Source: Ginsengibacter hankyongi (GTDB lineage Bacteria; Bacteroidota; Bacteroidia; Chitinophagales; Chitinophagaceae). From it: a DNA stretch of 64,000 nucleotides. The stretch is taken from positions 1,249,501-1,313,500 of the forward strand of contig NZ_VYQF01000001.1 in the NCBI RefSeq assembly GCF_008710285.1. Reading direction: 5' to 3'. Under the pieces are notes generated by a model, which saw only the letters and a program-made list of their open reading frames with translations, did not search any database and had not been told where the DNA came from. Below, piece by piece: positions 1 through 64,000 of this stretch. The position numbers were made by a program, and so were the translations under genes. Each line of letters opens with the position of its first letter. Position 1 is the first letter of the stretch.

Positions 1-42
1 AAACCTGAAGATAAAATTAATCCGGGTGCATCTGTCACATAA
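1..42 (+). CDS. C-terminal end of an upstream gene (partial)
   Basis: An open frame enters from the left edge and reads 13 codons (ending PGASVT) to a TAA at 40-42, 22 nt before the next start codon. The short spacing is what would be expected of an upstream gene in the same transcription unit. Too little is visible to name the product, and a chance open frame cannot be excluded. Confidence 0.4.
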   Translation, partial: KPEDKINPGASVT

Positions 43-64
43 TTTGGGATCAAAAAAAATTTTT

Positions 65-943
65 ATGAAACAAAATATAGGTTTTATTGGATTAGGTAAT
101 TTGGGAACTCCTATTGCATTAAATTTAATTGAAAGCGGGCACACATTATACGTTTACAATAGAACTTCTTCAAAAACGAAACCACTTAGCGAAAAAGGAG
201 CCAATGTTTGTGAAAGTATTGCCGGGCTTGCAAAACAATGCACTACGGTTTTCACCATGGTTTCTGATGATGCGGCATTAAAAAGTATTTGTGAGGGAGA
301 AGGTGGCCTGTTAAAAAATCTCGAAAAAGACAGTGTGCATATTTCCATGAGCACTATTCTTCCGGAAACTGCCGCATATCTTTCTTCACTTCATATACAA
401 CATGGTCAGTATTATCTTGCTTCACCTGTTTTCGGAAGGCCGGAGGCAGCGACAGCCAAAAAATTAAACTATGTAATTAGTGGCGAAGAAAGCATCCGCA
501 GGCAGGCAGAGCCATTGTTAAAGGATACGGGTGGCTTGAATGTTTGGGATTTTGGAGATTCAATTGTTGCCGCCAATACCGTAAAACTCTGTGGTAATTT
601 TTTGATTGCATCCGCACTTGAAGCTATTGGTGAGAGCATTAATCTCGCCAACAAAAGCGGAATTGATGCAGACCAAATGTGGAATATATTTTCTCAAACA
701 TTATTTAATACACCATTGTATCATAATTACAGTAAAATTATATTAGAACAGAAATTTGAACCAGCTGCCTTTTATATGAAGTTAGGTTTAAAAGATATGA
801 ACCTTGTTTTGCAACAGGCAGTTACGGTAAATCAATCAATGCCTCTTGCAAAATTGCTACAAAATAATATGAAATCCATTGCGGATAGTGGTCGGGGAAA
901 TATTGACTGGAGTGCAGTTTCAACTGCTGATAAAAACAAATAA
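65..943 (+). CDS. NAD(P)-dependent beta-hydroxyacid dehydrogenase
   Basis: A 292-residue protein of the 6-phosphogluconate/3-hydroxyisobutyrate dehydrogenase superfamily, which oxidises or reduces small beta-hydroxy acids in the cytoplasm. The N-terminus holds a Rossmann motif GLGNLG at residues 9-14. A substrate-loop SPVFGRP and a K-L-C-G-N pattern in the following helix match the family's catalytic Lys plus Asn arrangement. The open frame extends upstream to a GTG at 26, but the ATG at 65 puts the strand-glycine-rich motif at the usual distance from the start. Length is normal. The exact substrate (hydroxyisobutyrate, tartronate semialdehyde, glyoxylate or succinic semialdehyde) cannot be told from sequence alone. 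Confidence 0.85.
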   Translation: MKQNIGFIGLGNLGTPIALNLIESGHTLYVYNRTSSKTKPLSEKGANVCESIAGLAKQCTTVFTMVSDDAALKSICEGEGGLLKNLEKDSVHISMSTILPETAAYLSSLHIQHGQYYLASPVFGRPEAATAKKLNYVISGEESIRRQAEPLLKDTGGLNVWDFGDSIVAANTVKLCGNFLIASALEAIGESINLANKSGIDADQMWNIFSQTLFNTPLYHNYSKIILEQKFEPAAFYMKLGLKDMNLVLQQAVTVNQSMPLAKLLQNNMKSIADSGRGNIDWSAVSTADKNK

Positions 944-1059
944 CACGCGATTATTCTTATATACAGAACCAGTAATTGTAAGTTATCGGTTTCGATTTAT
1001 TAACCTCAGGAAATTTTCCTAATTTCACATTAAATGGTTGTTTAACTAACTAATTTATT

Positions 1060-3438
1060 ATGCAAAAAAGAACGATAAAAAAAGTAGCGGTGTTAGGAAG
1101 TGGAGTAATGGGAAGTCGCATTGCCTGCCACTTTGCGGGAATTGGCTTACAGGTTTTGTTGCTTGATATTGCCAGCCCCGCAAAAGAAGGAGAGCTGAAA
1201 CCTAACCGAAATAAAATTGTAAACGATGCATTGGCCACAGCAATAAAATCTAATCCATCTCCTGTTTTTACAAAAGATGTTATTAAAAATATTACTACGG
1301 GAAATTTTGAAGATAACATGAAAGACATCACCTCCTGCGATTGGACGATTGAAGTTGTTGTCGAAAGATTGGATATTAAAAAGTCAATTTTTGATGAAGT
1401 TGAAAAATTTCGCAAACCTGGAACGTTAATTACTTCCAATACTTCAGGTATTCCTATTCATCTTATGACGGAGGGCAGAAGTGATGATTTTAAAAAACAT
1501 TTTTGCGGCACACATTTTTTTAATCCCCCGAGATATTTACAGCTTCTTGAAATCATACCAACACCAGATACTGATACAGAGATTATTGATTTCTTAATGC
1601 ATTATGGTGATCTGTATCTTGGGAAAACAACCGTTCTTTGCAAAGACACTCCTGCTTTCATTGCCAATCGTATTGGGGTTTTCAGTATTATGTCAATATT
1701 CCATATTATGGAAAAGCTTGACTTAACTATCGATGATATCGATGCCCTAACAGGTCCCGTAATTGGCCGGCCGAAATCTGCAACGTGTCGAACTGCCGAT
1801 GTTGTAGGAATAGACACCCTTGTAAAAGTAGCGATAGGTGTAAAGGATAATTGCCCTGGTGATGAAGCGAAAGACACATTTGTTATTCCTTTATGGTTGC
1901 AAAAAATGGTTGATAATAAATGGTTAGGTGATAAAACAGGCCAGGGATTTTTTAAGAAAACTAAAGGCGATGAAGGTCAAAAAGAAATTCTCACGCTCGA
2001 CCTTAAAAAATTCGAATATACCTCCCGACAAAAACCAAAGTTTGCAACACTTAATGCAGCAAAACCAATTGACGATCTGAAACAAAGATTGAAAGTTTTA
2101 GTTGCGGGAAAGGATAAAGCTGGCGAATTTTACCGCTCATTTCATTACAGTCTTTTCTCTTACATCTCACATCGCATTCCTGAAATAAGTGATGAAATTT
2201 ATCGCGTTGATGATGCTATGAAAGCGGGCTTTGGCTGGGAAATAGGAGCTTTTGAATCATGGGATGTGTTGGGAGTAAAAGAAACCACTGCTGCAATGAA
2301 ATCCGCGGGCTACGATGTCGCAAATTGGGTTAACGATTTTCTTACTGAAGGCAATATTTCATTCTACAAAATTGAAAATGGAAAGCGTTTATACTACGAC
2401 GTTAGTACCAAAAAATATTTACAACTTTCCGGCGGCGATTCCTTTATTATTTTAAGTGACCTTAAAGAAAAAACAGTTTGGAAAAACACTGCCTGCAATC
2501 TATATGACTTGGGTGATGATGTTGTTGGCCTGCAGTGGAATACTAAAATGGGGAGCATAGGCAGTGAAGTTTTGGAAGCTATGAATAAATCTATCTCTAT
2601 AGCCGAGGAAAAATATAAAGGATTAGTTATTGCAAATGAAGGCCCTCAATTTAGTGCCGGAGCCAATGTAGGAATGATTTTTATGCTTGCGACGGAACAG
2701 GAATATGATGAACTTGACCTGGCAATCCGCATGTTTCAAAATACCATGATGCGGGTACGGTATTCGTCCATACCCGTGGTAGTTGCGCCGCATGGTTTGA
2801 CCCTCGGTGGCGCTTGCGAAATGTGTTTACACAGCGATAAAGTGCAGGCTGCTGCAGAAAGTTATATTGGTCTTGTTGAGTTGGGAGTTGGTCTTATACC
2901 TGGGGGCGGAGGAACTAAAGAATTTACTTTACGTTCCGCGGATGAAATGCATGAAAATGAACCGGAAACTATTACACTTCAAAGCAGGTTCCTCACCATT
3001 GGTACCGCTAAAGTTTCTACATCAGCGTTTGAAGCATATAATTTAGGAATCTTACGTAAAGGCATAGACGAAATAAGTATGAACCAACAGAGAAGAATCG
3101 CTGATGCAAAACAAAGTGTTATAGAAATATTTGATAATGGTTATACAATGCCCTTACAAAGAACTGATATAAAAGTTTTGGGCCGCTCTGTTTTGGGAAT
3201 GCTATATGCAGGAATAAATGGAATGCACCGCGGAAATTATATTACCGACTACGATGTAATAATTGCAAAAAAGCTGGCTTATGTTATGTGTGGTGGCGAT
3301 CTCAGCGAACCTACATTAGTAAGTGAACAATATTTACTTAACCTCGAAAGAGAAGCATTCTTAAGCCTTTGCGGCGAAAAGAAAACACTGGAAAGATTAC
3401 AAAGTGTTTTGAAAACGGGAAAACCCATAAGAAACTAA
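1060..3438 (+). CDS. 3-hydroxyacyl-CoA dehydrogenase / enoyl-CoA hydratase fusion (FadN-type)
   Basis: A 792-residue bifunctional beta-oxidation enzyme. The N-terminal half is 3-hydroxyacyl-CoA dehydrogenase: GSGVMG at residues 13-18, the HFFNP segment carrying the catalytic His, and KDTPAFIANRIG. The C-terminal third is a crotonase-fold hydratase with oxyanion-hole segments FSAGAN and LGGACEM and a LGVGLIPGGGG loop. The domain order (dehydrogenase first) and length resemble Bacillus FadN and are the reverse of E. coli FadB. In FadN operons a thiolase and an acyl-CoA dehydrogenase usually follow, but here a convergent gene follows after a terminator, so the partners must lie elsewhere. Confidence 0.9.
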   Translation: MQKRTIKKVAVLGSGVMGSRIACHFAGIGLQVLLLDIASPAKEGELKPNRNKIVNDALATAIKSNPSPVFTKDVIKNITTGNFEDNMKDITSCDWTIEVVVERLDIKKSIFDEVEKFRKPGTLITSNTSGIPIHLMTEGRSDDFKKHFCGTHFFNPPRYLQLLEIIPTPDTDTEIIDFLMHYGDLYLGKTTVLCKDTPAFIANRIGVFSIMSIFHIMEKLDLTIDDIDALTGPVIGRPKSATCRTADVVGIDTLVKVAIGVKDNCPGDEAKDTFVIPLWLQKMVDNKWLGDKTGQGFFKKTKGDEGQKEILTLDLKKFEYTSRQKPKFATLNAAKPIDDLKQRLKVLVAGKDKAGEFYRSFHYSLFSYISHRIPEISDEIYRVDDAMKAGFGWEIGAFESWDVLGVKETTAAMKSAGYDVANWVNDFLTEGNISFYKIENGKRLYYDVSTKKYLQLSGGDSFIILSDLKEKTVWKNTACNLYDLGDDVVGLQWNTKMGSIGSEVLEAMNKSISIAEEKYKGLVIANEGPQFSAGANVGMIFMLATEQEYDELDLAIRMFQNTMMRVRYSSIPVVVAPHGLTLGGACEMCLHSDKVQAAAESYIGLVELGVGLIPGGGGTKEFTLRSADEMHENEPETITLQSRFLTIGTAKVSTSAFEAYNLGILRKGIDEISMNQQRRIADAKQSVIEIFDNGYTMPLQRTDIKVLGRSVLGMLYAGINGMHRGNYITDYDVIIAKKLAYVMCGGDLSEPTLVSEQYLLNLEREAFLSLCGEKKTLERLQSVLKTGKPIRN

Positions 3439-3447
3439 ATAAAAAAA

Positions 3448-3464
3448 CCGGGCTATTAACCCGG
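3448..3464. terminator. Bidirectional hairpin terminator
   Basis: A 5-bp GC stem (CCGGG / CCCGG) with a 7-nt loop is flanked by seven A residues on the left and a T-run on the right. It can therefore end transcription from both the hydroxyacyl-CoA dehydrogenase gene (+) and the convergent T9SS cargo gene (-). Confidence 0.75.
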
Positions 3465-3488
3465 CTTTTTTATTTGACCTACTTTCTT

Positions 3489-5663
3489 TTATTTTTTATT
3501 GATAATTAATTTTTCAACTATATTAAGGAATGATGATTTTACTTTTACAAGGTAAAGAGATGCGGGCAATTTATCAATTCCATCAATGGATAAATAATTT
3601 TCACCTTTCTGTAATGTATACATTTTATTGATGAGAACCTTGCCCGCATTGTCAATTATTCTAACATCAACTGGTCCATTTTGTATAGTTGTTAATTTCA
3701 AAGTAAGATCGTTGTATGCGGGATTCGGATACATTAATAAAATTTTATTTTGTGAATCTTTTATTTGAACACTTAAAATTTTACTGTAAAAAAATCTGCC
3801 TTCATCATCTATCATTTTAAGCCTGTAAAAGTTTTGGGATGATGACGTTATATGTGTGTAATTATATTCTGATAGCCTGTCGTGATAACTTACCGTGGTT
3901 AGTTTTGAAAAGGAAATTCCGTCGGCGCTATATTCAAGTTCAAAACTTTTTAATTTTATCACATTGGCTATCTTCCATTGCAGGTTAACTGCATTATTAT
4001 TAGCAGTGGCCAGGAAGTCCGTTAGTTTTACCGGAAGCACACCGCAAGGCGAGCCGGGATTAATTGAATTTATAAATTCCGGAGGGTTCGCTAATAAAAT
4101 TATCTTTCCATTATCGCCCGGTGTTGCATTATAATTATTATCAGCATTTCCGGTCGGAGAACCAGATAGTGTTAATCCGTTAGTACCGCCTGAAACATTT
4201 GTTGATAAAAATGTACCATTAGTAATTATAATACCACCGCCTCCACCGCCGCCGGGACCATAGTCATAGTAGTTTGTCATATCTCCGCCACTGCCTCCGA
4301 TTGCCGAGGCAGTTATGTTATTTAATCCAACCGGGCCTGACCCAGTGGTCACCATGATAATGCTTCCGCCTGCTCCCCCGCCGCCGGCAGCATCGGTTTG
4401 CGGAGGAGTATATGTATCAGTAACACCAGGAGCATTTGATCCGTTTGCCAAAACACTTCCGCTTCCAGTATATTGGGTCGCTCTCACAATTATAATACCT
4501 CCGCCACCGCCTCCGCTACAGCTATATTCGTTAGACGGAAGGCTGTTATCAGCGGATCCGGCGCCACCGCCTCCGCCCATGCAAAATCTTTCAGTGGAAA
4601 CTTCACCAAAAGCAACACCGCCATATCCGCCCGTAGGATAGGTGTTTACATCTCCGCTTGCTCCATGCCAACCACTTCCTCCGTTTCCGCCACTACCACC
4701 ATTACCGCCTCCGCCCCCGCCGGCGTTGTATTGATTTAGTGAAGGGTCCCCATCAGTTGCACCACCACCCGCATTGCCCGGTGCACCTCTGCCCATACTG
4801 CCTCCAATATATCCTTCAATACCGTTAGTTGTTGTAAGTGCAGTTCCGTTTTCAAACAAATACGCTGGCGTGCCGGCTATACCCTCGCCTTTTGCACCTC
4901 CTGTTGCGTTTGCCGCTGTTGTTATAGGAGAATTCCACCTGTAGTCTGTATTAGTTAATGTGCCGGTTCCATTACTGTTTCCGGCAGTTGCTCCCGTTAA
5001 GTTTTTGCCACCCCCTGCTCTAAATCCTTTATAGCTTACATCAATTGAACCGCTTAATGTAAACTTATTATTTACATCGATAGCAACCACACCTCCTGTA
5101 CTTCCACTCCATGATGGGCATGTAACAGATGCTCCGGCTTTAATTTTCAAATCATAATACCGCGGAATTCTTATCACCTCATACTTTTGAATAGAATTTG
5201 TTGGAGTAAAATCCCGATCAAAATAACTATTGGCCAAACTGTAACCAAAAGTTATAACAGAGCCCGTTATGCCTGCAACTGTGTTATATTCATAATATCC
5301 GGCTCTAAGATTAGCATTAAGGTATCCCGACGCGGGAGCTCCTGCAGAATTATCCCCATAAGCATCATTATTGTTCGAATTAATATCCGCTCCTTGTATT
5401 TGTATTATTAATACTAGATCACCTGTTGAAATAGGTGTTGCGTTACCCCGGGAATCAACTGGGCCAACGGTTAAGCTGGTCGTACCTGCCACCGGATTGC
5501 CCGTGCCGGGGTAATAAGTATTTACTATATTATTGGCTATCGAGATAGTAACGGAGCCACTGGTAGGTGGCACACCGCATTGAGCAATAATTTTATTGCA
5601 ATAACTAATTGCGATAAAAAATAAAATTAGACTTAGGTTTTTTGTGTAAAGTTTTTTCAACAT
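3489..5663 (-). CDS. Glycine-rich secreted protein with T9SS type A sorting domain
   Basis: A 724-residue exported protein. It starts with a lysine-rich n-region, a hydrophobic core and an apparent signal-peptidase site near IIAQ/C. The middle (about residues 190-520) is very rich in Gly, Ser and Asn, with runs such as GGGGGGG and repeated GGxGG blocks, and so is probably an extended or beta-structured surface domain. A linker (residues 545-635) reads LTDFLATANNNAVNLQW, common before Bacteroidota sorting domains. The last 85 residues contain YPNPAYNDLTLKL and SLYLVKV, typical of the type IX secretion C-terminal domain (TIGR04183-like). It is expected on the cell surface or released; no enzymatic motif is visible. 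Confidence 0.85.
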   Translation of the reverse strand: MLKKLYTKNLSLILFFIAISYCNKIIAQCGVPPTSGSVTISIANNIVNTYYPGTGNPVAGTTSLTVGPVDSRGNATPISTGDLVLIIQIQGADINSNNNDAYGDNSAGAPASGYLNANLRAGYYEYNTVAGITGSVITFGYSLANSYFDRDFTPTNSIQKYEVIRIPRYYDLKIKAGASVTCPSWSGSTGGVVAIDVNNKFTLSGSIDVSYKGFRAGGGKNLTGATAGNSNGTGTLTNTDYRWNSPITTAANATGGAKGEGIAGTPAYLFENGTALTTTNGIEGYIGGSMGRGAPGNAGGGATDGDPSLNQYNAGGGGGGNGGSGGNGGSGWHGASGDVNTYPTGGYGGVAFGEVSTERFCMGGGGGAGSADNSLPSNEYSCSGGGGGGIIIVRATQYTGSGSVLANGSNAPGVTDTYTPPQTDAAGGGGAGGSIIMVTTGSGPVGLNNITASAIGGSGGDMTNYYDYGPGGGGGGGIIITNGTFLSTNVSGGTNGLTLSGSPTGNADNNYNATPGDNGKIILLANPPEFINSINPGSPCGVLPVKLTDFLATANNNAVNLQWKIANVIKLKSFELEYSADGISFSKLTTVSYHDRLSEYNYTHITSSSQNFYRLKMIDDEGRFFYSKILSVQIKDSQNKILLMYPNPAYNDLTLKLTTIQNGPVDVRIIDNAGKVLINKMYTLQKGENYLSIDGIDKLPASLYLVKVKSSFLNIVEKLIINKK

Positions 5664-5840
5664 TTTGTAAGGTTTTTAATCAGAAAAGAAGATTAGTTTG
5701 GCAGAATTTTTAATTGATTGTAAGTTAATAATCTATGGCCAATAAAAATTAGAAATAAATCTTACCGTCCAAAAAATTTTAGGCAATGGTTTCCTTCCCG
5801 TGTTTGTATCTTTAAACCTCCTATAATAATTTTAAAACTT

Positions 5841-6731
5841 ATGGCGATACTAACTGTTGAGGATTTATCCAAATCGTATGGCAGAATACAAGCATTAAAA
5901 AAGGTAAGTTTTTCAGTTCCTGAAGGTTCTGTTTTTGGAATACTGGGACCTAACGGTAGCGGTAAGACGACGATGCTTGGTACAATAATGGATATCTTAA
6001 AGCCTACCTCGGGCACCTACAAACTTTTTGACGAAGCGCCCACTGAACTTCATCGCAGGCGAATTGGCACCTTGCTGGAAACGCCCAATTTTTATCATTA
6101 TTTATCCGGTGTAAAAAATCTTGAAATAGCTGCAGAAATAAAACAACATGGTAAGGAAGATATACCAAGGGTACTCGAAATGGTAGACCTCACGAAACGA
6201 AAGGATTCAAAATTCAGTACTTATTCTCTTGGAATGAAACAAAGATTAGCCATCGCATCTTGTCTTTTAGGCAATCCCAAAGTGTTGGTTTTTGATGAAC
6301 CCACTAACGGGCTGGACCCTGTAGGGATAGCCGAAATACGCGAACTGATGAAAACCCTTTATCGTGAAGGTAAAACAATTATAATGGCAAGTCACCTCCT
6401 TGATGAAGTAGAAAAAGTTTGCACGCATGTAGCTATTTTAAGAAAAGGCGAATTAATTACTTCAGGTGATGTAAACGAAATTTTATCCAATGAAGATATG
6501 GTAGAAGTAGGGGCAAAAAATAGCGAGCGACTAATAGAAGTTTTACAAAAAATGCCTGGCCAAACAAGAGTAACGAAAGAAGGTGGAATGGTTAAAGTAT
6601 TTTATCCTGTAGGCACTGCAGACCTTGAAGCAATTAATAACTTTTGCTTTGGCAAAGACATTATTCTTAATCATCTTATTCTTAAAAAGAAAAGTCTCGA
6701 ATCGAGATTTTTTGAACTTACCAATAATTAA
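5841..6731 (+). CDS. ABC transporter ATP-binding protein
   Basis: A 296-residue ATPase of the CcmA/gliding/drug-export type. Walker A is GPNGSGKT at residues 36-43, the signature region reads YSLGMKQRL, Walker B VLVFDEP with a following NGLDP D-loop, and the H-loop MASHLLDE. Its gene is followed after 4 nt by a six-helix permease, so the pair forms a complete two-gene exporter. The C-terminal 80 residues after the nucleotide-binding domain are typical of this subfamily. Bacteroidota use a similar GldA-type ATPase in gliding, but nothing here identifies the substrate. Confidence 0.88.
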   Translation: MAILTVEDLSKSYGRIQALKKVSFSVPEGSVFGILGPNGSGKTTMLGTIMDILKPTSGTYKLFDEAPTELHRRRIGTLLETPNFYHYLSGVKNLEIAAEIKQHGKEDIPRVLEMVDLTKRKDSKFSTYSLGMKQRLAIASCLLGNPKVLVFDEPTNGLDPVGIAEIRELMKTLYREGKTIIMASHLLDEVEKVCTHVAILRKGELITSGDVNEILSNEDMVEVGAKNSERLIEVLQKMPGQTRVTKEGGMVKVFYPVGTADLEAINNFCFGKDIILNHLILKKKSLESRFFELTNN

Positions 6732-6735
6732 AGGC

Positions 6736-7524
6736 ATGCTACATTTATTAAAAGTTGAATGGCTTAAAGTAAAAAACTATAAAGCATTTTGGATATTTTC
6801 TATTCTCTACACATTTGCTATACTCGGTATTAACTATACGGGGTTTTATGTAAATGAATTAACCATTCAATCTTTGCCCCAGAGCCAGTTGCTTCTCGGC
6901 ACTCCTTATGCTTTTCCAAAAGTGTGGCAAACAGTGGGCTTTATGAGTAGCTGGCTGTTATATTTTCCGGGAATACTTTTTATTATGTTACTCACCAATG
7001 AATTTAATTTTAAAACTCACCGGCAAAATATAATTGATGGATGGACCCGCATGCAATTCGTTTCCGTAAAATTTGTATTTGCCATCCTGTTTGCTGTGGT
7101 GGCCACGTTTTTCAATTTTCTTGTTGCCTTGCTTTTTGGTTCACTCACAACCGGTTCTTCTTTCAGTTTTGAAGGAATCGAAAATGTTGGTTATATCTTC
7201 ATTCAAACTGTTGCCTATATAACTTTTGCAATGTTTCTCGCGGTATTGTTTAGAAGGAGCGGTGCAGCTATTGCCGTATTTTTTTTATATGGATTAATTT
7301 TCGAGTTTATCATTACCATGTTAATTAATCATAAGTTTGGCTTATCGCCTATTGGATATTTTTTACCATTACAGGTTACTGATGTAATGTTGCCGATTCC
7401 TTTTGGTAATAAAATAATTTATGATGGAGCGCCCGATTTATGGATAATGGTAGTTGCAAGCCTGGCTTATATCTGCGGCTATTTCTTTTTTGCAATGAAA
7501 AAATTTACAACAGACGATTTGTAA
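6736..7524 (+). CDS. ABC transporter permease
   Basis: A 262-residue integral membrane protein with about six hydrophobic segments, resembling ABC-2 type export permeases. The ATG at 6736 is chosen because it lies 4 nt after the ATPase stop and gives the conserved N-terminus MLHLLKVEWLKVKNY; the frame is open further upstream, inside the ATPase gene. An early cytoplasmic segment containing TNEFNFKTHRQN and DGW resembles the coupling region of ABC-2 permeases. It acts with the preceding ATPase in the inner membrane. Confidence 0.82.
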   Translation: MLHLLKVEWLKVKNYKAFWIFSILYTFAILGINYTGFYVNELTIQSLPQSQLLLGTPYAFPKVWQTVGFMSSWLLYFPGILFIMLLTNEFNFKTHRQNIIDGWTRMQFVSVKFVFAILFAVVATFFNFLVALLFGSLTTGSSFSFEGIENVGYIFIQTVAYITFAMFLAVLFRRSGAAIAVFFLYGLIFEFIITMLINHKFGLSPIGYFLPLQVTDVMLPIPFGNKIIYDGAPDLWIMVVASLAYICGYFFFAMKKFTTDDL

Positions 7525-7572
7525 AGAATTTCAAAAAAAAGTTCGGCTAGAATAAAAAACTTAAAATCAATT

Positions 7573-8511
7573 TTACTTCGGGGAACTTATTAATTCATCT
7601 AACGCAGATTCTATAGTAGGATATAAAAAAGTAAAGCCTGTCGATTTAATTTTTTTATCGCATACAGTTGCGCTTTTTAAAATTTCAATACTGCGTTTAC
7701 CCATAAACAATTTTAAAAAAAATATCGGAATATGAACGGGTATAAAAAATTTATTTCTCAATTTTTCGGCTGTTGTTAAAATCAATTTTTTATTACTAAC
7801 GGGCAACGGCGCAACTGCATTATACACACCACTCATTCCTTTGTTTTCCATTGCTTCAATATACATGCGACAAATATCATCAATGTGTATCCAGCTCACT
7901 ATTTGTTTTCCGTCGCCTAATATTGCGGCAACACCAAAATTCAAAGGCGCCTTAAATTCTTTAAATGCACCGCCTTCATTATCCAACACTATACCCGTGC
8001 GAAGTTTTACAAGCCTTATACCGGCTTGCGCAATAGCATCAACACTACTTTCCCATAATACACAAGTCTCGCCCAGGAACGTTTTATCCGCAGGATCTGT
8101 TTCAATAAATCCATCTTTATGTATAAGCGGTCGTGCATCGGCCCCATACCAGCCGATTGCAGAAGCAGAAATAAAAGCTTTTAACTGATGATTATTTTCG
8201 TTTATCGCTTTTACAAGTAACTCGCTGCTTTTGGTGCGGCTATCAATAATCTGTTGTTTATATTCTTTTGTCCAGTTTTTATCCATCACTCCTGCACCTG
8301 CCAAATGAATAATGTAGTCAGCCTTTCGTATTACGTCCGCATCAATTAATTGATTTTTTATGTCCCAAGGGCTATAGGATACAAGCGGATTTGAGGAGGA
8401 ATTCTTTTTATTTCGCGATAAAATAATCACTTCATATTTGCGCTCAATTAAATGGCTTGTTAATTTTTTACCGATAAGGCCGGTACCGCCTGATATTAGA
8501 ACAACAGCCAT
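7573..8511 (-). CDS. TIGR01777 family NAD(P)-binding epimerase
   Basis: A 312-residue extended short-chain dehydrogenase-like protein. The N-terminus VVLISGGTGLIGKKL is the nucleotide-binding GGTGLIG motif. Further conserved segments are DYIIHLAGAGVMDKNW, SASAIGWYGA and the C-terminal GKRSIEILKSATV. These match the widespread TIGR01777 (sugar nucleotide epimerase-like, YfcH) family, whose reaction is not established. Length is normal. It converges on the ABC permease and diverges from the next gene. Confidence 0.85.
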   Translation of the reverse strand: MAVVLISGGTGLIGKKLTSHLIERKYEVIILSRNKKNSSSNPLVSYSPWDIKNQLIDADVIRKADYIIHLAGAGVMDKNWTKEYKQQIIDSRTKSSELLVKAINENNHQLKAFISASAIGWYGADARPLIHKDGFIETDPADKTFLGETCVLWESSVDAIAQAGIRLVKLRTGIVLDNEGGAFKEFKAPLNFGVAAILGDGKQIVSWIHIDDICRMYIEAMENKGMSGVYNAVAPLPVSNKKLILTTAEKLRNKFFIPVHIPIFFLKLFMGKRSIEILKSATVCDKKIKSTGFTFLYPTIESALDELISSPK

Positions 8512-8596
8512 ATATTTATCGTAAATTAGTAATTAATCAAAAGTAAATTATTTGCAATTTAGTTATTACGTAAAAGCATTTATTTACTTTTAATAA

Positions 8597-10129
8597 ATGA
8601 ACAGAAATTTCATGAAAAACATTCTCATTTTTTTTATTTTAAGTTTATTTTCTTTCAAGGCCATCTCGCAACAAATAACCTATAGTGAGCCACAGGTTGA
8701 TGATACACGTTCGCTCGATTTTGACATTATCGGAAAGATTGGAGGCAACTTTTTAGTATATAAAAATGTCAGGAATAAATATGCGGTAAGTATATACGAC
8801 AATAGAATGAAATCACTAGATAAAGTAGACCTTGATTTTATGCCTGATAAAACAATTAATGTAGATTTTGTGGCTTATCCCGATTTCGCCTATATCATTT
8901 ACCAGTTTCAGAAAAGAAGTACACTCCATTGCATGGCAGCAGCAATAGATGGCAATGGAAAATTAATAAAAACACCGTTTGAACTTGATACAACGCACAT
9001 TAGTTTTTTTGCCGATAACAAGATTTACAGCACTATCAACAGTGAAGACAAGTCGAAAATTATGATTTATAAGATTCAAAAAAGATATGATAAATTTAAT
9101 TTTACGACTTTGCTTTTTGATGATAGCCTCAGGTTATTACATAAATCGAGAATTGAAACCCCATACGAAGATCGTAAAGATATTTTCAGCGATTTCTTTG
9201 TTGACAATACAGGAAATTTTGTTTTTACAAAAGGCACCAAACTAAACTACAGGGATTATCTTCAAAAATTAATGTTGGTAACAAAGGGCCCGCAAGATGA
9301 TAATTTCACTTTAAATGAACTTAATCTTTCAGGAAATTATCTTGATGAAATTAAATTGAAAGTTGATAATGTTAACCAGCAATACCTCATCAATTCTTTA
9401 TTTTATAAAAGGAAAAATGGTAATATCGAAGGGCTTTACACAGCCGTATGGAACAAAAAAAATGATAACCTTGTTTCACAAAATTTTGCAGACTTTAATG
9501 ATACCCTAAGACAAATAGCAAAAAATGAAGGAGGCACAAGGCTTGCTTTTAATGATTATTTTATAAGAGATCTTATTTTAAAAAAAGATGGTGGATTTAT
9601 TCTAACTGCCGAAGATCATACAACACAAAGCCGTGGCACTCCCTGGAATCGTTATAATTATTTATATGGGTATCCATCGTTTTCACCGTATGATTCTTAT
9701 TACTTGTATTCTCCATCTTCTTATTGGTATTCCAGCCGTTATCCTTATTACTATAACAATAACGGCCAGGTGAGATATTATTACGAAAACATAGTGGTGC
9801 TGGATTTGGATAAAACCGGTAATTTAATCTGGAGCAATGTTATTCATAAATCTCAGTATGACGACGATAACGATAATTTTCTTTCTTACTGTATTATGTT
9901 AACGGGTGGCCAATTGCATTTCTTGTTTAATGAACTGGAAAGGCGTAATCAACTCATCAACGATCAAACAGTTTCATCCGACGGAAAAGTTACCAGGAAT
10001 CCGCCACTTAGAAGCCTCGACCGTGGCTATGAGTTTATGCCACGTTATGCGAAACAGGTAAGTTCTTACCAGATAATTGTTCCCTGCATGTATAGAAATT
10101 ATATTTGCTTTGCAAAGATTGAATATTAA
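8597..10129 (+). CDS. Secreted protein of unknown function with Tyr-rich segment
   Basis: A 510-residue protein with an N-terminal signal peptide (hydrophobic core IFFILSLFSF, likely cleavage after AISQ). An alternative start is the ATG at 8612, which removes five residues and also gives a good signal peptide. The body alternates short beta-strand-like segments (DGNGKLIKTPFEL, DKTGNLIWSNVI) and may form a propeller-like fold; this is inference. Around residues 350-395 there is a strongly Tyr/Ser-rich low-complexity stretch. No catalytic motif, lipobox or T9SS sorting domain was recognised. Probably periplasmic. Confidence 0.75.
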   Translation: MNRNFMKNILIFFILSLFSFKAISQQITYSEPQVDDTRSLDFDIIGKIGGNFLVYKNVRNKYAVSIYDNRMKSLDKVDLDFMPDKTINVDFVAYPDFAYIIYQFQKRSTLHCMAAAIDGNGKLIKTPFELDTTHISFFADNKIYSTINSEDKSKIMIYKIQKRYDKFNFTTLLFDDSLRLLHKSRIETPYEDRKDIFSDFFVDNTGNFVFTKGTKLNYRDYLQKLMLVTKGPQDDNFTLNELNLSGNYLDEIKLKVDNVNQQYLINSLFYKRKNGNIEGLYTAVWNKKNDNLVSQNFADFNDTLRQIAKNEGGTRLAFNDYFIRDLILKKDGGFILTAEDHTTQSRGTPWNRYNYLYGYPSFSPYDSYYLYSPSSYWYSSRYPYYYNNNGQVRYYYENIVVLDLDKTGNLIWSNVIHKSQYDDDNDNFLSYCIMLTGGQLHFLFNELERRNQLINDQTVSSDGKVTRNPPLRSLDRGYEFMPRYAKQVSSYQIIVPCMYRNYICFAKIEY

Positions 10130-10247
10130 TACAGAATCAACTTCTGTAAGAAGAAGCAGTATTAAATATCTTTGGTGTATTATTTTTCATCAATAAGATA
10201 ATAATTTCTTTGATGGAATGTTATAGTGCTGGGCGTTATAAATTTTT

Positions 10248-10255
10248 TATTTTTG
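10248..10255 (+). promoter_or_regulatory. Bacteroidota -7 element upstream of membrane protein gene
   Basis: TATTTTTG matches the TAnnTTTG -7 consensus exactly and ends 22 nt before the GTG start at 10278. No good -33 TTTG is found at the standard spacing, so the call rests on one box. Confidence 0.4.
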
Positions 10256-10277
10256 TTCTTCACTCTAACTCTCATTT

Positions 10278-11258
10278 GTGACAGGCACTTTCCGGGCTAA
10301 TAATCCTTTTAATACTTTCATGCTTCTTGTGTATGGCTTGCTGTTGAAGCTTCAATGGTTTATATCGCCGCAAATTCCTGTAGTTCAAAAATCAGATGCA
10401 TTTCTTTATAATAAAATCCTGCTAACTATTAAGCCTGTATTTGATAGCTTTCCGGAGGTTTATTCAATAATAACCTATTTACTTTTATACACACAGGCAA
10501 TAAGTTTTAACAGGCTCCTTAATAACAGGAGGCTTATGCAAAAACCCAATTACCTGCCCGGTATGAGTTACCTTCTCATTACCTCATTCTTTGCAGAATG
10601 GAACGTTTTAAGCGCACCATTAGTAATAAACACTTTACTTATTTGGGTTTGGGCCAAAATGAGCAGCCTTTATAATAATCCCCATGCCAAATCAACACTG
10701 TACAATATTGGAATTGTAATTGGCATTACCACTTTTTTTTATTTTCCATCTCTTGCTTTTTCGTTAATGATTATTTTCGCATTATTAATTACGCGGCCAC
10801 CAAAAATTGCGGAATGGATTATTGCAATCTTAGGCATAGCCACTCCATGGTATTTATTATTTGCATGGCTATTTCTGACTAATAAATTATATAGTTTCCA
10901 GGTTTCGGGCTTTCATATTGATTATCCTTTATTTGCTAAAAATAATGCGCAATACATAGGGATAGTTTTAATATTGATTACCGCGGTGGTTGGAGGTTTG
11001 TTTGTGCAATTAAATGCCAGGAAGCAAATTGTACAGGTTCGTAAAAGTTGGGGGCTAATTGTTTTGTATTTAATTGTTGCACTGTTTGTTCCGTTCATTA
11101 ACAGTAGCCACCATTTTCAATACTGGATTTTGGCTACCGTTCCGCTTTCAGCGTTTATTGCATGTTTCTTTTATTACCCAACCAAAAGATGGATTCCTTT
11201 GTCTATTCATTGGGTAATGGTAGCCTTTGTAATTTATATGGCAATTATAAAAAAATAA
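10278..11258 (+). CDS. Polytopic membrane protein (possibly DUF6427 family)
   Basis: A 326-residue inner-membrane protein with about eight to nine hydrophobic helices separated by short loops; the longest loop is around residues 205-225. The only start that includes the whole first segment (TGTFRANNPFNTFMLLVYG) is GTG at 10278, just after a -7 promoter box. In topology and opening sequence it resembles the uncharacterised Bacteroidota family DUF6427, which I recall but could not verify. It lies immediately upstream of purQ in the same direction. No functional motif is visible. Confidence 0.75.
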   Translation: MTGTFRANNPFNTFMLLVYGLLLKLQWFISPQIPVVQKSDAFLYNKILLTIKPVFDSFPEVYSIITYLLLYTQAISFNRLLNNRRLMQKPNYLPGMSYLLITSFFAEWNVLSAPLVINTLLIWVWAKMSSLYNNPHAKSTLYNIGIVIGITTFFYFPSLAFSLMIIFALLITRPPKIAEWIIAILGIATPWYLLFAWLFLTNKLYSFQVSGFHIDYPLFAKNNAQYIGIVLILITAVVGGLFVQLNARKQIVQVRKSWGLIVLYLIVALFVPFINSSHHFQYWILATVPLSAFIACFFYYPTKRWIPLSIHWVMVAFVIYMAIIKK

Positions 11259-11265
11259 ATCTTAG

Positions 11266-11273
11266 TATTTTTG
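11266..11273 (+). promoter_or_regulatory. -7 element of purQ promoter
   Basis: TATTTTTG fits the TAnnTTTG consensus and ends 23 nt before the purQ ATG. A matching -33 element at 19-21 nt spacing is not evident. It suggests purQ has its own promoter although the upstream gene ends only 38 nt away. Confidence 0.4.
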
Positions 11274-11296
11274 CATTATAAATCAATAAAAAGTAA

Positions 11297-11971
11297 ATGA
11301 AATTTGGTGTAGTTGTTTTTCCCGGCTCTAATTGCGACAGGGACGTGATGGATGCTCTAAAAAATGATCTTCAACAGCAAGTAATTCCGCTATGGCATAA
11401 GGACCGGGATCTTTCGATGTTTAATAAGCAGGATTGTATTGTATTACCCGGAGGTTTTAGCTTTGGAGATTATTTAAGGTGCGGAGCAATAGCAAGGTTT
11501 AGCCCGATGATGCAAAGTGTAATTGAGTTTGCAAATAAAGGTGGAAAAGTTCTGGGAATATGCAACGGCTTCCAGATTTTATGCGAAAGCGGTTTATTAC
11601 CCGGTGTTCTTTTGCGAAACAGCAATATGCAATTTGTTTGCAAAAACGTGTTGTTAATTGGTGAGAATAAAAAGGAAAAGAAAAATGTACTAAAAATTCC
11701 TGTGGCCCATGGCGAAGGAAGATATTATGCCAGTGAAGAAGTTATTAATAAATTAGAAAAAGAGGACCAGGTGCTGTACCGCTACTGCAATACAGCAGGT
11801 CTTTTCAACGTTGATTATTCACCTAATGGATCTACTAATAATATTGCGGGCATCTGCAATAAAGAAAGAAATGTTTTTGCAATGATGCCGCATCCCGAAC
11901 GGGCTTGTAATAGCTTATTAGGTAATACCGATGGAAGGCAGGTTTTTTTAGATTTATTTTCTATAAACTAA
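11297..11971 (+). CDS. purQ: Phosphoribosylformylglycinamidine synthase glutaminase subunit PurQ
   Basis: A 224-residue class I glutamine amidotransferase. It supplies ammonia from glutamine to PurL for conversion of FGAR to FGAM, the fourth step of purine synthesis. The nucleophile Cys89 lies in GICNGFQ, and His199 and Glu201 in HPER complete the triad. The N-terminus VVVFPGSNCDRD and the oxyanion loop PGGFSFGDYLRCG are hallmarks of PurQ. The presence of separate PurQ implies the small PurS/PurL/PurQ form of the enzyme, with purL and purS outside the window. The start ATG is preceded by A-rich sequence, not a Shine-Dalgarno. Confidence 0.96.
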   Translation: MKFGVVVFPGSNCDRDVMDALKNDLQQQVIPLWHKDRDLSMFNKQDCIVLPGGFSFGDYLRCGAIARFSPMMQSVIEFANKGGKVLGICNGFQILCESGLLPGVLLRNSNMQFVCKNVLLIGENKKEKKNVLKIPVAHGEGRYYASEEVINKLEKEDQVLYRYCNTAGLFNVDYSPNGSTNNIAGICNKERNVFAMMPHPERACNSLLGNTDGRQVFLDLFSIN

Positions 11972-12052
11972 CGTTAAAAAGGCAGTTGCCGTAGCTCTTG
12001 TTACCGTATTATCGTTTGTTATTTTTTATTATTGCAGAAACGAAAAGATACC

Positions 12053-12490
12053 ATGAAAAAAATAATTTTTATTCTATTATCCGCTTTCATCATAAATACT
12101 TCTTTTGGGCAAATATTAAACCCAGTAAAGTTTAGCTACAGTACTGTAAAGAAAAGTAATAATCAATACGAGGTCCATATAAAAACTGCAGTAGATCCTA
12201 AATGGCATATTTATTCAATATATAATCCCGATGGCGGCGCACAACCTACAGAACTTAGTTTTACCAATGCCAAATCTGTTGGAAAAGCAAAAGAAGCAGG
12301 AAAAATGAAAACGATTTTTGAAAAGGAATTCAATGTTAACCAAAAGTATTTTGAACAAAACGTTGATTTTATTCAAACAGTAAAAGTGGCGCCCGGTTCT
12401 AAAAAAGTTTCAGGCACTATTGAGTACATGGTTTGTAATGACAAACAATGCCTGCCTCCCAAGACAGTTGCGTTTGATATAGCTCTTTAA
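12053..12490 (+). CDS. Stand-alone DsbD alpha (N-terminal) domain protein
   Basis: A 145-residue periplasmic protein with a signal peptide ending near SFGQ. WHIYS and the late pair Cys128-x4-Cys133 in a VCNDKQCLPP context match the immunoglobulin-like alpha domain of DsbD, whose two cysteines pass electrons from the transmembrane domain to periplasmic thiol proteins. E. coli carries this domain as the N-terminus of DsbD, but here it is a separate gene 70 nt ahead of the membrane part. The frame extends back to a TTG at 12032, but the ATG at 12053 begins a normal signal peptide. Confidence 0.85.
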   Translation: MKKIIFILLSAFIINTSFGQILNPVKFSYSTVKKSNNQYEVHIKTAVDPKWHIYSIYNPDGGAQPTELSFTNAKSVGKAKEAGKMKTIFEKEFNVNQKYFEQNVDFIQTVKVAPGSKKVSGTIEYMVCNDKQCLPPKTVAFDIAL

Positions 12491-12515
12491 AATTAAAAAT
12501 TGATACAGTAATTTT

Positions 12516-12544
12516 AATAGGATAACCTTAGTTGTTATCCTATT
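12516..12544 (+). terminator. Strong hairpin between the two DsbD genes
   Basis: A perfect 11-bp stem (AATAGGATAAC / GTTATCCTATT) with a 7-nt loop is followed by a run of six T residues. It fits an intrinsic terminator placed 25 nt after the alpha-domain stop and 16 nt before the next start, so it may attenuate rather than fully block the downstream gene. Confidence 0.8.
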
Positions 12545-12559
12545 TTTTTAAATTCGGTC

Positions 12560-14158
12560 ATGAAGATTTATAGATTGTTTATTACGGTTATTTTAAGTTT
12601 AATTGCATTGTTCTTTATTGATCAAAATGCAACGGCACAAGTCGTTGGCGCAACGCAGAAAACTTTGTCGCACACTTTTCTTGATGGATTAAGATGGGGA
12701 TTTATATCGGTATTACAGCCATGCCTATACGCAATGTTCCCTGTTACCGTAACTTTCTTTTTAAAACGAAGCCAATCACGTGCACAGGGAATAAAAAATG
12801 CGACATTATATTCTTTTTCAATTATTGCCATATTTACGGCATTCGCATTTTTTCTTACCTTAATTTTTGGAAAAGATACCTTATACCAAATATCAACGAG
12901 CGCTACATTTAACATTTTTGTATTTATACTATTCATGGTTTTCGGGATATCTTTTTTAGGTGCATTTGAAATTACATTGCCTTCTTCATGGACGAATAAA
13001 GTTGATTCAAAAGCAAGCACCAACAACTTTTCAGGGATTTTCTTTATGGCTCTTACGTTAGTATTGGTTTCATTTTCCTGTACGGCGCCTTTTATTGGAA
13101 ATTTATTGGTTGATGTTACGCAACAAAAAGAAAGGCTCGGACCCATCATCGGCTTTCTTGGTTTTTCATTAGCCATCGCATTACCCTTTGCATTGTTCGC
13201 ATTCTTCCCTGGATTGCTTAATAAAATTGCAAAATCAGGGGGTTGGTTAAACACTTTGAAAGTTTCTTTTGGATTTATCGAAATCGCCATGGCATTAAAA
13301 TTTTTATCTAATGCTGATCTTGCCTATCACTGGCGCTTACTCGACAGGGAAGTATATCTTTCATTATGGATTATCATTTTTGGCTTGTTAGGATTTTATT
13401 TGCTGGGCAAATTAAAATTCAGTCATGATGACCATTTACCGTTAAACGATTATGGTCATCCCTATCTTTCTGTAACAAGATTATTATTTGCAATTATTCC
13501 GCTTGCATTTACTGTTTATATGATACCGGGATTGTGGGGTGCTCCTTTAAATGGCATCAGTGGGTGGTTACCGGAAAATAAAACACAGGATTTTAATCTA
13601 GAAAAATTAATAAGAAACAGCCAGTTGAGTTCATCGAATAACGATTCATCAAATGCAGGCAAAACTGTTGCTTACATTAGACCAAAAAAATATACTGATA
13701 TACTTGCATCTGAAATTGCAGGCGTAGAAACATTTTTTGATTTTAACGAAGCCATTGCAGCCGCCAGAGCAATGAATAAGCCAGTGATGATAGACTTTAC
13801 CGGGCATAGCTGTGCCAATTGTCGCAAAATGGAAAGTGAAGTTTTGTCGAAGCCTGAAGTAAGTAAAAGATTGCATGATGATTTCGTTGTAGTCTCTTTA
13901 TATGTCGATGAAAAAAGAGAATTACCGGACAGCGAAAAATATGTTTCAAAATTCGATCAATCATCCGTTAATACTGTAGGCGCAAAGAATCTCGATTTTG
14001 AAGCAACCATTGCTAACTCCAACGCACAACCGCTATATATTTTTGTTGATGAAAGTGGAAAGATTATACAAAATGCAGGAGGTTACGATCCTGATATCAA
14101 CCGCTTTATTTCTATACTTAATCAGGTGAAAGCGGAGAATATGAAGAGGTTTCAATAA
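12560..14158 (+). CDS. dsbD: Thiol:disulfide interchange protein DsbD (membrane and thioredoxin domains)
   Basis: A 532-residue inner-membrane electron carrier that moves reducing equivalents from cytoplasmic thioredoxin to the periplasm. After a signal-like first segment come about eight transmembrane helices of the CcdA/DsbD type with the redox pair Cys55 (LQPCLYAMFP) and Cys174 (SFSCTAPF). A periplasmic linker (about 340-385) leads to a C-terminal thioredoxin-like gamma domain with Cys418-A-N-Cys421 in GHSCANCRKM. The alpha domain is missing here because it is encoded by the preceding gene. Together they rebuild all three parts of classical DsbD. Confidence 0.92.
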   Translation: MKIYRLFITVILSLIALFFIDQNATAQVVGATQKTLSHTFLDGLRWGFISVLQPCLYAMFPVTVTFFLKRSQSRAQGIKNATLYSFSIIAIFTAFAFFLTLIFGKDTLYQISTSATFNIFVFILFMVFGISFLGAFEITLPSSWTNKVDSKASTNNFSGIFFMALTLVLVSFSCTAPFIGNLLVDVTQQKERLGPIIGFLGFSLAIALPFALFAFFPGLLNKIAKSGGWLNTLKVSFGFIEIAMALKFLSNADLAYHWRLLDREVYLSLWIIIFGLLGFYLLGKLKFSHDDHLPLNDYGHPYLSVTRLLFAIIPLAFTVYMIPGLWGAPLNGISGWLPENKTQDFNLEKLIRNSQLSSSNNDSSNAGKTVAYIRPKKYTDILASEIAGVETFFDFNEAIAAARAMNKPVMIDFTGHSCANCRKMESEVLSKPEVSKRLHDDFVVVSLYVDEKRELPDSEKYVSKFDQSSVNTVGAKNLDFEATIANSNAQPLYIFVDESGKIIQNAGGYDPDINRFISILNQVKAENMKRFQ

Positions 14159-14168
14159 AGTCATTCAA

Positions 14169-14783
14169 CTATAATCTCACAATATTTTTAATCGCTATTG
14201 GCGGGGTAAAATTTGTTTCATTATCCGGTTGCTTGTGAATATCTTTCACTACATCCATTCCTTCTATCACCCGGCCAAAAGCCGCAAAGCCCTGCCCGTC
14301 TGCATTCGCATCGCCACCATAATCATAAGCAGGTTGGTCACCTATCACAATAAAAAATTCGGTACTGGCAGTTCCCGGCGCAAGCCTTGCCATAGAAATA
14401 GTTCCATCTTTATGGAGTATGCCGGTTTGTTTTGTGGTTTCGTGTGGAATGCCCGGTAACTTTATTTGCATTTTATTTTTTGTTTCCCAAATACCACCTT
14501 GTATCAAATCAGATTTAAAAGAACTCGAAGGCTGATCTTCGGCTTTTAAAACACGATAGAAAGAACCATCTTTATAATAACCTGAATCTACATAAGCTAA
14601 AAATGCCGCAACGGTTTTCGGCGCCTTTTCAGGATACAACTCAACAATGATGTCGCCAAAGTTGGTTTCTATTTTTACAGTTGGTTCCTTGTAATTCTTT
14701 TTTTGCTTACATGAAAAATAAAAGCATGAATTCATCAAAAGCAAAATTATGATAATCGTTCTTAACCGGTTTTTTACTTTCAA
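14169..14783 (-). CDS. Cyclophilin-type peptidyl-prolyl isomerase lipoprotein
   Basis: A 204-residue protein that catalyses cis-trans isomerisation of proline peptide bonds. The cyclophilin core is visible in VKIETNFGDIIVELYPEKAP, FYRVLK, DLIQGG, GTISMAR, STEFFIV, AAFGRVIEGMDVV. The N-terminus is a hydrophobic signal with a plausible lipobox (YFSC at about residue 25), so the enzyme is probably anchored in the envelope. The start codon is TTG at 14783, because the in-frame stop is only 3 nt upstream and the next ATG would cut the signal. It converges on dsbD with a 10-nt gap, so periplasmic folding genes are neighbours. Confidence 0.88.
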   Translation of the reverse strand: MKVKNRLRTIIIILLLMNSCFYFSCKQKKNYKEPTVKIETNFGDIIVELYPEKAPKTVAAFLAYVDSGYYKDGSFYRVLKAEDQPSSSFKSDLIQGGIWETKNKMQIKLPGIPHETTKQTGILHKDGTISMARLAPGTASTEFFIVIGDQPAYDYGGDANADGQGFAAFGRVIEGMDVVKDIHKQPDNETNFTPPIAIKNIVRL

Positions 14784-14881
14784 TGTTTAAAATTTTATCA
14801 GATACAAAATAACAATAATTCTTATTTTATAAATACAGTTGCAACCATTTCGATAAACACTATCATAATCTGCAACAAAAA

Positions 14882-14906
14882 CCCCGGCTAACGTGAGTCT
14901 CCGGGG
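14882..14906 (-). terminator. Terminator after ftsZ (end of dcw cluster)
   Basis: Read on the minus strand, a perfect 6-bp GC stem (CCCCGG / CCGGGG, 13-nt loop) is followed directly by TTTTTG. It lies about 100 nt downstream of the ftsZ stop and before the cyclophilin start, so it probably ends the division-cluster transcript. Confidence 0.7.
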
Positions 14907-15009
14907 CAAACAAAAATAACAGTACACACAACAACGAATATAAAAATCAGGTATTAGCCTCCAGGTATTTGGTAAAACCAATTAACCTTTTAACTTATAA
15001 CTTCTTCAT

Positions 15010-16956
15010 TTAATCTGGTTTTTTTCCATGCAGGAAAGTATTGATAGTGCTTATTTCAGCTTTATTATTTTCATCAGACTTAACGGTGTAATTGCTGTAA
15101 AAGCTCTCTACGTCGGCAATGGAATTGTGCAATTCCATATTGCGGCGGAGGTAAGCAGGAACCGACTCAAACTCATTGTTAGGGTCCGCAGCGTTTACGT
15201 TGAAAGATAAATTTCTCAGCTTCGCAATGCGGTCCATAGCCCGGCGCTTTAGATCTCCTGCTTCGTCTACCGGTGGCAGTTCCTCAACAGAAGGCATCAT
15301 GATGGGCATCGTTTGGCGTACTTTCGGTTCTTCCTTTTCCTCCTCCGCTTCATGGGAATTTTTAACTACCAATTGCATATCAATAACGGGTTCGTCTTCC
15401 TGTTTTGAAAACGCTATTGGAGTTGTTGGTTCCTCTACAGATTTGGATTCCTTGTTTGGCTTAGCTTCTGCATAGATCTGTGCAGGCTTCGCTAAATAAC
15501 CGCCTGACGTTGGGACGGTGCTAGCTTCTTTTTTATTATTATTTGGTTGATTGTTAAGAACAGTCGTTTTAGTTTTCGAGGGAACGTGTTGATTTGCTTC
15601 AACAGGTATTGGATTGGGTTCCGAAGATAACGTGAAATGGATAACTGTTTCAGATGATTTATCAACAGTAATTTCTTCATTGCGCACTGGTAATTCTACC
15701 TTTGAAGATATTGGTACTTCTACTATTGTAGGCTCCATCCCTTTCTCAATTTTTTGTTCCGAAACTGAAGCATACACATCTTCTTCTTTAATTGATTTAA
15801 ATCCTTTCTGCTCAATTATGTTTTCTTCTTCTTTTATTTCTTCTACAGGCTTTTCTTCTTTCTTTTCTTCAAAAACAAAAACAGGCTGACGGTATTGTTT
15901 TTTTTCATCTTCAGAATGCTGCAGCGTCATCACAATTTTTTCCTCTGCTTTTATTTCTTCTATTGGCTCTTCTTTTTTATCAAAAGGGTCTTTATGTTCA
16001 AACCCGGTTGCTATTAAGGTGATACCTATTTTACTTTCGAGCGTATTATCATATCCAAGCCCCAGAATCACATCTGTATTTTCCCCCGCCTGGCTCAGCA
16101 AATGATTTTGTATGGTTTCAACTTCATCCATTGTAAATTCATTATCGCCTTCAGCAGAATTTATATTTATTAAAATCCATTTTGCTCCGCGGATATCATT
16201 ATCATTCAACAAAGGAGAATTAAGCGCCTGCTCAATTGCCTTCTGGGCACGGTTTTCGCCGTCTGCTGCTGAGCTGCCTAGAATAGCAACACCTCCTTTT
16301 CTCATCACTGTACACACATCTGCAAAGTCAACATTTATCTGGCCTGTGCTGTTAATTACGTCAGTAATACATTTGGCTGCAGTTGCTAACACATTATCAG
16401 CTTTGGCAAACGCTGCCTTCATCGTAAGGTTGCCAAACTGGTGACGCATTTTATCATTACTTATAACGAGAAGCGTATCCACATGATCTTTCAATTTACT
16501 TATCCCATCTTCTGCCTGGGCAATTCTCTTCTTGCCTTCATAGGCAAAGGGAGTTGTAACTATGCCTACGGTAAGAATACCAAGATCTTTGCAAATTTTT
16601 GCAATGATAGGCGCACCACCAGTGCCTGTGCCGCCACCCATCCCGGCAGTAATGAATGCCATTTTGGTATTCACTTCCAATATGCGTTTTATTTCTTCAA
16701 GACTTTCTTCAGTGGCTTCACGTCCTATTGCAGGATTAGCGCCGGCGCCAAGGCCTTGCGTTAAATGCGGGCCTAATTGTACTTTGTTAGGAACCATGCT
16801 GGTTGCAATTGCCTGCGCATCAGTATTACAGATTATGAAGTTTACGCCTTCAATATTCTGGCTATACATGTGGTTGACTGCATTGCTGCCACCACCGCCA
16901 ACGCCGATCACCTTTAGGATAGATGATTGTTCTTTGGGCAAATCAAAATGAATCAT
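15010..16956 (-). CDS. ftsZ: Cell division protein FtsZ
   Basis: A 648-residue tubulin-like GTPase that polymerises into the division ring. GGGGSNAVNHM (from residue 20) and the tubulin signature GGGTGTG at 107-113 bind GTP; the T7 catalytic loop NVDFADV is at 208-214. The folded core ends near residue 320. It is followed by a roughly 280-residue acidic, Glu/Lys/Pro-rich linker, far longer than in E. coli. The conserved C-terminal peptide that binds FtsA is at about 599 (VPAYLRR) and is followed by another 40 or so residues. It is the last gene of the dcw cluster, 43 nt after ftsA. Confidence 0.97.
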   Translation of the reverse strand: MIHFDLPKEQSSILKVIGVGGGGSNAVNHMYSQNIEGVNFIICNTDAQAIATSMVPNKVQLGPHLTQGLGAGANPAIGREATEESLEEIKRILEVNTKMAFITAGMGGGTGTGGAPIIAKICKDLGILTVGIVTTPFAYEGKKRIAQAEDGISKLKDHVDTLLVISNDKMRHQFGNLTMKAAFAKADNVLATAAKCITDVINSTGQINVDFADVCTVMRKGGVAILGSSAADGENRAQKAIEQALNSPLLNDNDIRGAKWILININSAEGDNEFTMDEVETIQNHLLSQAGENTDVILGLGYDNTLESKIGITLIATGFEHKDPFDKKEEPIEEIKAEEKIVMTLQHSEDEKKQYRQPVFVFEEKKEEKPVEEIKEEENIIEQKGFKSIKEEDVYASVSEQKIEKGMEPTIVEVPISSKVELPVRNEEITVDKSSETVIHFTLSSEPNPIPVEANQHVPSKTKTTVLNNQPNNNKKEASTVPTSGGYLAKPAQIYAEAKPNKESKSVEEPTTPIAFSKQEDEPVIDMQLVVKNSHEAEEEKEEPKVRQTMPIMMPSVEELPPVDEAGDLKRRAMDRIAKLRNLSFNVNAADPNNEFESVPAYLRRNMELHNSIADVESFYSNYTVKSDENNKAEISTINTFLHGKKPD

Positions 16957-16999
16957 GTGTTTTAAATTTAATGAGTTATAATGTAATTAACAGGTTAGC

Positions 17000-18370
17000 T
17001 TATAATTCTGAATCTCCTTCTTCTTTAAACATTTCAATCAAGCCATTTTTAAAAGAATCCATAAATCCCTTTAAAGTTTTCCGGGGCTTTACCACAATAT
17101 TTTTATGGTTCGTAATATCTGCTTCAACTTCGTCTACACTTGGCTGTTGTAAATGAGCAGGAATATTAACTTTTGTATATTGCAATTCAAATTGCTTGCG
17201 CTTATTTTCATAATCATTGTATCCTTTCAATATTAAACCAAGGCATGTTGAATACATTGGCTTGGCTAATTCTTCAATATGGCCTGCAGCAAGATGTTCA
17301 TTTGGATAACCAATACGTGCATTTAATCCGGTAACGTACTCCGTTAGCTGAATTAAATGTTTTAACTGGGATCCGCCACCTGTAAGGATTACACCACCAT
17401 TAAGCAAGCGGTTATCAAGCCCTACCTGTTTTAAGTGGTAAGAAACAAAATCCATTATTTCGCTCATACGCGCCTGTATAATTGCCGCAAGATTTTTTAC
17501 ACTTATTTCTTTTGGAGCCATACCACGTAGCCCGGGAATTGTAATAAAAGCATTTGATTTTGCTTCATCAGCAAGAGCGCTTCCAAATTGTACTTTCATT
17601 TGCTCAGCCTGTGTTTTTAAAACACCAAGTCCTGTTTTAATATCATTGGTAATGTTTTCTCCGCCAAATGGAATCACTGCAGTATGCTTTAATATTCCTT
17701 CATAAAAAACAGCGAGATCTGTGGTACCACCGCCTATATCAACAATAGCGACACCAGCTTCTAAATCATGATCACACATTACTGCTGCGGCAGACGCCAA
17801 TGGTTGCAATACAAGATCTTTTGTAATAAGACCGGCTTTTTCAACACTGCGATTTATATTCCTGATCGCATTTTTATCTCCGGTAATGATGTGGAAATTA
17901 GCGCCCACCTTCACACCGCTATATCCAATCGGATCGGGAATATTTTGAAAATTATCTACAGTAAATTCCTGAGGAATTACATCAATGATCTGGTCGCCTG
18001 CCGGTATATAGGTTTTATATTGATCGTTGATGAGCTGATCAATTTCAGATTGTTTAATTTCTTCATCCGTATTCTGGCGAACAATGTCTCCCCGCGTTTG
18101 AAGGCTTTTAATATGATGGCCTGCAATACCAACATACACTTCGCTGATAGGAAGATTGGGATTGCTGGCATAACAATTTTCCAAAGCTGTTTGGATGGCT
18201 TTTATTGTTTGGTCAATGTTCAACACCATTCCGTGTTGCACGCCATTACTGTTTGCACGGCCAAAGCCAAGAATCTCAAGTTTACCGAATTCATTTTTTC
18301 TGCCGGCAATGGCTGCAATTTTTGTGGTGCCAATGTCGAGGCCTACGATGATGGGTTGTTCGTTGTTCAT
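17000..18370 (-). CDS. ftsA: Cell division protein FtsA
   Basis: A 456-residue actin-fold ATPase that tethers FtsZ to the membrane. The phosphate-1 motif VGLDIGTTKIAAIAG is near the N-terminus, phosphate-2 is VAIVDIGGGTTDLAVF and the adenosine motif is GGVILTGGGSQLKHL. The frame is open to 18406, but ATG at 18370 (MNNEQPIIVG) gives the usual family N-terminus. The final residues (LKGFMDSFKNGLIEMF) form an amphipathic helix that fits the membrane-targeting sequence. It sits between ftsQ and ftsZ as in most bacteria. Confidence 0.95.
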   Translation of the reverse strand: MNNEQPIIVGLDIGTTKIAAIAGRKNEFGKLEILGFGRANSNGVQHGMVLNIDQTIKAIQTALENCYASNPNLPISEVYVGIAGHHIKSLQTRGDIVRQNTDEEIKQSEIDQLINDQYKTYIPAGDQIIDVIPQEFTVDNFQNIPDPIGYSGVKVGANFHIITGDKNAIRNINRSVEKAGLITKDLVLQPLASAAAVMCDHDLEAGVAIVDIGGGTTDLAVFYEGILKHTAVIPFGGENITNDIKTGLGVLKTQAEQMKVQFGSALADEAKSNAFITIPGLRGMAPKEISVKNLAAIIQARMSEIMDFVSYHLKQVGLDNRLLNGGVILTGGGSQLKHLIQLTEYVTGLNARIGYPNEHLAAGHIEELAKPMYSTCLGLILKGYNDYENKRKQFELQYTKVNIPAHLQQPSVDEVEADITNHKNIVVKPRKTLKGFMDSFKNGLIEMFKEEGDSEL

Positions 18371-18481
18371 ATTTTTGTTTTTATATGCCTTTTTATCCCC
18401 TGTCATTGATTAACAGATTTAAATTTTATAAGGCGTGTTGTGTTGTTGTTTATATTTTATTTTTAAAAATCATTTAATAAA

Positions 18482-19681
18482 TTAATAATCGGTTTTTGGT
18501 GGCATTACTGCCTTCGGAACTTTTTTGCTTTTTCCCGCGTCCTTTTGATTGCCTTGTTTTTTTGCAATGTTAGATTTCAAAGGGGCAGGATTTGGTTTTT
18601 CAACAGATGATGAATGGATGGTTAGGGCATTCTTTTTGGTTGCACTTTTACTACCGGATGTTGGTTTTTCAGGAACGTGAATGGGGGCTACAGCAACGCG
18701 TTCTTTATTATTACTTGTATTCACTTTCAGATTCTCATCCGGCGCACTTTCAATTTCTCTTGATGTATTAATATTATTATCATCAGCGGGCTGATCCAAT
18801 TGAATATTTGTCGAATCATTTGTATGCTTTTGAGCCTCTTCAATTAAAGCTTTCATAATTTGAATGGAGCGCAACGAATCCATTTTAATTTCATTGGCGC
18901 CTCTTCTTACACCTACAACCTGGCCCTTATATTGAACATCAATTGCCGAATAATGTGACCACCCGATTTTTGTTAACACTTGTTTATAGAAACACAGTAG
19001 GTTATTAAATTTTTCTTCGCAATTTTCTGCATCACCGAAACGTATAACCTGGTTCCCCAGCTTTGGAATTAACTCGAATGAGCGATTAGGCAAAATATCA
19101 ACCTGGTCTATCTGAGCCATCCAAAAAGAATTGGTATTAATAAATTGACTGAGTGTTTTTATATCTTTAATAAGATTACTATCCTGTTTAGAAAGTACAA
19201 TTACATCAGTAGGAAAATCAGTAAACACAGGCAGCCGAGGTGAAAATTTATCGCTCAATGGAAGCCTGGTTAAAGAACTATCCAGGTAAAATGACATCCC
19301 TGAAGTTGTGAAAATTCTCGCTATCGGCTCCCTTTCGGTTATCCTTACCTGCAAAACGTTATTGTTGTCAAAGAACAGTTCGGCTTTTTTAATCCATTTA
19401 CTCTTTTGCAATTCGGATTCCATCATAGCAAGATCAATCGCATGTACAGGCATTTTCTCCAACTTACCTTCATTTGTTTTTTCTAAAATTGAAATCACAT
19501 CTTTCTTATCAATAAAAAAATTATTCTGCACACCGGTAATTTCAATTTCGATGCGAGAACAGCGTTCGTTATTTCTTCTCTCTATTGCGGCAACCAGTAA
19601 TACAACTGTTCCTGAGCCAATGATAATCCATATCATCGCCGCAAGAATCTTTTTAAGTTTGTATTTACTGTTTATTGACAT
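18482..19681 (-). CDS. ftsQ: Cell division protein FtsQ
   Basis: A 399-residue bitopic membrane protein. A basic N-terminus and one transmembrane helix (about residues 11-30) precede a POTRA-like region (IEIEITGVQNNFFIDKKDVISIL) and the beta domain found in FtsQ. The last 120 residues are Lys/Ser/Asn/Pro-rich low complexity, an extension beyond the usual 250-280 residues. Identity rests on position between murC and ftsA and on domain layout, since FtsQ sequence is poorly conserved. It links the early ring to the septal peptidoglycan synthase. Confidence 0.85.
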   Translation of the reverse strand: MSINSKYKLKKILAAMIWIIIGSGTVVLLVAAIERRNNERCSRIEIEITGVQNNFFIDKKDVISILEKTNEGKLEKMPVHAIDLAMMESELQKSKWIKKAELFFDNNNVLQVRITEREPIARIFTTSGMSFYLDSSLTRLPLSDKFSPRLPVFTDFPTDVIVLSKQDSNLIKDIKTLSQFINTNSFWMAQIDQVDILPNRSFELIPKLGNQVIRFGDAENCEEKFNNLLCFYKQVLTKIGWSHYSAIDVQYKGQVVGVRRGANEIKMDSLRSIQIMKALIEEAQKHTNDSTNIQLDQPADDNNINTSREIESAPDENLKVNTSNNKERVAVAPIHVPEKPTSGSKSATKKNALTIHSSSVEKPNPAPLKSNIAKKQGNQKDAGKSKKVPKAVMPPKTDY

Positions 19682-19694
19682 TTATTATAAAATA

Positions 19695-21065
19695 TTATTT
19701 CAATAAAATCCCTTTTATTGGTTGCACAAGTTGATCTATGTCTCCGGCTCCTGCCGTAATTACTAATTCCAAATCATGCTCATGTAATTTGCTATGGTTT
19801 AATATTTGCAACAACTGCTCCTTTGTGCAACAGATGCCTTTTGCTTCATTCATTCTGTCTGCAATAATTTCGCTCGTTACATTTTCAATAGGCAATTCCC
19901 TGGCAGGATAGATGGGCAGCAGGTACACATCATCACCAAGATTTAATACTTCTGCAAACTCATTCGCAAAGTCCCTGGTACGGCTAAACAAATGCGGCTG
20001 AAATACAATTGTACATCTCATTTCCGGGAACAAATTTTTAGCACTTTTAATCAACGCTTTCAGTTCTTCAGGGTGGTGGGCATAATCGTCAATAAAGACT
20101 GTTTTATCATTCTTAATAATATATTCAAAGCGTCTTTTTACTCCTTTAAAATCGTCAACCGCCGCTTTTATTTTTTCCGGCTCAATGCTAAGATGATTTG
20201 CTATCGCAATAGCGGCAACAGCGTTTTCAATATTATGCATGCCACCCATATTGAGTTTTACATTATTAAGCTGCCAGCTTTTTGATTTAATATTAAACTC
20301 GTAGGCGCCGTTCAACAATTTTATATCATCGGCAAAAACATCAGCCTCATTATTCTGAAGGCTATAACGTAAACGGTTAGCCGCAGAAAATTTGCCGGCA
20401 GGCAAACTATAATTAGTTAACAGCAAACCACCCTCTTTAAGCTTGCCGGAAAATTGAACAAAAGAATGTTCCATATTTTCTTTAGTGCCATAAATATCCA
20501 GGTGATCCGCATCCATAGCAGAAATCAAAGCAATATCCGGGGATAACTGCAAAAAACTCCTATCGTATTCATCAGCTTCCACAACAGAAACGTTGTTATC
20601 GCTGTTCCAGAAATTGGTATGATAATTTACCGAAATGCCACCTAGGAAAGCATTACACCCAAACCCGGAATGCCGCAAAATATGAGCAACCATCGTGCTT
20701 ATAGTTGTTTTGCCATGTGTGCCGGCTATACAAATATTGAAAGAAGACTTAGTTATTTCTCCAAGTAAAGCGCTTCGTTTTATCAGCTCATAATTATTAT
20801 GTAAATAATAATTGAGTTCTTTATGGTCTTTAGGAACTGCAGGAGTATAAACAACCAATTGAGCGTTTTTATCAAGAAGTTCAATATCATCTTCATAATG
20901 AATATTAATTCCATCATTTTCCATCTGCCTTGTTAAGTTGGTTACTGTTTTATCGTAACCGCTTACCAAAGCATTTTTGTTCAAATAATATTTAGCAAGG
21001 GCACTCATTCCTATGCCACCAATGCCAATAAAGTAAATTCGTGATATGGCTGTATAATCTTTCAT
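19695..21065 (-). CDS. murC: UDP-N-acetylmuramate--L-alanine ligase MurC
   Basis: A 456-residue cytoplasmic Mur ligase that adds L-Ala to UDP-MurNAc with ATP. The N-terminal UDP-binding motif reads YFIGIGGIGMSALA, the ATP loop AGTHGKTT, and the central segments VVEADEYDRSFL and NIENAVAAIAIA are typical; the C-terminal domain has DDYAHHPEELKA. Length is normal. The gene follows murG with a 22-nt gap and precedes ftsQ by 13 nt, in keeping with a single transcript. Confidence 0.97.
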   Translation of the reverse strand: MKDYTAISRIYFIGIGGIGMSALAKYYLNKNALVSGYDKTVTNLTRQMENDGINIHYEDDIELLDKNAQLVVYTPAVPKDHKELNYYLHNNYELIKRSALLGEITKSSFNICIAGTHGKTTISTMVAHILRHSGFGCNAFLGGISVNYHTNFWNSDNNVSVVEADEYDRSFLQLSPDIALISAMDADHLDIYGTKENMEHSFVQFSGKLKEGGLLLTNYSLPAGKFSAANRLRYSLQNNEADVFADDIKLLNGAYEFNIKSKSWQLNNVKLNMGGMHNIENAVAAIAIANHLSIEPEKIKAAVDDFKGVKRRFEYIIKNDKTVFIDDYAHHPEELKALIKSAKNLFPEMRCTIVFQPHLFSRTRDFANEFAEVLNLGDDVYLLPIYPARELPIENVTSEIIADRMNEAKGICCTKEQLLQILNHSKLHEHDLELVITAGAGDIDQLVQPIKGILLK

Positions 21066-21087
21066 TCAATAATCTTACATAAGAAGA

Positions 21088-22245
21088 TTAATTATTTTTA
21101 TTTTTTATAATTTTTAAAATCTCATCTGCAATTGTTTCATCTGCATGTTCATTCGCCGTTTTTAAAATATTTGTTTCCAGCTCATGAATCCTTTTTTCAT
21201 CTTTAATTAATTCAAGTAACGTGTGCATCAAATGGTTCTGCACGTCTGCATCGCGAATCATTATTGCAGCATCTTTTCTAACCAGCGCCAGTGCATTTTC
21301 CGCCTGGTGATCTTCTGCCGCAAATGGATATGGAACAAAAACAGCCGCCTTGCCTACTACCGCCAATTCAGCAATTGTCATTGCACCAGCCCTTGCTACC
21401 ACTACATCTGCAGCTGCGTACGCATATTCCATCCGTGAAATAAATGCGTTGGTCCATATGTTATTCTTTTCCTCTTCAGCTTTTGCAGCCTGCACTGCAA
21501 AAGATTTTCCCGTTTGCCAAATAAGCTGCAGATTATTTTTTTTAAAAACATCTATGTTTTTAGCTATCGTTTCATTTATACTTTTTGCACCAAGGCTTCC
21601 TCCAATTACAAAAACTGTTTTTATTTCTGGCTTTAATCCAAAAAAACTCAATGCTTCGTGCTTTGAGATTTTTTCGGAAAAAATACTGCGAACAGGGTTT
21701 CCCGTTATAACAGTTTTGCCTGCGGGGAAATATTTTTCCATTCCGTCAGTAGCCACGAATATTTTTGTTGCTCTTTTGCCTAGCATAATATTGCTTTTGC
21801 CCGGGAGAGAATTACTCTCATGAACAAACGTGGGGATATCTCTTGTTTGCGCAAGCCTTAAAACCGGGAAGCTTGAATACCCGCCCACGCCGATAACTAC
21901 ATCTGGTTTGAATTTTCGCAATATTCCTGTAACCTGCAAAAAACTTTGCGCCAGTTTAAATGGCAATGAAATATTTTTAATCAAAGAACTTCTGTTATAT
22001 CCTGCTATGGTAAGGCCAATAATTTTATAACCTGCTTCAGGAATTTTATCCATTTCCATTTTCCCTTTCGCGCCAACAAATAAAATTTCTATACCCGGCA
22101 GCAGTTTTTTCAACGCTGCCGCTATTGCCAATGCCGGAAAAATATGGCCACCCGTTCCACCGCCTGCAATTATTATGCGTTTATCTCCACGCTCAGCGGG
22201 AATGACATCTTCCAACTTTTCAATTATATTTCCATTGCTCATCAT
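21088..22245 (-). CDS. murG: UDP-GlcNAc:lipid I transferase MurG
   Basis: A 385-residue GT28 glycosyltransferase that adds GlcNAc to lipid I at the inner face of the membrane, giving lipid II. GGGTGGHIFPALAIA, VGVGGYSSFPVL, FVHESNSLPG and VARAGAMTIAELAVVGKA are the classical MurG signatures. The first 20 residues (to ERGDKR) are a short extension before the conserved core, and two adjacent ATGs (22245, 22242) are possible starts. Located between ftsW and murC, so lipid II synthesis and flipping genes are adjacent. Confidence 0.96.
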   Translation of the reverse strand: MMSNGNIIEKLEDVIPAERGDKRIIIAGGGTGGHIFPALAIAAALKKLLPGIEILFVGAKGKMEMDKIPEAGYKIIGLTIAGYNRSSLIKNISLPFKLAQSFLQVTGILRKFKPDVVIGVGGYSSFPVLRLAQTRDIPTFVHESNSLPGKSNIMLGKRATKIFVATDGMEKYFPAGKTVITGNPVRSIFSEKISKHEALSFFGLKPEIKTVFVIGGSLGAKSINETIAKNIDVFKKNNLQLIWQTGKSFAVQAAKAEEEKNNIWTNAFISRMEYAYAAADVVVARAGAMTIAELAVVGKAAVFVPYPFAAEDHQAENALALVRKDAAIMIRDADVQNHLMHTLLELIKDEKRIHELETNILKTANEHADETIADEILKIIKNKNN

Positions 22246-22267
22246 ACTACCATTGTAATATTTTTAT

Positions 22268-23542
22268 TTACGATTCAACCGGCTCTAACTCCGGCTCTGG
22301 CTCCTTTCCTTCCATTTGCTCAACATTACGTGCAACACTTAAAATAATTCCAATTGCAAAACACGTAAACCAAAGACTGCTACCACCCATGCTGACCAGG
22401 GGCAACGTAACGCCCGTTGTTGGAAAAAGGTTAACTGTTACCCCCATGTTTACCATTGCCTGTATCACAAGAGTAAAACTTAAAGCCACAGCCAGGAATG
22501 CTCCGAAGGCATAAGGACACCTTTGAAAAATTCGTATACTCCGAAATAAAAAAAGCAGGTATATTAAAACAATAATCGTTCCTCCTGCCAATCCGTATTC
22601 TTCAATAATAATTGCATAAATAAAATCGCTATAAGGATGTGGCAAAAAATTTCTTTGTTCACTCTTACCCGGGCCTTTTCCCAATAATCCACCTTTTGCA
22701 ATTGCAATTTTGGCCTGTTGTACCTGGTATGATGCATCTGATTTGTCGCTGTACATAAAATCCTGAACACGCTTTATCCAGGTTGACATTCGTCCAAACG
22801 TTAATATTGATGGTAAATCTTTTGAAGTATGATCCTCTTTATTATAATAATGTGTTGCAACAAGTATTAACAGCATTAGCGGGACTAAAGCAGAGGCCAC
22901 AACCAGCATAATATGGCGCAGGCTTACTCTGCCAATAAACATTAGCATCATTGCAGTACCGCCAATTAATAATGCAGTGGATAAATTTGCCGGGGCAATA
23001 AGAATGCATATTATTATAACGGGAACGATTAGGGGCAAAAATCCCTTCTTAAAATCTTTAATAACATTTTGCCTGCGGCTTAATTGACGGCTTATATACA
23101 TAAAAAGCGCAAGCTTTGCCAGGTCTGATGTCTGGAAGGTCATATTAATCACCGGTAATTTTATCCAGCGATTAGCTTCATTTATACTGCTTCCGAATTT
23201 CAATGTATAAATTAATAGCGGAACAGATATTAAAAACAAAATTGTTGCGACCCGTGAGTAGATGGTATAATTAACCCGGTGTGCAAAATATATAATCAAC
23301 ACACCCAGTGCTATAAAACCAATTTGTTTAAACAAATAACTTTCCGTGCTTTTATTCATTTTATAAGCCAATGAACCTATACTGCTATATACTACCAATA
23401 TACTTACCATGGTAAGCACTACCACAATTGCCCAAATCACTTTATCTCCTTTCGTTCGTTTTAACAGGTTACCCGTTACCTCATGCGCTGAGGAGGAAAA
23501 TGAATTGGTCAATATATCTTTTGAGTTGCTCATTTGCCTCAT
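22268..23542 (-). CDS. ftsW: Septal peptidoglycan glycosyltransferase FtsW
   Basis: A 424-residue SEDS-family membrane protein with about ten transmembrane helices. Conserved SEDS segments are NRWIKLP, FQTSDLAKLALFMY, KGPGKSEQRNFLPHPYSDFIYAIIIEEYGL and the C-terminal FPTTGVTLPLVSMGGSSL. It polymerises lipid II at the septum with its partner transpeptidase (the ftsI gene in this cluster). The start is ATG 23542, though ATG 23533 is equally possible. A 25-residue acidic tail rich in Glu and Pro follows the last helix. Confidence 0.95.
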   Translation of the reverse strand: MRQMSNSKDILTNSFSSSAHEVTGNLLKRTKGDKVIWAIVVVLTMVSILVVYSSIGSLAYKMNKSTESYLFKQIGFIALGVLIIYFAHRVNYTIYSRVATILFLISVPLLIYTLKFGSSINEANRWIKLPVINMTFQTSDLAKLALFMYISRQLSRRQNVIKDFKKGFLPLIVPVIIICILIAPANLSTALLIGGTAMMLMFIGRVSLRHIMLVVASALVPLMLLILVATHYYNKEDHTSKDLPSILTFGRMSTWIKRVQDFMYSDKSDASYQVQQAKIAIAKGGLLGKGPGKSEQRNFLPHPYSDFIYAIIIEEYGLAGGTIIVLIYLLFLFRSIRIFQRCPYAFGAFLAVALSFTLVIQAMVNMGVTVNLFPTTGVTLPLVSMGGSSLWFTCFAIGIILSVARNVEQMEGKEPEPELEPVES

Positions 23543-23589
23543 CCCGAAGTTGTATCGTTAATAAACTTTACAGCGTAGGAAATTTATTT

Positions 23590-24930
23590 TTATAAATCTT
23601 TTACTGCTTCTTTAAATTGTTTCCCCCGGTCCTCATAATTTTTAAAGAGATCAAAACTTGCACAAGCCGGAGATAATAAAACCACGTCGCCTTTATTGGC
23701 AAAATGAAAAGCCGCCTGGACCGCATCTTTTGCACTCGTTGTGTTAACCATCAACCCTACATCGTTACCAAATGCCTCGTGAATTTTACGGTTATCAATT
23801 CCCAAACACACGATGGCCTTAACTTTTTCTTTTACGAGGTCTTTTAAAAATGAATAGTCATTTCCTTTATCAACCCCACCGAGAATAAGTATGGTTGGTT
23901 TAGTCATACTTTCCAAAGCAAACCAGGTACTGTTTGTATTGGTTGCCTTACTATCATTAATAAATTCGACACCTTTAATTGTTGCCACCGTTTCCATACG
24001 ATGCTCGAGACTCTCAAAAGTTTGCACGGCATCTCTTATTTTTTCTTTTCGTATATCCATCACAACCGCAGAAAGTCCTGCTGCCATGGTGTTATATTGG
24101 TTATGCTTGCCCTTAACGGCAAAGTCTTCCACGCTCATATTCATTTCTTCTTTTTGCCATTTTATATGCATTTCTGCATTGGTTATGTAAGCACCTTGCG
24201 GTAGCGATTTTCTCATGCTGATTGGTAGTGGGTTAGTACTGTTTAAAAATTTGTTTAAATATTTTACTGTTACTTCATCATCCGCGTTATAAATAAATAC
24301 ATCATTCTTTGTTTGATTTTTTATGATATTGAATTTGCTCGCTATATAATTTTCGAAATTGTATTCATACCTGTCTAAATGGTCTTCTGTTATGTTGGTT
24401 AATATTGCAACATCCGGCCGGAATGTTTTTATATCATCTAACTGGAAAGAACTTATCTCAACCACATATACCCGCTTTGGCTCTTTGGCTACCTGCCTTG
24501 CAAACGAATATCCAATGTTGCCAACCATCGCACAATCAAGTCCACCTTCTTTACAGATATGGTAAACCAACGATGTTGTTGTTGTTTTCCCATTGCTGCC
24601 CGTTATTCCAATAATCTTACTGCCGCCTTTATACCAAAATGCAAATTCTATCTCACTGATTATTTCAACTCCTTCTTTCCTTAATTCTTTTATAAGGTCA
24701 TTTTTCTCTGGTATTCCCGGGCTTTTCACAATAACATCTGCACTAAATATTTTTTCTTTGGTATGAACTCCTTCTTCAAAATCAATGCTGTTTAATGTTA
24801 ACTCACTTTTAAAAGAAGCATTGATTAAAGAAGCATCACTTACAAAAACATCATAATCTTTTTGCTGAGCCAGCAAAGCCGCACCTACACCGCTTTCGCC
24901 GGCGCCCAGTATTACTATTTTTTTTTTCAT
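23590..24930 (-). CDS. murD: UDP-N-acetylmuramoylalanine--D-glutamate ligase MurD
   Basis: A 446-residue Mur ligase that adds D-Glu to UDP-MurNAc-Ala. The N-terminus IVILGAGESGVGAALLA binds UDP, the ATP loop is GITGSNGKTTTT, and LTNITEDHLDRY plus FINDSKATNTNSTWFAL are MurD-specific segments. The C-terminal DVVLLSPACASFDLFKNYEDRGKQF motif is strongly conserved in the family. Normal length; a 160-nt gap separates it from mraY upstream, the largest inside the cluster apart from none of note. Confidence 0.96.
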   Translation of the reverse strand: MKKKIVILGAGESGVGAALLAQQKDYDVFVSDASLINASFKSELTLNSIDFEEGVHTKEKIFSADVIVKSPGIPEKNDLIKELRKEGVEIISEIEFAFWYKGGSKIIGITGSNGKTTTTSLVYHICKEGGLDCAMVGNIGYSFARQVAKEPKRVYVVEISSFQLDDIKTFRPDVAILTNITEDHLDRYEYNFENYIASKFNIIKNQTKNDVFIYNADDEVTVKYLNKFLNSTNPLPISMRKSLPQGAYITNAEMHIKWQKEEMNMSVEDFAVKGKHNQYNTMAAGLSAVVMDIRKEKIRDAVQTFESLEHRMETVATIKGVEFINDSKATNTNSTWFALESMTKPTILILGGVDKGNDYSFLKDLVKEKVKAIVCLGIDNRKIHEAFGNDVGLMVNTTSAKDAVQAAFHFANKGDVVLLSPACASFDLFKNYEDRGKQFKEAVKDL

Positions 24931-25090
24931 TTCTTTTTTAATTGTTCACGCAATTAAAAAAATTGGTTCTTCAACGGAATGAATTTAACAGGTCAGAAAA
25001 CTGTCATCATTGGAATTGGAAAGGATCAAATTTTTTTAAAAAACATTTTCATAAAGACAAATCCAGAACTCATTAAATACTTATTTCAAA

Positions 25091-26404
25091 CTATCTCAAT
25101 TTTAATGTTACTACTGCAAATACTACCGATAAAATCGTTACCACCCAGAAGCGAACTGCAATTTTACTTTCATGGTACCCCAGCTTTTGATAATGGTGAT
25201 GCAAGGGACTCATCAGAAAAACTCTTTTGCCTTCTCCATATTTTCTTTTAGTGTATTTAAAATAACTAACCTGGACGACTACGCTTAAATTCTCTACCAA
25301 AAACACGAAACAGAATATCGGTATTAATAATTCCTTTCTAACTATTATCGCCAATGATGCAATAATGCCACCTAATGCCAGGCTTCCGGTATCGCCCATA
25401 AAAACCTGCGCCGGGTAAGCATTGTACCAAAGAAATCCAACACAAGCGCCCACGAGCGCCGCTATAAAAATGGACAACTCACTAAGGTTGGGTATATACA
25501 TTATGTTTAAGTATTCCGCGATACGCACATCGCCACTTACAAAAACAAAAACTCCCAGGCCCAATCCAATTATGGCACTCACCCCTGTTGCAAGCCCATC
25601 TAATCCATCCGTTATATTGGCCCCGTTTGATACCGCCGTTACAATAAATATTACAATGATGATGTACAATATATAGGTATAGTTCGCCCAGCTTTCCGGT
25701 AATAATTTTGCATAGTTAAACTCGTGCGTTTTCACAAACGGAATGGTTGTTATCGGCGTTTTCACCGTAACAAACCTGTGCACTTTTCCATCGATCACCA
25801 ATGTGTCTTCATTTTTTCCAAGCCGATGTTCTCCGCGTTGAAGTGCGTTATTCTGTATTCCATAATTATCAGTTATCACCTCACGTTTCACTACAACATT
25901 CTGGTTAAAATATAAAGTAGAACCAATGATAATTCCCAGCATTATTTGGCCAAATATTTTAAACCGTCCTGCAAGACCATCAGCATCATTTTTCTTATAA
26001 ATCTCTCCTCTTGCTTTCGCAATACGCCTTGCTTTTATTTTTAAGTAATCGTCTATAAATCCTATTATACCCAGCCATACAGTACACAACAACATCAGCC
26101 GTACATATACCTTGTCAAGGTTTGCCAATAATAATGTTGGGATTAATATTGCCAATAAAATTATAATGCCCCCCATTGTGGGAGTACCTGACTTCATTTT
26201 TTCACCTGCCAAACCCAACTCTCTAACGGACTCGCCTATCTGCTTTCGCTTTAAAATATTTATAAGGCGTTTACCGTATACTGTTGTAATAAACAACGAT
26301 AATAAAACCGCCACCAGCACCCTGAAGGTGATAAAATGAAATAGCCCGCTTCCCGGAAACTTTATTCCATTTTTAGTAAACCATTCAAAGAGGTGATAGA
26401 GCAT
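25091..26404 (-). CDS. mraY: Phospho-N-acetylmuramoyl-pentapeptide-transferase MraY
   Basis: A 437-residue polytopic enzyme that transfers phospho-MurNAc-pentapeptide to undecaprenyl phosphate, forming lipid I. Catalytic segments are GFIDDYLKIK, NITDGLDGLA and the cytoplasmic LHHHYQKLG. It is about 75 residues longer than E. coli MraY because of an insertion around residues 165-230 (with EHRLGKNEDTLVIDGKVHRF) between two helices, common in Bacteroidota as far as I recall. Placed between murE and murD; murF is not in this cluster. Confidence 0.95.
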   Translation of the reverse strand: MLYHLFEWFTKNGIKFPGSGLFHFITFRVLVAVLLSLFITTVYGKRLINILKRKQIGESVRELGLAGEKMKSGTPTMGGIIILLAILIPTLLLANLDKVYVRLMLLCTVWLGIIGFIDDYLKIKARRIAKARGEIYKKNDADGLAGRFKIFGQIMLGIIIGSTLYFNQNVVVKREVITDNYGIQNNALQRGEHRLGKNEDTLVIDGKVHRFVTVKTPITTIPFVKTHEFNYAKLLPESWANYTYILYIIIVIFIVTAVSNGANITDGLDGLATGVSAIIGLGLGVFVFVSGDVRIAEYLNIMYIPNLSELSIFIAALVGACVGFLWYNAYPAQVFMGDTGSLALGGIIASLAIIVRKELLIPIFCFVFLVENLSVVVQVSYFKYTKRKYGEGKRVFLMSPLHHHYQKLGYHESKIAVRFWVVTILSVVFAVVTLKLR

Positions 26405-26414
26405 TTAACTTTAT

Positions 26415-27881
26415 TTATTTTCCAACCAATTGAAACATTTCAGATAAAATTTTCTTATCATCAAAATCATATTTTATCCCATTTATTTCCTGGTATTTCT
26501 CGTGTCCTTTACCAGCCACCAAAATAATATCCTGTTGCCCGGCTAGGTTCACTGCTGTTTTAATGGCCTCTTTCCTGTCAACAATTGATATATATTTTTT
26601 TCTTGCAATAATTGGTACGCCCGCTTCCATATCTTTTATTATTTGCGCAGCATCTTCATTTCTTGGATTGTCTGATGTAAAAATTATTTGATCACTGTAT
26701 TGACACGCTACCTCAGCCATTACAGGTCGCTTGGCCTTATCCCTATTTCCTCCGCAACCAACAACAGTAATTACTTTTTCTTCGCCATGTTTTAAATTTT
26801 TTATTGTTGCCAATACATTCAATAACGCATCCGGCGTATGCGCATAATCCACTATTCCAATTATTTTTTCATTTCGTGAAACCATATAATCAAACCTCCC
26901 TTCTGCCCCGGTAAGACCACTAAGGACCTGCAAAACAGTTTGCTTGTTTTCATTAAGACAAACCGCTGCACCATATACCGCTAAAAGATTATAAGCATTG
27001 AAAGTGCCAATAAGCCTGCAATGAACTTCAATATCATTTATGACTAACACAAGGCCGCGCAACGAGTTCTCTATAATTTTCCCTTTAAAGTCGGCCATTG
27101 TTTTTAGGCTGTATAAATATTTTTTAGCCTTTGTGTTCTGCAACATCACAGCTCCCCGTTTGTCATCCGCGTTACTTATTGCAAATGCAAAAGACGGTAA
27201 TGAATCGAAAAATTGTTTTTTAACTCTTATATATTCGTCGAAGGTTTTGTGGTAGTCGAGATGATCATGAGTGATGTTGCTGAAAATTCCGCCTGCAAAT
27301 GTTAAGCCCGCAATACGATGCTGATCTATGGCGTGTGAACTTACTTCCATAAAAACATAAGTACAACCTTCCGCATACATTTCTGCAATGAGTTTATTAA
27401 GACTAATAGCATCGGGTGTGGTATGAGTTGATGGTAATATTTTGCCAGCTATCTGATTTTGTACAGTGCTTATCAACCCGCATTTGTAATTTAATTGAGA
27501 AAACAATTTGAACAGTAGCGTTGCAATGGTAGTTTTTCCGTTAGTTCCCGTTACTCCAACGAGCTTTATTTTTCCTGATAATTCGCCATAAAAATTATGT
27601 GCCATTATACCTGCAGCAACTGCGCTGTTTCCAACAACGATGTATTGTATATTATCACTAAGAGTTGCCGGTAAAATTTCGCATACAACTACTGATGCAC
27701 CGCCAGTAATAGCAGCATTAATAAAAGAATGACCATCAGTAAGCGTTCCCTTTACAGCGATGAAACAACTACCCGGCTTCACTTTTCGTGAATCCGTTTG
27801 TAAATCACTTACTTCACTTACAGGCGCACCTGCAACCGAAATAATTTTTACTTTGTATAATATTTGTTGCAGTAATGCCAT
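26415..27881 (-). CDS. murE: UDP-MurNAc-tripeptide synthetase MurE
   Basis: A 488-residue Mur ligase that adds the third residue to the stem peptide. The ATP loop is GVTGTNGKTT and a lysine in the central domain lies before FDYMVS. The C-terminal DNPR tetrapeptide (in TSDNPRNED) is the motif associated with meso-diaminopimelate as substrate, so the peptidoglycan should be of the DAP type. Its ATG overlaps the ftsI stop (TAATG), which implies translational coupling, and it ends 10 nt before mraY. Confidence 0.96.
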   Translation of the reverse strand: MALLQQILYKVKIISVAGAPVSEVSDLQTDSRKVKPGSCFIAVKGTLTDGHSFINAAITGGASVVVCEILPATLSDNIQYIVVGNSAVAAGIMAHNFYGELSGKIKLVGVTGTNGKTTIATLLFKLFSQLNYKCGLISTVQNQIAGKILPSTHTTPDAISLNKLIAEMYAEGCTYVFMEVSSHAIDQHRIAGLTFAGGIFSNITHDHLDYHKTFDEYIRVKKQFFDSLPSFAFAISNADDKRGAVMLQNTKAKKYLYSLKTMADFKGKIIENSLRGLVLVINDIEVHCRLIGTFNAYNLLAVYGAAVCLNENKQTVLQVLSGLTGAEGRFDYMVSRNEKIIGIVDYAHTPDALLNVLATIKNLKHGEEKVITVVGCGGNRDKAKRPVMAEVACQYSDQIIFTSDNPRNEDAAQIIKDMEAGVPIIARKKYISIVDRKEAIKTAVNLAGQQDIILVAGKGHEKYQEINGIKYDFDDKKILSEMFQLVGK

Positions 27882-30004
27882 TAATTCAACTGAAGATTTA
27901 TTGATTGTCCCTTGTGAAAATCTGTGTTCTGTGCCAACGATTGATAAATCACTTTTCCCTGTCCTTTAACCTCTACCTTTAATCCCATATTTTCTAATAA
28001 ATACACAGCGTCTTTCAAACCAAATCCTGTTACATCCGGCACTTTTTTTACAGGGCCTGTTGTATTATATGCTGAATTAAGTTGCGCATAATTATAGTTA
28101 AGAACTGTTGATCTCCAGGATCCGGCTATTGCAGAATCAGATGAAGGATAATTAAACGTAGTTAGTATTTTATTCAAATCAGTTTTTAAACCAAAGAATC
28201 TTAATGCACTGCTGTCAGTTCCATTTGGTAATTGAGCCAGCGGCTCGCTGCCAATTCTTTCCGCATAAATTTTATCAGCAACTTCTCTAAATACAGGTCC
28301 GGATACCACACCGCCGTAAGCAAGTTTTGAATCACTCCCATTTTGTATCACCACGGCAATACTATATTTTGGATTCTCGGCAGGAAAATAGCCCATGAAA
28401 GCAGATTGATAAATTTTATTTCCTTTATTATAACCCCGGTTATCCATTGCCGTTACTGCTGTTCCTGTTTTGCCTGCAATGTTGTAAACATTAGTTTCAA
28501 GAGCATGCCCAGTTCCATGCTCACTTTGCAATACCGCCATCAAACATCCCTTAACTTTCCCCAGAGTTTCATCGCTGCATATCTTATCAATAAGTACTTT
28601 AGGCTCAAAAGTTTTAATGGGCCGCCCCATTTCATTTATAGAATTAACCAGGTAAGGCTGCATCATTTTACCATTGTTGGCAACTGCATTATACAACATC
28701 AGTAATTGCAACGGCGTTACTAATTCTTCATAACCGTGAGCCATAAACGGCAATGTTGTTTTTGTCCAGTATTTACTTCCGGGCTTTTTTATGTAAGGAG
28801 AAGCTGCACCAACAATATCAATGCCTGTGGCAGTGTCAAGACGCAAAGCATGCAAATGATTATAAAAACGCATTGGCTGGTTATGATAATATTCATCAGC
28901 CATCTTTGCAAATGCCACATTTGATGAACGGGCAAACGCTTCTTTAACAGTCATTTCATGTTCTCCCAAATGTGAATCTGTAATATGAAGACCGTAAAAA
29001 ACTTTTCGGCCGCCTTCGCAATCAACTATGCTTCCCGTATCAACATATTTATCTTCAAGTAATGAAATTAATGTTGCCAGTTTAAAAACAGATCCTGGCT
29101 CTGTTCTTCGGCCAAGGCCGTAATTATAATCTTCAATATATTCTCCATCGGTTCTTCTTCCAAGGTTGGCGATTGCTTTTATTTTACCTGTTTGTGTTTC
29201 CATTACAATACAGGTTCCATGCAATGAATTATTTGCAACCATCATTTTCATAAGCGCATTTTCCGCTACGTCCTGCATGTAAGTGTCGATGGTGGTTATA
29301 ATATCTTTTCCGTTTTCGGGTTCTATTTGAGCGCCATCTACCGGAACATAGGCACCAGCCATATATCGCATAAGCCTGCTTCCGGTCTGTCCTTTTAAAA
29401 CGCTATCATAAGATCTTTCTAAACCAACATTTTTACTGGTATCTCCGCGGGAAAGCCCCACGGTCCTGTTTGCGAGTAACACATAAGGATTAACCCTGTT
29501 ATCTCTTACATCTACAATGAACCCACTTTTATTGCGGCCTTGTCTTACCAATGGAAAATTTCTCAGAGATGTATATTCTTCAAATGAAATTTTCTTTTTT
29601 AACGGATAATACCTGTCCTGGTTCTTATACCCTGCCACCAAAAGTTTCCGGTAAGATGATACAGGTGCATCTTTAAATAATTTCGCCAAAGCGATACTTA
29701 AAGAATCGAGATTATCATAGAACCTTTTGCCATTTTTTTCGCGAAGGCCGTCTGCCCCAAAATCTACATATACATCAAATACAGGAATAGATGTGCTGAG
29801 CATATTTCCATCTTCACTGTAGATGGTTCCACGTTCAGCGTTTATATCCATATATTTTAGATGCTGGGTATTACTCATTTTTTTCCAATATGCTCCCTGT
29901 ACTCTTTGGATATAAACAACACGGCCCAGTATTATTGTACCCAGCACGATAATGCCAAGAAAACATAAATAGATGCGCCACAATATGTCTTTTTTTACAT
30001 CCAA
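27881..30004 (-). CDS. ftsI: Septal penicillin-binding protein FtsI (PBP3) with PASTA domain
   Basis: A 707-residue class B transpeptidase. A single N-terminal transmembrane helix (about 9-31) leads to the dimerisation domain, then the transpeptidase with Ser305-V-F-Lys308, Ser360-S-Asn362 and Lys512-T-G. A single PASTA domain closes the protein (VPDVTGFGLKDAVYLLE). The start must be non-ATG: TTG at 30004 is used here, since the ATG 4 nt further in is out of frame. The frame runs open back to the ftsL stop codon. FtsI crosslinks septal peptidoglycan with FtsW. Confidence 0.93.
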   Translation of the reverse strand: MDVKKDILWRIYLCFLGIIVLGTIILGRVVYIQRVQGAYWKKMSNTQHLKYMDINAERGTIYSEDGNMLSTSIPVFDVYVDFGADGLREKNGKRFYDNLDSLSIALAKLFKDAPVSSYRKLLVAGYKNQDRYYPLKKKISFEEYTSLRNFPLVRQGRNKSGFIVDVRDNRVNPYVLLANRTVGLSRGDTSKNVGLERSYDSVLKGQTGSRLMRYMAGAYVPVDGAQIEPENGKDIITTIDTYMQDVAENALMKMMVANNSLHGTCIVMETQTGKIKAIANLGRRTDGEYIEDYNYGLGRRTEPGSVFKLATLISLLEDKYVDTGSIVDCEGGRKVFYGLHITDSHLGEHEMTVKEAFARSSNVAFAKMADEYYHNQPMRFYNHLHALRLDTATGIDIVGAASPYIKKPGSKYWTKTTLPFMAHGYEELVTPLQLLMLYNAVANNGKMMQPYLVNSINEMGRPIKTFEPKVLIDKICSDETLGKVKGCLMAVLQSEHGTGHALETNVYNIAGKTGTAVTAMDNRGYNKGNKIYQSAFMGYFPAENPKYSIAVVIQNGSDSKLAYGGVVSGPVFREVADKIYAERIGSEPLAQLPNGTDSSALRFFGLKTDLNKILTTFNYPSSDSAIAGSWRSTVLNYNYAQLNSAYNTTGPVKKVPDVTGFGLKDAVYLLENMGLKVEVKGQGKVIYQSLAQNTDFHKGQSINLQLN

Positions 30005-30031
30005 TATTTTAGTTTCTAATTCAGTTTCTAA

Positions 30032-30379
30032 TTATTTACTTTCTAAAGTATCAATGAGCTTTACCGGCGGCACTAATAATTCTTTCAAGCCCAATGGTTC
30101 AACGGCTTTAGCCAATTCGCTCTCTTTACTTCTGAATATCACATCGCGTTTTACTGTTTTAAATTCGTATTCTTTTTCCTTTAAGTTTTTCGCAGTGGAA
30201 TTTATTTTCCTTACAATTTTATCAGCGTAATGACCGTTAGCGATGTAGATTATGGCAAGAGCCGAGGCAAAAAGATAAAATGGAATGTTCTTCACAAGCC
30301 ATGCGTTATACAATAATCTTTTCCGGTTTCTTTTCGTGAAAGATTTCTTTTTATTATCGTTATCTTTCTCTTCAGTCAT
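30032..30379 (-). CDS. ftsL: FtsL-like cell division protein
   Basis: A 115-residue bitopic protein: a Lys/Arg-rich cytoplasmic segment of about 30 residues, a single helix around NIPFYLFASALAIIYIANG, then a charged alpha-helical stretch likely to form a coiled coil. It stands between rsmH and ftsI, the standard place of ftsL. Sequence identity in this family is low, so the call depends on position, size and topology. FtsL joins FtsB and FtsQ to activate FtsWI. The stop codon is in the same frame as ftsI, 27 nt ahead of that gene's TTG. Confidence 0.82.
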   Translation of the reverse strand: MTEEKDNDNKKKSFTKRNRKRLLYNAWLVKNIPFYLFASALAIIYIANGHYADKIVRKINSTAKNLKEKEYEFKTVKRDVIFRSKESELAKAVEPLGLKELLVPPVKLIDTLESK

Positions 30380-30405
30380 TTTTCAGATTTATCTAATGTA
30401 TTTTT

Positions 30406-31338
30406 TTACTTAGAAATGTTGTTCGAAACTTTTATTTTTTCAGCAATACGCAATTTGGAACTTCTAGACCTTGGGTTATTTTTCAATTCTTCCTGTGAAG
30501 GTGTAATTGGTTTTTTTGTTATTACTTTTAACTCATTTTTTGACAATGTTCCATACAAATCATTTTCCTGTATTTCATCAAAATTTCCATTCTTAAAAAA
30601 ATTTTTTACAAGCCTGTCTTCTAATGAATGAAAAGTAATTACTGCAATTCTCCCTCCTGGCACAAGTACATCGGGTGCTTGCAGCAACATTTCTTTCAAC
30701 GCACCAAACTCATCATTTACCTCTATCCGCAATGCCTGGAACACCTGTGCAAAGTATTTTTCAGGATTTCCTTTTACGACAGGATAAAGTGCATTTTTAA
30801 ATTCATTTATAGTTTTAAGTGATTGCGTTTTTCGTAATTGAACAATCAACTTTGCAAGCGTTTTTGCATTAGTTACTTCTCCATATTGTTCAAAAATTTT
30901 ATGCAATCTCTCTTCACTATAATTTTGAATGACGTAGGCCGCATCTAGTTTTTCTGATTGATTCATCCGCATATCCAAAGCCCCATTAAAGCGTGTAGAA
31001 AATCCTCTTTCGCCTACATTAAACTGGTGACTTGAAACACCAAGATCGGCCAGGACTCCATTTACTTTTGAAATTTTATGAAGGCGGAGAAAGCGTTGAA
31101 GATGCCTGAAGTTATGGGGTATGAAAATTACTCTGTCATCATCGGGAAGGTTTTTAACTGCGTCTGCATCCTGGTCAAAAGCAATCAATCTTCCACTGCT
31201 GTTTAAATGCTTAAGTATAGCCGACGCATGACCACCACCGCCAAAAGTACAATCCACATAAATTCCGGAAGGATCAATTTGCAAACCATTGATTACTTCT
31301 TGCATCAAAACCGGCACATGGTATATGCCCTTTTGCAT
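30406..31338 (-). CDS. rsmH: 16S rRNA (cytosine(1402)-N(4))-methyltransferase RsmH
   Basis: A 310-residue SAM-dependent methyltransferase (formerly MraW). YHVPVLMQEV opens the protein, the SAM loop is TFGGGGHASAIL (residues 31-42), and LGVSSHQFN, RGFSTRFNGALDMRM and FHSLEDRLVKNFF are family signatures. It methylates C1402 in the decoding centre of 16S rRNA. The gene begins 1 nt after the mraZ stop, so the two are translationally linked, as in most bacteria. Confidence 0.97.
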   Translation of the reverse strand: MQKGIYHVPVLMQEVINGLQIDPSGIYVDCTFGGGGHASAILKHLNSSGRLIAFDQDADAVKNLPDDDRVIFIPHNFRHLQRFLRLHKISKVNGVLADLGVSSHQFNVGERGFSTRFNGALDMRMNQSEKLDAAYVIQNYSEERLHKIFEQYGEVTNAKTLAKLIVQLRKTQSLKTINEFKNALYPVVKGNPEKYFAQVFQALRIEVNDEFGALKEMLLQAPDVLVPGGRIAVITFHSLEDRLVKNFFKNGNFDEIQENDLYGTLSKNELKVITKKPITPSQEELKNNPRSRSSKLRIAEKIKVSNNISK

Positions 31339-31339
31339 T

Positions 31340-31804
31340 TTATGATTTTATAATTTTATCTCCCGCCATAACTTCTTTTGCCAAATCACTAAATGCCTCT
31401 GGTGAAAAAGTTTCAAAGAACTGCTGATATTTTATTTTATCCCAAATCTCAATTTTATCAATTGCCGAAACCAGCACAATATCTTTCTCAAGCCCCGCAT
31501 AGTCCATAAGGTTTTTTGGCAATAAAAGGCGGCCTGCATTATCAAGTTCAACCTGGGTGGCGCCGTTTAAAAAATACCGCTTGAATTGCCTTACTTTGGG
31601 ATCAAAATCATTCAGGTTGCTTAAATCAGAAAATAAGGGTTTCCAGCTTTTGGATGTGTATAAACTCAGGCATTTCTCAAATCCCCTGTTCAGAACGAAA
31701 GGTTCACTACCGCTTTCCGGCAACTGTTTCTTAATGCCTGAAGGCAGCAGAAAACGACCTTTCGCATCTAACGTAGCTTCGTATTCACCAATAAAGCCTG
31801 TCAT
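31340..31804 (-). CDS. mraZ: Transcriptional regulator MraZ
   Basis: A 154-residue DNA-binding protein made of two SpoVT-AbrB-like halves. Each half carries the conserved D-x-x-G-R motif: Asp13-A-K-G-Arg17 followed by FLLP, and Asp88-N-A-G-Arg92 followed by LLLP. MraZ forms a ring that binds short direct repeats in its own promoter and controls the dcw operon. Matching repeats are present 32-56 nt upstream of this start. First gene of the cluster, length as expected. Confidence 0.96.
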   Translation of the reverse strand: MTGFIGEYEATLDAKGRFLLPSGIKKQLPESGSEPFVLNRGFEKCLSLYTSKSWKPLFSDLSNLNDFDPKVRQFKRYFLNGATQVELDNAGRLLLPKNLMDYAGLEKDIVLVSAIDKIEIWDKIKYQQFFETFSPEAFSDLAKEVMAGDKIIKS

Positions 31805-31835
31805 TATGAACGAATTAGATTTGTAAAATTTAAAT

Positions 31836-31860
31836 TACCACAAAATAACACTTTTTCCCA
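31836..31860 (-). promoter_or_regulatory. MraZ operator: three TGNNA repeats at 10-bp spacing
   Basis: On the minus strand the sequence reads TGGGA, AAAAG, TGTTA, TTTTG, TGGTA: three TGNNA pentamers separated by exactly 5 nt. Known MraZ sites in E. coli and Mycoplasma are TGGGN repeats with 5-nt spacers. The site lies 32-56 nt before the mraZ ATG and overlaps a likely promoter (TTG-N19-TATTTTG, one base short of the -7 consensus), so binding would be autoregulatory. Confidence 0.65.
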
Positions 31861-31985
31861 CTTACACAACATTTTTAAACAAATCTTTTTTATACACCAC
31901 CTTATAAGGACTTTGTACAGGGAGTCTTAGAGCATTTTTCTTAAAAGCACATGTGCAGAACCTGTGAATTGAATGTGGAAAAAAT

Positions 31986-32102
31986 ATGGATAATGTCACC
32001 GGATATAAGGCCAAAATGGCATTTAAGAAATTACCTCACTTATTTCCTGAGGAGAAATTACTGATTGGAGAGGTTATTGAGAAAATTAAGCGAGAATGTT
32101 AA
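31986..32102 (+). CDS. Possible 38-residue small protein
   Basis: ATG at 31986 opens a 38-codon frame to TAA at 32100-32102, encoding a charged peptide with the ending PEEKLLIGEVIEKIKREC, likely a Lys/Glu-rich helix. No RBS or promoter stands out, and it converges with the sensor kinase gene 9 nt away. Codon choice looks gene-like, but a frame this short can be accidental. Confidence 0.25.
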   Translation: MDNVTGYKAKMAFKKLPHLFPEEKLLIGEVIEKIKREC

Positions 32103-32110
32103 GAAACCTG

Positions 32111-33427
32111 CTATTGTTTTAAAACCATAAAGTCTATCGTGAAGCAACTGCCTTTGCCTATCGCACTTTCGGCTTTTATTTTTCCTTTGTGTGCATCTAC
32201 AATCGATTTTACATAACTAAGTCCGAGGCCAAACCCTTTTACATTATGAATGTTACCGGTATGGGCCCGGTAGAATTTTTCAAAAATTCTATTAAGAGTT
32301 TCTTTATTCATTCCAATCCCATTGTCTTCAATCTTAATTCGAATATGATTATTTAAGTTTTGAGTGGATAACTTAATCAACAGGTTGTCTTTGGAATATT
32401 TTATTGCATTATCAAGCAGGTTATTTATAATATTTATTATGTGGACTTCATCGGCCATAATTAAATCATTGGTTGCATTTAAATGAGTCTCCAGTTTGCC
32501 TTTTTTTTCAGCTAAGGGAAGCTGGATATTATTTATGGCCGCGTGAATTAAATCATGCGCACGAATCGGCTTCTCATTAAGTTGAATTTCCTGCTTATCA
32601 AGTAAAGCCGCTTGTAATATGGTCTCTACCTGTTTATTCATCCTTTTATTTTCATCTTTAATAATGCCTGAAAAATAATCCATTTTCGTTCTGTCATTAA
32701 TTACTTTTTCATTCTTGAGCGCATCAACGGCAAGCGAAATAGTGGCCAGTGGAGTTTTAAATTCATGAGTCATGTTATTGATGAAGTCAGACTTTATTTC
32801 GCTTAGTTTCTTTTGGTTAAACAATGCCCTTAAGGTAATAAAGAAGGCTGCAAAAATGATACAAGTAAACACCAGTGCTCCCACTATCATCCAGAACATT
32901 TGTTTCCAGATAATCTTGTTTACATTCGGTACCACAATTACAAGTAATTCCTGCGGTGCAAGGCCTTCAGCGAAACTTCCGCCAGGGGATAGAATTGGCG
33001 ATACGAAATTAAGATTGTGCACAGTATCGAGGTAAGCCTCGGCATATTTTTTTGATTGAAGGTCATCGCCAATCAATGACATGTTTGTGATTGCAAATTC
33101 AAAATCGACATTTTTTATATTATTTTTTTCAAATGCCCTTGTAATCTTAGTACGTATTTCTTCCTTTGTAAATCTATGGACAATCGTAGACGGAAATGCG
33201 TTTAAAGGAAAAAGTATATCTGCATTTTTTCGATTGTCAAAAGGTGATAAGTTTCCTTTATCCTCTGCTAAATCTGTAGCTGCAGTTGCTGTCACTCGAT
33301 TCATGCTGTTTTCAAACTGTTGAGCCTTATCCTCAAGTGCCTGCTGGATCCACACATACTGAAAATAAATAAGACCCAACAAAGACAAAAAAATGAGTAT
33401 AGTGATGATAGGGAAAATTCTCTTCAT
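32111..33427 (-). CDS. Membrane sensor histidine kinase
   Basis: A 438-residue two-component sensor. Two transmembrane helices (about 5-25 and 176-200) enclose a periplasmic domain of roughly 150 residues. The cytoplasmic kinase has His221 in NNMTHEFKTPLA (H-box), NNLLDNAIKYS (N-box), IEDNGIGM (G1) and GFGLGLSYV (G2). There is no HAMP-like linker of normal length. The start is ATG 33427; the frame opens at TTG 33436, but a promoter box overlaps that region. No response regulator gene adjoins it, so its partner is elsewhere. Confidence 0.88.
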   Translation of the reverse strand: MKRIFPIITILIFLSLLGLIYFQYVWIQQALEDKAQQFENSMNRVTATAATDLAEDKGNLSPFDNRKNADILFPLNAFPSTIVHRFTKEEIRTKITRAFEKNNIKNVDFEFAITNMSLIGDDLQSKKYAEAYLDTVHNLNFVSPILSPGGSFAEGLAPQELLVIVVPNVNKIIWKQMFWMIVGALVFTCIIFAAFFITLRALFNQKKLSEIKSDFINNMTHEFKTPLATISLAVDALKNEKVINDRTKMDYFSGIIKDENKRMNKQVETILQAALLDKQEIQLNEKPIRAHDLIHAAINNIQLPLAEKKGKLETHLNATNDLIMADEVHIINIINNLLDNAIKYSKDNLLIKLSTQNLNNHIRIKIEDNGIGMNKETLNRIFEKFYRAHTGNIHNVKGFGLGLSYVKSIVDAHKGKIKAESAIGKGSCFTIDFMVLKQ

Positions 33428-33433
33428 ATACAG

Positions 33434-33465
33434 CAAATTTAAACTTCACAACTGCGAAAATGCAA
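33434..33465 (-). promoter_or_regulatory. Promoter of sensor kinase gene, near-leaderless
   Basis: On the minus strand: TTG, 21-nt spacer, TAAATTTG, a full -7 match. The -7 box ends only 6 nt before the ATG at 33427, so the transcript should begin within a few nucleotides of the start codon. Confidence 0.5.
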
Positions 33466-33572
33466 TAGAAAGTGTATGGCCTAAAATTTTAACTAACCCT
33501 TATCTTTTATAATTTTAAATAAAAAGGATATTGGTAAAATATTTATTCAACAATTAAATATAATTTAGAATT

Positions 33573-34124
33573 ATGATTTATCCTTCGAAGGGCACTTTAT
33601 TAATCGCAAATCCTTTTTTGAAGGATCCTAATTTTAGCCGTGCAGTTATTTTCCTTTGCGAACATACTGATGAAGGGAGTTTTGGATTTGCCCTGAATAA
33701 AAAATTCCCTAAACCTCTTGAACAACTCATCCCCGATTTAAACCTTAATGATTTTCCGGTATATCAGGGAGGCCCTGTTCAAAAAGACGCGTTACATTTT
33801 TTGCACCAGTATCCTGAATTGATAAGCGGCGGTGAAGAGGTTATGGAAAACGTTTTTTGGGGAGGCAATTATGAAAGCCTGCTGGCTAATCTTAAGAATA
33901 ATGATATAAGCAAGGATCGTATACGCTTTTTTATTGGCTACAGCGGCTGGAGCCAGGGACAACTGGATGCTGAATTGAAAGAAAAAAGTTGGCTAACTGT
34001 ACAGGCTACACGAAAATTAATTTTTGATACCAGGCCGGAAGATGTCTGGAAACATTCTGTAAAACACCTGGGAGGTGATTACGAAGTAATGGTCAACTTT
34101 CCTATTGATCCGCAGTTAAATTAA
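33573..34124 (+). CDS. YqgE/AlgH family protein
   Basis: A 183-residue protein of the conserved YqgE (DUF179) family, whose biochemical role is unknown. Typical segments are KGTLLIANPFLKDPNFSRAVIFLCEH, GSFGFALNKK, YQGGPV and FIGYSGWSQGQLDAEL. No signal peptide or membrane helix, so cytoplasmic. It is divergent from the sensor kinase and followed in the same direction by an acyltransferase. Confidence 0.93.
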   Translation: MIYPSKGTLLIANPFLKDPNFSRAVIFLCEHTDEGSFGFALNKKFPKPLEQLIPDLNLNDFPVYQGGPVQKDALHFLHQYPELISGGEEVMENVFWGGNYESLLANLKNNDISKDRIRFFIGYSGWSQGQLDAELKEKSWLTVQATRKLIFDTRPEDVWKHSVKHLGGDYEVMVNFPIDPQLN

Positions 34125-34175
34125 TCAGCGGGGATTAAACGAATTGAGAGAAATTTAATTTTTAATAAAACTGAT

Positions 34176-35126
34176 TTGCTTTATAAAATCTTATTGTTTC
34201 CTGCAAGGCTTTTTATACGTTTTATTTGCCGCAAAATTATAATCAATAATAAAAGCCTTTTACGAAGGGAGGGGCCATTACTTATAGCAGCAAACCATCC
34301 GAATTCATTTTTAGATGCTATCATATTGGCGTCGTTGTTTAGAAATCCTGTTTATTCTTTGGCGCGGGGAGATGCTTTTGCAGGAAAAATAATTACCAGG
34401 ATTCTTACATCATTCTATATGCTTCCTGTTTACCGGGTGAGTGAAGGAGTTGAAAACCTGGAAAATAATTATACAACATTCAATGCATGCCATCATATAT
34501 TTAAAAACAACGGCATTGTTTTAATTTTTAGTGAAGGCAGATGTATTAACGAATGGCATCTTCGACCGCTTAAAAAAGGAACAGCAAGGCTTGCTTTAGC
34601 TGCATGGCAGCAGGGCGTGCCACTCGAGGTTTTACCATTGGGAATTAACTACAGCAGCTTCAGAAAATTTGGCAAAACGATGTTTATAAACTTTGGAAAC
34701 ATCATAACAAAAAAACAAATCAATCCAGATTTTTCCGATGGCTTAGCCATCAATCAGTTTAATGAGATTTTGAAAGAACAACTTCAAAACCTGGTTTTTG
34801 AAATTGATAAAAATGATAAAGAAAAAGTAAAAAAATATTTTTACATCGATCAGTCATTAATAACAAGAATATTGCTTTTTATACCTTCTTTAATAGGATT
34901 TATTTTTCATGCTCCATTATATTTTGCCATTCATTTATCAATAAAAAATAAAGCGAATGATCACTATGATTCCATCATGACCGGGCTGCTTTTTTTTATT
35001 TACCCATTTTATATTTTACTTATTACACTCTTAGCCTTCTTTACAATGCACCATTCAATAGCATTTCTTTTATTGATATTAATGCCCCTTTCGGTTTTGG
35101 CTTTGTTGCATTTTAGGAGATTTTAA
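34176..35126 (+). CDS. 1-acyl-sn-glycerol-3-phosphate acyltransferase-like protein (PlsC domain)
   Basis: A 316-residue membrane-associated acyltransferase. The catalytic block NHPNSFLDAI matches the NHxxxxD motif and FSEGRCIN the substrate-binding EGxR motif. After the catalytic domain come about three hydrophobic helices (residues 225-316), longer than plain PlsC (about 240). Probably acylates lysophosphatidic acid or another lipid acceptor at the inner membrane. The start is a TTG at 34176; no ATG exists earlier in frame. It could equally be a glycerol-3-phosphate acyltransferase-type paralogue. Confidence 0.82.
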   Translation: MLYKILLFPARLFIRFICRKIIINNKSLLRREGPLLIAANHPNSFLDAIILASLFRNPVYSLARGDAFAGKIITRILTSFYMLPVYRVSEGVENLENNYTTFNACHHIFKNNGIVLIFSEGRCINEWHLRPLKKGTARLALAAWQQGVPLEVLPLGINYSSFRKFGKTMFINFGNIITKKQINPDFSDGLAINQFNEILKEQLQNLVFEIDKNDKEKVKKYFYIDQSLITRILLFIPSLIGFIFHAPLYFAIHLSIKNKANDHYDSIMTGLLFFIYPFYILLITLLAFFTMHHSIAFLLLILMPLSVLALLHFRRF

Positions 35127-35136
35127 AATAAAAAAA

Positions 35137-35154
35137 CCCTCAGAAAAATGAGGG
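35137..35154. terminator. Bidirectional hairpin terminator
   Basis: A perfect 6-bp stem (CCCTCA / TGAGGG) with loop GAAAAA is preceded by seven A residues, giving a T-run on the minus strand, and followed on the plus strand by CTAATTTTTG. It sits between the converging acyltransferase and DUF4136-like genes. Confidence 0.75.
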
Positions 35155-35182
35155 CTAATTTTTGCAGGTACAAAAAAAACAA

Positions 35183-35830
35183 TTAAGGTGTTGTATGATG
35201 TAATGGTGATTTTTCTAATAAAATGCCAACAACTTGCTTTACTAATGATCCGTTCTGGTAAGTTGCACTTCCTGATACCTGTCCATTCCAGATAATAGAA
35301 ATCCGATTTAACATGGATACGTTTTTCAGGTCAAGCAATTCAAAACTAAGAACGCCTGTGCTCACCTGGTTATTGGTTGTAAAGCTATTGCTGTAAGTTG
35401 CATTTGCAAATCCATATAAAGATGGGTTATAGAAAGTCGCGTAGCTGTTCCAATAATTGGTACTATCAATATTTCCATTGGAAGTAGCCGAAATCCTGGA
35501 AATATTTAATACCAGGTCAGGATGAGAACTTAGCGGAACCACGGTAAAGCCTCTTGCAGCGAGACTATCTTTAAAAGCCTGAACATAAATGGCCTCGGTG
35601 CTTGTAAGTTCTGCAGTATCATTTGTACCTGATACTCCCAGCACTGAATCAGAAACCGCAATAGTGGAATAATTCGAAAGGTCAAGAGATGAATTGTATT
35701 GCGTAGTAACCTTTGAAGAGTCTAATGTGGTAGTAGGTGTTTGAACGGTAGTTTCTTTTTTACAGCCAATTATAGTTATGCCAGAAACCAGAATAGCTGC
35801 AATAGAAATTTTTAAGAGTGTAATTTTCAT
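35183..35830 (-). CDS. DUF4136-like lipoprotein
   Basis: A 215-residue protein with a lipoprotein signal: hydrophobic core then SGITIIGC with the lipid Cys at about residue 23. The body fits DUF4136: a late AFKDSLAARGF helix, a HPDLVLNISR strand and a C-terminal VVGILLEKSP in the place where family members have a VxxLFxxxP ending. Members are envelope lipoproteins with no known activity. Residues 28-50 are a Thr/Ser-rich linker. Predicted to be membrane anchored. Confidence 0.7.
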   Translation of the reverse strand: MKITLLKISIAAILVSGITIIGCKKETTVQTPTTTLDSSKVTTQYNSSLDLSNYSTIAVSDSVLGVSGTNDTAELTSTEAIYVQAFKDSLAARGFTVVPLSSHPDLVLNISRISATSNGNIDSTNYWNSYATFYNPSLYGFANATYSNSFTTNNQVSTGVLSFELLDLKNVSMLNRISIIWNGQVSGSATYQNGSLVKQVVGILLEKSPLHHTTP

Positions 35831-36047
35831 AAATTATTTTTTAGGGTTAAGATTTAATTTCTACCTGCGGGGATACATAAGAGATTATTATGCCGCTTTT
35901 ATAATAAAAAGTTTAAGTTTTCTTAAAAAACCCGGAAGAGATAGATATTAATTAGCCTAAACCTGAAAATTGAGAAGCGTGTAATTGTAGTAAGCAGCAA
36001 TTAAAATAAAATCTTAAATGAAATGTAGAATTACATACACAAAAAAA

Positions 36048-36066
36048 CCCTGCAGCAAATACAGAG
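36048..36066 (-). terminator. Terminator downstream of atpC
   Basis: On the minus strand CTCTG pairs with CAGGG (one G-T pair, 9-nt loop) and is followed by seven T residues. The stem is weak but the T-run and location 28 nt past the atpC stop support a terminator. Confidence 0.45.
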
Positions 36067-36093
36067 TTCAAAAAATTTTTTTTAGTTTAGGCC

Positions 36094-36345
36094 TCAGGCC
36101 TCTTTTGCCCCTTCAACCAACACGGTAGCCCGGTTATTCAACACTTCCACAAATCCACTTTGAATGGCATAAAATGTATTGGAATTTTTATCTTTTAAGA
36201 TTTTAAGTTTACCCGCTTTTAATGCGCTTACTATTGGGGCATGCTTTTCGAGTACCTCAAACATTCCATCGATCCCCGGAAGCTGAACACCATAAACATC
36301 TCCGCTAAAAATTTTTCTTTCGGGTGTTAAGATTTCTAAATTCAT
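36094..36345 (-). CDS. atpC: ATP synthase epsilon subunit (short form)
   Basis: An 83-residue epsilon subunit of F1. MNLEILTPERKIFSGDVYGVQLPGIDG-type opening and the GMFEVLEKHAPIV segment identify the N-terminal beta-sandwich that binds gamma and the c-ring. The C-terminal helical hairpin present in E. coli (about 138 residues) is missing, so the inhibitory up-conformation cannot form. Short epsilon subunits occur in other Bacteroidota. It follows atpD by 10 nt. Confidence 0.93.
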   Translation of the reverse strand: MNLEILTPERKIFSGDVYGVQLPGIDGMFEVLEKHAPIVSALKAGKLKILKDKNSNTFYAIQSGFVEVLNNRATVLVEGAKEA

Positions 36346-36355
36346 AATTATGTAA

Positions 36356-38175
<1,820 letters not shown>

Positions 38176-40593
38176 ATGAGAAATATTGCCTTCTTACTTT
38201 TTTATTTTATTTTTTTCGGCTTAATTGCTTCTGCTCAAAAAACACAAACAGAATCTAAAATTACATTGCCAAATGGATGGAGCCTGTCTCCTGCGGGACA
38301 GGGCTTTTTATTAGGTGACCTCCCTCTTAATATAGCCGTAAGTAATTCAAAAAAATTAATGGCCGTTACCAACAACGGACAAAGCACACAAAGCATTCAA
38401 CTGATTGATGTTCCTACAGGAAAAATATTGGATAATATCGTTGTAAAAGAATGCTGGCTAGGACTAAAGTTTAGTGCCGATGAAAAATTTCTGTATGCTT
38501 CCGGTGGAAACGATAACTGGATTTTGAAATACGCCATCAGAAATAATAAGCTTCTTTTGAAAGATTCTTTAAAACTTGGTAATAAATGGCCCAATAAAAT
38601 TTCACCCGCAGGAATTGATATAGATGACAAACAAAATCTTTTGTATGTGGTTACAAAAGACAATAACTCATTATACATTATTGATCTCCGGACAAAAAAA
38701 ATAAAAGGCCAATATAAACTTGATGGAGAAGCCTACACCTGCTTGTTATCCCCTGACAAAAAAGAATTGTATATCACTTGCTGGGGTTGCGATAAATTAT
38801 ATGTATTTAATACGGCGAGTAAAACATTTACGGGATCTATAGCAACGGGTAGTCACCCGAATGATATTTGCTTAACTAAAAATGGGAAGTTTATTTTCGT
38901 TGCCAATGCTAACGATAATTCTGTTTCAATAATTGATTTGACTACAAAAAAAGTAATAGAGACTTTAACTACTTCTTTGTACCCAAATGCACCACAAGGT
39001 TCCACAACTAACGGTCTTGCTTTAAGCCCTGATGAAAAAACTTTATACATCGCCAATGCAGATAATAATTGTCTTGCCGTTTTTGATGTAAGTGAACCAG
39101 GTGAGAGTAAGTCCGAAGGATTTATTCCTACAGGCTGGTACCCGACTTGTGTAAAAGCAATTGGTAACAAAATTTACGTAACTAACGGTAAGGGCTTTTC
39201 GTCTTTCGCTAACCCTGAAGGTCCCAATCCTTATAAGAAGAAGGAAACCATTACATTTAGAAAAGGTGATACTTCCAAAATAAAAACCGTTCAATATATT
39301 GGTGGCCTGTTTATTGGAACTATGAGCATCATTGATGTTCCCACCTCAAAACAGTTAGGAGAATATTCCAGGCAGGTATACGATAATACGCCTTACACAA
39401 AAGAAAAAGAAACAGTTTCCGTGGGCGAAAAAGGAAATCCAATTCCCGAAAAAGTTGGCGAACCATCGCCTATTAAATATGTATTTTACATCATAAAAGA
39501 AAACCGTACCTACGACCAGGTATTGGGAGACATAAAAGAAGGTAATGGCGATTCAAGCCTTGTTTTATTTGGTGAAAAAGTTACACCCAATCAACATAAG
39601 CTGGTAAATGATTTCGTATTACTTGATAATTATTATATAGATGCGGAAGTGAGTGCAGATGGGCATAACTGGAGTCTCGGTGGTTATGCAAATGATTACC
39701 TGGAAAAAAACTGGGTAACAAGCTATGGTGGACGGGGTGGTACGTATGATGCTGAAGGAACAAGGGAAATCGCTAACAATAAAAACGGATTTATCTGGAA
39801 TTATTGTAAGCGTGCAGGCATAAGCTACCGCACTTACGGAGAATTTGCGGATGACTATAAACCGAACATTCCTATTTTAAAAGATCATTTTTGCCCGTAT
39901 TTTACAAGTTGGGATTTGAACGTGAGAGATACCACCAGGGTTGGCCAATGGAAAAAAGATTTCGACTCACTGGTAAGCGTAAACGCTTTACCTCGGCTCA
40001 ACACATTACGGCTTATTTGCGATCACACAGAAGGTTTAAGAAAAGGAAGGCCAACGCCTTTAGCGCATGTTGCGGACAACGATCTTGCAGTTGGCATGTT
40101 TATCGATTACCTTAGCAAAAGTCCTGTTTGGAAAGAAAGCCTTGTAATAATTACTGAAGATGATGCACAGGACGGACCCGATCACGTGGATGCTCACAGG
40201 AGCACTGCTTATGTTGTGAGCCCTTATGTGAAGAGGCACTATGTTGACCATACTCCTTACACTACAACAAGCTTATTAAGAACTATTGAATTAGTACTAG
40301 GATTACCACCAATGAGTCAGTATGATGCAGCGGCAACTCCTTTGTGGCTTAGCTTTACAGCAACTCCTGATCTCAGCACTTTTGACCATGTACCACCACA
40401 AACTGACATCAACCAAATATACATGGCAACCAATAAGCTTACTGAAAAAACTGCTGCGTTTAATTTTTCAAAAGAAGATGAAGTTAATGAGGTTGACTTT
40501 AATGAAGTGTTATGGAAAGGAATTAAAGGAATGAATAGCCCCGTACCTTCTCCAAAGAGAGCTGCCTTTATAAACACGAATGATAATGATTGA
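38176..40593 (+). CDS. YncE-like beta-propeller / phosphoesterase fusion, secreted
   Basis: An 805-residue exported protein with a signal peptide ending near IASAQ. Residues about 40-370 are a YVTN/YncE-type propeller, with recurring blade motifs (SIQLIDVPTGKI, SLYIIDLRTKKI, SVSIIDLTTKKV, SMSIIDVPTSKQ). From about 430 a phosphoesterase domain of the alkaline-phosphatase superfamily begins, with YIIKENRTYDQVLGD, then DGHNWS, ITEDDAQDGPDHVDAHR and YVSPYVK-like blocks that should bind metals. Substrate unknown; phosphate ester or phospholipid hydrolysis is the family expectation. Probably periplasmic or surface located. Confidence 0.85.
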   Translation: MRNIAFLLFYFIFFGLIASAQKTQTESKITLPNGWSLSPAGQGFLLGDLPLNIAVSNSKKLMAVTNNGQSTQSIQLIDVPTGKILDNIVVKECWLGLKFSADEKFLYASGGNDNWILKYAIRNNKLLLKDSLKLGNKWPNKISPAGIDIDDKQNLLYVVTKDNNSLYIIDLRTKKIKGQYKLDGEAYTCLLSPDKKELYITCWGCDKLYVFNTASKTFTGSIATGSHPNDICLTKNGKFIFVANANDNSVSIIDLTTKKVIETLTTSLYPNAPQGSTTNGLALSPDEKTLYIANADNNCLAVFDVSEPGESKSEGFIPTGWYPTCVKAIGNKIYVTNGKGFSSFANPEGPNPYKKKETITFRKGDTSKIKTVQYIGGLFIGTMSIIDVPTSKQLGEYSRQVYDNTPYTKEKETVSVGEKGNPIPEKVGEPSPIKYVFYIIKENRTYDQVLGDIKEGNGDSSLVLFGEKVTPNQHKLVNDFVLLDNYYIDAEVSADGHNWSLGGYANDYLEKNWVTSYGGRGGTYDAEGTREIANNKNGFIWNYCKRAGISYRTYGEFADDYKPNIPILKDHFCPYFTSWDLNVRDTTRVGQWKKDFDSLVSVNALPRLNTLRLICDHTEGLRKGRPTPLAHVADNDLAVGMFIDYLSKSPVWKESLVIITEDDAQDGPDHVDAHRSTAYVVSPYVKRHYVDHTPYTTTSLLRTIELVLGLPPMSQYDAAATPLWLSFTATPDLSTFDHVPPQTDINQIYMATNKLTEKTAAFNFSKEDEVNEVDFNEVLWKGIKGMNSPVPSPKRAAFINTNDND

Positions 40594-40601
40594 AAAGATG
40601 A

Positions 40602-41639
40602 TTAATGATAGTGATATAAATCGCTAATAATGTTTTTCAGTTCTGCTTCTTCCAGCACAACTCTTTCCGATGCGTTATTAACCCAATGCCATTTAATAAG
40701 AGCAATTTTGCCATTGGCGATTTCAATACCTGTAATATCATCATCATTATAGCAACAACAACCGCTATTAAAATAAGAAGGTGTCATTTTATTTCGGGTA
40801 ACGTTAGCCGTTACCTCCTCATTATAAATCCTGTTGCTTGGATGATTGGAGTACAATCCGGAAGCAAAAACCGGTTTATGAGTATGCCCGGTCACCAACA
40901 ATAAATCTTTTTTACTGCTGCTCCATTCATACATTATGATGTTATGCCTGTCTCTTAAGATGTAATCTTTTGCCGGTGTATTTACATTTATATCAAGGTA
41001 CCTTTGCAATAGCCGCCAGATGTGGCTTACCAACCAGGTACTTAAACCATTATTATCACTCATTTTATCACCCTGGTGCCCATGCGTAACAAAGATTGAT
41101 AAAAATTTATCTTCAACTTTTGTCTTTAAAATCAACCCTTCAAAAACCGGGAGCGGCAGCATAAATATTCCTTTAAACCAAATGTCAACATCAATTTTAT
41201 TTTCCCAGGTAAGATCGTGGTTGCCAAAAGTTTTAAAATATTTATTTTGCTCATGAAACCGTGCTTCGGATTTTAATGGCGTACTATTTTCTGAAATAAC
41301 CTCTGCGGGTTTATACTTCCATAATTCTTCGCTGTCTCCAAGATTTATATAATTAAACTCGTTGTTATAATAATAATCAAGCGCCGCTAAATAATTTTTT
41401 TCATTTGATGCAAAATCATCTCCATCATCTTTATTGCCTTTATGATGATCGCTAAAGATGATAAATTTATCCTTATTGAAATCCACATTTAGGATAAGTC
41501 CGCGCTTGCTTTTCTTTTTATTTAAATCGATTAGCAGTTTGCTTAAAGATTTAAAAACATCTTTTTTATCTGGTGCTGATGCATTTGAAGCAAGCCTAGT
41601 TAATAGCGGACGCAATATTTTTTGTAGAAATTGTTTCAA
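40602..41639 (-). CDS. Metallophosphoesterase
   Basis: A 345-residue calcineurin-like phosphoesterase. The metal-binding blocks appear in order: FSDHHKGNKDD, LGDSEELW, FGNHDLTW, THGHQGD and TGHTHKPVF. No signal peptide is visible, so it is probably cytoplasmic. The start must be TTG (41639), since no ATG exists before the catalytic core and the in-frame stop of the preceding gene is 18 nt upstream. It is cotranscribed with the flippase gene. The substrate cannot be predicted. Confidence 0.85.
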   Translation of the reverse strand: MKQFLQKILRPLLTRLASNASAPDKKDVFKSLSKLLIDLNKKKSKRGLILNVDFNKDKFIIFSDHHKGNKDDGDDFASNEKNYLAALDYYYNNEFNYINLGDSEELWKYKPAEVISENSTPLKSEARFHEQNKYFKTFGNHDLTWENKIDVDIWFKGIFMLPLPVFEGLILKTKVEDKFLSIFVTHGHQGDKMSDNNGLSTWLVSHIWRLLQRYLDINVNTPAKDYILRDRHNIIMYEWSSSKKDLLLVTGHTHKPVFASGLYSNHPSNRIYNEEVTANVTRNKMTPSYFNSGCCCYNDDDITGIEIANGKIALIKWHWVNNASERVVLEEAELKNIISDLYHYH

Positions 41640-41654
41640 CTTAAAAATTGAAAA

Positions 41655-43211
41655 TTAATATTCAATTTCAGCCCCAGTTTTTATCTTATAATTACCTGGT
41701 AAAAACTTTTTTAAAAAGGGTATCCTTTGTAATTCTTTTATTTCAACAGTCATTACAAACCACAAATAAAGTAGTAAGAGTATAGTTGCTGATGCAAGAT
41801 TAATAAAGCTTCCTTTAAAGAAATAAGTAAATGCTTCGTGAATAAAAAACAGAAGCACAACTATCAAAATATAAGCACAGAGTTTTTTCCATGCATAGGG
41901 AATACGATATTGTTTTTGCCCCCACAAAAAAGAAATTACCATCATACTTCCATAGCAAAAGAAAGTGGCCCAGGCACAAGCCATATAACTGAAGTAAGGA
42001 ATAAAGATGTAATTTATGATGAGTGTAATACCCGCACCAATGAGCGTAATATAGGCACCTATTATAGTTTTATGCGTAAGCTTATACCAAATTGATAAGT
42101 TATAATAAATTCCAAGAAACATATTAGCCAGGAGCAGGATAGGCACCACTTTAAGCCCCGTCCAGTAGATGTTTAACTTACCCGGCTCCTTGGTTAAAAA
42201 ATACTTCCAGATATCAAGATACATGGCTACTACAAGAAACATAATGGTAATGGTAATAACAAAAAATTTCATCACCCTTGCATACACCTTTTGCGGGTTT
42301 TGGCCTTCGGCCTGTTTAAAGAAAAAAGGCTCTGCACCCATTCGGAAAGCTTGTATGAAAAGAGTGATTAAGATGGATAGCTTGTAACAGGCGGAGTAAA
42401 TAGCCACCTGGTCTTTAGCGGCAGTTATGTTATCAACAGGCGCAAGCCATGTAAGCATTATTCTGTCAAAAGTCTCATTGATCATCCCTCCAAAACCCAC
42501 GATAAGCAAGGGCAAAGAATAAACCATCATTGTTGACCAAACCTTTTTATTGAATTTAAATTCAAAGGCGAAAAACTCTTTATGTAAGAGTACCAGGGCG
42601 AAAAATGATGCACATAAATTGGCAATAATCACATATCCAACACCATAACCTTTCTTATAAAAAGTAGCGATAAATCCATACGGATTTGCTTTGGCTACGC
42701 TGGGGCAAACCGATATCAAAAAATAGGTGATCAGTATCTGCAGAATAATTGTTGAAACTCTTATCAATGCATATTTGCGTGGTCTTTGATCAAGCCGCAA
42801 CTTTGCAAATGGAAGCGTGGTTAGCGTGTCAAGCCCAATTATTAAAGCCGAATAAGTAATAAATTCCGGGTGATTATCTAATCTTAATAAATGTGCAAAC
42901 GAAGCACGGGATAAAATTAAAATGGATGTTAGCAAAATCGTACTGCATAAAATGGAGATAGTAGCGGTACTGTAAATATCTTTTTTATAATCTTCTTTCG
43001 ATGCAAAACGGAAATAAGTGGTTTCTATTCCATAGGTAAAAATCACATTCAAAAAAGGAATAGCGGCATACAGGATGCTCATATCACCATAACCTGTACT
43101 CGAAAGCTTGTAAGTGAAATAAGGAGTTAGCAGGTAAAATAAAAACCTTGCTGCAATAGAACTTACGCCATACCAAACTGTTTGTCCCGCTAATTTTTTA
43201 ATGCTGCTCAA
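41655..43211 (-). CDS. Polysaccharide / lipid-linked oligosaccharide flippase (MOP family)
   Basis: A 518-residue membrane protein with 12-14 hydrophobic helices of the Wzx/MATE-like superfamily, which moves undecaprenyl-linked sugars across the inner membrane. GQTVWYGVSSIAARFLFYLL opens the first helix pair and RFASKEDYKKD is a typical first cytoplasmic loop. The start is TTG at 43211, the first available codon after an in-frame stop; a -7 promoter box (TAAATTTG, 43241-43234) lies 22 nt upstream and supports it. No other glycan genes adjoin, so its substrate is open. Confidence 0.85.
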   Translation of the reverse strand: MSSIKKLAGQTVWYGVSSIAARFLFYLLTPYFTYKLSSTGYGDMSILYAAIPFLNVIFTYGIETTYFRFASKEDYKKDIYSTATISILCSTILLTSILILSRASFAHLLRLDNHPEFITYSALIIGLDTLTTLPFAKLRLDQRPRKYALIRVSTIILQILITYFLISVCPSVAKANPYGFIATFYKKGYGVGYVIIANLCASFFALVLLHKEFFAFEFKFNKKVWSTMMVYSLPLLIVGFGGMINETFDRIMLTWLAPVDNITAAKDQVAIYSACYKLSILITLFIQAFRMGAEPFFFKQAEGQNPQKVYARVMKFFVITITIMFLVVAMYLDIWKYFLTKEPGKLNIYWTGLKVVPILLLANMFLGIYYNLSIWYKLTHKTIIGAYITLIGAGITLIINYIFIPYFSYMACAWATFFCYGSMMVISFLWGQKQYRIPYAWKKLCAYILIVVLLFFIHEAFTYFFKGSFINLASATILLLLYLWFVMTVEIKELQRIPFLKKFLPGNYKIKTGAEIEY

Positions 43212-43386
43212 AAATTCTTATGTTTAAAATGGTCAAATTTAATGGTATAATCTTTAACGATAGAGAAGATCGGACATTAAGGTTGTGAAAATCTTTGAAT
43301 GAAGTATTTGAATGAAAATATTCCCTGGTGAATGATACCGGCGTCTGCAAGCATAAAAGCATCAATTGCCACTAATGTTTTGAAAT

Positions 43387-43791
43387 TTACTCATCATAAT
43401 TCTTAACTTTTCTTCGCCCTTCTTTAATAATGCCTTTTCCCTTTTTTATTTTAATTCTGGTCGCTTTGGACGCTTTTGTAGGCTTGGTTGGTTTTCTAAC
43501 TTTTCTTTTAACAAGGGCCTTGTTTATTAAACTGTTTATTTTCTTTATCACATTTTCTTTATTGCCCAACTGCGACCTGTCGGTGCTGCTTTTTACCAAT
43601 AAATAACCGCCTCCTGTTATTTTATTGGCAAGCTTTTCGAGAATTAAAGTTTTTTGTTCCTCATTTAAAATAGCAGATGAATTAATATGAAACCATCCTT
43701 CTACCATCGTTTCCACTTTATTTACATTTTGGCCGCCTTTTCCCCCGCTACGGGCCGTTTTAAATGCTATTTCTTTTAAAACATTTACCAT
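43387..43791 (-). CDS. arfB: Alternative ribosome-rescue factor ArfB (YaeJ)
   Basis: A 134-residue peptidyl-tRNA hydrolase that frees ribosomes stalled on mRNAs without stop codons. The GGQ motif is at residues 19-21 (SGGKGGQNVNKVET). The C-terminal 40 residues are strongly basic and would sit in the empty mRNA channel, as in E. coli ArfB. Too small to be a full release factor. Monocistronic by appearance. Confidence 0.93.
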   Translation of the reverse strand: MVNVLKEIAFKTARSGGKGGQNVNKVETMVEGWFHINSSAILNEEQKTLILEKLANKITGGGYLLVKSSTDRSQLGNKENVIKKINSLINKALVKRKVRKPTKPTKASKATRIKIKKGKGIIKEGRRKVKNYDE

Positions 43792-43921
43792 GCTTAAAAT
43801 TACAAAATTTAAAAGAAGGCAGCCTCTATCTGAACGTTACAAAGAATTAATACGTAATTTGTTAAACGTTAATTTTTATAAGAACAAAAAATTTGACATT
43901 TTTGCACTTAACCGTCCGTAA

Positions 43922-44680
43922 ATGAAGTTAAAAGGTATATACAGCTCCCTTTGTGAAAGAAAAAATTCAGGCAAAAAATCGTTTGCAGTTTTAATTGATC
44001 CCGACAAGGTAGATAATGAAAAGATGCACCAGTTAATCGGGTTGGGTAAAGCTGCGGGTATTGATTATTTTTTGGTGGGCGGAAGCCTTGTAGTATCTAA
44101 TTATATTGATGAATGTATTGGGCTTATAAAGCAACATTCCTCTATTCCCGTAATACTTTTCCCAGGCAGCCCTAACCAGGTTTCAAAAAAAGCAGATGCT
44201 TTACTATATCTTTCACTAATAAGCGGCCGCAATGCAGATTTATTGATAGGCCAGCATGTTATAAGCGCCCCTGTAATAAAGCAAAGCGGACTGGAAATAA
44301 TGAGCACCGGTTATATGGTAATTGATGGTGGTGCTCCTACTACCGTTTCTTATATATCTAATGCAAGCCCGCTCCCTGCTGACAAAAATGAAATAGCCAT
44401 GTGTACTGCAATGGCGGGAGAAATGCTGGGCATGAAATTAATTTATATGGATGCAGGCAGCGGCGCAAAAAGAGCTATTACGGAAAGTATGATAGAACAA
44501 GTCTCCGGATGTATTTCTGTTCCCTTAATAATTGGCGGCGGCATTACTGACCCTGAAAAAGCTTACCTTAATTGTAAAGCCGGTGCCGACGTAATTGTAG
44601 TGGGCAATGCAATTGAAAAGGATGAAAATCTTATTATGGAAATTTCTTCCGCTGTCCATTCAGTACCCGTAAAAGTTTGA
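43922..44680 (+). CDS. Geranylgeranylglyceryl/heptaprenylglyceryl phosphate synthase
   Basis: A 252-residue TIM-barrel prenyltransferase of the GGGPS/PcrB family. Motifs FAVLIDPDK, FLVGGSLVVS, LFPGSPNQVS, YLSLISGRN, IDAGSGAK-like MDAGSGAKRAI, IGGGITDPEKA and VVGNAIEKD are characteristic. Such enzymes link a C20 or C35 prenyl group to sn-glycerol-1-phosphate, the first step of archaeal-type ether lipids; Bacteroidota homologues have been shown to be GGGP synthases. No obvious companion gene of such a lipid pathway adjoins. The final product in this lineage is unclear. Confidence 0.92.
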   Translation: MKLKGIYSSLCERKNSGKKSFAVLIDPDKVDNEKMHQLIGLGKAAGIDYFLVGGSLVVSNYIDECIGLIKQHSSIPVILFPGSPNQVSKKADALLYLSLISGRNADLLIGQHVISAPVIKQSGLEIMSTGYMVIDGGAPTTVSYISNASPLPADKNEIAMCTAMAGEMLGMKLIYMDAGSGAKRAITESMIEQVSGCISVPLIIGGGITDPEKAYLNCKAGADVIVVGNAIEKDENLIMEISSAVHSVPVKV

Positions 44681-44788
44681 GAAAACTCTCTAAACGTTCT
44701 AAACTTTCCACAACCATTATAAGAAAGAGTTTGATGATGCCCCAGAAGGCCAGGCGATCGTCCTGAAACAACTCTGAAAACGGCCAAA

Positions 44789-45274
44789 TCATCTGCGCAC
44801 TTTAAAATCCTGGTTACTTACCGGCGGCGCAGTCGGTATAGTAATAATATTAAATTCAAAATTATTGGCGCTATGGCAGCTATTGCAGGAGGCCGTTAAG
44901 AGTTGAAATCCTGATTTGAATTGAATTAAATTTTTATGGCCGATGGCAGCGTTAATACTATCAATTGCAGGATACATCATGGGGATCATTTTAACTTCGG
45001 GTCTGCTGGTTTCTACCATTCTTGCCTGCTCAAATCTTTCCTTAAGTTCATCAATTTCATATTGTGCAAGTTTCCAGTTGTCATTAATTCCGGCATACCA
45101 CAGTTTTGCGTGATGCATCTGGATACCACCCATGATTTCACCAAGACCTGGGGCATATTTTTCCATTATTGTATTGAGGCTGTCATTATTTGAAATGGCT
45201 TCATCTTTTTTAGTTGAAGCGTGAGAACAGGATATGAATAAGAAAACAGTAAAAAACAGGGAGTATGGTTTCAT
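44789..45274 (-). CDS. Single-heme cytochrome c-like lipoprotein
   Basis: A 161-residue protein with a lipoprotein signal (lipobox FLFISC, Cys16) and one heme-binding CNSCH motif at residues 130-134. The rest is helical and charged, with GIQMHHAKLWYAGINDNW, not like a class I cytochrome fold. It is probably an envelope heme protein; a role in electron transfer is only inferred. Another possibility is a helical-bundle c'-type fold. It stands alone between GGGPS and the LytTR regulator. Confidence 0.75.
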   Translation of the reverse strand: MKPYSLFFTVFLFISCSHASTKKDEAISNNDSLNTIMEKYAPGLGEIMGGIQMHHAKLWYAGINDNWKLAQYEIDELKERFEQARMVETSRPEVKMIPMMYPAIDSINAAIGHKNLIQFKSGFQLLTASCNSCHSANNFEFNIITIPTAPPVSNQDFKVRR

Positions 45275-45330
45275 GATAAATAATTTTCCTGTAATCTTTC
45301 TTTGAAAAAAAATCCAAAACTTCGAGCAGT

Positions 45331-46053
45331 CTATAAACTCATCATCTCTTTAAACTTCACCGCCTGCCTCCTGCTCACTTCAATTTTTTCACCACCCACT
45401 AAATCGAGCAAAAGACCCCCATTAAAATAGGGTTCAATTTTGTCAATCATCCTTAAATTAATAATATGCTTTCTATTGGCCCTGAAAAATACTTTATCAT
45501 CGAGCCGCTCCTCCAAAGCGTTTAGAGATTTCAAAATAAGGGGTTTATTATTTCCAAAGAAAACTTTTGCATAATTGCCCACGCTTTCGAAAAGTCTTAC
45601 ATCCGATAGCCTCACAAACCAACAACGCTCGCCATCTTTTACAAATACCTGGTCGTTCTCATGCAACATGCCGCGGTTATTGTACGAGAGCATTTCTTCT
45701 TCATCTTTTTGCTTCACTTTTAATAACGCGTCGGCCAGTCTTTTGGGCTCCACGGGTTTCATTAAATAATCCAAAGCATTTACTTCAAATGCCTTTAAAG
45801 CGTATTCATCATAAGCAGTTACAAAAATTACATGCGGTGCTCTTTCAATTTGCGTAAGCATATCAAAACCCGATTTTCCCGGCATCTGTATATCAAGAAA
45901 TACCAGGTCGGGGTTAAGGCTTTCAATTTTTTCAATTCCTTCGTTTGCATTAGCTGCTTCACCTATTACTTCTACATCAGGAAATTCCTGTAATAATTTT
46001 TTTAACTCATTCCTGGCAAGACGCTCATCATCAATAATGATTGCTTTTTGCAT
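45331..46053 (-). CDS. LytTR-type response regulator
   Basis: A 240-residue two-component regulator. The receiver domain has the acidic pair Asp8-Asp9, the phospho-acceptor Asp54 in VFLDIQMPGKSGFD and the conserved Lys in DYLMKPVEPKRL. The C-terminal LytTR DNA-binding domain reads FRANRKHIINLRMIDKIEPY. Downstream of a LytS-like kinase on the same strand with a 93-nt gap, so the two form a cognate pair. Targets are unknown. Confidence 0.93.
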   Translation of the reverse strand: MQKAIIIDDERLARNELKKLLQEFPDVEVIGEAANANEGIEKIESLNPDLVFLDIQMPGKSGFDMLTQIERAPHVIFVTAYDEYALKAFEVNALDYLMKPVEPKRLADALLKVKQKDEEEMLSYNNRGMLHENDQVFVKDGERCWFVRLSDVRLFESVGNYAKVFFGNNKPLILKSLNALEERLDDKVFFRANRKHIINLRMIDKIEPYFNGGLLLDLVGGEKIEVSRRQAVKFKEMMSL

Positions 46054-46146
46054 AGTTTTAAAGATTTATAATATTGAAAGAAATTTTCTCAACAGCAAAG
46101 TAAACAGATTTTGCTTTCGAAGGAAGTTTTAGTTTTAAAAAAAGAA

Positions 46147-47379
46147 TTAAAAAGATACTGGCATTACTATCCGGGCCTGCACTTCGCTGCCATTGATCTT
46201 TGTAATTTGAAAGTCGGCTTTGCCCTGGAACAAAAATTTCAGCCGGTCGCGTGTACTTTTTAACCCAAAGCCTTCAGGAACAAATTCATCGCTAAGCGTC
46301 CCGGTATTTTGTACAATTAGCTCAAAATGGTGATCAGTAAATTTGGATGTTACCCGAACAACACCGCCTTTAATTTTTTTGCTAATCCCGTGCTTAATGG
46401 CATTCTCAACAAGCGTTTGCAACATCATGGGAGGTACGGGTTGCTCCAATGTATCTTCATCAATATCCATCTCTATTTTTAATCTTTCCTCAAACCTCAT
46501 ATGTTCCAATGCAAGATAATCTTTCACTATATCCAGTTCTTTATGCAGGGGAACTGTTTCCATTTTTTCTACCTGCATGCTGCTTCGCAAAATATTGGAG
46601 AGCTCCGTAATAGCGGTTCGTGCCCGTTGCGGATTTTCATCCACAAGCGCCCTAATACTGTTTAAAGAATTAAAGATAAAATGTGGATTAATGTGAGATT
46701 TGATGGTATTGAGTTCCAGTTCTTTTACTGTTTTTTCAAGACTAATTTTGTCAATCTCGTCCTTACGGTTGCGAACGAGATAATGCCACACCATGTACAG
46801 CAGCAGCCATAGGGACACAAATAAAAATGTTAATATAATATCCCACCAAAAACGCCCTTTGTCCTGGTCTTCATATTGCCAGTTTCCCGCGCTGTTTCTA
46901 TACCAGCCTGTACTTTTCTTTATATTTTGTGCAGCCGTATACCCATCAGATTCTTTTTGCGTATTGCGATAATAATCAGTACCTGAAAGGTTTAACGCTT
47001 TTTCTTTTGAAACTGCAGCCTTGAAAGCCTCGCGCTTATCGTATTCTACCAGAGAATAGCCCGTGAGCACAGCAGTGGATTTTGCCCCATAAAAGCTTAC
47101 AAGCCCGGTAAGCGTAACGCTCAATAAAAATAAAGCTATAACCCGGTTTGAAGGAAATGTAATCCAGTTTAGCTTTTTTAATACATACCTGAGCGTGTGT
47201 GTGGCCAAAATATTCCAAAGAAATTCAATTGCCAGTACCGCAAAAAAGATGTTTCTTTTTTCAATTGGCTTAAGGTACATATCATTTGCGTAGAAAAAAA
47301 CAAAGAATAAAGTGAACGCCGGCCATATTCCCCATCCTAAAACCTGGCACATCCAATAACGCAGGGTTGTTTTACGCAT
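46147..47379 (-). CDS. LytS/YehU-type sensor histidine kinase
   Basis: A 410-residue kinase. Four hydrophobic segments in the first 220 residues, with a periplasmic loop of about 80 residues, precede a coiled coil and the His_kinase domain with INPHFIFNSLNSIRALV, whose His is the autophosphorylation site. The ATPase part has TLVENAIKHGISKK and GFGLKSTRDRLKFLF. ATG 47379 is chosen over TTG 47385, because a promoter -7 box overlaps the latter. Partner of the LytTR regulator downstream. Confidence 0.92.
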   Translation of the reverse strand: MRKTTLRYWMCQVLGWGIWPAFTLFFVFFYANDMYLKPIEKRNIFFAVLAIEFLWNILATHTLRYVLKKLNWITFPSNRVIALFLLSVTLTGLVSFYGAKSTAVLTGYSLVEYDKREAFKAAVSKEKALNLSGTDYYRNTQKESDGYTAAQNIKKSTGWYRNSAGNWQYEDQDKGRFWWDIILTFLFVSLWLLLYMVWHYLVRNRKDEIDKISLEKTVKELELNTIKSHINPHFIFNSLNSIRALVDENPQRARTAITELSNILRSSMQVEKMETVPLHKELDIVKDYLALEHMRFEERLKIEMDIDEDTLEQPVPPMMLQTLVENAIKHGISKKIKGGVVRVTSKFTDHHFELIVQNTGTLSDEFVPEGFGLKSTRDRLKFLFQGKADFQITKINGSEVQARIVMPVSF

Positions 47380-47382
47380 AAG

Positions 47383-47412
47383 CAAATTTAATTTCTAATT
47401 AAGTGTCACAAA
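47383..47412 (-). promoter_or_regulatory. Promoter of LytS-type kinase gene, near-leaderless
   Basis: On the minus strand: TTTG, 18-nt spacer, TAAATTTG. The -7 box ends 3 nt before the ATG at 47379, so transcription would start at or next to the start codon. Spacing is one nucleotide shorter than the usual 19-21. Confidence 0.45.
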
Positions 47413-47572
47413 TACACCTTTTTATTAATGGTGAAATGGATTGGTGAAAGGTTGGCTTTAACCCTTCAATTTAACGTTCTCATAAGGTTAATACTGATTC
47501 TCAAAGTAATAAGTATTTTCCAATTCTTGTAATAAATAAGTTTTAGTTTTACAGGGTTGTTAAAGATAACAA

Positions 47573-48616
47573 ATGCCCAATCAAAATTTAAATACGGAAA
47601 AAGAAATATTATCACCGGCAGATAAAGAATTTGAGAACAACATTCGCCCGGCGGTAATAGAAGAATTCAGCGGGCAAAGCCAGATAATTGAAAACCTGAG
47701 GATCTTTATAAAAGCTGCCAAATTACGCAACGAGGCTTTGGATCATATTCTTTTTCATGGCCCCCCGGGATTGGGGAAAACAACGCTCAGCCGCATTGTA
47801 GCCAACGAACTTGAGGTAAACATAAAAGAAACCAGCGGACCGGTTATTGAAAAGCCCGGTGATCTTGCAGGACTCCTAACTAATCTTGAACCACATGATG
47901 TGCTGTTTATTGACGAAATTCATCGCCTTAGCAATGTCGTGGAAGAATACCTGTATGCTGCGATGGAAGATTACCGTATTGACATTATGATTGATACCGG
48001 CCCTAATGCAAGAAGCGTACAGATAAATCTTAATCCCTTTACTTTAATTGGCGCTACCACCCGCAGCGGGCTTTTAACCGCACCTTTGCTCTCTCGCTTT
48101 GGAATAAAATCGAGGTTGGAATATTACAATGCAGAAACGTTACAAAAAATAATTTTACGCTCCTGCTCCATTCTTAATACAAAAATAACTTCAGATGCTG
48201 CCAGCGAAATTGCCGGCCGAAGTCGCGGAACGCCGAGGATAGCGAATGGCCTTTTGCGCAGGGTACGGGATTTTGCACAGGTGTTATCCAACGGAGTTAT
48301 TGACCTTGCAATAACAACACATGCTCTAAAGGCATTAAACGTAGATGAATATGGGCTCGATGAAATGGACAACCGCATTTTAAGTGTTATTATAGAAAAA
48401 TTTAAAGGCGGCCCTGTAGGCATCACCACCATTGCCACGGCCGTGGGTGAAGAAACGGGAACACTGGAAGAAGTATATGAGCCATTCTTAATCCAGGAAG
48501 GGTTTATAATGCGCACCCCACGCGGACGGGAAGCAACTCCTAAAGCATATAAACATTTAGGCAAGCAGCCTTACCACAACACCAGGGGGATGGATCTGTT
48601 TAATTCCGGCTTGTAA
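47573..48616 (+). CDS. ruvB: Holliday junction branch migration helicase RuvB
   Basis: A 347-residue AAA+ motor that drives branch migration with RuvA. Walker [10 protein letters not shown] starts at residue 63, Walker B is DEIH at 114-117, sensor 1 lies in GATTRSGLL, and the arginine finger region reads [14 protein letters not shown]. The C-terminal winged helix includes [13 protein letters not shown] and [14 protein letters not shown]. Length is normal. ruvA and ruvC are not adjacent. Confidence 0.97.
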
Positions 48617-48786
48617 AATCATAACGGTTCTGAAGCCCTGTTCATGTAAAAACATAGCAAGTCTGTAATAAACTTACCCGTGTGCCCTTAAAATATATTG
48701 CGTCTGTCCTGGTACGTTACATCAAATTTATTCCCATTCAAAGTAAGCTTGCTGAATTTACCGTGATCCAGAGTTTTATTTTTTAA

Positions 48787-49017
48787 TTATTGTTTCAGTA
48801 AAGTTTCGTAGTCTTCAATAGAGCCTGCCAATGCTTTACAATAAACCATACGCGAACGGTTATACCCTTCGTCAATAAGATAAAGCAGGTAAATATATGT
48901 TGGCAAAAAAAATATAAAGTCACAATAACTATCTCCATGTGACAGTCGCGAGGAAGTATCACCAAAGATATATAGAAAGAAAATGTTCCCGAATTCACCA
49001 GAAGGTTCCAGCAGCAT
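48787..49017 (-). CDS. Small hypothetical protein or decayed gene
   Basis: A 76-codon frame from ATG 49017. The second half (LIDEGYNRSRMVYC, AGSIEDYETLLKQ) looks like real protein, and after the TAA at 48787 the same frame continues with KFSKLTLNGNKFDVTYQD and ends at about 48690. A single premature stop in an older gene would explain this. No homologue is recognised, and the first half is low-quality Phe-rich sequence. Confidence 0.3.
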   Translation of the reverse strand: MLLEPSGEFGNIFFLYIFGDTSSRLSHGDSYCDFIFFLPTYIYLLYLIDEGYNRSRMVYCKALAGSIEDYETLLKQ

Positions 49018-49060
49018 TACCGTTCATGCAATATCATAGCCCCGTATTATATCATAAAAA

Positions 49061-49087
49061 AACCCCTCCTTAAAAAAAGAAGGGGTT
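49061..49087 (-). terminator. Terminator of the OmpA-family gene
   Basis: On the minus strand AACCCCT-type arms pair over 7 bp (AACCCCT / AGGGGTT) and are followed by seven T residues. It lies 23 nt after the stop of the OmpA-family gene. Confidence 0.75.
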
Positions 49088-49109
49088 CATCATTAATCAA
49101 AAAGTAGCT

Positions 49110-50462
49110 TTATTTAGATTTAATATCTACCGTATTCACATCACCACCACCAACTTCACAGTTAGTTTCAATGCGGTCGGAACTGATTCCTTCCTTCTCT
49201 GTTAAATAAGATTTAATGGCCTGTGCCCTGTTGTTACAAAGCGCCTGTGATGCTTTGGAAGCGGCAGGATAACCAGTAATAATTATGGAACATGCTGCAT
49301 TATTTTTCAATTGAGCGGCAACTGTTGCCAGCATTGCTTTTGCATCACTGGTAAGAGCTCTCCTGTTTCCTTTGAAAGAAATACTTGGGAAGTTCAACAT
49401 GTGACATTTGTCAGAATCTGCCATTACCATGTTCTTGCAACATTCAGGATCAGGGCATTTACCTACACCATCAGCATCTACCGGTTGACATTCAGTTGGA
49501 GTAATCAATTGCTTGTCTTTGCAATCCGGAACACCATCACCATCAGTATCTCTTGATACACCATGAGCATCTACAGGACATCCGGCGGGTGTATTTGGTT
49601 CTTTATCAAAAATATCAGCAACACCATCACCATCTGTATCAGTTATTCCCAGTTTCAAAGAATCTACTTCTGTCTGAACGTGTGTAATCTGGCTCTGTAA
49701 AATATCATTCAACTTAGAAGCAGGATTATCAAACAAGAGTTGTTTCTGTCCTTTTTTGCCAAACGCGAAGTCTACCCCTAAAAAACCATAGGAATATTTA
49801 TCGCGATGCACATCTGCATGCCAATAAGTACCGTCAAAATTATCATTATCAACTATGTTAGCCCTATATCCCAGGTCAAGATTGATCATTTCTGATAAAT
49901 TAAATTTCAAACCAATGCCTATTGGAACAAAAAAGCTATGGAGCGCTTTACCGTTATCAAATGCAGTTGAAGTACCTGTTGCCCTATCGGTAGTCGTGGG
50001 CTTATATTCCACTACTCCACCACCACCGGTAACATAAGGAACTACTTTGGTTGTAGAATGAAGCCAGTTGATAGTGCCAAATGTATATACGCCGCTCAAA
50101 GCAAAAGAATACCCCATTTTTGTTTCAAAAGAAGAAATCGGGCGGTCTGTGGCAGGAAGCCCATTCCAGTAATTCTTGTCATTATTTCCTTTAAGTTTCC
50201 CACCAACGAAATCTAACTGGGCACCCAGGCGATGGGTAAACTGATATCTCAGGTTAGCGCCATAGCCAAGATCATATTGTGGCTTTGTAAAATCGTTAGA
50301 GCCGCCGGTAATAATTGACGGACGCAGTGCGCCTACATTAATTCCAAGGGAAAATTTCCTGAACCCTTTGGTTCCGGTAAAAGGTGCCTGTGCAAACATC
50401 GCTAAGGAGATTAATAATAAGGTTCCCGTTAGAACAGATGTTTTAATAAAATTATTACTCAT
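49110..50462 (-). CDS. OmpA-family outer membrane protein
   Basis: A 450-residue protein with a signal peptide (cleavage near AMFAQ). Residues about 35-235 form an outer-membrane beta-barrel (strands such as YDLGYGANLRYQF and INLDLGYRANIVD, ending in YGFLGVDFAFGKK). Residues about 272-345 hold calcium-binding thrombospondin type 3-like repeats (DTDGDGVADIFD, DTDGDGVPDCKD). The C-terminal OmpA domain (from about 355) carries SIIITGYPAASKASQALCNNRA, which binds peptidoglycan. It anchors outer membrane to cell wall. Confidence 0.9.
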   Translation of the reverse strand: MSNNFIKTSVLTGTLLLISLAMFAQAPFTGTKGFRKFSLGINVGALRPSIITGGSNDFTKPQYDLGYGANLRYQFTHRLGAQLDFVGGKLKGNNDKNYWNGLPATDRPISSFETKMGYSFALSGVYTFGTINWLHSTTKVVPYVTGGGGVVEYKPTTTDRATGTSTAFDNGKALHSFFVPIGIGLKFNLSEMINLDLGYRANIVDNDNFDGTYWHADVHRDKYSYGFLGVDFAFGKKGQKQLLFDNPASKLNDILQSQITHVQTEVDSLKLGITDTDGDGVADIFDKEPNTPAGCPVDAHGVSRDTDGDGVPDCKDKQLITPTECQPVDADGVGKCPDPECCKNMVMADSDKCHMLNFPSISFKGNRRALTSDAKAMLATVAAQLKNNAACSIIITGYPAASKASQALCNNRAQAIKSYLTEKEGISSDRIETNCEVGGGDVNTVDIKSK

Positions 50463-50731
50463 AATTGTTTGTATTTGATTTATATTAGGGTTATTAATTA
50501 ATAATAAGGTTGTATAAAGTTTCTAAATAGTTGCCTGTTGCTGAAATTAATTTTTATCCTCCTTCAGGCCCTTTGTTTAATTGCTATAAAAAATGTGCCA
50601 AATCCTTTTAAGTTTTTTATTTAATCGAACGTAAAAAAAATTAATCCGGTTCAAAGATAAGATTGATTTCAAATAAAATATAAAAGACTTCTCCATAAAT
50701 GTTGAAACCAAAGAAATTTTACCTGCAGTTG

Positions 50732-52744
50732 TCAATTCTCTACAACCACCTGAACCGTTTCTAACTGCTGCTCCGCATCCAATTTTTCGTATATCGAATT
50801 TTTACTGATAAATTCCCTCACTATCATTTTCATCTGTTTTACCACGGCCATATTTTTGTTTTGCGTCGCCAGTTCTACCAGGTATTCAATATTATTTATT
50901 GTATTGTTTATGCCGGAACTGTTAACGCGGGAGATCATTATTTTTTTGTGATGCGTTGCAATAACCTCCTCGTTTTTATTCAATAATTCTTCATATAATT
51001 TTTCCCCCGGCCTTAATCCTGTGAATTCCACCTGGATATCTTTTCCGGGAATTAAACCAGCCAGTTTAATCATTTTATGAGCAAGATCTGTTATCCTCAC
51101 CGGTTCGCCCATATCAAACACAAATATTTCTCCTCCTTTGCCCATTGTTCCTGCTTCCAACACCAGTGAGCAGGCTTCGGGTATCGTCATGAAATAACGG
51201 GTAATATCCGGATGGGTAACAGTTACCGGCCCTCCATTATCTATTTGCTGCTGGAACCTGGGAATTACCGAGCCATTAGAACCCAATACATTTCCGAATC
51301 GGGTGGTAATAAATTTGGTAGGCGATTTTTTATAAAAAACCACCTTTTCCTGTACATTGAAACTTTCAGAGACGCTGCTACCGTTATGTTTATGGCTTTT
51401 TTGCAATTCACCCAAATACATTTCGGCGACTCTCTTGGTAGCGCCCATTACATTGGTAGGATTAATGGCCTTATCTGTGGAAATGAAAACAAACCTGTCT
51501 ACCCCGAATTTTATGGAAAGATCGGCTACTATCTTTGTTCCCAGCACATTGTTCATTACGGCTTCACAGGGATGCATTTCCATTAAAGGGACATGTTTAT
51601 ACGCGGCCGCATGGAAAACAAGCTGGGGTTTATAATTCTTAAAAATATTTTCCATAGCATCCCTATGCCTTACGTTGCATACCCGGATGATAATATTTTC
51701 GTCCGTGCGGGACAATTGTTGCAACTGGTTTTGTACCTCGTATAAACCCGTTTCGCTGCTATCGCATAAAATCAGTTGTTCCACATGGATGCCCGCCAGT
51801 TGTCTCACAATTTCGCTCCCAATGGAACCGGCCGCCCCGGTAATTAATATTCTCTTCCCGGTTAAATATTGCTGCACATTTTCAGGCGCCAGCTTAATGC
51901 TTGGCCGGTTCAACAGATCCTCAATCTGCAGGTTCTTGATCTGGTGGGTATTTAAATGTCCGTCTACCCATTTTTGAACGGCAGGAATAACTTTTACGCT
52001 GATATTATTGACCAAACAATAATCTACGATTTCATTTTTTACCCCTATTTGCATATCGTCTGATGCGAGGAATAAATATTTAGCGCTACACTTTTTTGCG
52101 ATGAGTTTCACCTCCTCCCAGGAATAGATTTTGGCATTATCAATTGATTTTCCCCACAGCTTTTCATTATTATCCACAAATGCCAGGACCTTGTACTGAT
52201 GATTCGGAATGGATTCAATGGCATTTTTTAGCAGTGCACCATTAATGGTTTTTCCATATACTATCACATTTTCAGCCGTAAGTTTTTCCTTGAGGCTCCG
52301 GTGATATAATTCTTTTATGAGTATGCGATAAGAAAATATTAAGAAGGATGCTATAAAAAAATAAATGAATAATACAGACATGGGGACAATAAAACTTACT
52401 TCGAAAACAGCACCGATGATTATAGAACTCAATAAGAATAAGGAGGAACAGAACACAGCAGAAACGCACCTGAGGCCTTCCTGGGCACTTGATAAACGAA
52501 TGATGCCTTCATAGGTGCGAAATATTCTGAAGAAAATAATATTCAGCCCCGTTACCACCAAAAGGGGAGTCCAGATTCCTAAATGCTTTATCTTCTCAAA
52601 ATCCATATTGAAGCGGAGCAGGTAAGCATATAACAGGGAGACGGAACAGATAGTAAGATCTAACAAAAAAATAATCCAACGCGGTACGGTGGGCCTGTTC
52701 TTTATAAGTCTGTAAAAAAAGTTCAAGGGGTTTAGTTTGTTCAT
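50732..52744 (-). CDS. CapD/WbpM-type nucleotide-sugar 4,6-dehydratase
   Basis: A 670-residue membrane protein. Four N-terminal helices (to about 140) and a middle nucleotide-binding-like region lead to the SDR domain with GAAGSIGSE from residue 303. The catalytic triad is Ser422, Met433 and Lys437: the usual Tyr of the YxxxK motif is replaced by Met, as in the SMK-triad enzymes WbpM and related large dehydratases. It should convert UDP-GlcNAc to a 4-keto-6-deoxy sugar for surface polysaccharide. A -7 box-like TATATTTG (52816-52809) lies 65 nt upstream. Confidence 0.9.
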   Translation of the reverse strand: MNKLNPLNFFYRLIKNRPTVPRWIIFLLDLTICSVSLLYAYLLRFNMDFEKIKHLGIWTPLLVVTGLNIIFFRIFRTYEGIIRLSSAQEGLRCVSAVFCSSLFLLSSIIIGAVFEVSFIVPMSVLFIYFFIASFLIFSYRILIKELYHRSLKEKLTAENVIVYGKTINGALLKNAIESIPNHQYKVLAFVDNNEKLWGKSIDNAKIYSWEEVKLIAKKCSAKYLFLASDDMQIGVKNEIVDYCLVNNISVKVIPAVQKWVDGHLNTHQIKNLQIEDLLNRPSIKLAPENVQQYLTGKRILITGAAGSIGSEIVRQLAGIHVEQLILCDSSETGLYEVQNQLQQLSRTDENIIIRVCNVRHRDAMENIFKNYKPQLVFHAAAYKHVPLMEMHPCEAVMNNVLGTKIVADLSIKFGVDRFVFISTDKAINPTNVMGATKRVAEMYLGELQKSHKHNGSSVSESFNVQEKVVFYKKSPTKFITTRFGNVLGSNGSVIPRFQQQIDNGGPVTVTHPDITRYFMTIPEACSLVLEAGTMGKGGEIFVFDMGEPVRITDLAHKMIKLAGLIPGKDIQVEFTGLRPGEKLYEELLNKNEEVIATHHKKIMISRVNSSGINNTINNIEYLVELATQNKNMAVVKQMKMIVREFISKNSIYEKLDAEQQLETVQVVVEN

Positions 52745-53395
52745 TAATGTAATAAACTAAAATCAGTCATTGATACTAATAAAACTTTATATTCTTAAAA
52801 AAGTGTTGCAAATATAAGGTATATCAGAATTAAATAGCGGCTAAAATGATGCCACAATTATAATAACGCGTAATAATAAAAATATTGGGTAAATATATAA
52901 ATCAACGTAGAAAAATATTCTCAGGATATTTACCAGGGCCACGTTTTACGGGAATAGAATCATTGATAACGGCTTAAAATACAGGCAAACATACATGATC
53001 TATTACCAGGCGACTGCACAAAATCAATTTCATAAAATTACAAATCAATGACGTGATGTATAAATTAAAACGGCTTTCGCTGTCAATCTAACGCCGAAGC
53101 CTATCTGTAAAAAACAGATTGCTTTTAATGATTTAAACAATAATAATAATTTATCTAAGCCGTTATAAGAAGCATCATTAGCATAAATTGCGGAATAATT
53201 TTTGACGTATGAGGGAAAACCTGCGAAATTGCTTTTATAAAAATAAGTAAAGATTACAGGCTGATAAAAATTTCCCGGAATTAATTGTTTCATTACCAGG
53301 CAAACCCAATATCAAATACAAACATGAAGTTTATGGAGCAATATGTACTATCAAAAAACCCGTATAAAGGATGGAGATGAAATAACATTTACCCT
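52745..53395. other. Intergenic region between dehydratase and PKD protein genes
   Basis: 651 nt, AT-rich. It holds a -7-like TATATTTG on the minus strand (52816-52809). An 82-codon frame on the minus strand (53045-53293) has an odd composition and is not supported. No hairpin or repeat was recognised. Confidence 0.5.
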
Positions 53396-56218
53396 ATGAA
53401 CAAAATCGTAATATTTCTCTACTTTTTTTCGGTTGCTTTGGTTGCAAAATCTCAGACTGCGGATTTTACCTACTCAACAAATAATGGCTTGTTTTGTAGT
53501 CCATCAACGATACAATTTACCCAAACTTCAACGGGAAGTCCGACCGGGTTTGTTTGGAATTTCGGTAATGTTGCAGCAAGCAATCAACCAAACCCGATAA
53601 TAACTTTTAAAAATGCCGGTTCATACACGGTAAAACTAATCGCAATTTATGGTCAAACTACTTCCGTGGTAACCAAGACAATTGTTATTAACCCCGTGAT
53701 AACAGCATCTATCGGTTATGACAGAAGTTATATTTGTGCCCCCGGGACTATAAATTTTACTGCATCAAGCAGTGGTAACATCAATGCTTTTAACTGGGAT
53801 TTTGGCGATGGATCTGGAATAGTGACTAGCAATACTAATAGTATACCCCATAATTTTGCAGCCCTTGGCACTTACAACGTCAAACTTTTGGCAACCGATG
53901 TAACTGGCTGTTTTGATACAACTAAAACAACTATAAATGTTCAGGTTCCTCCTATTACCGGGTCAGTTTCGCCCACTTCTGGATGTGTTCCTGCGAACGT
54001 TAGCTTCAATGCGAATGTTACCGTACCCGTTGGTAGCTCAGTAAAGAATTATAAATGGGATTTTGGCGACGGAAGCCCCATTGTAACAACAATTAATAAT
54101 ACCACAAATCATACCTATACCTTGCCGGGAAATTTTTCTCCTGTCGTTACCATCGTTACTTATGAAGGATGTACCAATACTTATAATTTCGCCCGAATTG
54201 GTTTTGGAATACCGCCAACTAACCAGGTTGCCTATGCCGAAAAAACTACCATTTGCGGTTCTGAAACTGCACAATTTGTGGCAAAAGCCACAAATGCTAA
54301 TACCTATTATTACAATTTTGGCGATAGCAGCTCCTTAAGCATTTCCGATACAATTGCCGGACATAAATTCAAAAGGTTAGGAACAAAATCCGTTTATATT
54401 TTACCCATGTACAATGGCTGCTATAGCAATCCCATTACAGTGCAAATTAATATAATAGGGGTCATAGCGAATTTTAATTATTCAAATACCTGCACCGATA
54501 AAAAAACCTTTTCATTCACGAATACAAGCCAGGGTAATCTATCAACTGTATCGTGGGATTTTGGTGATGGTTCACCCATCGTCCATACAATAAATGCTAC
54601 CCATACGTTTCCGGCTTCAGGCACTTTTGTCACAAAGCTAAGTGTTACAGACAGCCTTACTGGGTGCGCCGATACATATTCTCAGAACATCTACACGTCA
54701 GATCCGGTTCTCTTAAATCCTGATACTTCTGTTTGTAAAAATGCTCTTACCACTTTTACTGTTGTAAATAATTACAATAATTCTACAGCTTTGTACACCT
54801 GGTTCGTTGACGGAGAACAGGGTGGTCCTTTTAAAGATTCTTCATTTCTCATGCGTACATCCAACTTTGGGAGTTTTAGCAATTACGTAATTATTAACAA
54901 TGGGTTGCAATATTGCCAGGATACTATCCGGCTAAACCATCCTCTTTTAGTAAGAGGGCCCGATCTTAGTTTTACGGCTCCATCTTCCATTTGTCTTAAC
55001 AGCTTGTATAATGTCACGAACACTTCTAAACCGTTTATACCTGCAGATTCTGTAAATCTTTGGTATTGGAATTTTGGAGTAACTAATGTAAATGACAGCG
55101 TTTATCAGCCTCAGCCCTTTGTTTACAGTAATCCGGGAACTTATGATGTGCAATTAACAGGTATTGATAAGAATGGCTGTGAAGACACCTTGGTAAAGAA
55201 GATTATCGTCAATCCATTGCCGTTTTTGTATGTTATTCCTCACGTAGATACACTTTGTGCGGGAACTATGGACACACTTCTCGCTTTTCATAGCGACAGC
55301 ATACGATGGTCTCCTTCCAATTCCTTAACATGTGCAACATGTGACACGACGCTTACATCGGCAACTACCGACACAAAATATTATGTGAAGGCTACCAGTC
55401 AATTTGGGTGCACTGTAAGCGATAGCATTATGGTGAAAGCTTATCCTCCTTTTACCGCCGTTCCAGCCGCGACTGATGCGTATATATGCCTGAATGATAC
55501 CATCCACCTAAACGTAGATCCCCCCGGTAAAAAGATCCAGTGGTCCCCGGCGGATGGCCTTTCAGGCACCAACACCTACGGTCCGGTAGCCAGACCTTCG
55601 CAAACTACCACTTATACAGCCCGGCTAACTGATTCAGTGGGATGCTTCACCAGCAGTACCAATATCACCGTGCATGTGAAGAGCCGGCCGGCGGTAGATG
55701 CAGGCCCGGATCAATTTCTTCCTTATAATTCATCATTTTCAATCAACCCCACCTATAGCAGCAATGTGGCTTCCTACAACTGGACTCCCGGGAATTTATT
55801 AAGCTGCACCACCTGCCCGGATCCAAACGGTGTCGTTTCCAGCTCCAATACATTTTTCATTAAAGTAACCTCGGATAGCGGCTGCGTGGCCAGCGATTCG
55901 ATACATATATATATACAATGTCAGGATTCTTACCTGCTGATGCCTAACGCATTTACCCCAAACGGTGACAACCTGAACGATTACTTTTACCCGTTAACAC
56001 GCGGCATAAAAACCATTCTCCGGTTTTCAATTTATGACCGTTATGGCCACCTCGTGTATGAGGCACGAAATTTCCCCCCTAATAGTAAAACTTATGGCTG
56101 GAATGGCAGGGTAAGCGGCGCAGATCAAACCACTTCCGTTTTTGTTTATTACCTGGAAGCGCTTTGCGATGTTGGCGATAAATTGTATAAGAAGGGGAGT
56201 GTTGTTTTAATAAGATAG
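53396..56218 (+). CDS. PKD-repeat surface protein with T9SS type B (CHU_C) sorting domain
   Basis: A 940-residue secreted protein with a signal peptide ending near AKSQ. Several PKD domains follow, recognised by repeated NWDFGDGS / KWDFGDGS / SWDFGDGS / YWNFGV segments and HTFPASGTF- or HNFAALGTY-type strands. The C-terminal 95 residues, beginning NAFTPNGDNLNDYFYPL and ending KKGSVVLIR, are the gliding motility-associated C-terminal domain (TIGR04131), the type B signal for T9SS. It is expected at the cell surface as an adhesin or structural protein. From about 55.4 kb the DNA becomes visibly richer in G+C than the front part of the gene. Confidence 0.9.
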   Translation: MNKIVIFLYFFSVALVAKSQTADFTYSTNNGLFCSPSTIQFTQTSTGSPTGFVWNFGNVAASNQPNPIITFKNAGSYTVKLIAIYGQTTSVVTKTIVINPVITASIGYDRSYICAPGTINFTASSSGNINAFNWDFGDGSGIVTSNTNSIPHNFAALGTYNVKLLATDVTGCFDTTKTTINVQVPPITGSVSPTSGCVPANVSFNANVTVPVGSSVKNYKWDFGDGSPIVTTINNTTNHTYTLPGNFSPVVTIVTYEGCTNTYNFARIGFGIPPTNQVAYAEKTTICGSETAQFVAKATNANTYYYNFGDSSSLSISDTIAGHKFKRLGTKSVYILPMYNGCYSNPITVQINIIGVIANFNYSNTCTDKKTFSFTNTSQGNLSTVSWDFGDGSPIVHTINATHTFPASGTFVTKLSVTDSLTGCADTYSQNIYTSDPVLLNPDTSVCKNALTTFTVVNNYNNSTALYTWFVDGEQGGPFKDSSFLMRTSNFGSFSNYVIINNGLQYCQDTIRLNHPLLVRGPDLSFTAPSSICLNSLYNVTNTSKPFIPADSVNLWYWNFGVTNVNDSVYQPQPFVYSNPGTYDVQLTGIDKNGCEDTLVKKIIVNPLPFLYVIPHVDTLCAGTMDTLLAFHSDSIRWSPSNSLTCATCDTTLTSATTDTKYYVKATSQFGCTVSDSIMVKAYPPFTAVPAATDAYICLNDTIHLNVDPPGKKIQWSPADGLSGTNTYGPVARPSQTTTYTARLTDSVGCFTSSTNITVHVKSRPAVDAGPDQFLPYNSSFSINPTYSSNVASYNWTPGNLLSCTTCPDPNGVVSSSNTFFIKVTSDSGCVASDSIHIYIQCQDSYLLMPNAFTPNGDNLNDYFYPLTRGIKTILRFSIYDRYGHLVYEARNFPPNSKTYGWNGRVSGADQTTSVFVYYLEALCDVGDKLYKKGSVVLIR

Positions 56219-56516
56219 ATGAAACGCCATTTCACTAAAAGAATGTTCCATTGCCAAAACAAAGCAATCGTAACCCCAGGTTGAAGAAATTTGTTCGCCG
56301 GAGCGTACCAGGGACAAGAACCTGTAAGGTTAAAATGTGCAAACCGATGCAGCAATCCCATGCGATAGGTCATCCTTATCAAATGTTCCAGCCATAACTG
56401 GTTCCTGTAATAAATTCTGCACATCTGCTTTAAAAATATAATATTTCTTTTAAAATTTTATTCTATGGCTGTCGGCGGTTCCGGCAAGAGCAGCCGCGCT
56501 ACGTTCCATAAATAAA

Positions 56517-56536
56517 AAGCTGCCCGCAGGCAGCTT
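56517..56536 (-). terminator. Hairpin downstream of DUF6266 gene (distal)
   Basis: A perfect 8-bp stem (AAGCTGCC / GGCAGCTT, 4-nt loop) followed on the minus strand by a further T-rich stretch (TTTATTTATGG). It is about 90 nt past the DUF6266 stop and fits an intrinsic terminator. Confidence 0.65.
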
Positions 56537-56594
56537 CAACAGGGATGGCTCTAAAGGCAGGTAATTAACGTATAGGCCTAACTGTTATAAAAGG

Positions 56595-56608
56595 GCGGCC
56601 CGGGCCGC
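56595..56608 (-). terminator. GC-rich palindrome downstream of DUF6266 gene (proximal)
   Basis: GCGGCCCGGGCCGC is a perfect 14-bp palindrome only 21 nt after the DUF6266 stop; on the minus strand it is followed by CCTTTTAT. It can act as a first terminator or RNA 3' end, with the second hairpin 60 nt on. Confidence 0.5.
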
Positions 56609-56628
56609 TCTTTCGTCTGGTAATGGTT

Positions 56629-57267
56629 TTAGCTAACCGTTACCTCACCGGTAAAAATACTGGTGGCAACACTCTTTCCGTCTTCAGCAATGAAACCGAT
56701 GTAGGTCTCAACTGCAAGGCCCGAAAAAGGCAACAGGTTCAGTTCACCCGCCAGGTCGCTTCTTAGGCCGCCCACCGTTGTGTAAATAGCCTGCTTTTGC
56801 AACGGGCAATAAGCAACCAAAATGGCCTGGTCAGTAGCCTTTGCTGTACCTACGCCGGAGTTATCTGTCCAGCTAAAAGTAACCAGGCTGCCTGCTCCCG
56901 CCGTTACTGCCGGCCCCAACACGTTAGGCAGGTCTCCCCTGCTTACCAGTGCCAGCGAATAATCGATCGTAAACGAAGGATACATACCGGTTATGGCATT
57001 TTTAATGTTGTAGCCAAAGGCATTATTAATGCCCGTCATTTTAATTGCAAAATCGCGAAAACTGATGTTAAGCAAACCCGCCATAGGCTGAAGAAAGCGC
57101 ATAATGAGCCCGAATTTCAATTGCTGCTCCAACTGCTTTTGGCTGGCGTTAAAATTGCGGCGGCTGGCCTGGCTGCGCATATAATTTATGCCTTTCCAGG
57201 TGCCTCCAATTACTGTTCCTACTTTGCCGGAGAAACCTCCGAGGATACCTTTGTTGATGGTTCCCAT
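56629..57267 (-). CDS. DUF6266 family protein
   Basis: A 212-residue protein opening MGTINKGILGGFSGKVGTV and continuing GTWKGINYMRS, the recognisable start of DUF6266, an uncharacterised Bacteroidota family often found in many copies. The remainder alternates beta segments (LVTFSWTDNSG, AILVAYCP, ETYIGFIAEDGK) and may be a beta-sandwich. There is no signal peptide, so its location is unclear. Two tandem hairpins lie downstream. The function is unknown; phage-like or secreted particle roles are speculation. Confidence 0.82.
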   Translation of the reverse strand: MGTINKGILGGFSGKVGTVIGGTWKGINYMRSQASRRNFNASQKQLEQQLKFGLIMRFLQPMAGLLNISFRDFAIKMTGINNAFGYNIKNAITGMYPSFTIDYSLALVSRGDLPNVLGPAVTAGAGSLVTFSWTDNSGVGTAKATDQAILVAYCPLQKQAIYTTVGGLRSDLAGELNLLPFSGLAVETYIGFIAEDGKSVATSIFTGEVTVS

Positions 57268-57510
57268 AAAATGTAGATTTAGAAATTAAAAAAATAAAAT
57301 ACCATGCTTCATACGTTGCTTGCAAATTGTGTATACGCTTGTGTGAAGCGAATAGATAACGGGCAACTGTTAGCGAATATTTGCAGGTGGTAAATTTTAC
57401 CGTACTATTCCAGGTACCGTTGCAGAATTCACCTTTGTGTGATTCTTTTCCACTCTTTACAATTTTATACCACTCTATTCCACAACACCATAAGAAAAGA
57501 TTAAACCAAA

Positions 57511-57644
57511 GAACACTAATCACTCAAAGAATGCATGTCCCTTGGTGCCCTCTGTGCCTTAGTGGTAAAAAAAAGAAGTGGACCTCAAAGACGCTCAGTA
57601 CATAAAGAATTAATTCCTCTCCGCGTTCCTTTGCACCTTTGTGG
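57511..57644. repeat. 9-nt-periodic degenerate CTTTGTG-like element with alternating orientation
   Basis: Four blocks are visible. Block B (57540-57566) reads CCTTGGTGC, CCTCTGTGC, CTTAGTGGT; block D (57619-57644) reads CTCCGCGTT, CCTTTGCAC, CTTTGTGGC. Blocks A (57511-57532) and C (57577-57600) show the same pattern on the opposite strand, for example CTTTGAGTG, ATTAGTGTT. The element therefore alternates in orientation with a period of 9. Similar ACCACxxAGGxCAC-like intergenic stretches occur in many bacteria, but I could not confirm a family. Confidence 0.6.
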
Positions 57645-57745
57645 CAATAAAACCTTAATGGGAAATGAAAGAAACAAACACAACGCTCCATCAAAAAAAT
57701 CACGCATATGCTTTGACGTTACAATTAAAATGCATAGTTTACCGC

Positions 57746-57797
57746 TTTGATTGAAAACCACCTCATTTAACAAAACCATTTTATCATTTCAATCAAA
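57746..57797. repeat. Perfect 11-bp inverted repeat upstream of HTH gene
   Basis: TTTGATTGAAA at 57746-57756 and TTTCAATCAAA at 57787-57797 are exact reverse complements separated by 30 nt. The right arm ends 5 nt before the ATG of the HTH gene. This fits an operator bound by a dimer, an RNA stem covering the start, or arms of a small mobile element. Confidence 0.65.
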
Positions 57798-57802
57798 AAC
57801 AA

Positions 57803-58168
57803 ATGAAAAACAACCAACAACGGGTTGCAGGCAATTCCATTTCTTCTTTGTACAAATCCGAAGAGACACCCAAAGAATTTGCGTACCACATGCCACCCGG
57901 AACAAAATTCAGTGATATCTTAATGGATGTACAGGAGGTATGCCAGGAATTGCACATGAGCAAGCGCAAGGTGTACAACCTGCGCAGGGCAAGTATCCTA
58001 TCCTACACCAGTTTAAGCAACGACGGCAAAGCCTATTTTTTCAGGCAGGAGATAGCTGGCATGCTGGAAGCGAATACCGTCATCGGGAAAAATAGTTTGA
58101 TGAAGAAGTTCGGTATCAGCGGCTGGCTCACCAGCATCACTTCTTTTTTATCTTTTTTTGATTTATAG
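57803..58168 (+). CDS. Helix-turn-helix DNA-binding protein
   Basis: A 121-residue protein. From about residue 40 the segment LMDVQEVCQELHMSKRKVYNLRRASIL resembles the HTH_17/MerR-excisionase type common in Bacteroidota, followed by the wing-like YTSLSNDGKAYFFRQEIAGML. The last 20 residues are hydrophobic (SGWLTSITSFLSFFDL). Such proteins are often excisionases or regulators next to mobile or variable genes. No integrase is present here. Start ATG 57803 lies directly after the inverted repeat, so autoregulation is plausible. Confidence 0.7.
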   Translation: MKNNQQRVAGNSISSLYKSEETPKEFAYHMPPGTKFSDILMDVQEVCQELHMSKRKVYNLRRASILSYTSLSNDGKAYFFRQEIAGMLEANTVIGKNSLMKKFGISGWLTSITSFLSFFDL

Positions 58169-58496
58169 CAGATTGTAAGATTACTTTTTCCAAGGGTAAT
58201 CGTTCGTTATTACGAGCCATGTTTTATTCTATTGCGTATTGAATAGGTAACGGCGGAGATACTGGTTTCGTAGGATGCCATTCGCCATACCTGGATAAAG
58301 ATCGGTCTCATCAGGCTTTTCCTGCAGACAATGAAAATTGTCTACTTTTAAAACGTACTCAAAAGGGGTGAAGGTGAAGATCGGCCGACGATCTATTTGT
58401 ATATTTTCTTGAAGCGCTCTGCGATTCGAGCGAAAAACCTTACAAAAAAGAAGCGTTAGTTTTAATAGATAGGCAGGAATGCGATCAACTTCTACT
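58169..58496. other. Intergenic region with decayed sorting-domain end
   Basis: 328 nt. The first 190 nt show nothing recognisable; the last part (58366-58470) is the pseudogene fragment described separately. A few small inverted or AT-rich stretches are unremarkable. Confidence 0.5.
58366..58470 (+). pseudogene. Remnant of a T9SS type B (CHU_C) C-terminal domain
   Basis: The frame starting at 58393 reads LFVYFLEALCDSSEKPYK then KEALVLI, closely matching the end of the PKD protein (VFVYYLEALCDVGDKLYK then KGSVVLIR). The DNA is also similar, for example GAAGCGCT-TGCGAT in both. The intact copy ends TTTTAATAAGATAG; the fragment has TTTTAATAGATAG, one base less, so the stop is lost, and a second frame break lies near 58390. 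It is a 3' end without a gene, overlapped at its continuation by the convergent beta-helix gene. Confidence 0.8.
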
Positions 58497-60386
58497 TCAT
58501 AACTTAAATAAGATGACAGATGTGAAAGGGTGCAGCGTTATGGAGCTATTATAGACGGAATCAAAAAAATCTTTGTAAGGACTTGAAAGCTTAATTGTAG
58601 TATCTGTCAGGTTACGATTATGTAAGAACAGAGGGACACTCGTGCCTGGGGACGTATTAACTTCGAATGTTGAATGAGCATCCTGCCCGCTGATATTCGC
58701 CCAATCTTTTAGATTATAATAAACTTCGTGGTGATTAAAATTGCTTCCGGCGTAGTAATTACTATCCACTGTGTTAATCAAATCTCCATACGAATTTTTT
58801 ATATTTGAGTATTGTGCACCCGTTATCAAAATAACATTGTGCTTAATATTAAAATCGCCGCCTGGCGTGTCTATATGTGTAATTTCAATTCCATTTCCGG
58901 TACTATTAAAAATTAAATTATTAGTAACGGTTATACTATGTGAATGATTGATATTAATACCCGCATATAAGCAATTTGAAATGGAGTTCGAATCTATTAT
59001 AATCCTTCGCGAATGATCGTCTAAATATATGCCCGGGGCGGCAGACGATCCATGAGCACCGTCTAAAGTTCCTAAGGGAGCGCCTATACCATTTAACACG
59101 ATATTTGACCTGATAATACTACCATCGTTATAATCTGGAGAATAACCCCCGACGACAGTATATATTCCTCCCCCATCATCGGTATTTAAGCAAAAAGTAT
59201 TCACATAATTATGATAAACAAAGCTGCTCTTTCCATGAAACATAATGCCTATATAACCAGAGTTATCAACCTCATTTCCTATTATATTTGAAGTATCTCC
59301 ATAAACATTAATGCCAAGAGCCTTATCAAAATAGTATAAGGCCATCCCCTTTATAGTTCCCGAATGGGTTATATAATTATTTGAAATGTTAGTATGCGGA
59401 CAAGGTAATATCGCCGATGAAGATATTCCTAAAGTAATTCCACTTGCAAGGCTATTTTGAATGCTATCATTTTCGATGGTGGTATAGTTAGATAATAGCC
59501 CATAAATTGCAAATGAGCCATTGTTGTTTACAGAGCAATTTTTAATCGTTATGGAATTTGAAGCATTAATGTCAATAGCAGAAAAATTTGAACCTTGAAA
59601 ACTTAACCCATCAACAGTTATAAATTTCCTATGGTTTAAATACACCAGTGTGTCAATTGTTGACGCCTGAACATTTGGTGCTGCAGGAGCATAAACACTT
59701 AAAGTAGTTCCTGAATAAACCCATTCATCTAATGTATCTAATACCTGCAAAGTGTTTCGTATAAAATATCCATTGCCTCCATATTGCGGTACATAAGTAA
59801 GTGCAGGGGAAAGATTCAATGTACCTCCTGACTGGGAAGTAATTTTGGTAACGTCAATTATATAATGCGCATCTCTGACAACTGCTTCTGCCCCGGCATA
59901 ATTTGGTGTTCCACTAAGATCCCCGGCTATTTGATTTCTGCCTGAGTATGAAGTAAAAATTAGATAGCCTGAATTGGGATAGCGTGCCTTATGCCCTACG
60001 ACGTTATTGATTAAAACCATATTAAGATAGCTGTCATTAACAGTACCGGCCCAAATATTATGGCCTGCACTTTTCATTGCGATATGTTGAAATCCGGTTA
60101 TAACTGGTTTATTGCCGACTCCATAGGCACCGAAATAAAGGCTGTCAGCTGACACCTTTAGCTCACCGTAGAAACTATCACCACGATTAAAAAATATGCT
60201 ATCACGTTTTGTAATTGTAAATGAATTTAATTTATTTAATGTACCCCATGCAGTACGGGGAGACATGCCATTATTAGCATCGTTACCGGATGTAGACACA
60301 TAATATTTTGTCGCGTTTGCCTGCAAAGAGCTAAATGATAGTATTATGAATGCCAGTTTTATTGGGGCGAAAGTGTATTTTATCAC
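58497..60386 (-). CDS. Right-handed parallel beta-helix protein
   Basis: A 629-residue secreted protein. A signal peptide (core LAFIILSFSSLQANA) is followed by TKYYVSTSGNDANNGMSP, the usual opening of pectate-lyase-like or NosD-type proteins. Repeated strand-turn motifs (NITHSGTIKG, GNEVDNSGYIG, NSISNCLYAGININ, SITVTNNLIFN) build a long beta-helix, about residues 240-560. There is no T9SS sorting domain, and the last 70 residues look like a small terminal cap. Probable carbohydrate-active or polysaccharide-binding protein. The start is GTG at 60386. Confidence 0.85.
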   Translation of the reverse strand: MIKYTFAPIKLAFIILSFSSLQANATKYYVSTSGNDANNGMSPRTAWGTLNKLNSFTITKRDSIFFNRGDSFYGELKVSADSLYFGAYGVGNKPVITGFQHIAMKSAGHNIWAGTVNDSYLNMVLINNVVGHKARYPNSGYLIFTSYSGRNQIAGDLSGTPNYAGAEAVVRDAHYIIDVTKITSQSGGTLNLSPALTYVPQYGGNGYFIRNTLQVLDTLDEWVYSGTTLSVYAPAAPNVQASTIDTLVYLNHRKFITVDGLSFQGSNFSAIDINASNSITIKNCSVNNNGSFAIYGLLSNYTTIENDSIQNSLASGITLGISSSAILPCPHTNISNNYITHSGTIKGMALYYFDKALGINVYGDTSNIIGNEVDNSGYIGIMFHGKSSFVYHNYVNTFCLNTDDGGGIYTVVGGYSPDYNDGSIIRSNIVLNGIGAPLGTLDGAHGSSAAPGIYLDDHSRRIIIDSNSISNCLYAGININHSHSITVTNNLIFNSTGNGIEITHIDTPGGDFNIKHNVILITGAQYSNIKNSYGDLINTVDSNYYAGSNFNHHEVYYNLKDWANISGQDAHSTFEVNTSPGTSVPLFLHNRNLTDTTIKLSSPYKDFFDSVYNSSITLHPFTSVILFKL

Positions 60387-60531
60387 CTGCTATAAGTTAA
60401 ACGATTTGATGTTTTAGTTTAGCGTCGAAGAATTAGACCTTGCAAGACGGGATGTGTTTAATTTGATCCGTTCTCAAATATGTATTCATTTCCAGCTCTA
60501 AAACTAAAGTTATAGTTTAATTAGAATTATT

Positions 60532-61467
60532 TTAATTCGCTAAAGGATGATAATCACCTTTTAAGCCAATTGGATTAGCATGCCTGATATCGTGTACGAT
60601 TTCGATAGCCTTTTTGGTTTCTCCTATACGAAAACCTTCTCCGGAAAGAATCCCTTCGTATGATTTTGTATGTAAGTCTGTAAATCCGTCGCTAAATTCA
60701 AGTTCCCGGCCTTGTATCTGGATAGACCTAAAAGTCCTTTTTCCAAGGTTTCGTATTTCTTCCGGAATTGTTTCTTCGTTTATGCTTAAGAACCACCTTA
60801 CACGAGCTTTTTCCAGTTCCAGATATCCCGAAGCCCTATCGTGCGTATGAATATGTACAATATTTTGTTTTACGTCCCCAAATACCCAGGTTAACATGTC
60901 ATAAAAATGCACGCCTATATTAGTCGCAATACCTCCGGATTTACTAATATCTCCTTTCCACGAAGTATAATACCAGTGTCCCCTTGAAGTAAGGTAGGTT
61001 AAATCAACATCGTGAACCTTATCTCCGGGGCCATTCATTACCATTTCTCTGAGTGCTATTATAGCAGGGTGAAGGCGGAGCTGTAGGATCGAAAAAATAT
61101 GCTTATTGGTTTCCCGTTCAATTTCCTGCAGGGCATCAATATTCCATGGGTTTAATACTACTGGTTTTTCACAGATCACATCAGCGTTGTTTCTTAGTCC
61201 AAACCGTATATGGCTATCATGCAAATAATTGGGAGAACAAACTGAGACATAGTGAATCGGTTTTTCTTTTCTTTTTAATTTGTCTATATGCCTGTCGAAT
61301 CTTTCAAACTCAACAAAAAAATCAGCATTCGGAAAGTAACTGTCTATTATTCCTACACTGTCAAAAGGATCCATAGCAGCTACGAGATTATTTCCGGTAT
61401 TTTTTATGGCTTTTAAATGTCGGGGAGCAATATAGCCTGCTGCCCCTATTAATGCAAAATCTTTCAT
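60532..61467 (-). CDS. Gfo/Idh/MocA oxidoreductase, WlbA/WbpB-like
   Basis: A 311-residue NAD-dependent oxidoreductase. The N-terminus FALIGAAGYIAPRHLKAI is the Rossmann nucleotide fold, Glu100-Lys101-Pro102 is the catalytic EKP motif, and VSVCSPNYLHDSHI is typical of the group. WlbA/WbpB enzymes oxidise UDP-N-acetylglucosaminuronate at C3 in making diacetamido sugars. The neighbouring DegT aminotransferase is what that pathway needs next. The start is ATG 61467; 89 nt downstream of the sugar transferase. Confidence 0.85.
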   Translation of the reverse strand: MKDFALIGAAGYIAPRHLKAIKNTGNNLVAAMDPFDSVGIIDSYFPNADFFVEFERFDRHIDKLKRKEKPIHYVSVCSPNYLHDSHIRFGLRNNADVICEKPVVLNPWNIDALQEIERETNKHIFSILQLRLHPAIIALREMVMNGPGDKVHDVDLTYLTSRGHWYYTSWKGDISKSGGIATNIGVHFYDMLTWVFGDVKQNIVHIHTHDRASGYLELEKARVRWFLSINEETIPEEIRNLGKRTFRSIQIQGRELEFSDGFTDLHTKSYEGILSGEGFRIGETKKAIEIVHDIRHANPIGLKGDYHPLAN

Positions 61468-61556
61468 TCTAAAATAAATTTATTTGATTCTAACTAATGA
61501 ATACTGTTGAATATCGATACCTACCTAAGTAACTCAAGTCTTACTTTGGATTTGCT

Positions 61557-62150
61557 TTAATTCTTTTTTATTATGTGCCATAGGGTTAAAAAAATGAGAC
61601 GGAAGTATTCTTTCATGCCATAGCTTTGAATATATTTCATATTCAAGCGAATTTTGTCAGGCAAGATTTCTTCGACATAAACTTTTTCAGGGTTTACCGC
61701 CGAACCCAAAATAAAATTTTCATTAACATACTCTATTGATGCATAGTCGGTGATGCCTGGTCTAACACTTAGTACTTTTCTTTGTTCGGGTGTGTATAGA
61801 TTAACAAAATACCTTAGCTCAGGGCGGGGTCCAACCAAACTCATATCCCCCTTTAAAACATTGAAAAGCTGCGGTAACTCATCTAATTTAAATCGCCGGA
61901 TAAAGGCCCCGGTTTTCGTCATTCTTGGATCTCTTTCGCCTACGGTTATTAAACCGTTTTTATCTGATCCGATCCGCATGGAACGGAATTTTAATAATTT
62001 AAAATCAACCCCATTTCTCCCAACCCTTTTTTGAATGTAAAATCCACCACCCCTGCTTTCCATCGCTACCAATAAATAAATCATCACCAAAAGTGGAGAT
62101 AAAATAAGGATGCCTAACAAAGAAAACAAAATATCAAAAAATCGGATCAT
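61557..62150 (-). CDS. Initiating sugar transferase (PglC-like)
   Basis: A 197-residue small phosphoglycosyl transferase. One hydrophobic segment (about 6-28) precedes the catalytic region with KFRSMRIGSDKNG, TKTGAFIRRFKLDELPQLFNVLKGD and MSLVGPRPEL, then RPGITDYASI. It moves a sugar-1-phosphate onto undecaprenyl phosphate, starting polysaccharide or glycan assembly. Size fits PglC without the extra N-terminal membrane domain of WbaP. It overlaps the aminotransferase gene by 4 nt (ATGA). Confidence 0.93.
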   Translation of the reverse strand: MIRFFDILFSLLGILILSPLLVMIYLLVAMESRGGGFYIQKRVGRNGVDFKLLKFRSMRIGSDKNGLITVGERDPRMTKTGAFIRRFKLDELPQLFNVLKGDMSLVGPRPELRYFVNLYTPEQRKVLSVRPGITDYASIEYVNENFILGSAVNPEKVYVEEILPDKIRLNMKYIQSYGMKEYFRLIFLTLWHIIKKN

Positions 62151-63367
62151 CCTCTTTCAATGACATTTTCGCAAGCCTCAATTACTATTTTAATAACAAA
62201 CGCCACTTCCCCATCTGTTAATTGAGGGTAAACCGGCAAAGATATTTCACCGGCAAAATTCTTATAAGATTGCGGATAGTCTGCCATTTGATAGCCCTGT
62301 TCCCTAAAAAAGCTGAGCATAGGCATAGGTATAAAATGTACGTTAACAGCCACCTCGTGTTTTGCGATTTCTTCAATTATCGCATCCCGCTCTTCTTCTG
62401 AAACATTCCTTATGCGCAATGCATAAATATGATAGGAACTTTCCTTTCCGTTACATTTAGAGGGGGGCAGAATTGCCCAATTATATTTGCTAAAAGCGCT
62501 ATTGTATTTTTCGAATACCCGTTTACGCTCTTTTAATAATTCCGGGTATTGCCGCATTTGCGCCAATCCAATAGCAGCATTCACATCAGCCATATTTATT
62601 TTCATTCCCAGGCCCACAATATCGTAACGCCACCCACCAGCTTTACTCTTTGAAAAAGCATCTTTAGTTTGGCAATTCAAAGTCATTTGACGCAATTCCT
62701 TATATAATTCGTTATTGTCAAAGGATCGAGGTAAATTCAAACAAATGGCCCCACCTTCAGCGGTAGTAACATTTTTTACAGCGTGAAGAGAAAAAATGGC
62801 TACATCCGTTTCACAACCCGTTAGAATGTCCTTTTTATACCAGGCGCCCAACGAATGAGCAGCATCATTTATTACAAGTATTCGCCCTAATTTTTGCTGA
62901 ACCGTAGAACTTGGCTGAAACATCTTCAATACATCTTCATCCTTTACCAACGACATTATATCATCATAATCACAAGGGAAGCCGGCAATATCAACCGGAA
63001 TAATCGCTTTCGTTTTTGGTGTAATTGCTTTGCGAATAGCCTCCACCGAAATATTAAAATCTTCGCCACAATCCACCATTACTGGTGTTGCCCCAGCATG
63101 CAATACCGCTAAAGCAGTAGCGCTGTAGGTATACGCTGGTACAATCACTTCATCACCAGTTGTCACCCCTAGCCATTTCAGCATCATAATAGCGCCTGAA
63201 GTCCATGAATTCACACACAACACTTCTTTCGCTCCGCAAAACTTTTTAATTTCATCTTCCAAAGCCTTTACTTTAGGTCCCGTTGTAATCCAGCCGGATT
63301 TTAATGAATCAACAACTTCGTTGATAACAGCATCGTCTATATATGGTGGAGCAAAGCTTATTTTCAT
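62147..63367 (-). CDS. DegT/DnrJ/EryC1/StrS aminotransferase
   Basis: A 406-residue PLP-dependent sugar aminotransferase. The PLP lysine is Lys198 in SLHAVKNVTTAEGGAI; other conserved parts are SWTSGAIMMLKWLG, VPAYTYSATALAVL and NDAAHSLGAWY. It adds an amino group to a keto-sugar nucleotide, as PglE or WbpE do. Upstream is a GNAT gene (5-nt gap), downstream the sugar transferase (4-nt overlap), so all three are in one transcript. Confidence 0.93.
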   Translation of the reverse strand: MKISFAPPYIDDAVINEVVDSLKSGWITTGPKVKALEDEIKKFCGAKEVLCVNSWTSGAIMMLKWLGVTTGDEVIVPAYTYSATALAVLHAGATPVMVDCGEDFNISVEAIRKAITPKTKAIIPVDIAGFPCDYDDIMSLVKDEDVLKMFQPSSTVQQKLGRILVINDAAHSLGAWYKKDILTGCETDVAIFSLHAVKNVTTAEGGAICLNLPRSFDNNELYKELRQMTLNCQTKDAFSKSKAGGWRYDIVGLGMKINMADVNAAIGLAQMRQYPELLKERKRVFEKYNSAFSKYNWAILPPSKCNGKESSYHIYALRIRNVSEEERDAIIEEIAKHEVAVNVHFIPMPMLSFFREQGYQMADYPQSYKNFAGEISLPVYPQLTDGEVAFVIKIVIEACENVIERG

Positions 63368-63372
63368 AATTC

Positions 63373-63972
63373 TCAGGCTATTTTTTTTATCATTCGATAC
63401 ATTCTTCGATTAGGATATGCGATAAAATCATAATAGACCTCATATCCTAAGCCTTTATAAAATTGTATCGCTTTTTCATTATTATTGAAATCGGTAGTGA
63501 GAGATAAAGAAGAACAACCCCTTAATAGCATTTGTCTTTCAAACTCTATTAATAAATTTTTTCCGATACCTTGTCCCTGTTTATTAACCGATACGCCTAT
63601 CGAAAGTAATTCCGCATAGTCGCCATCATCCTGAAAGTCCTTGTGAGTTTTGGTAAAGTTCTTAAACAACCGGGATAAAGATGATATTTGAGTAAATAAC
63701 AATCGGAAGCCAATAAACGAAAATTGAAGAAAGTTGTTGATTATTAGTTGTTTATTGAATCCCTTAGATAAACTAGTAGCGGCAAAAAAGCCGCACAACT
63801 CCTTTTCATTATAAAGACCCACTAATATTGCTTTTTTATCCTTACGCACCGAGTCATAATAAACGGTAAGAAAATGGTCGCCGAGTTCAGTAAGAAAAAA
63901 ACCTTTGAATGAATCTTTATGAACCTCAACGACCTGGGGCACGTCCTCTCTTTCAATCCTTTTTATTTCCAT
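63373..63972 (-). CDS. GNAT family N-acetyltransferase
   Basis: A 199-residue acetyltransferase. The acetyl-CoA binding segment GVSVNKQGQGIGKNLLIEFERQ and the following NEKAIQFYKGLGYEVY are typical of GNAT. With the aminotransferase next to it, it may acetylate the new amino group on the sugar nucleotide, as GNAT enzymes such as PseH do; PglD instead uses a hexapeptide-repeat fold. ATG 63972 is used; TTG 63975 is an alternative. Its start overlaps the 3' end of an upstream frame. Confidence 0.85.
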   Translation of the reverse strand: MEIKRIEREDVPQVVEVHKDSFKGFFLTELGDHFLTVYYDSVRKDKKAILVGLYNEKELCGFFAATSLSKGFNKQLIINNFLQFSFIGFRLLFTQISSLSRLFKNFTKTHKDFQDDGDYAELLSIGVSVNKQGQGIGKNLLIEFERQMLLRGCSSLSLTTDFNNNEKAIQFYKGLGYEVYYDFIAYPNRRMYRMIKKIA

Positions 63973-64000
63973 CAACTAAATTTTCAATAAGCGAAATTAC
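63953..64000 (-). CDS. C-terminal end of an upstream gene (partial)
   Basis: From the right edge a minus-strand frame reads VISLIENLVDGNKKD to a TGA at 63953-63955, overlapping the GNAT start by 20 nt. Such overlap is common between cotranscribed genes. The visible part is too short to name the product. Confidence 0.4.
   Translation of the reverse strand, partial: VISLIENLVDGNKKD

Follow-up and report, generated by a model that had tools for sequence, protein, structure and literature searches.

Inverted repeats bracketing genes for the predicted nuclease GxxExxY in bacteria and a probable gene-less copy in Ginsengibacter hankyongi

Background

REPs are inherited vertically and are rare on plasmids and phages. 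Together with REPINs they are short inverted intergenic repeats that go with a nuclease gene, that of the RAYT (TnpA-REP, an HUH Y1 enzyme), as set out in passages of three papers (PMC3733652, PMC8266576, PMC3116915). A second kind of repeat with a likeness to those described here is the MITE of a DDE insertion sequence, which shares with them terminal inverted repeats and gene-less derivatives. Among nucleases, homing endonucleases of the PD-(D/E)XK fold are found in introns, in inteins or at conserved sites and are not known to have multi-word arms, and TnsA acts with TnsB and others; both share with the enzyme considered here, as predicted for it, a nuclease fold that is able to make breaks by which copying is driven.

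The system that we report is like REP with RAYT in its dispersed chromosomal inverted repeats, its gene for a single-domain nuclease with these repeats on both sides, its gene-less copies and its many sequence families, as well as in its vertical inheritance and in being rare on plasmids and phages. The enclosed gene, however, belongs to the GxxExxY family (PF13366/TIGR04256), annotated just as a predicted nuclease, and its fold, modelled as PD-(D/E)XK-like, would be unrelated to the HUH fold of RAYT. Furthermore, recognition seems to rest on spaced 7-nt words and not on a hairpin, and GxxExxY elements carry no GTAG or CGTC tag. When membership of the REPs was considered, the repeats were dispersed and mainly intergenic as REPs are, but tag, hairpin and, in the 12 Y1 loci read, flanking of a RAYT gene were lacking; by analogy, the GxxExxY system would work like REP with RAYT without being a member of REP. 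As for MITEs of DDE elements, no fixed target-site duplication was seen in 65 elements, possibly too old to keep one, and arms that directly border the GxxExxY ORF leave no space for a DDE gene; unlike TnsA, the nuclease has no partner gene inside the elements read. No paper describing these repeats or their link to GxxExxY was found among the matches listed in open-licence PubMed Central, where motif strings match exact spellings alone, in line with the original prediction that such stretches have no assigned function. The passages found in three papers (PMC8934634, PMC9756366, PMC12085832) do not link GxxExxY to repeats or mobility.

Results

The 64-kb stretch of DNA that was analysed (the window) holds two degenerate inverted pairs at 57504-57645 (Table 1). 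The original prediction described them as non-coding and not explained by any gene, which their intergenic position bears out, and as four blocks on alternating strands with a 9-nt period, a description that held in part. The blocks and their strand order are present, but the blocks are unequal when scored over the 20 fixed positions of CTTNGTGNNCTTNGTGNCTTNGTGGT. Block B has the best arm score anywhere in the window; apart from blocks B and C, a single position scores four mismatches or fewer (38368-38393, with three mismatches, within a long ORF). Taken alone, block A is not significant, with 13 window positions on both strands scoring 7, and we call it an arm solely because it precedes block B at the distance and on the strand expected of one. 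The words in blocks B and C are spaced 9 then 8 nt, whereas block D, by direct reading of the sequence, lies outside this register. A lag-9 signal is seen in block B (z 2.7; lag 8, z 2.2) but not in block D (z -0.4), and over the four blocks as a whole autocorrelation is weak (lag 8, z 2.4; lag 9, z 1.5). The regular 9-nt period, whose disappearance in autocorrelation had been named as counter-evidence, thus fades in part, the true spacing being 9-8(-10).

Table 1. Positions of the window element, its blocks and the neighbouring genes
Feature	Position	Strand	Description
Block A, outer arm of short element 1	57504..57529	-	CTTTGAG-ATTAGTG-CTTTGGTT, strongly degenerate, 7/20 mismatches
Block B, inverted partner arm of short element 1	57541..57566	+	CTTGGTG-CC-CTCTGTG-C-CTTAGTGGT, 1/20 mismatches
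Block C, outer arm of short element 2	57582..57607	-	CTTTATG-TA-CTGAGCG-T-CTTTGAGGT, 4/20 mismatches
Block D, inverted partner arm of short element 2	57619..57645	+	CTCCGCG-TTC-CTTTGCA-C-CTTTGTGGC, words spaced 10 then 8
Intergenic region holding the window element	57268..57802	.	between DUF6266 gene and HTH_17 gene
DUF6266 gene	56629-57267	-	PF19781, E 1.5e-59
HTH_17 gene	57803-58168	+	PF12728, E 8.4e-07

Compared with the CTTNGTG arm family described below, the window copy has the inverted arms and the spacing of 9 then 8, well kept in block B, less so in block C and decayed in blocks A and D. It folds no better than shuffled sequences (RNA z 0.70, DNA z 0.08), and no Rfam family matched the window at gathering score. 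The orthologous site was searched for in 19 other genomes of the genus, a few of which have the DUF6266 gene, and the five DUF6266 loci read (L372, L373, L374, L379 and L380, the last in the own genome, G000) carry no arm at ≤5 mismatches. The genomes G001 and G006 match the window arm, but at other places than the DUF6266 loci. At L380 (G000:C23, near 493343) TTCACCATTGAC-like units were found in tandem beside another DUF6266 gene.

A profile search of the own 5.5-Mb genome, the check proposed with the original prediction, returned 10 places including the window copy for the first unit profile (≤3 mismatches) and none for the reversed control, so the window copy is not a single copy without relatives. 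Arms read from these places have the form CTTNGTG-NN-CTTNGTG-N-CTTNGTGGT, with words 9 then 8 nt apart, and the pattern corrected in this way (≤2 mismatches) gave 17 arms in the same genome, the window copy among them, with the reversed control again at 0. The consensus is CTTNGTGNNCTTNGTGNCTTNGTGGT followed by [G/T]AA, and a fourth word at -10 is partly conserved. Arms consist of three (often four) CTTNGTG words 8, 9 (and 10) nt apart, the 7-nt words of this flavour being separated by linkers of 1, 2 and 3 nt, and inverted arms end in ACCAC.../...GTGGT. The corrected pattern (≤2 mismatches) matches 74 of the 294 family genomes, with a maximum of 239 arms in one genome (G212), while the reversed pattern gave five matches over all 294 (hand tally) and none in G212. 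An exact 9-9 spacing nearly missed the family, with one match in one of 39 genomes (≤1 mismatch). An exact-match scan with one genome per species found at least 118 stretches, and the 80 titles listed fall, by our own grouping, into about 20 phylum-level groups; Cyanobacteria, Bacteroidota, Planctomycetota, Chloroflexota, Acidobacteriota, Gemmatimonadota, Pseudomonadota, Nitrospinota, Omnitrophota and WOR-3 are among the matches listed. The genome, family and exact-match searches thus confirm that similar intergenic stretches are scattered through many bacterial genomes, as had been supposed.

Neighbouring arms within 400 nt are arranged minus-then-plus in 59 cases, plus-then-minus in 13 and in the same direction in 7. 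In paired arms the GTGGT ends point outwards and most arms are less than 60 nt apart; 53 minus-then-plus pairs lie within 110 nt and form terminal inverted repeats. Between the arms of these 53 pairs, linker bases agree at 0.28, 0.34 and 0.40 (shuffled partners 0.34, 0.32 and 0.44), whereas the variable word base agrees at 0.43, 0.62 and 0.66 (shuffled partners 0.28, 0.27 and 0.27), which we read as each genome having its own word flavour. Since the word base agrees between arms and the linkers do not, the signal looks like words on double-stranded DNA and not like a stem. The imperfect hairpins of A with B and of C with D that had been suggested find no support in these uncorrelated linkers or in the folding of the window copy. 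Nearly all words in G212 are CTTAGTG, and its short elements run ACCACTAAG-1-CACTAAG-2-CACTAAG-3-CACTAAG, followed by a centre and then the mirror image. Arms avoid genes: although ORFs of ≥150 aa take up 78.5% of the loci, just 20 of 125 exact arms lie for the most part within one. The contexts of the intergenic arms (tandem 53, divergent 17, convergent 11) are about as gap length predicts, and no preferred gene orientation was found around them.

That GxxExxY genes lie among such repeats was presumed from the outset and was tested in this analysis. Among loci to which nothing but the arm pattern had led, L061, L085 (partial ORF), L107, L145 and L172 have a GxxExxY ORF enclosed by a minus and a plus arm, and starting from PF13366 matches, inverted word arrays of many flavours were seen by eye to bracket the gene. 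Where measured, a complete element is about 0.45-0.5 kb long, with one GxxExxY gene inside an inverted arm pair. The inverted similarity of the flanks exceeds the 99th percentile of 375 control ORFs in 73 of 107 distinct GxxExxY genes and the 95th percentile in 91; among 30 genes of the family that were selected on profile score and without reference to arms, the corresponding numbers are 19 and 25. The 107 genes were kept from 134 HMM matches by dropping duplicates, partial matches and short flanks, with related genes left uncollapsed. They originate (number above the 99th percentile in brackets) from the arm pattern, 6 (6), from profile score alone, 30 (19), from 12 genomes chosen partly for their arms, 46 (28), from arm-bearing genomes, 24 (19), and from a later addition, 1 (1). 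The remaining 34 genes fall below the 99th percentile, some of them with a lost arm (e.g. L185 as compared with L181). On plasmid records three of eight genes pass the flank test and five stay below (150-nt flanks); at a Sphingomonas plasmid locus below the cut-off, visible arms overlap an annotated ORF. Left and right flanks are alike beyond cross-paired loci (p 4e-31, 75 loci).

At the level of genomes, PF13366/TIGR04256 is present in all 28 family genomes with at least five arms and in 159 of the 266 others (p 1.4e-6, uncorrected for relatedness; the 28-genome tally was made by hand from tables). Of 47 arm-bearing genomes of the other loci, 44 have PF13366 as well; this set was taken from 80 listed loci, chosen to leave out most Bacteroidota and without arm-free control genomes of the same phyla. 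Sequence comparison thus shows the anatomy of the elements and, in several phyla, the linkage of the gene to its bracketing arms. Moreover, arm similarity rises with protein identity, with rho 0.48 over the 3531 of 3570 pairs that are not at orthologous sites (0/500 permutations), calculated for the 85 of 107 genes with a flank score of at least 36. This co-variation was also obtained within single genomes (rho 0.50, 58 pairs, 0/2000 permutations) and between family and other loci (rho 0.44, 1566 pairs). Therefore arms and gene evolve as one unit, and we are nearly certain that they form one.

The protein of L107 matched TIGR04256 (E 2.1e-42) and PF13366 (E 5.2e-42) and no other family. A putative catalytic motif, D-x(8-11)-E-x-K, is conserved in 105 of 107 GxxExxY proteins. 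One of five structure models was confident (pLDDT 84.1, pTM 0.79; the other four pLDDT ≤52), and its best structural matches in VIA-align, where middling Z scores are common, are restriction-endonuclease-like (Cas4-like SSO0001, Z 8.5; BamHI, Z 8.4). Foldseek returned no match at E 0.001 or better, and no PDB sequence is significantly related. A PD-(D/E)XK-like fold is predicted on the basis of Pfam membership, the conserved motif and Z scores of up to 8.5 in VIA-align. The one protein compared with PADLOC had no defence match. The dN/dS ratio is 0.025-0.107 in 10 of 12 computable pairs (the others 0.26 and 0.48; two more saturated), which shows purifying selection in most pairs tested; under vertical descent such selection fits host function as well and leaves room for a host role, alone or additional. 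Of 103 GxxExxY genes, 85 are co-directional with both neighbours. One protein query (E 1e-5) found GxxExxY in at least eight of 72,556 plasmid records and in none of 50,697 phage records, and two peptide patterns found it in at least one viral contig.

The own genome has five GxxExxY genes; the arms of three are of the GTCTGAAC-ATGAT type and those of a fourth are GTCTGAATCACGGATT. None of the five has CTTNGTG arms, and the window copy is therefore without a cognate enzyme in its own genome. The GTCTGAAC-ATGAT-type flavour occurs at 17 places (control 0), four of which adjoin a GxxExxY gene, while 13 have none within the 3-kb locus. At these 13 gene-less places the best inverted partner is 98-141 nt away in seven and 346-518 nt away in six; several lie in clusters of such pairs, so that the places are not independent. 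Gene-bearing and gene-less elements with matching arms thus coexist in one genome. In G001, of the same genus, a GxxExxY gene lies inside an array of CTTNGTG elements. In this array (L299, G001:C22:1-7000), which contains the gene, CTTNGTG elements without a gene recur in tandem about every 122 nt. In G212, the genome with the most arms, five gene loci out of seven matches were analysed, and the CTTNGTG flavour brackets none of them; at one (L246) just a short element stands beside the GxxExxY gene. Genomes contain several GxxExxY copies of different flavours. The own genome and G212 count against a simple rule of one gene for one flavour, or else the copies are relics.

Several comparisons bear on movement, and we consider it likely that the elements are mobile. 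Five genomes of a genus differ at an orthologous site, where two carry full elements, one a short element that is partly decayed and of another flavour, one none and one an unrelated palindrome. The latter (L295, G321:C9:22850-23700) is strong, has CGTC/GACG motifs and may be a CGTC-type REP; in other species GxxExxY elements occupy its position, which suggests hot spots of insertion common to both. A further two genomes are distinguished by a gene-bearing element in the arg operon that is present in one of them, and the remnant kept by the other indicates loss. In Sphingomonas parapaucimobilis an element with CTTCGCG arms (by eye) separates fabD from fabG, which are adjacent in S. paeninsulae, Rhizobium and Sinorhizobium, and this comparison argues for gain of the element. 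The IMG/VR phage contig L305 (IMGVR_UViG_3300032770_000220), the single viral contig in which the pattern search found a GxxExxY protein, has a full element and a short one among its head genes, and both elements are absent in a relative. Presence and absence at orthologous sites are thus apparent from these alignments.

Copying is suggested by G212, where the first 30 of 203 arm places in contig order yielded 18 short elements. In this sample 17 of 78 compared pairs share centres at ≥65% (shuffled 0/78), and pairs with like centres have a linker identity of 0.52 (42% over all pairs) and a word identity of 0.95, which is partly ascertained since the elements were found by their words. Seven dispersed copies with homologous centres lie over 250 kb of one contig with flanks that are not alike. 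Target-site duplications were sought in the 65 elements, a set without recent insertions and exact empty sites; at equal offsets at most 2/65 share four or more nucleotides, and no length or offset stands out. No clean pre-insertion site was found among comparators that are 66-92% identical and differ in their intergenic bases. Some element sites are occupied in several genera. One intergenic site (L190, L203, L223, L237, L238 and L252) holds different GxxExxY flavours in several genera, and the elements that G043 and G212 carry at a common site (L302, L303) likewise differ, as though one whole element had taken the place of another.

Discussion

We favour, with a probability of about 0.7 for the explanation as a whole, a nuclease-plus-inverted-repeat element with gene-less derivatives, the window stretch being a decayed, gene-less copy of this two-part chromosomal DNA system in the form of two tandem inverted pairs. 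In the mechanism that we infer, GxxExxY would bind words of its own flavour on both arms, bring the two arms together and cut at or beside the GTGGT ends, and host repair would then copy the element into another intergenic site, so that binding and cutting of the arms would cause their spread. Gene-less copies (arm-spacer-arm) would be mobilised in trans and would then decay. GxxExxY is, on the whole, probably the mover of the elements, and its link to the repeats lies beyond what a reader of the window sequence alone could see.

An unlikely alternative is that GxxExxY is a chromosomal DNA-binding nuclease kept by the host for repair, chromosome organisation or regulation, with the arms as its operators and the gene-less pairs as binding sites in use. 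The low dN/dS ratios in 10 of 12 pairs, the co-directional genes (85/103), the rarity of the family on plasmids and in phages, the occupation of some sites in several genera and the conservation of words while linkers drift (partly ascertained) would suit such a role. Nevertheless, it does not account well for presence and absence at orthologous sites, including an element inside the fabD-fabG pair and one in a phage head-gene cluster, for several copies of different flavours per genome, for the patchy distribution (74/294 family genomes), for dispersed homologous copies or for intergenic arms without orientation preference. Less probable still is that the arms are spread by an unidentified recombinase, or by recombination or gene conversion between repeats, and that GxxExxY is cargo using or tolerating them. 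Genomes in which a flavour is present in many copies while no gene examined belongs to it, as well as the lack of target-site duplications in 65 elements, speak for a passenger, but the arms co-vary with the protein within and across genomes, no room is left for another gene where both arms directly adjoin the ORF, and 12 Y1 transposase loci are without CTTNGTG arms.

The same Y1 loci make it very improbable that the repeats are REPs moved by RAYT (Y1 tyrosine) transposases, in spite of a REP-like lifestyle and of Y1_Tnp in 23 of 24 family genomes tested. Y1_Tnp occurs in arm-rich and arm-poor genomes alike; 0/12 Y1_Tnp loci among the matches listed carry a CTTNGTG arm (best 7-10 of 20 mismatches), and six of the 12 have strong inverted flanks of their own (scores 47-85), e.g. 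L362 (G000:C23:380844). Within 10 nt of an element end, GTAG/CTAC was found on either strand in 1/65 elements and CGTC/GACG in 3/65. An RNA hairpin such as a transcription terminator or an mRNA stabiliser, to which the inverted arrangement and intergenic position would be suited, is equally implausible in view of the linkers that do not co-vary between arms, the fold z of the window copy, the sole copy folded, and gene contexts that follow gap length. Finally, the weak autocorrelation and the two poor blocks of four might suggest a chance low-complexity pattern. For the repeat family this reading is refuted by the 17 arms of the own genome and the 239 of G212, each against 0 for the reversed pattern, with five control matches in 294 genomes; blocks A and D alone remain weak.

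Beyond the nuclease-plus-repeat reading itself, there is perhaps an even chance that mobile DNA in bacteria includes a separate superfamily which GxxExxY proteins mobilise and which has a PD-(D/E)XK nuclease as its sole enzyme. Such an enzyme would read spaced 7-nt words (linkers 1, 2 and 3 nt) of a flavour that evolves with the protein, and gene-less copies would explain several widespread families of intergenic repeats at once (CTTNGTG, CTCTGTG, CTTTGCG, ATCCGTG, GTCTGAAC..GATT and others). Intergenic repeats of about 20 phylum-level groups among the matches listed, for which no described function was found, gain a candidate partner gene, and a nuclease family without known role in the papers found can now be tested together with its repeats. 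If true, this would be a second, independently evolved REP/RAYT-like system in bacteria. Its naturally matched proteins and DNA flavours would lend themselves to the study of DNA reading by a small nuclease, and it would account for spacing variation between neighbouring genes through a source that is now annotated as nothing.

Two further observations were made in the own genome. At L018 (G000:C1:1338890-1339300) there is a tandem array of inverted CTTNGTG pairs, three in number and followed by the left arm of a fourth, much better preserved than the window copy. In the window itself, a short near-perfect hairpin at 3437-3475, with A and T runs on both sides, resembles a bidirectional terminator.
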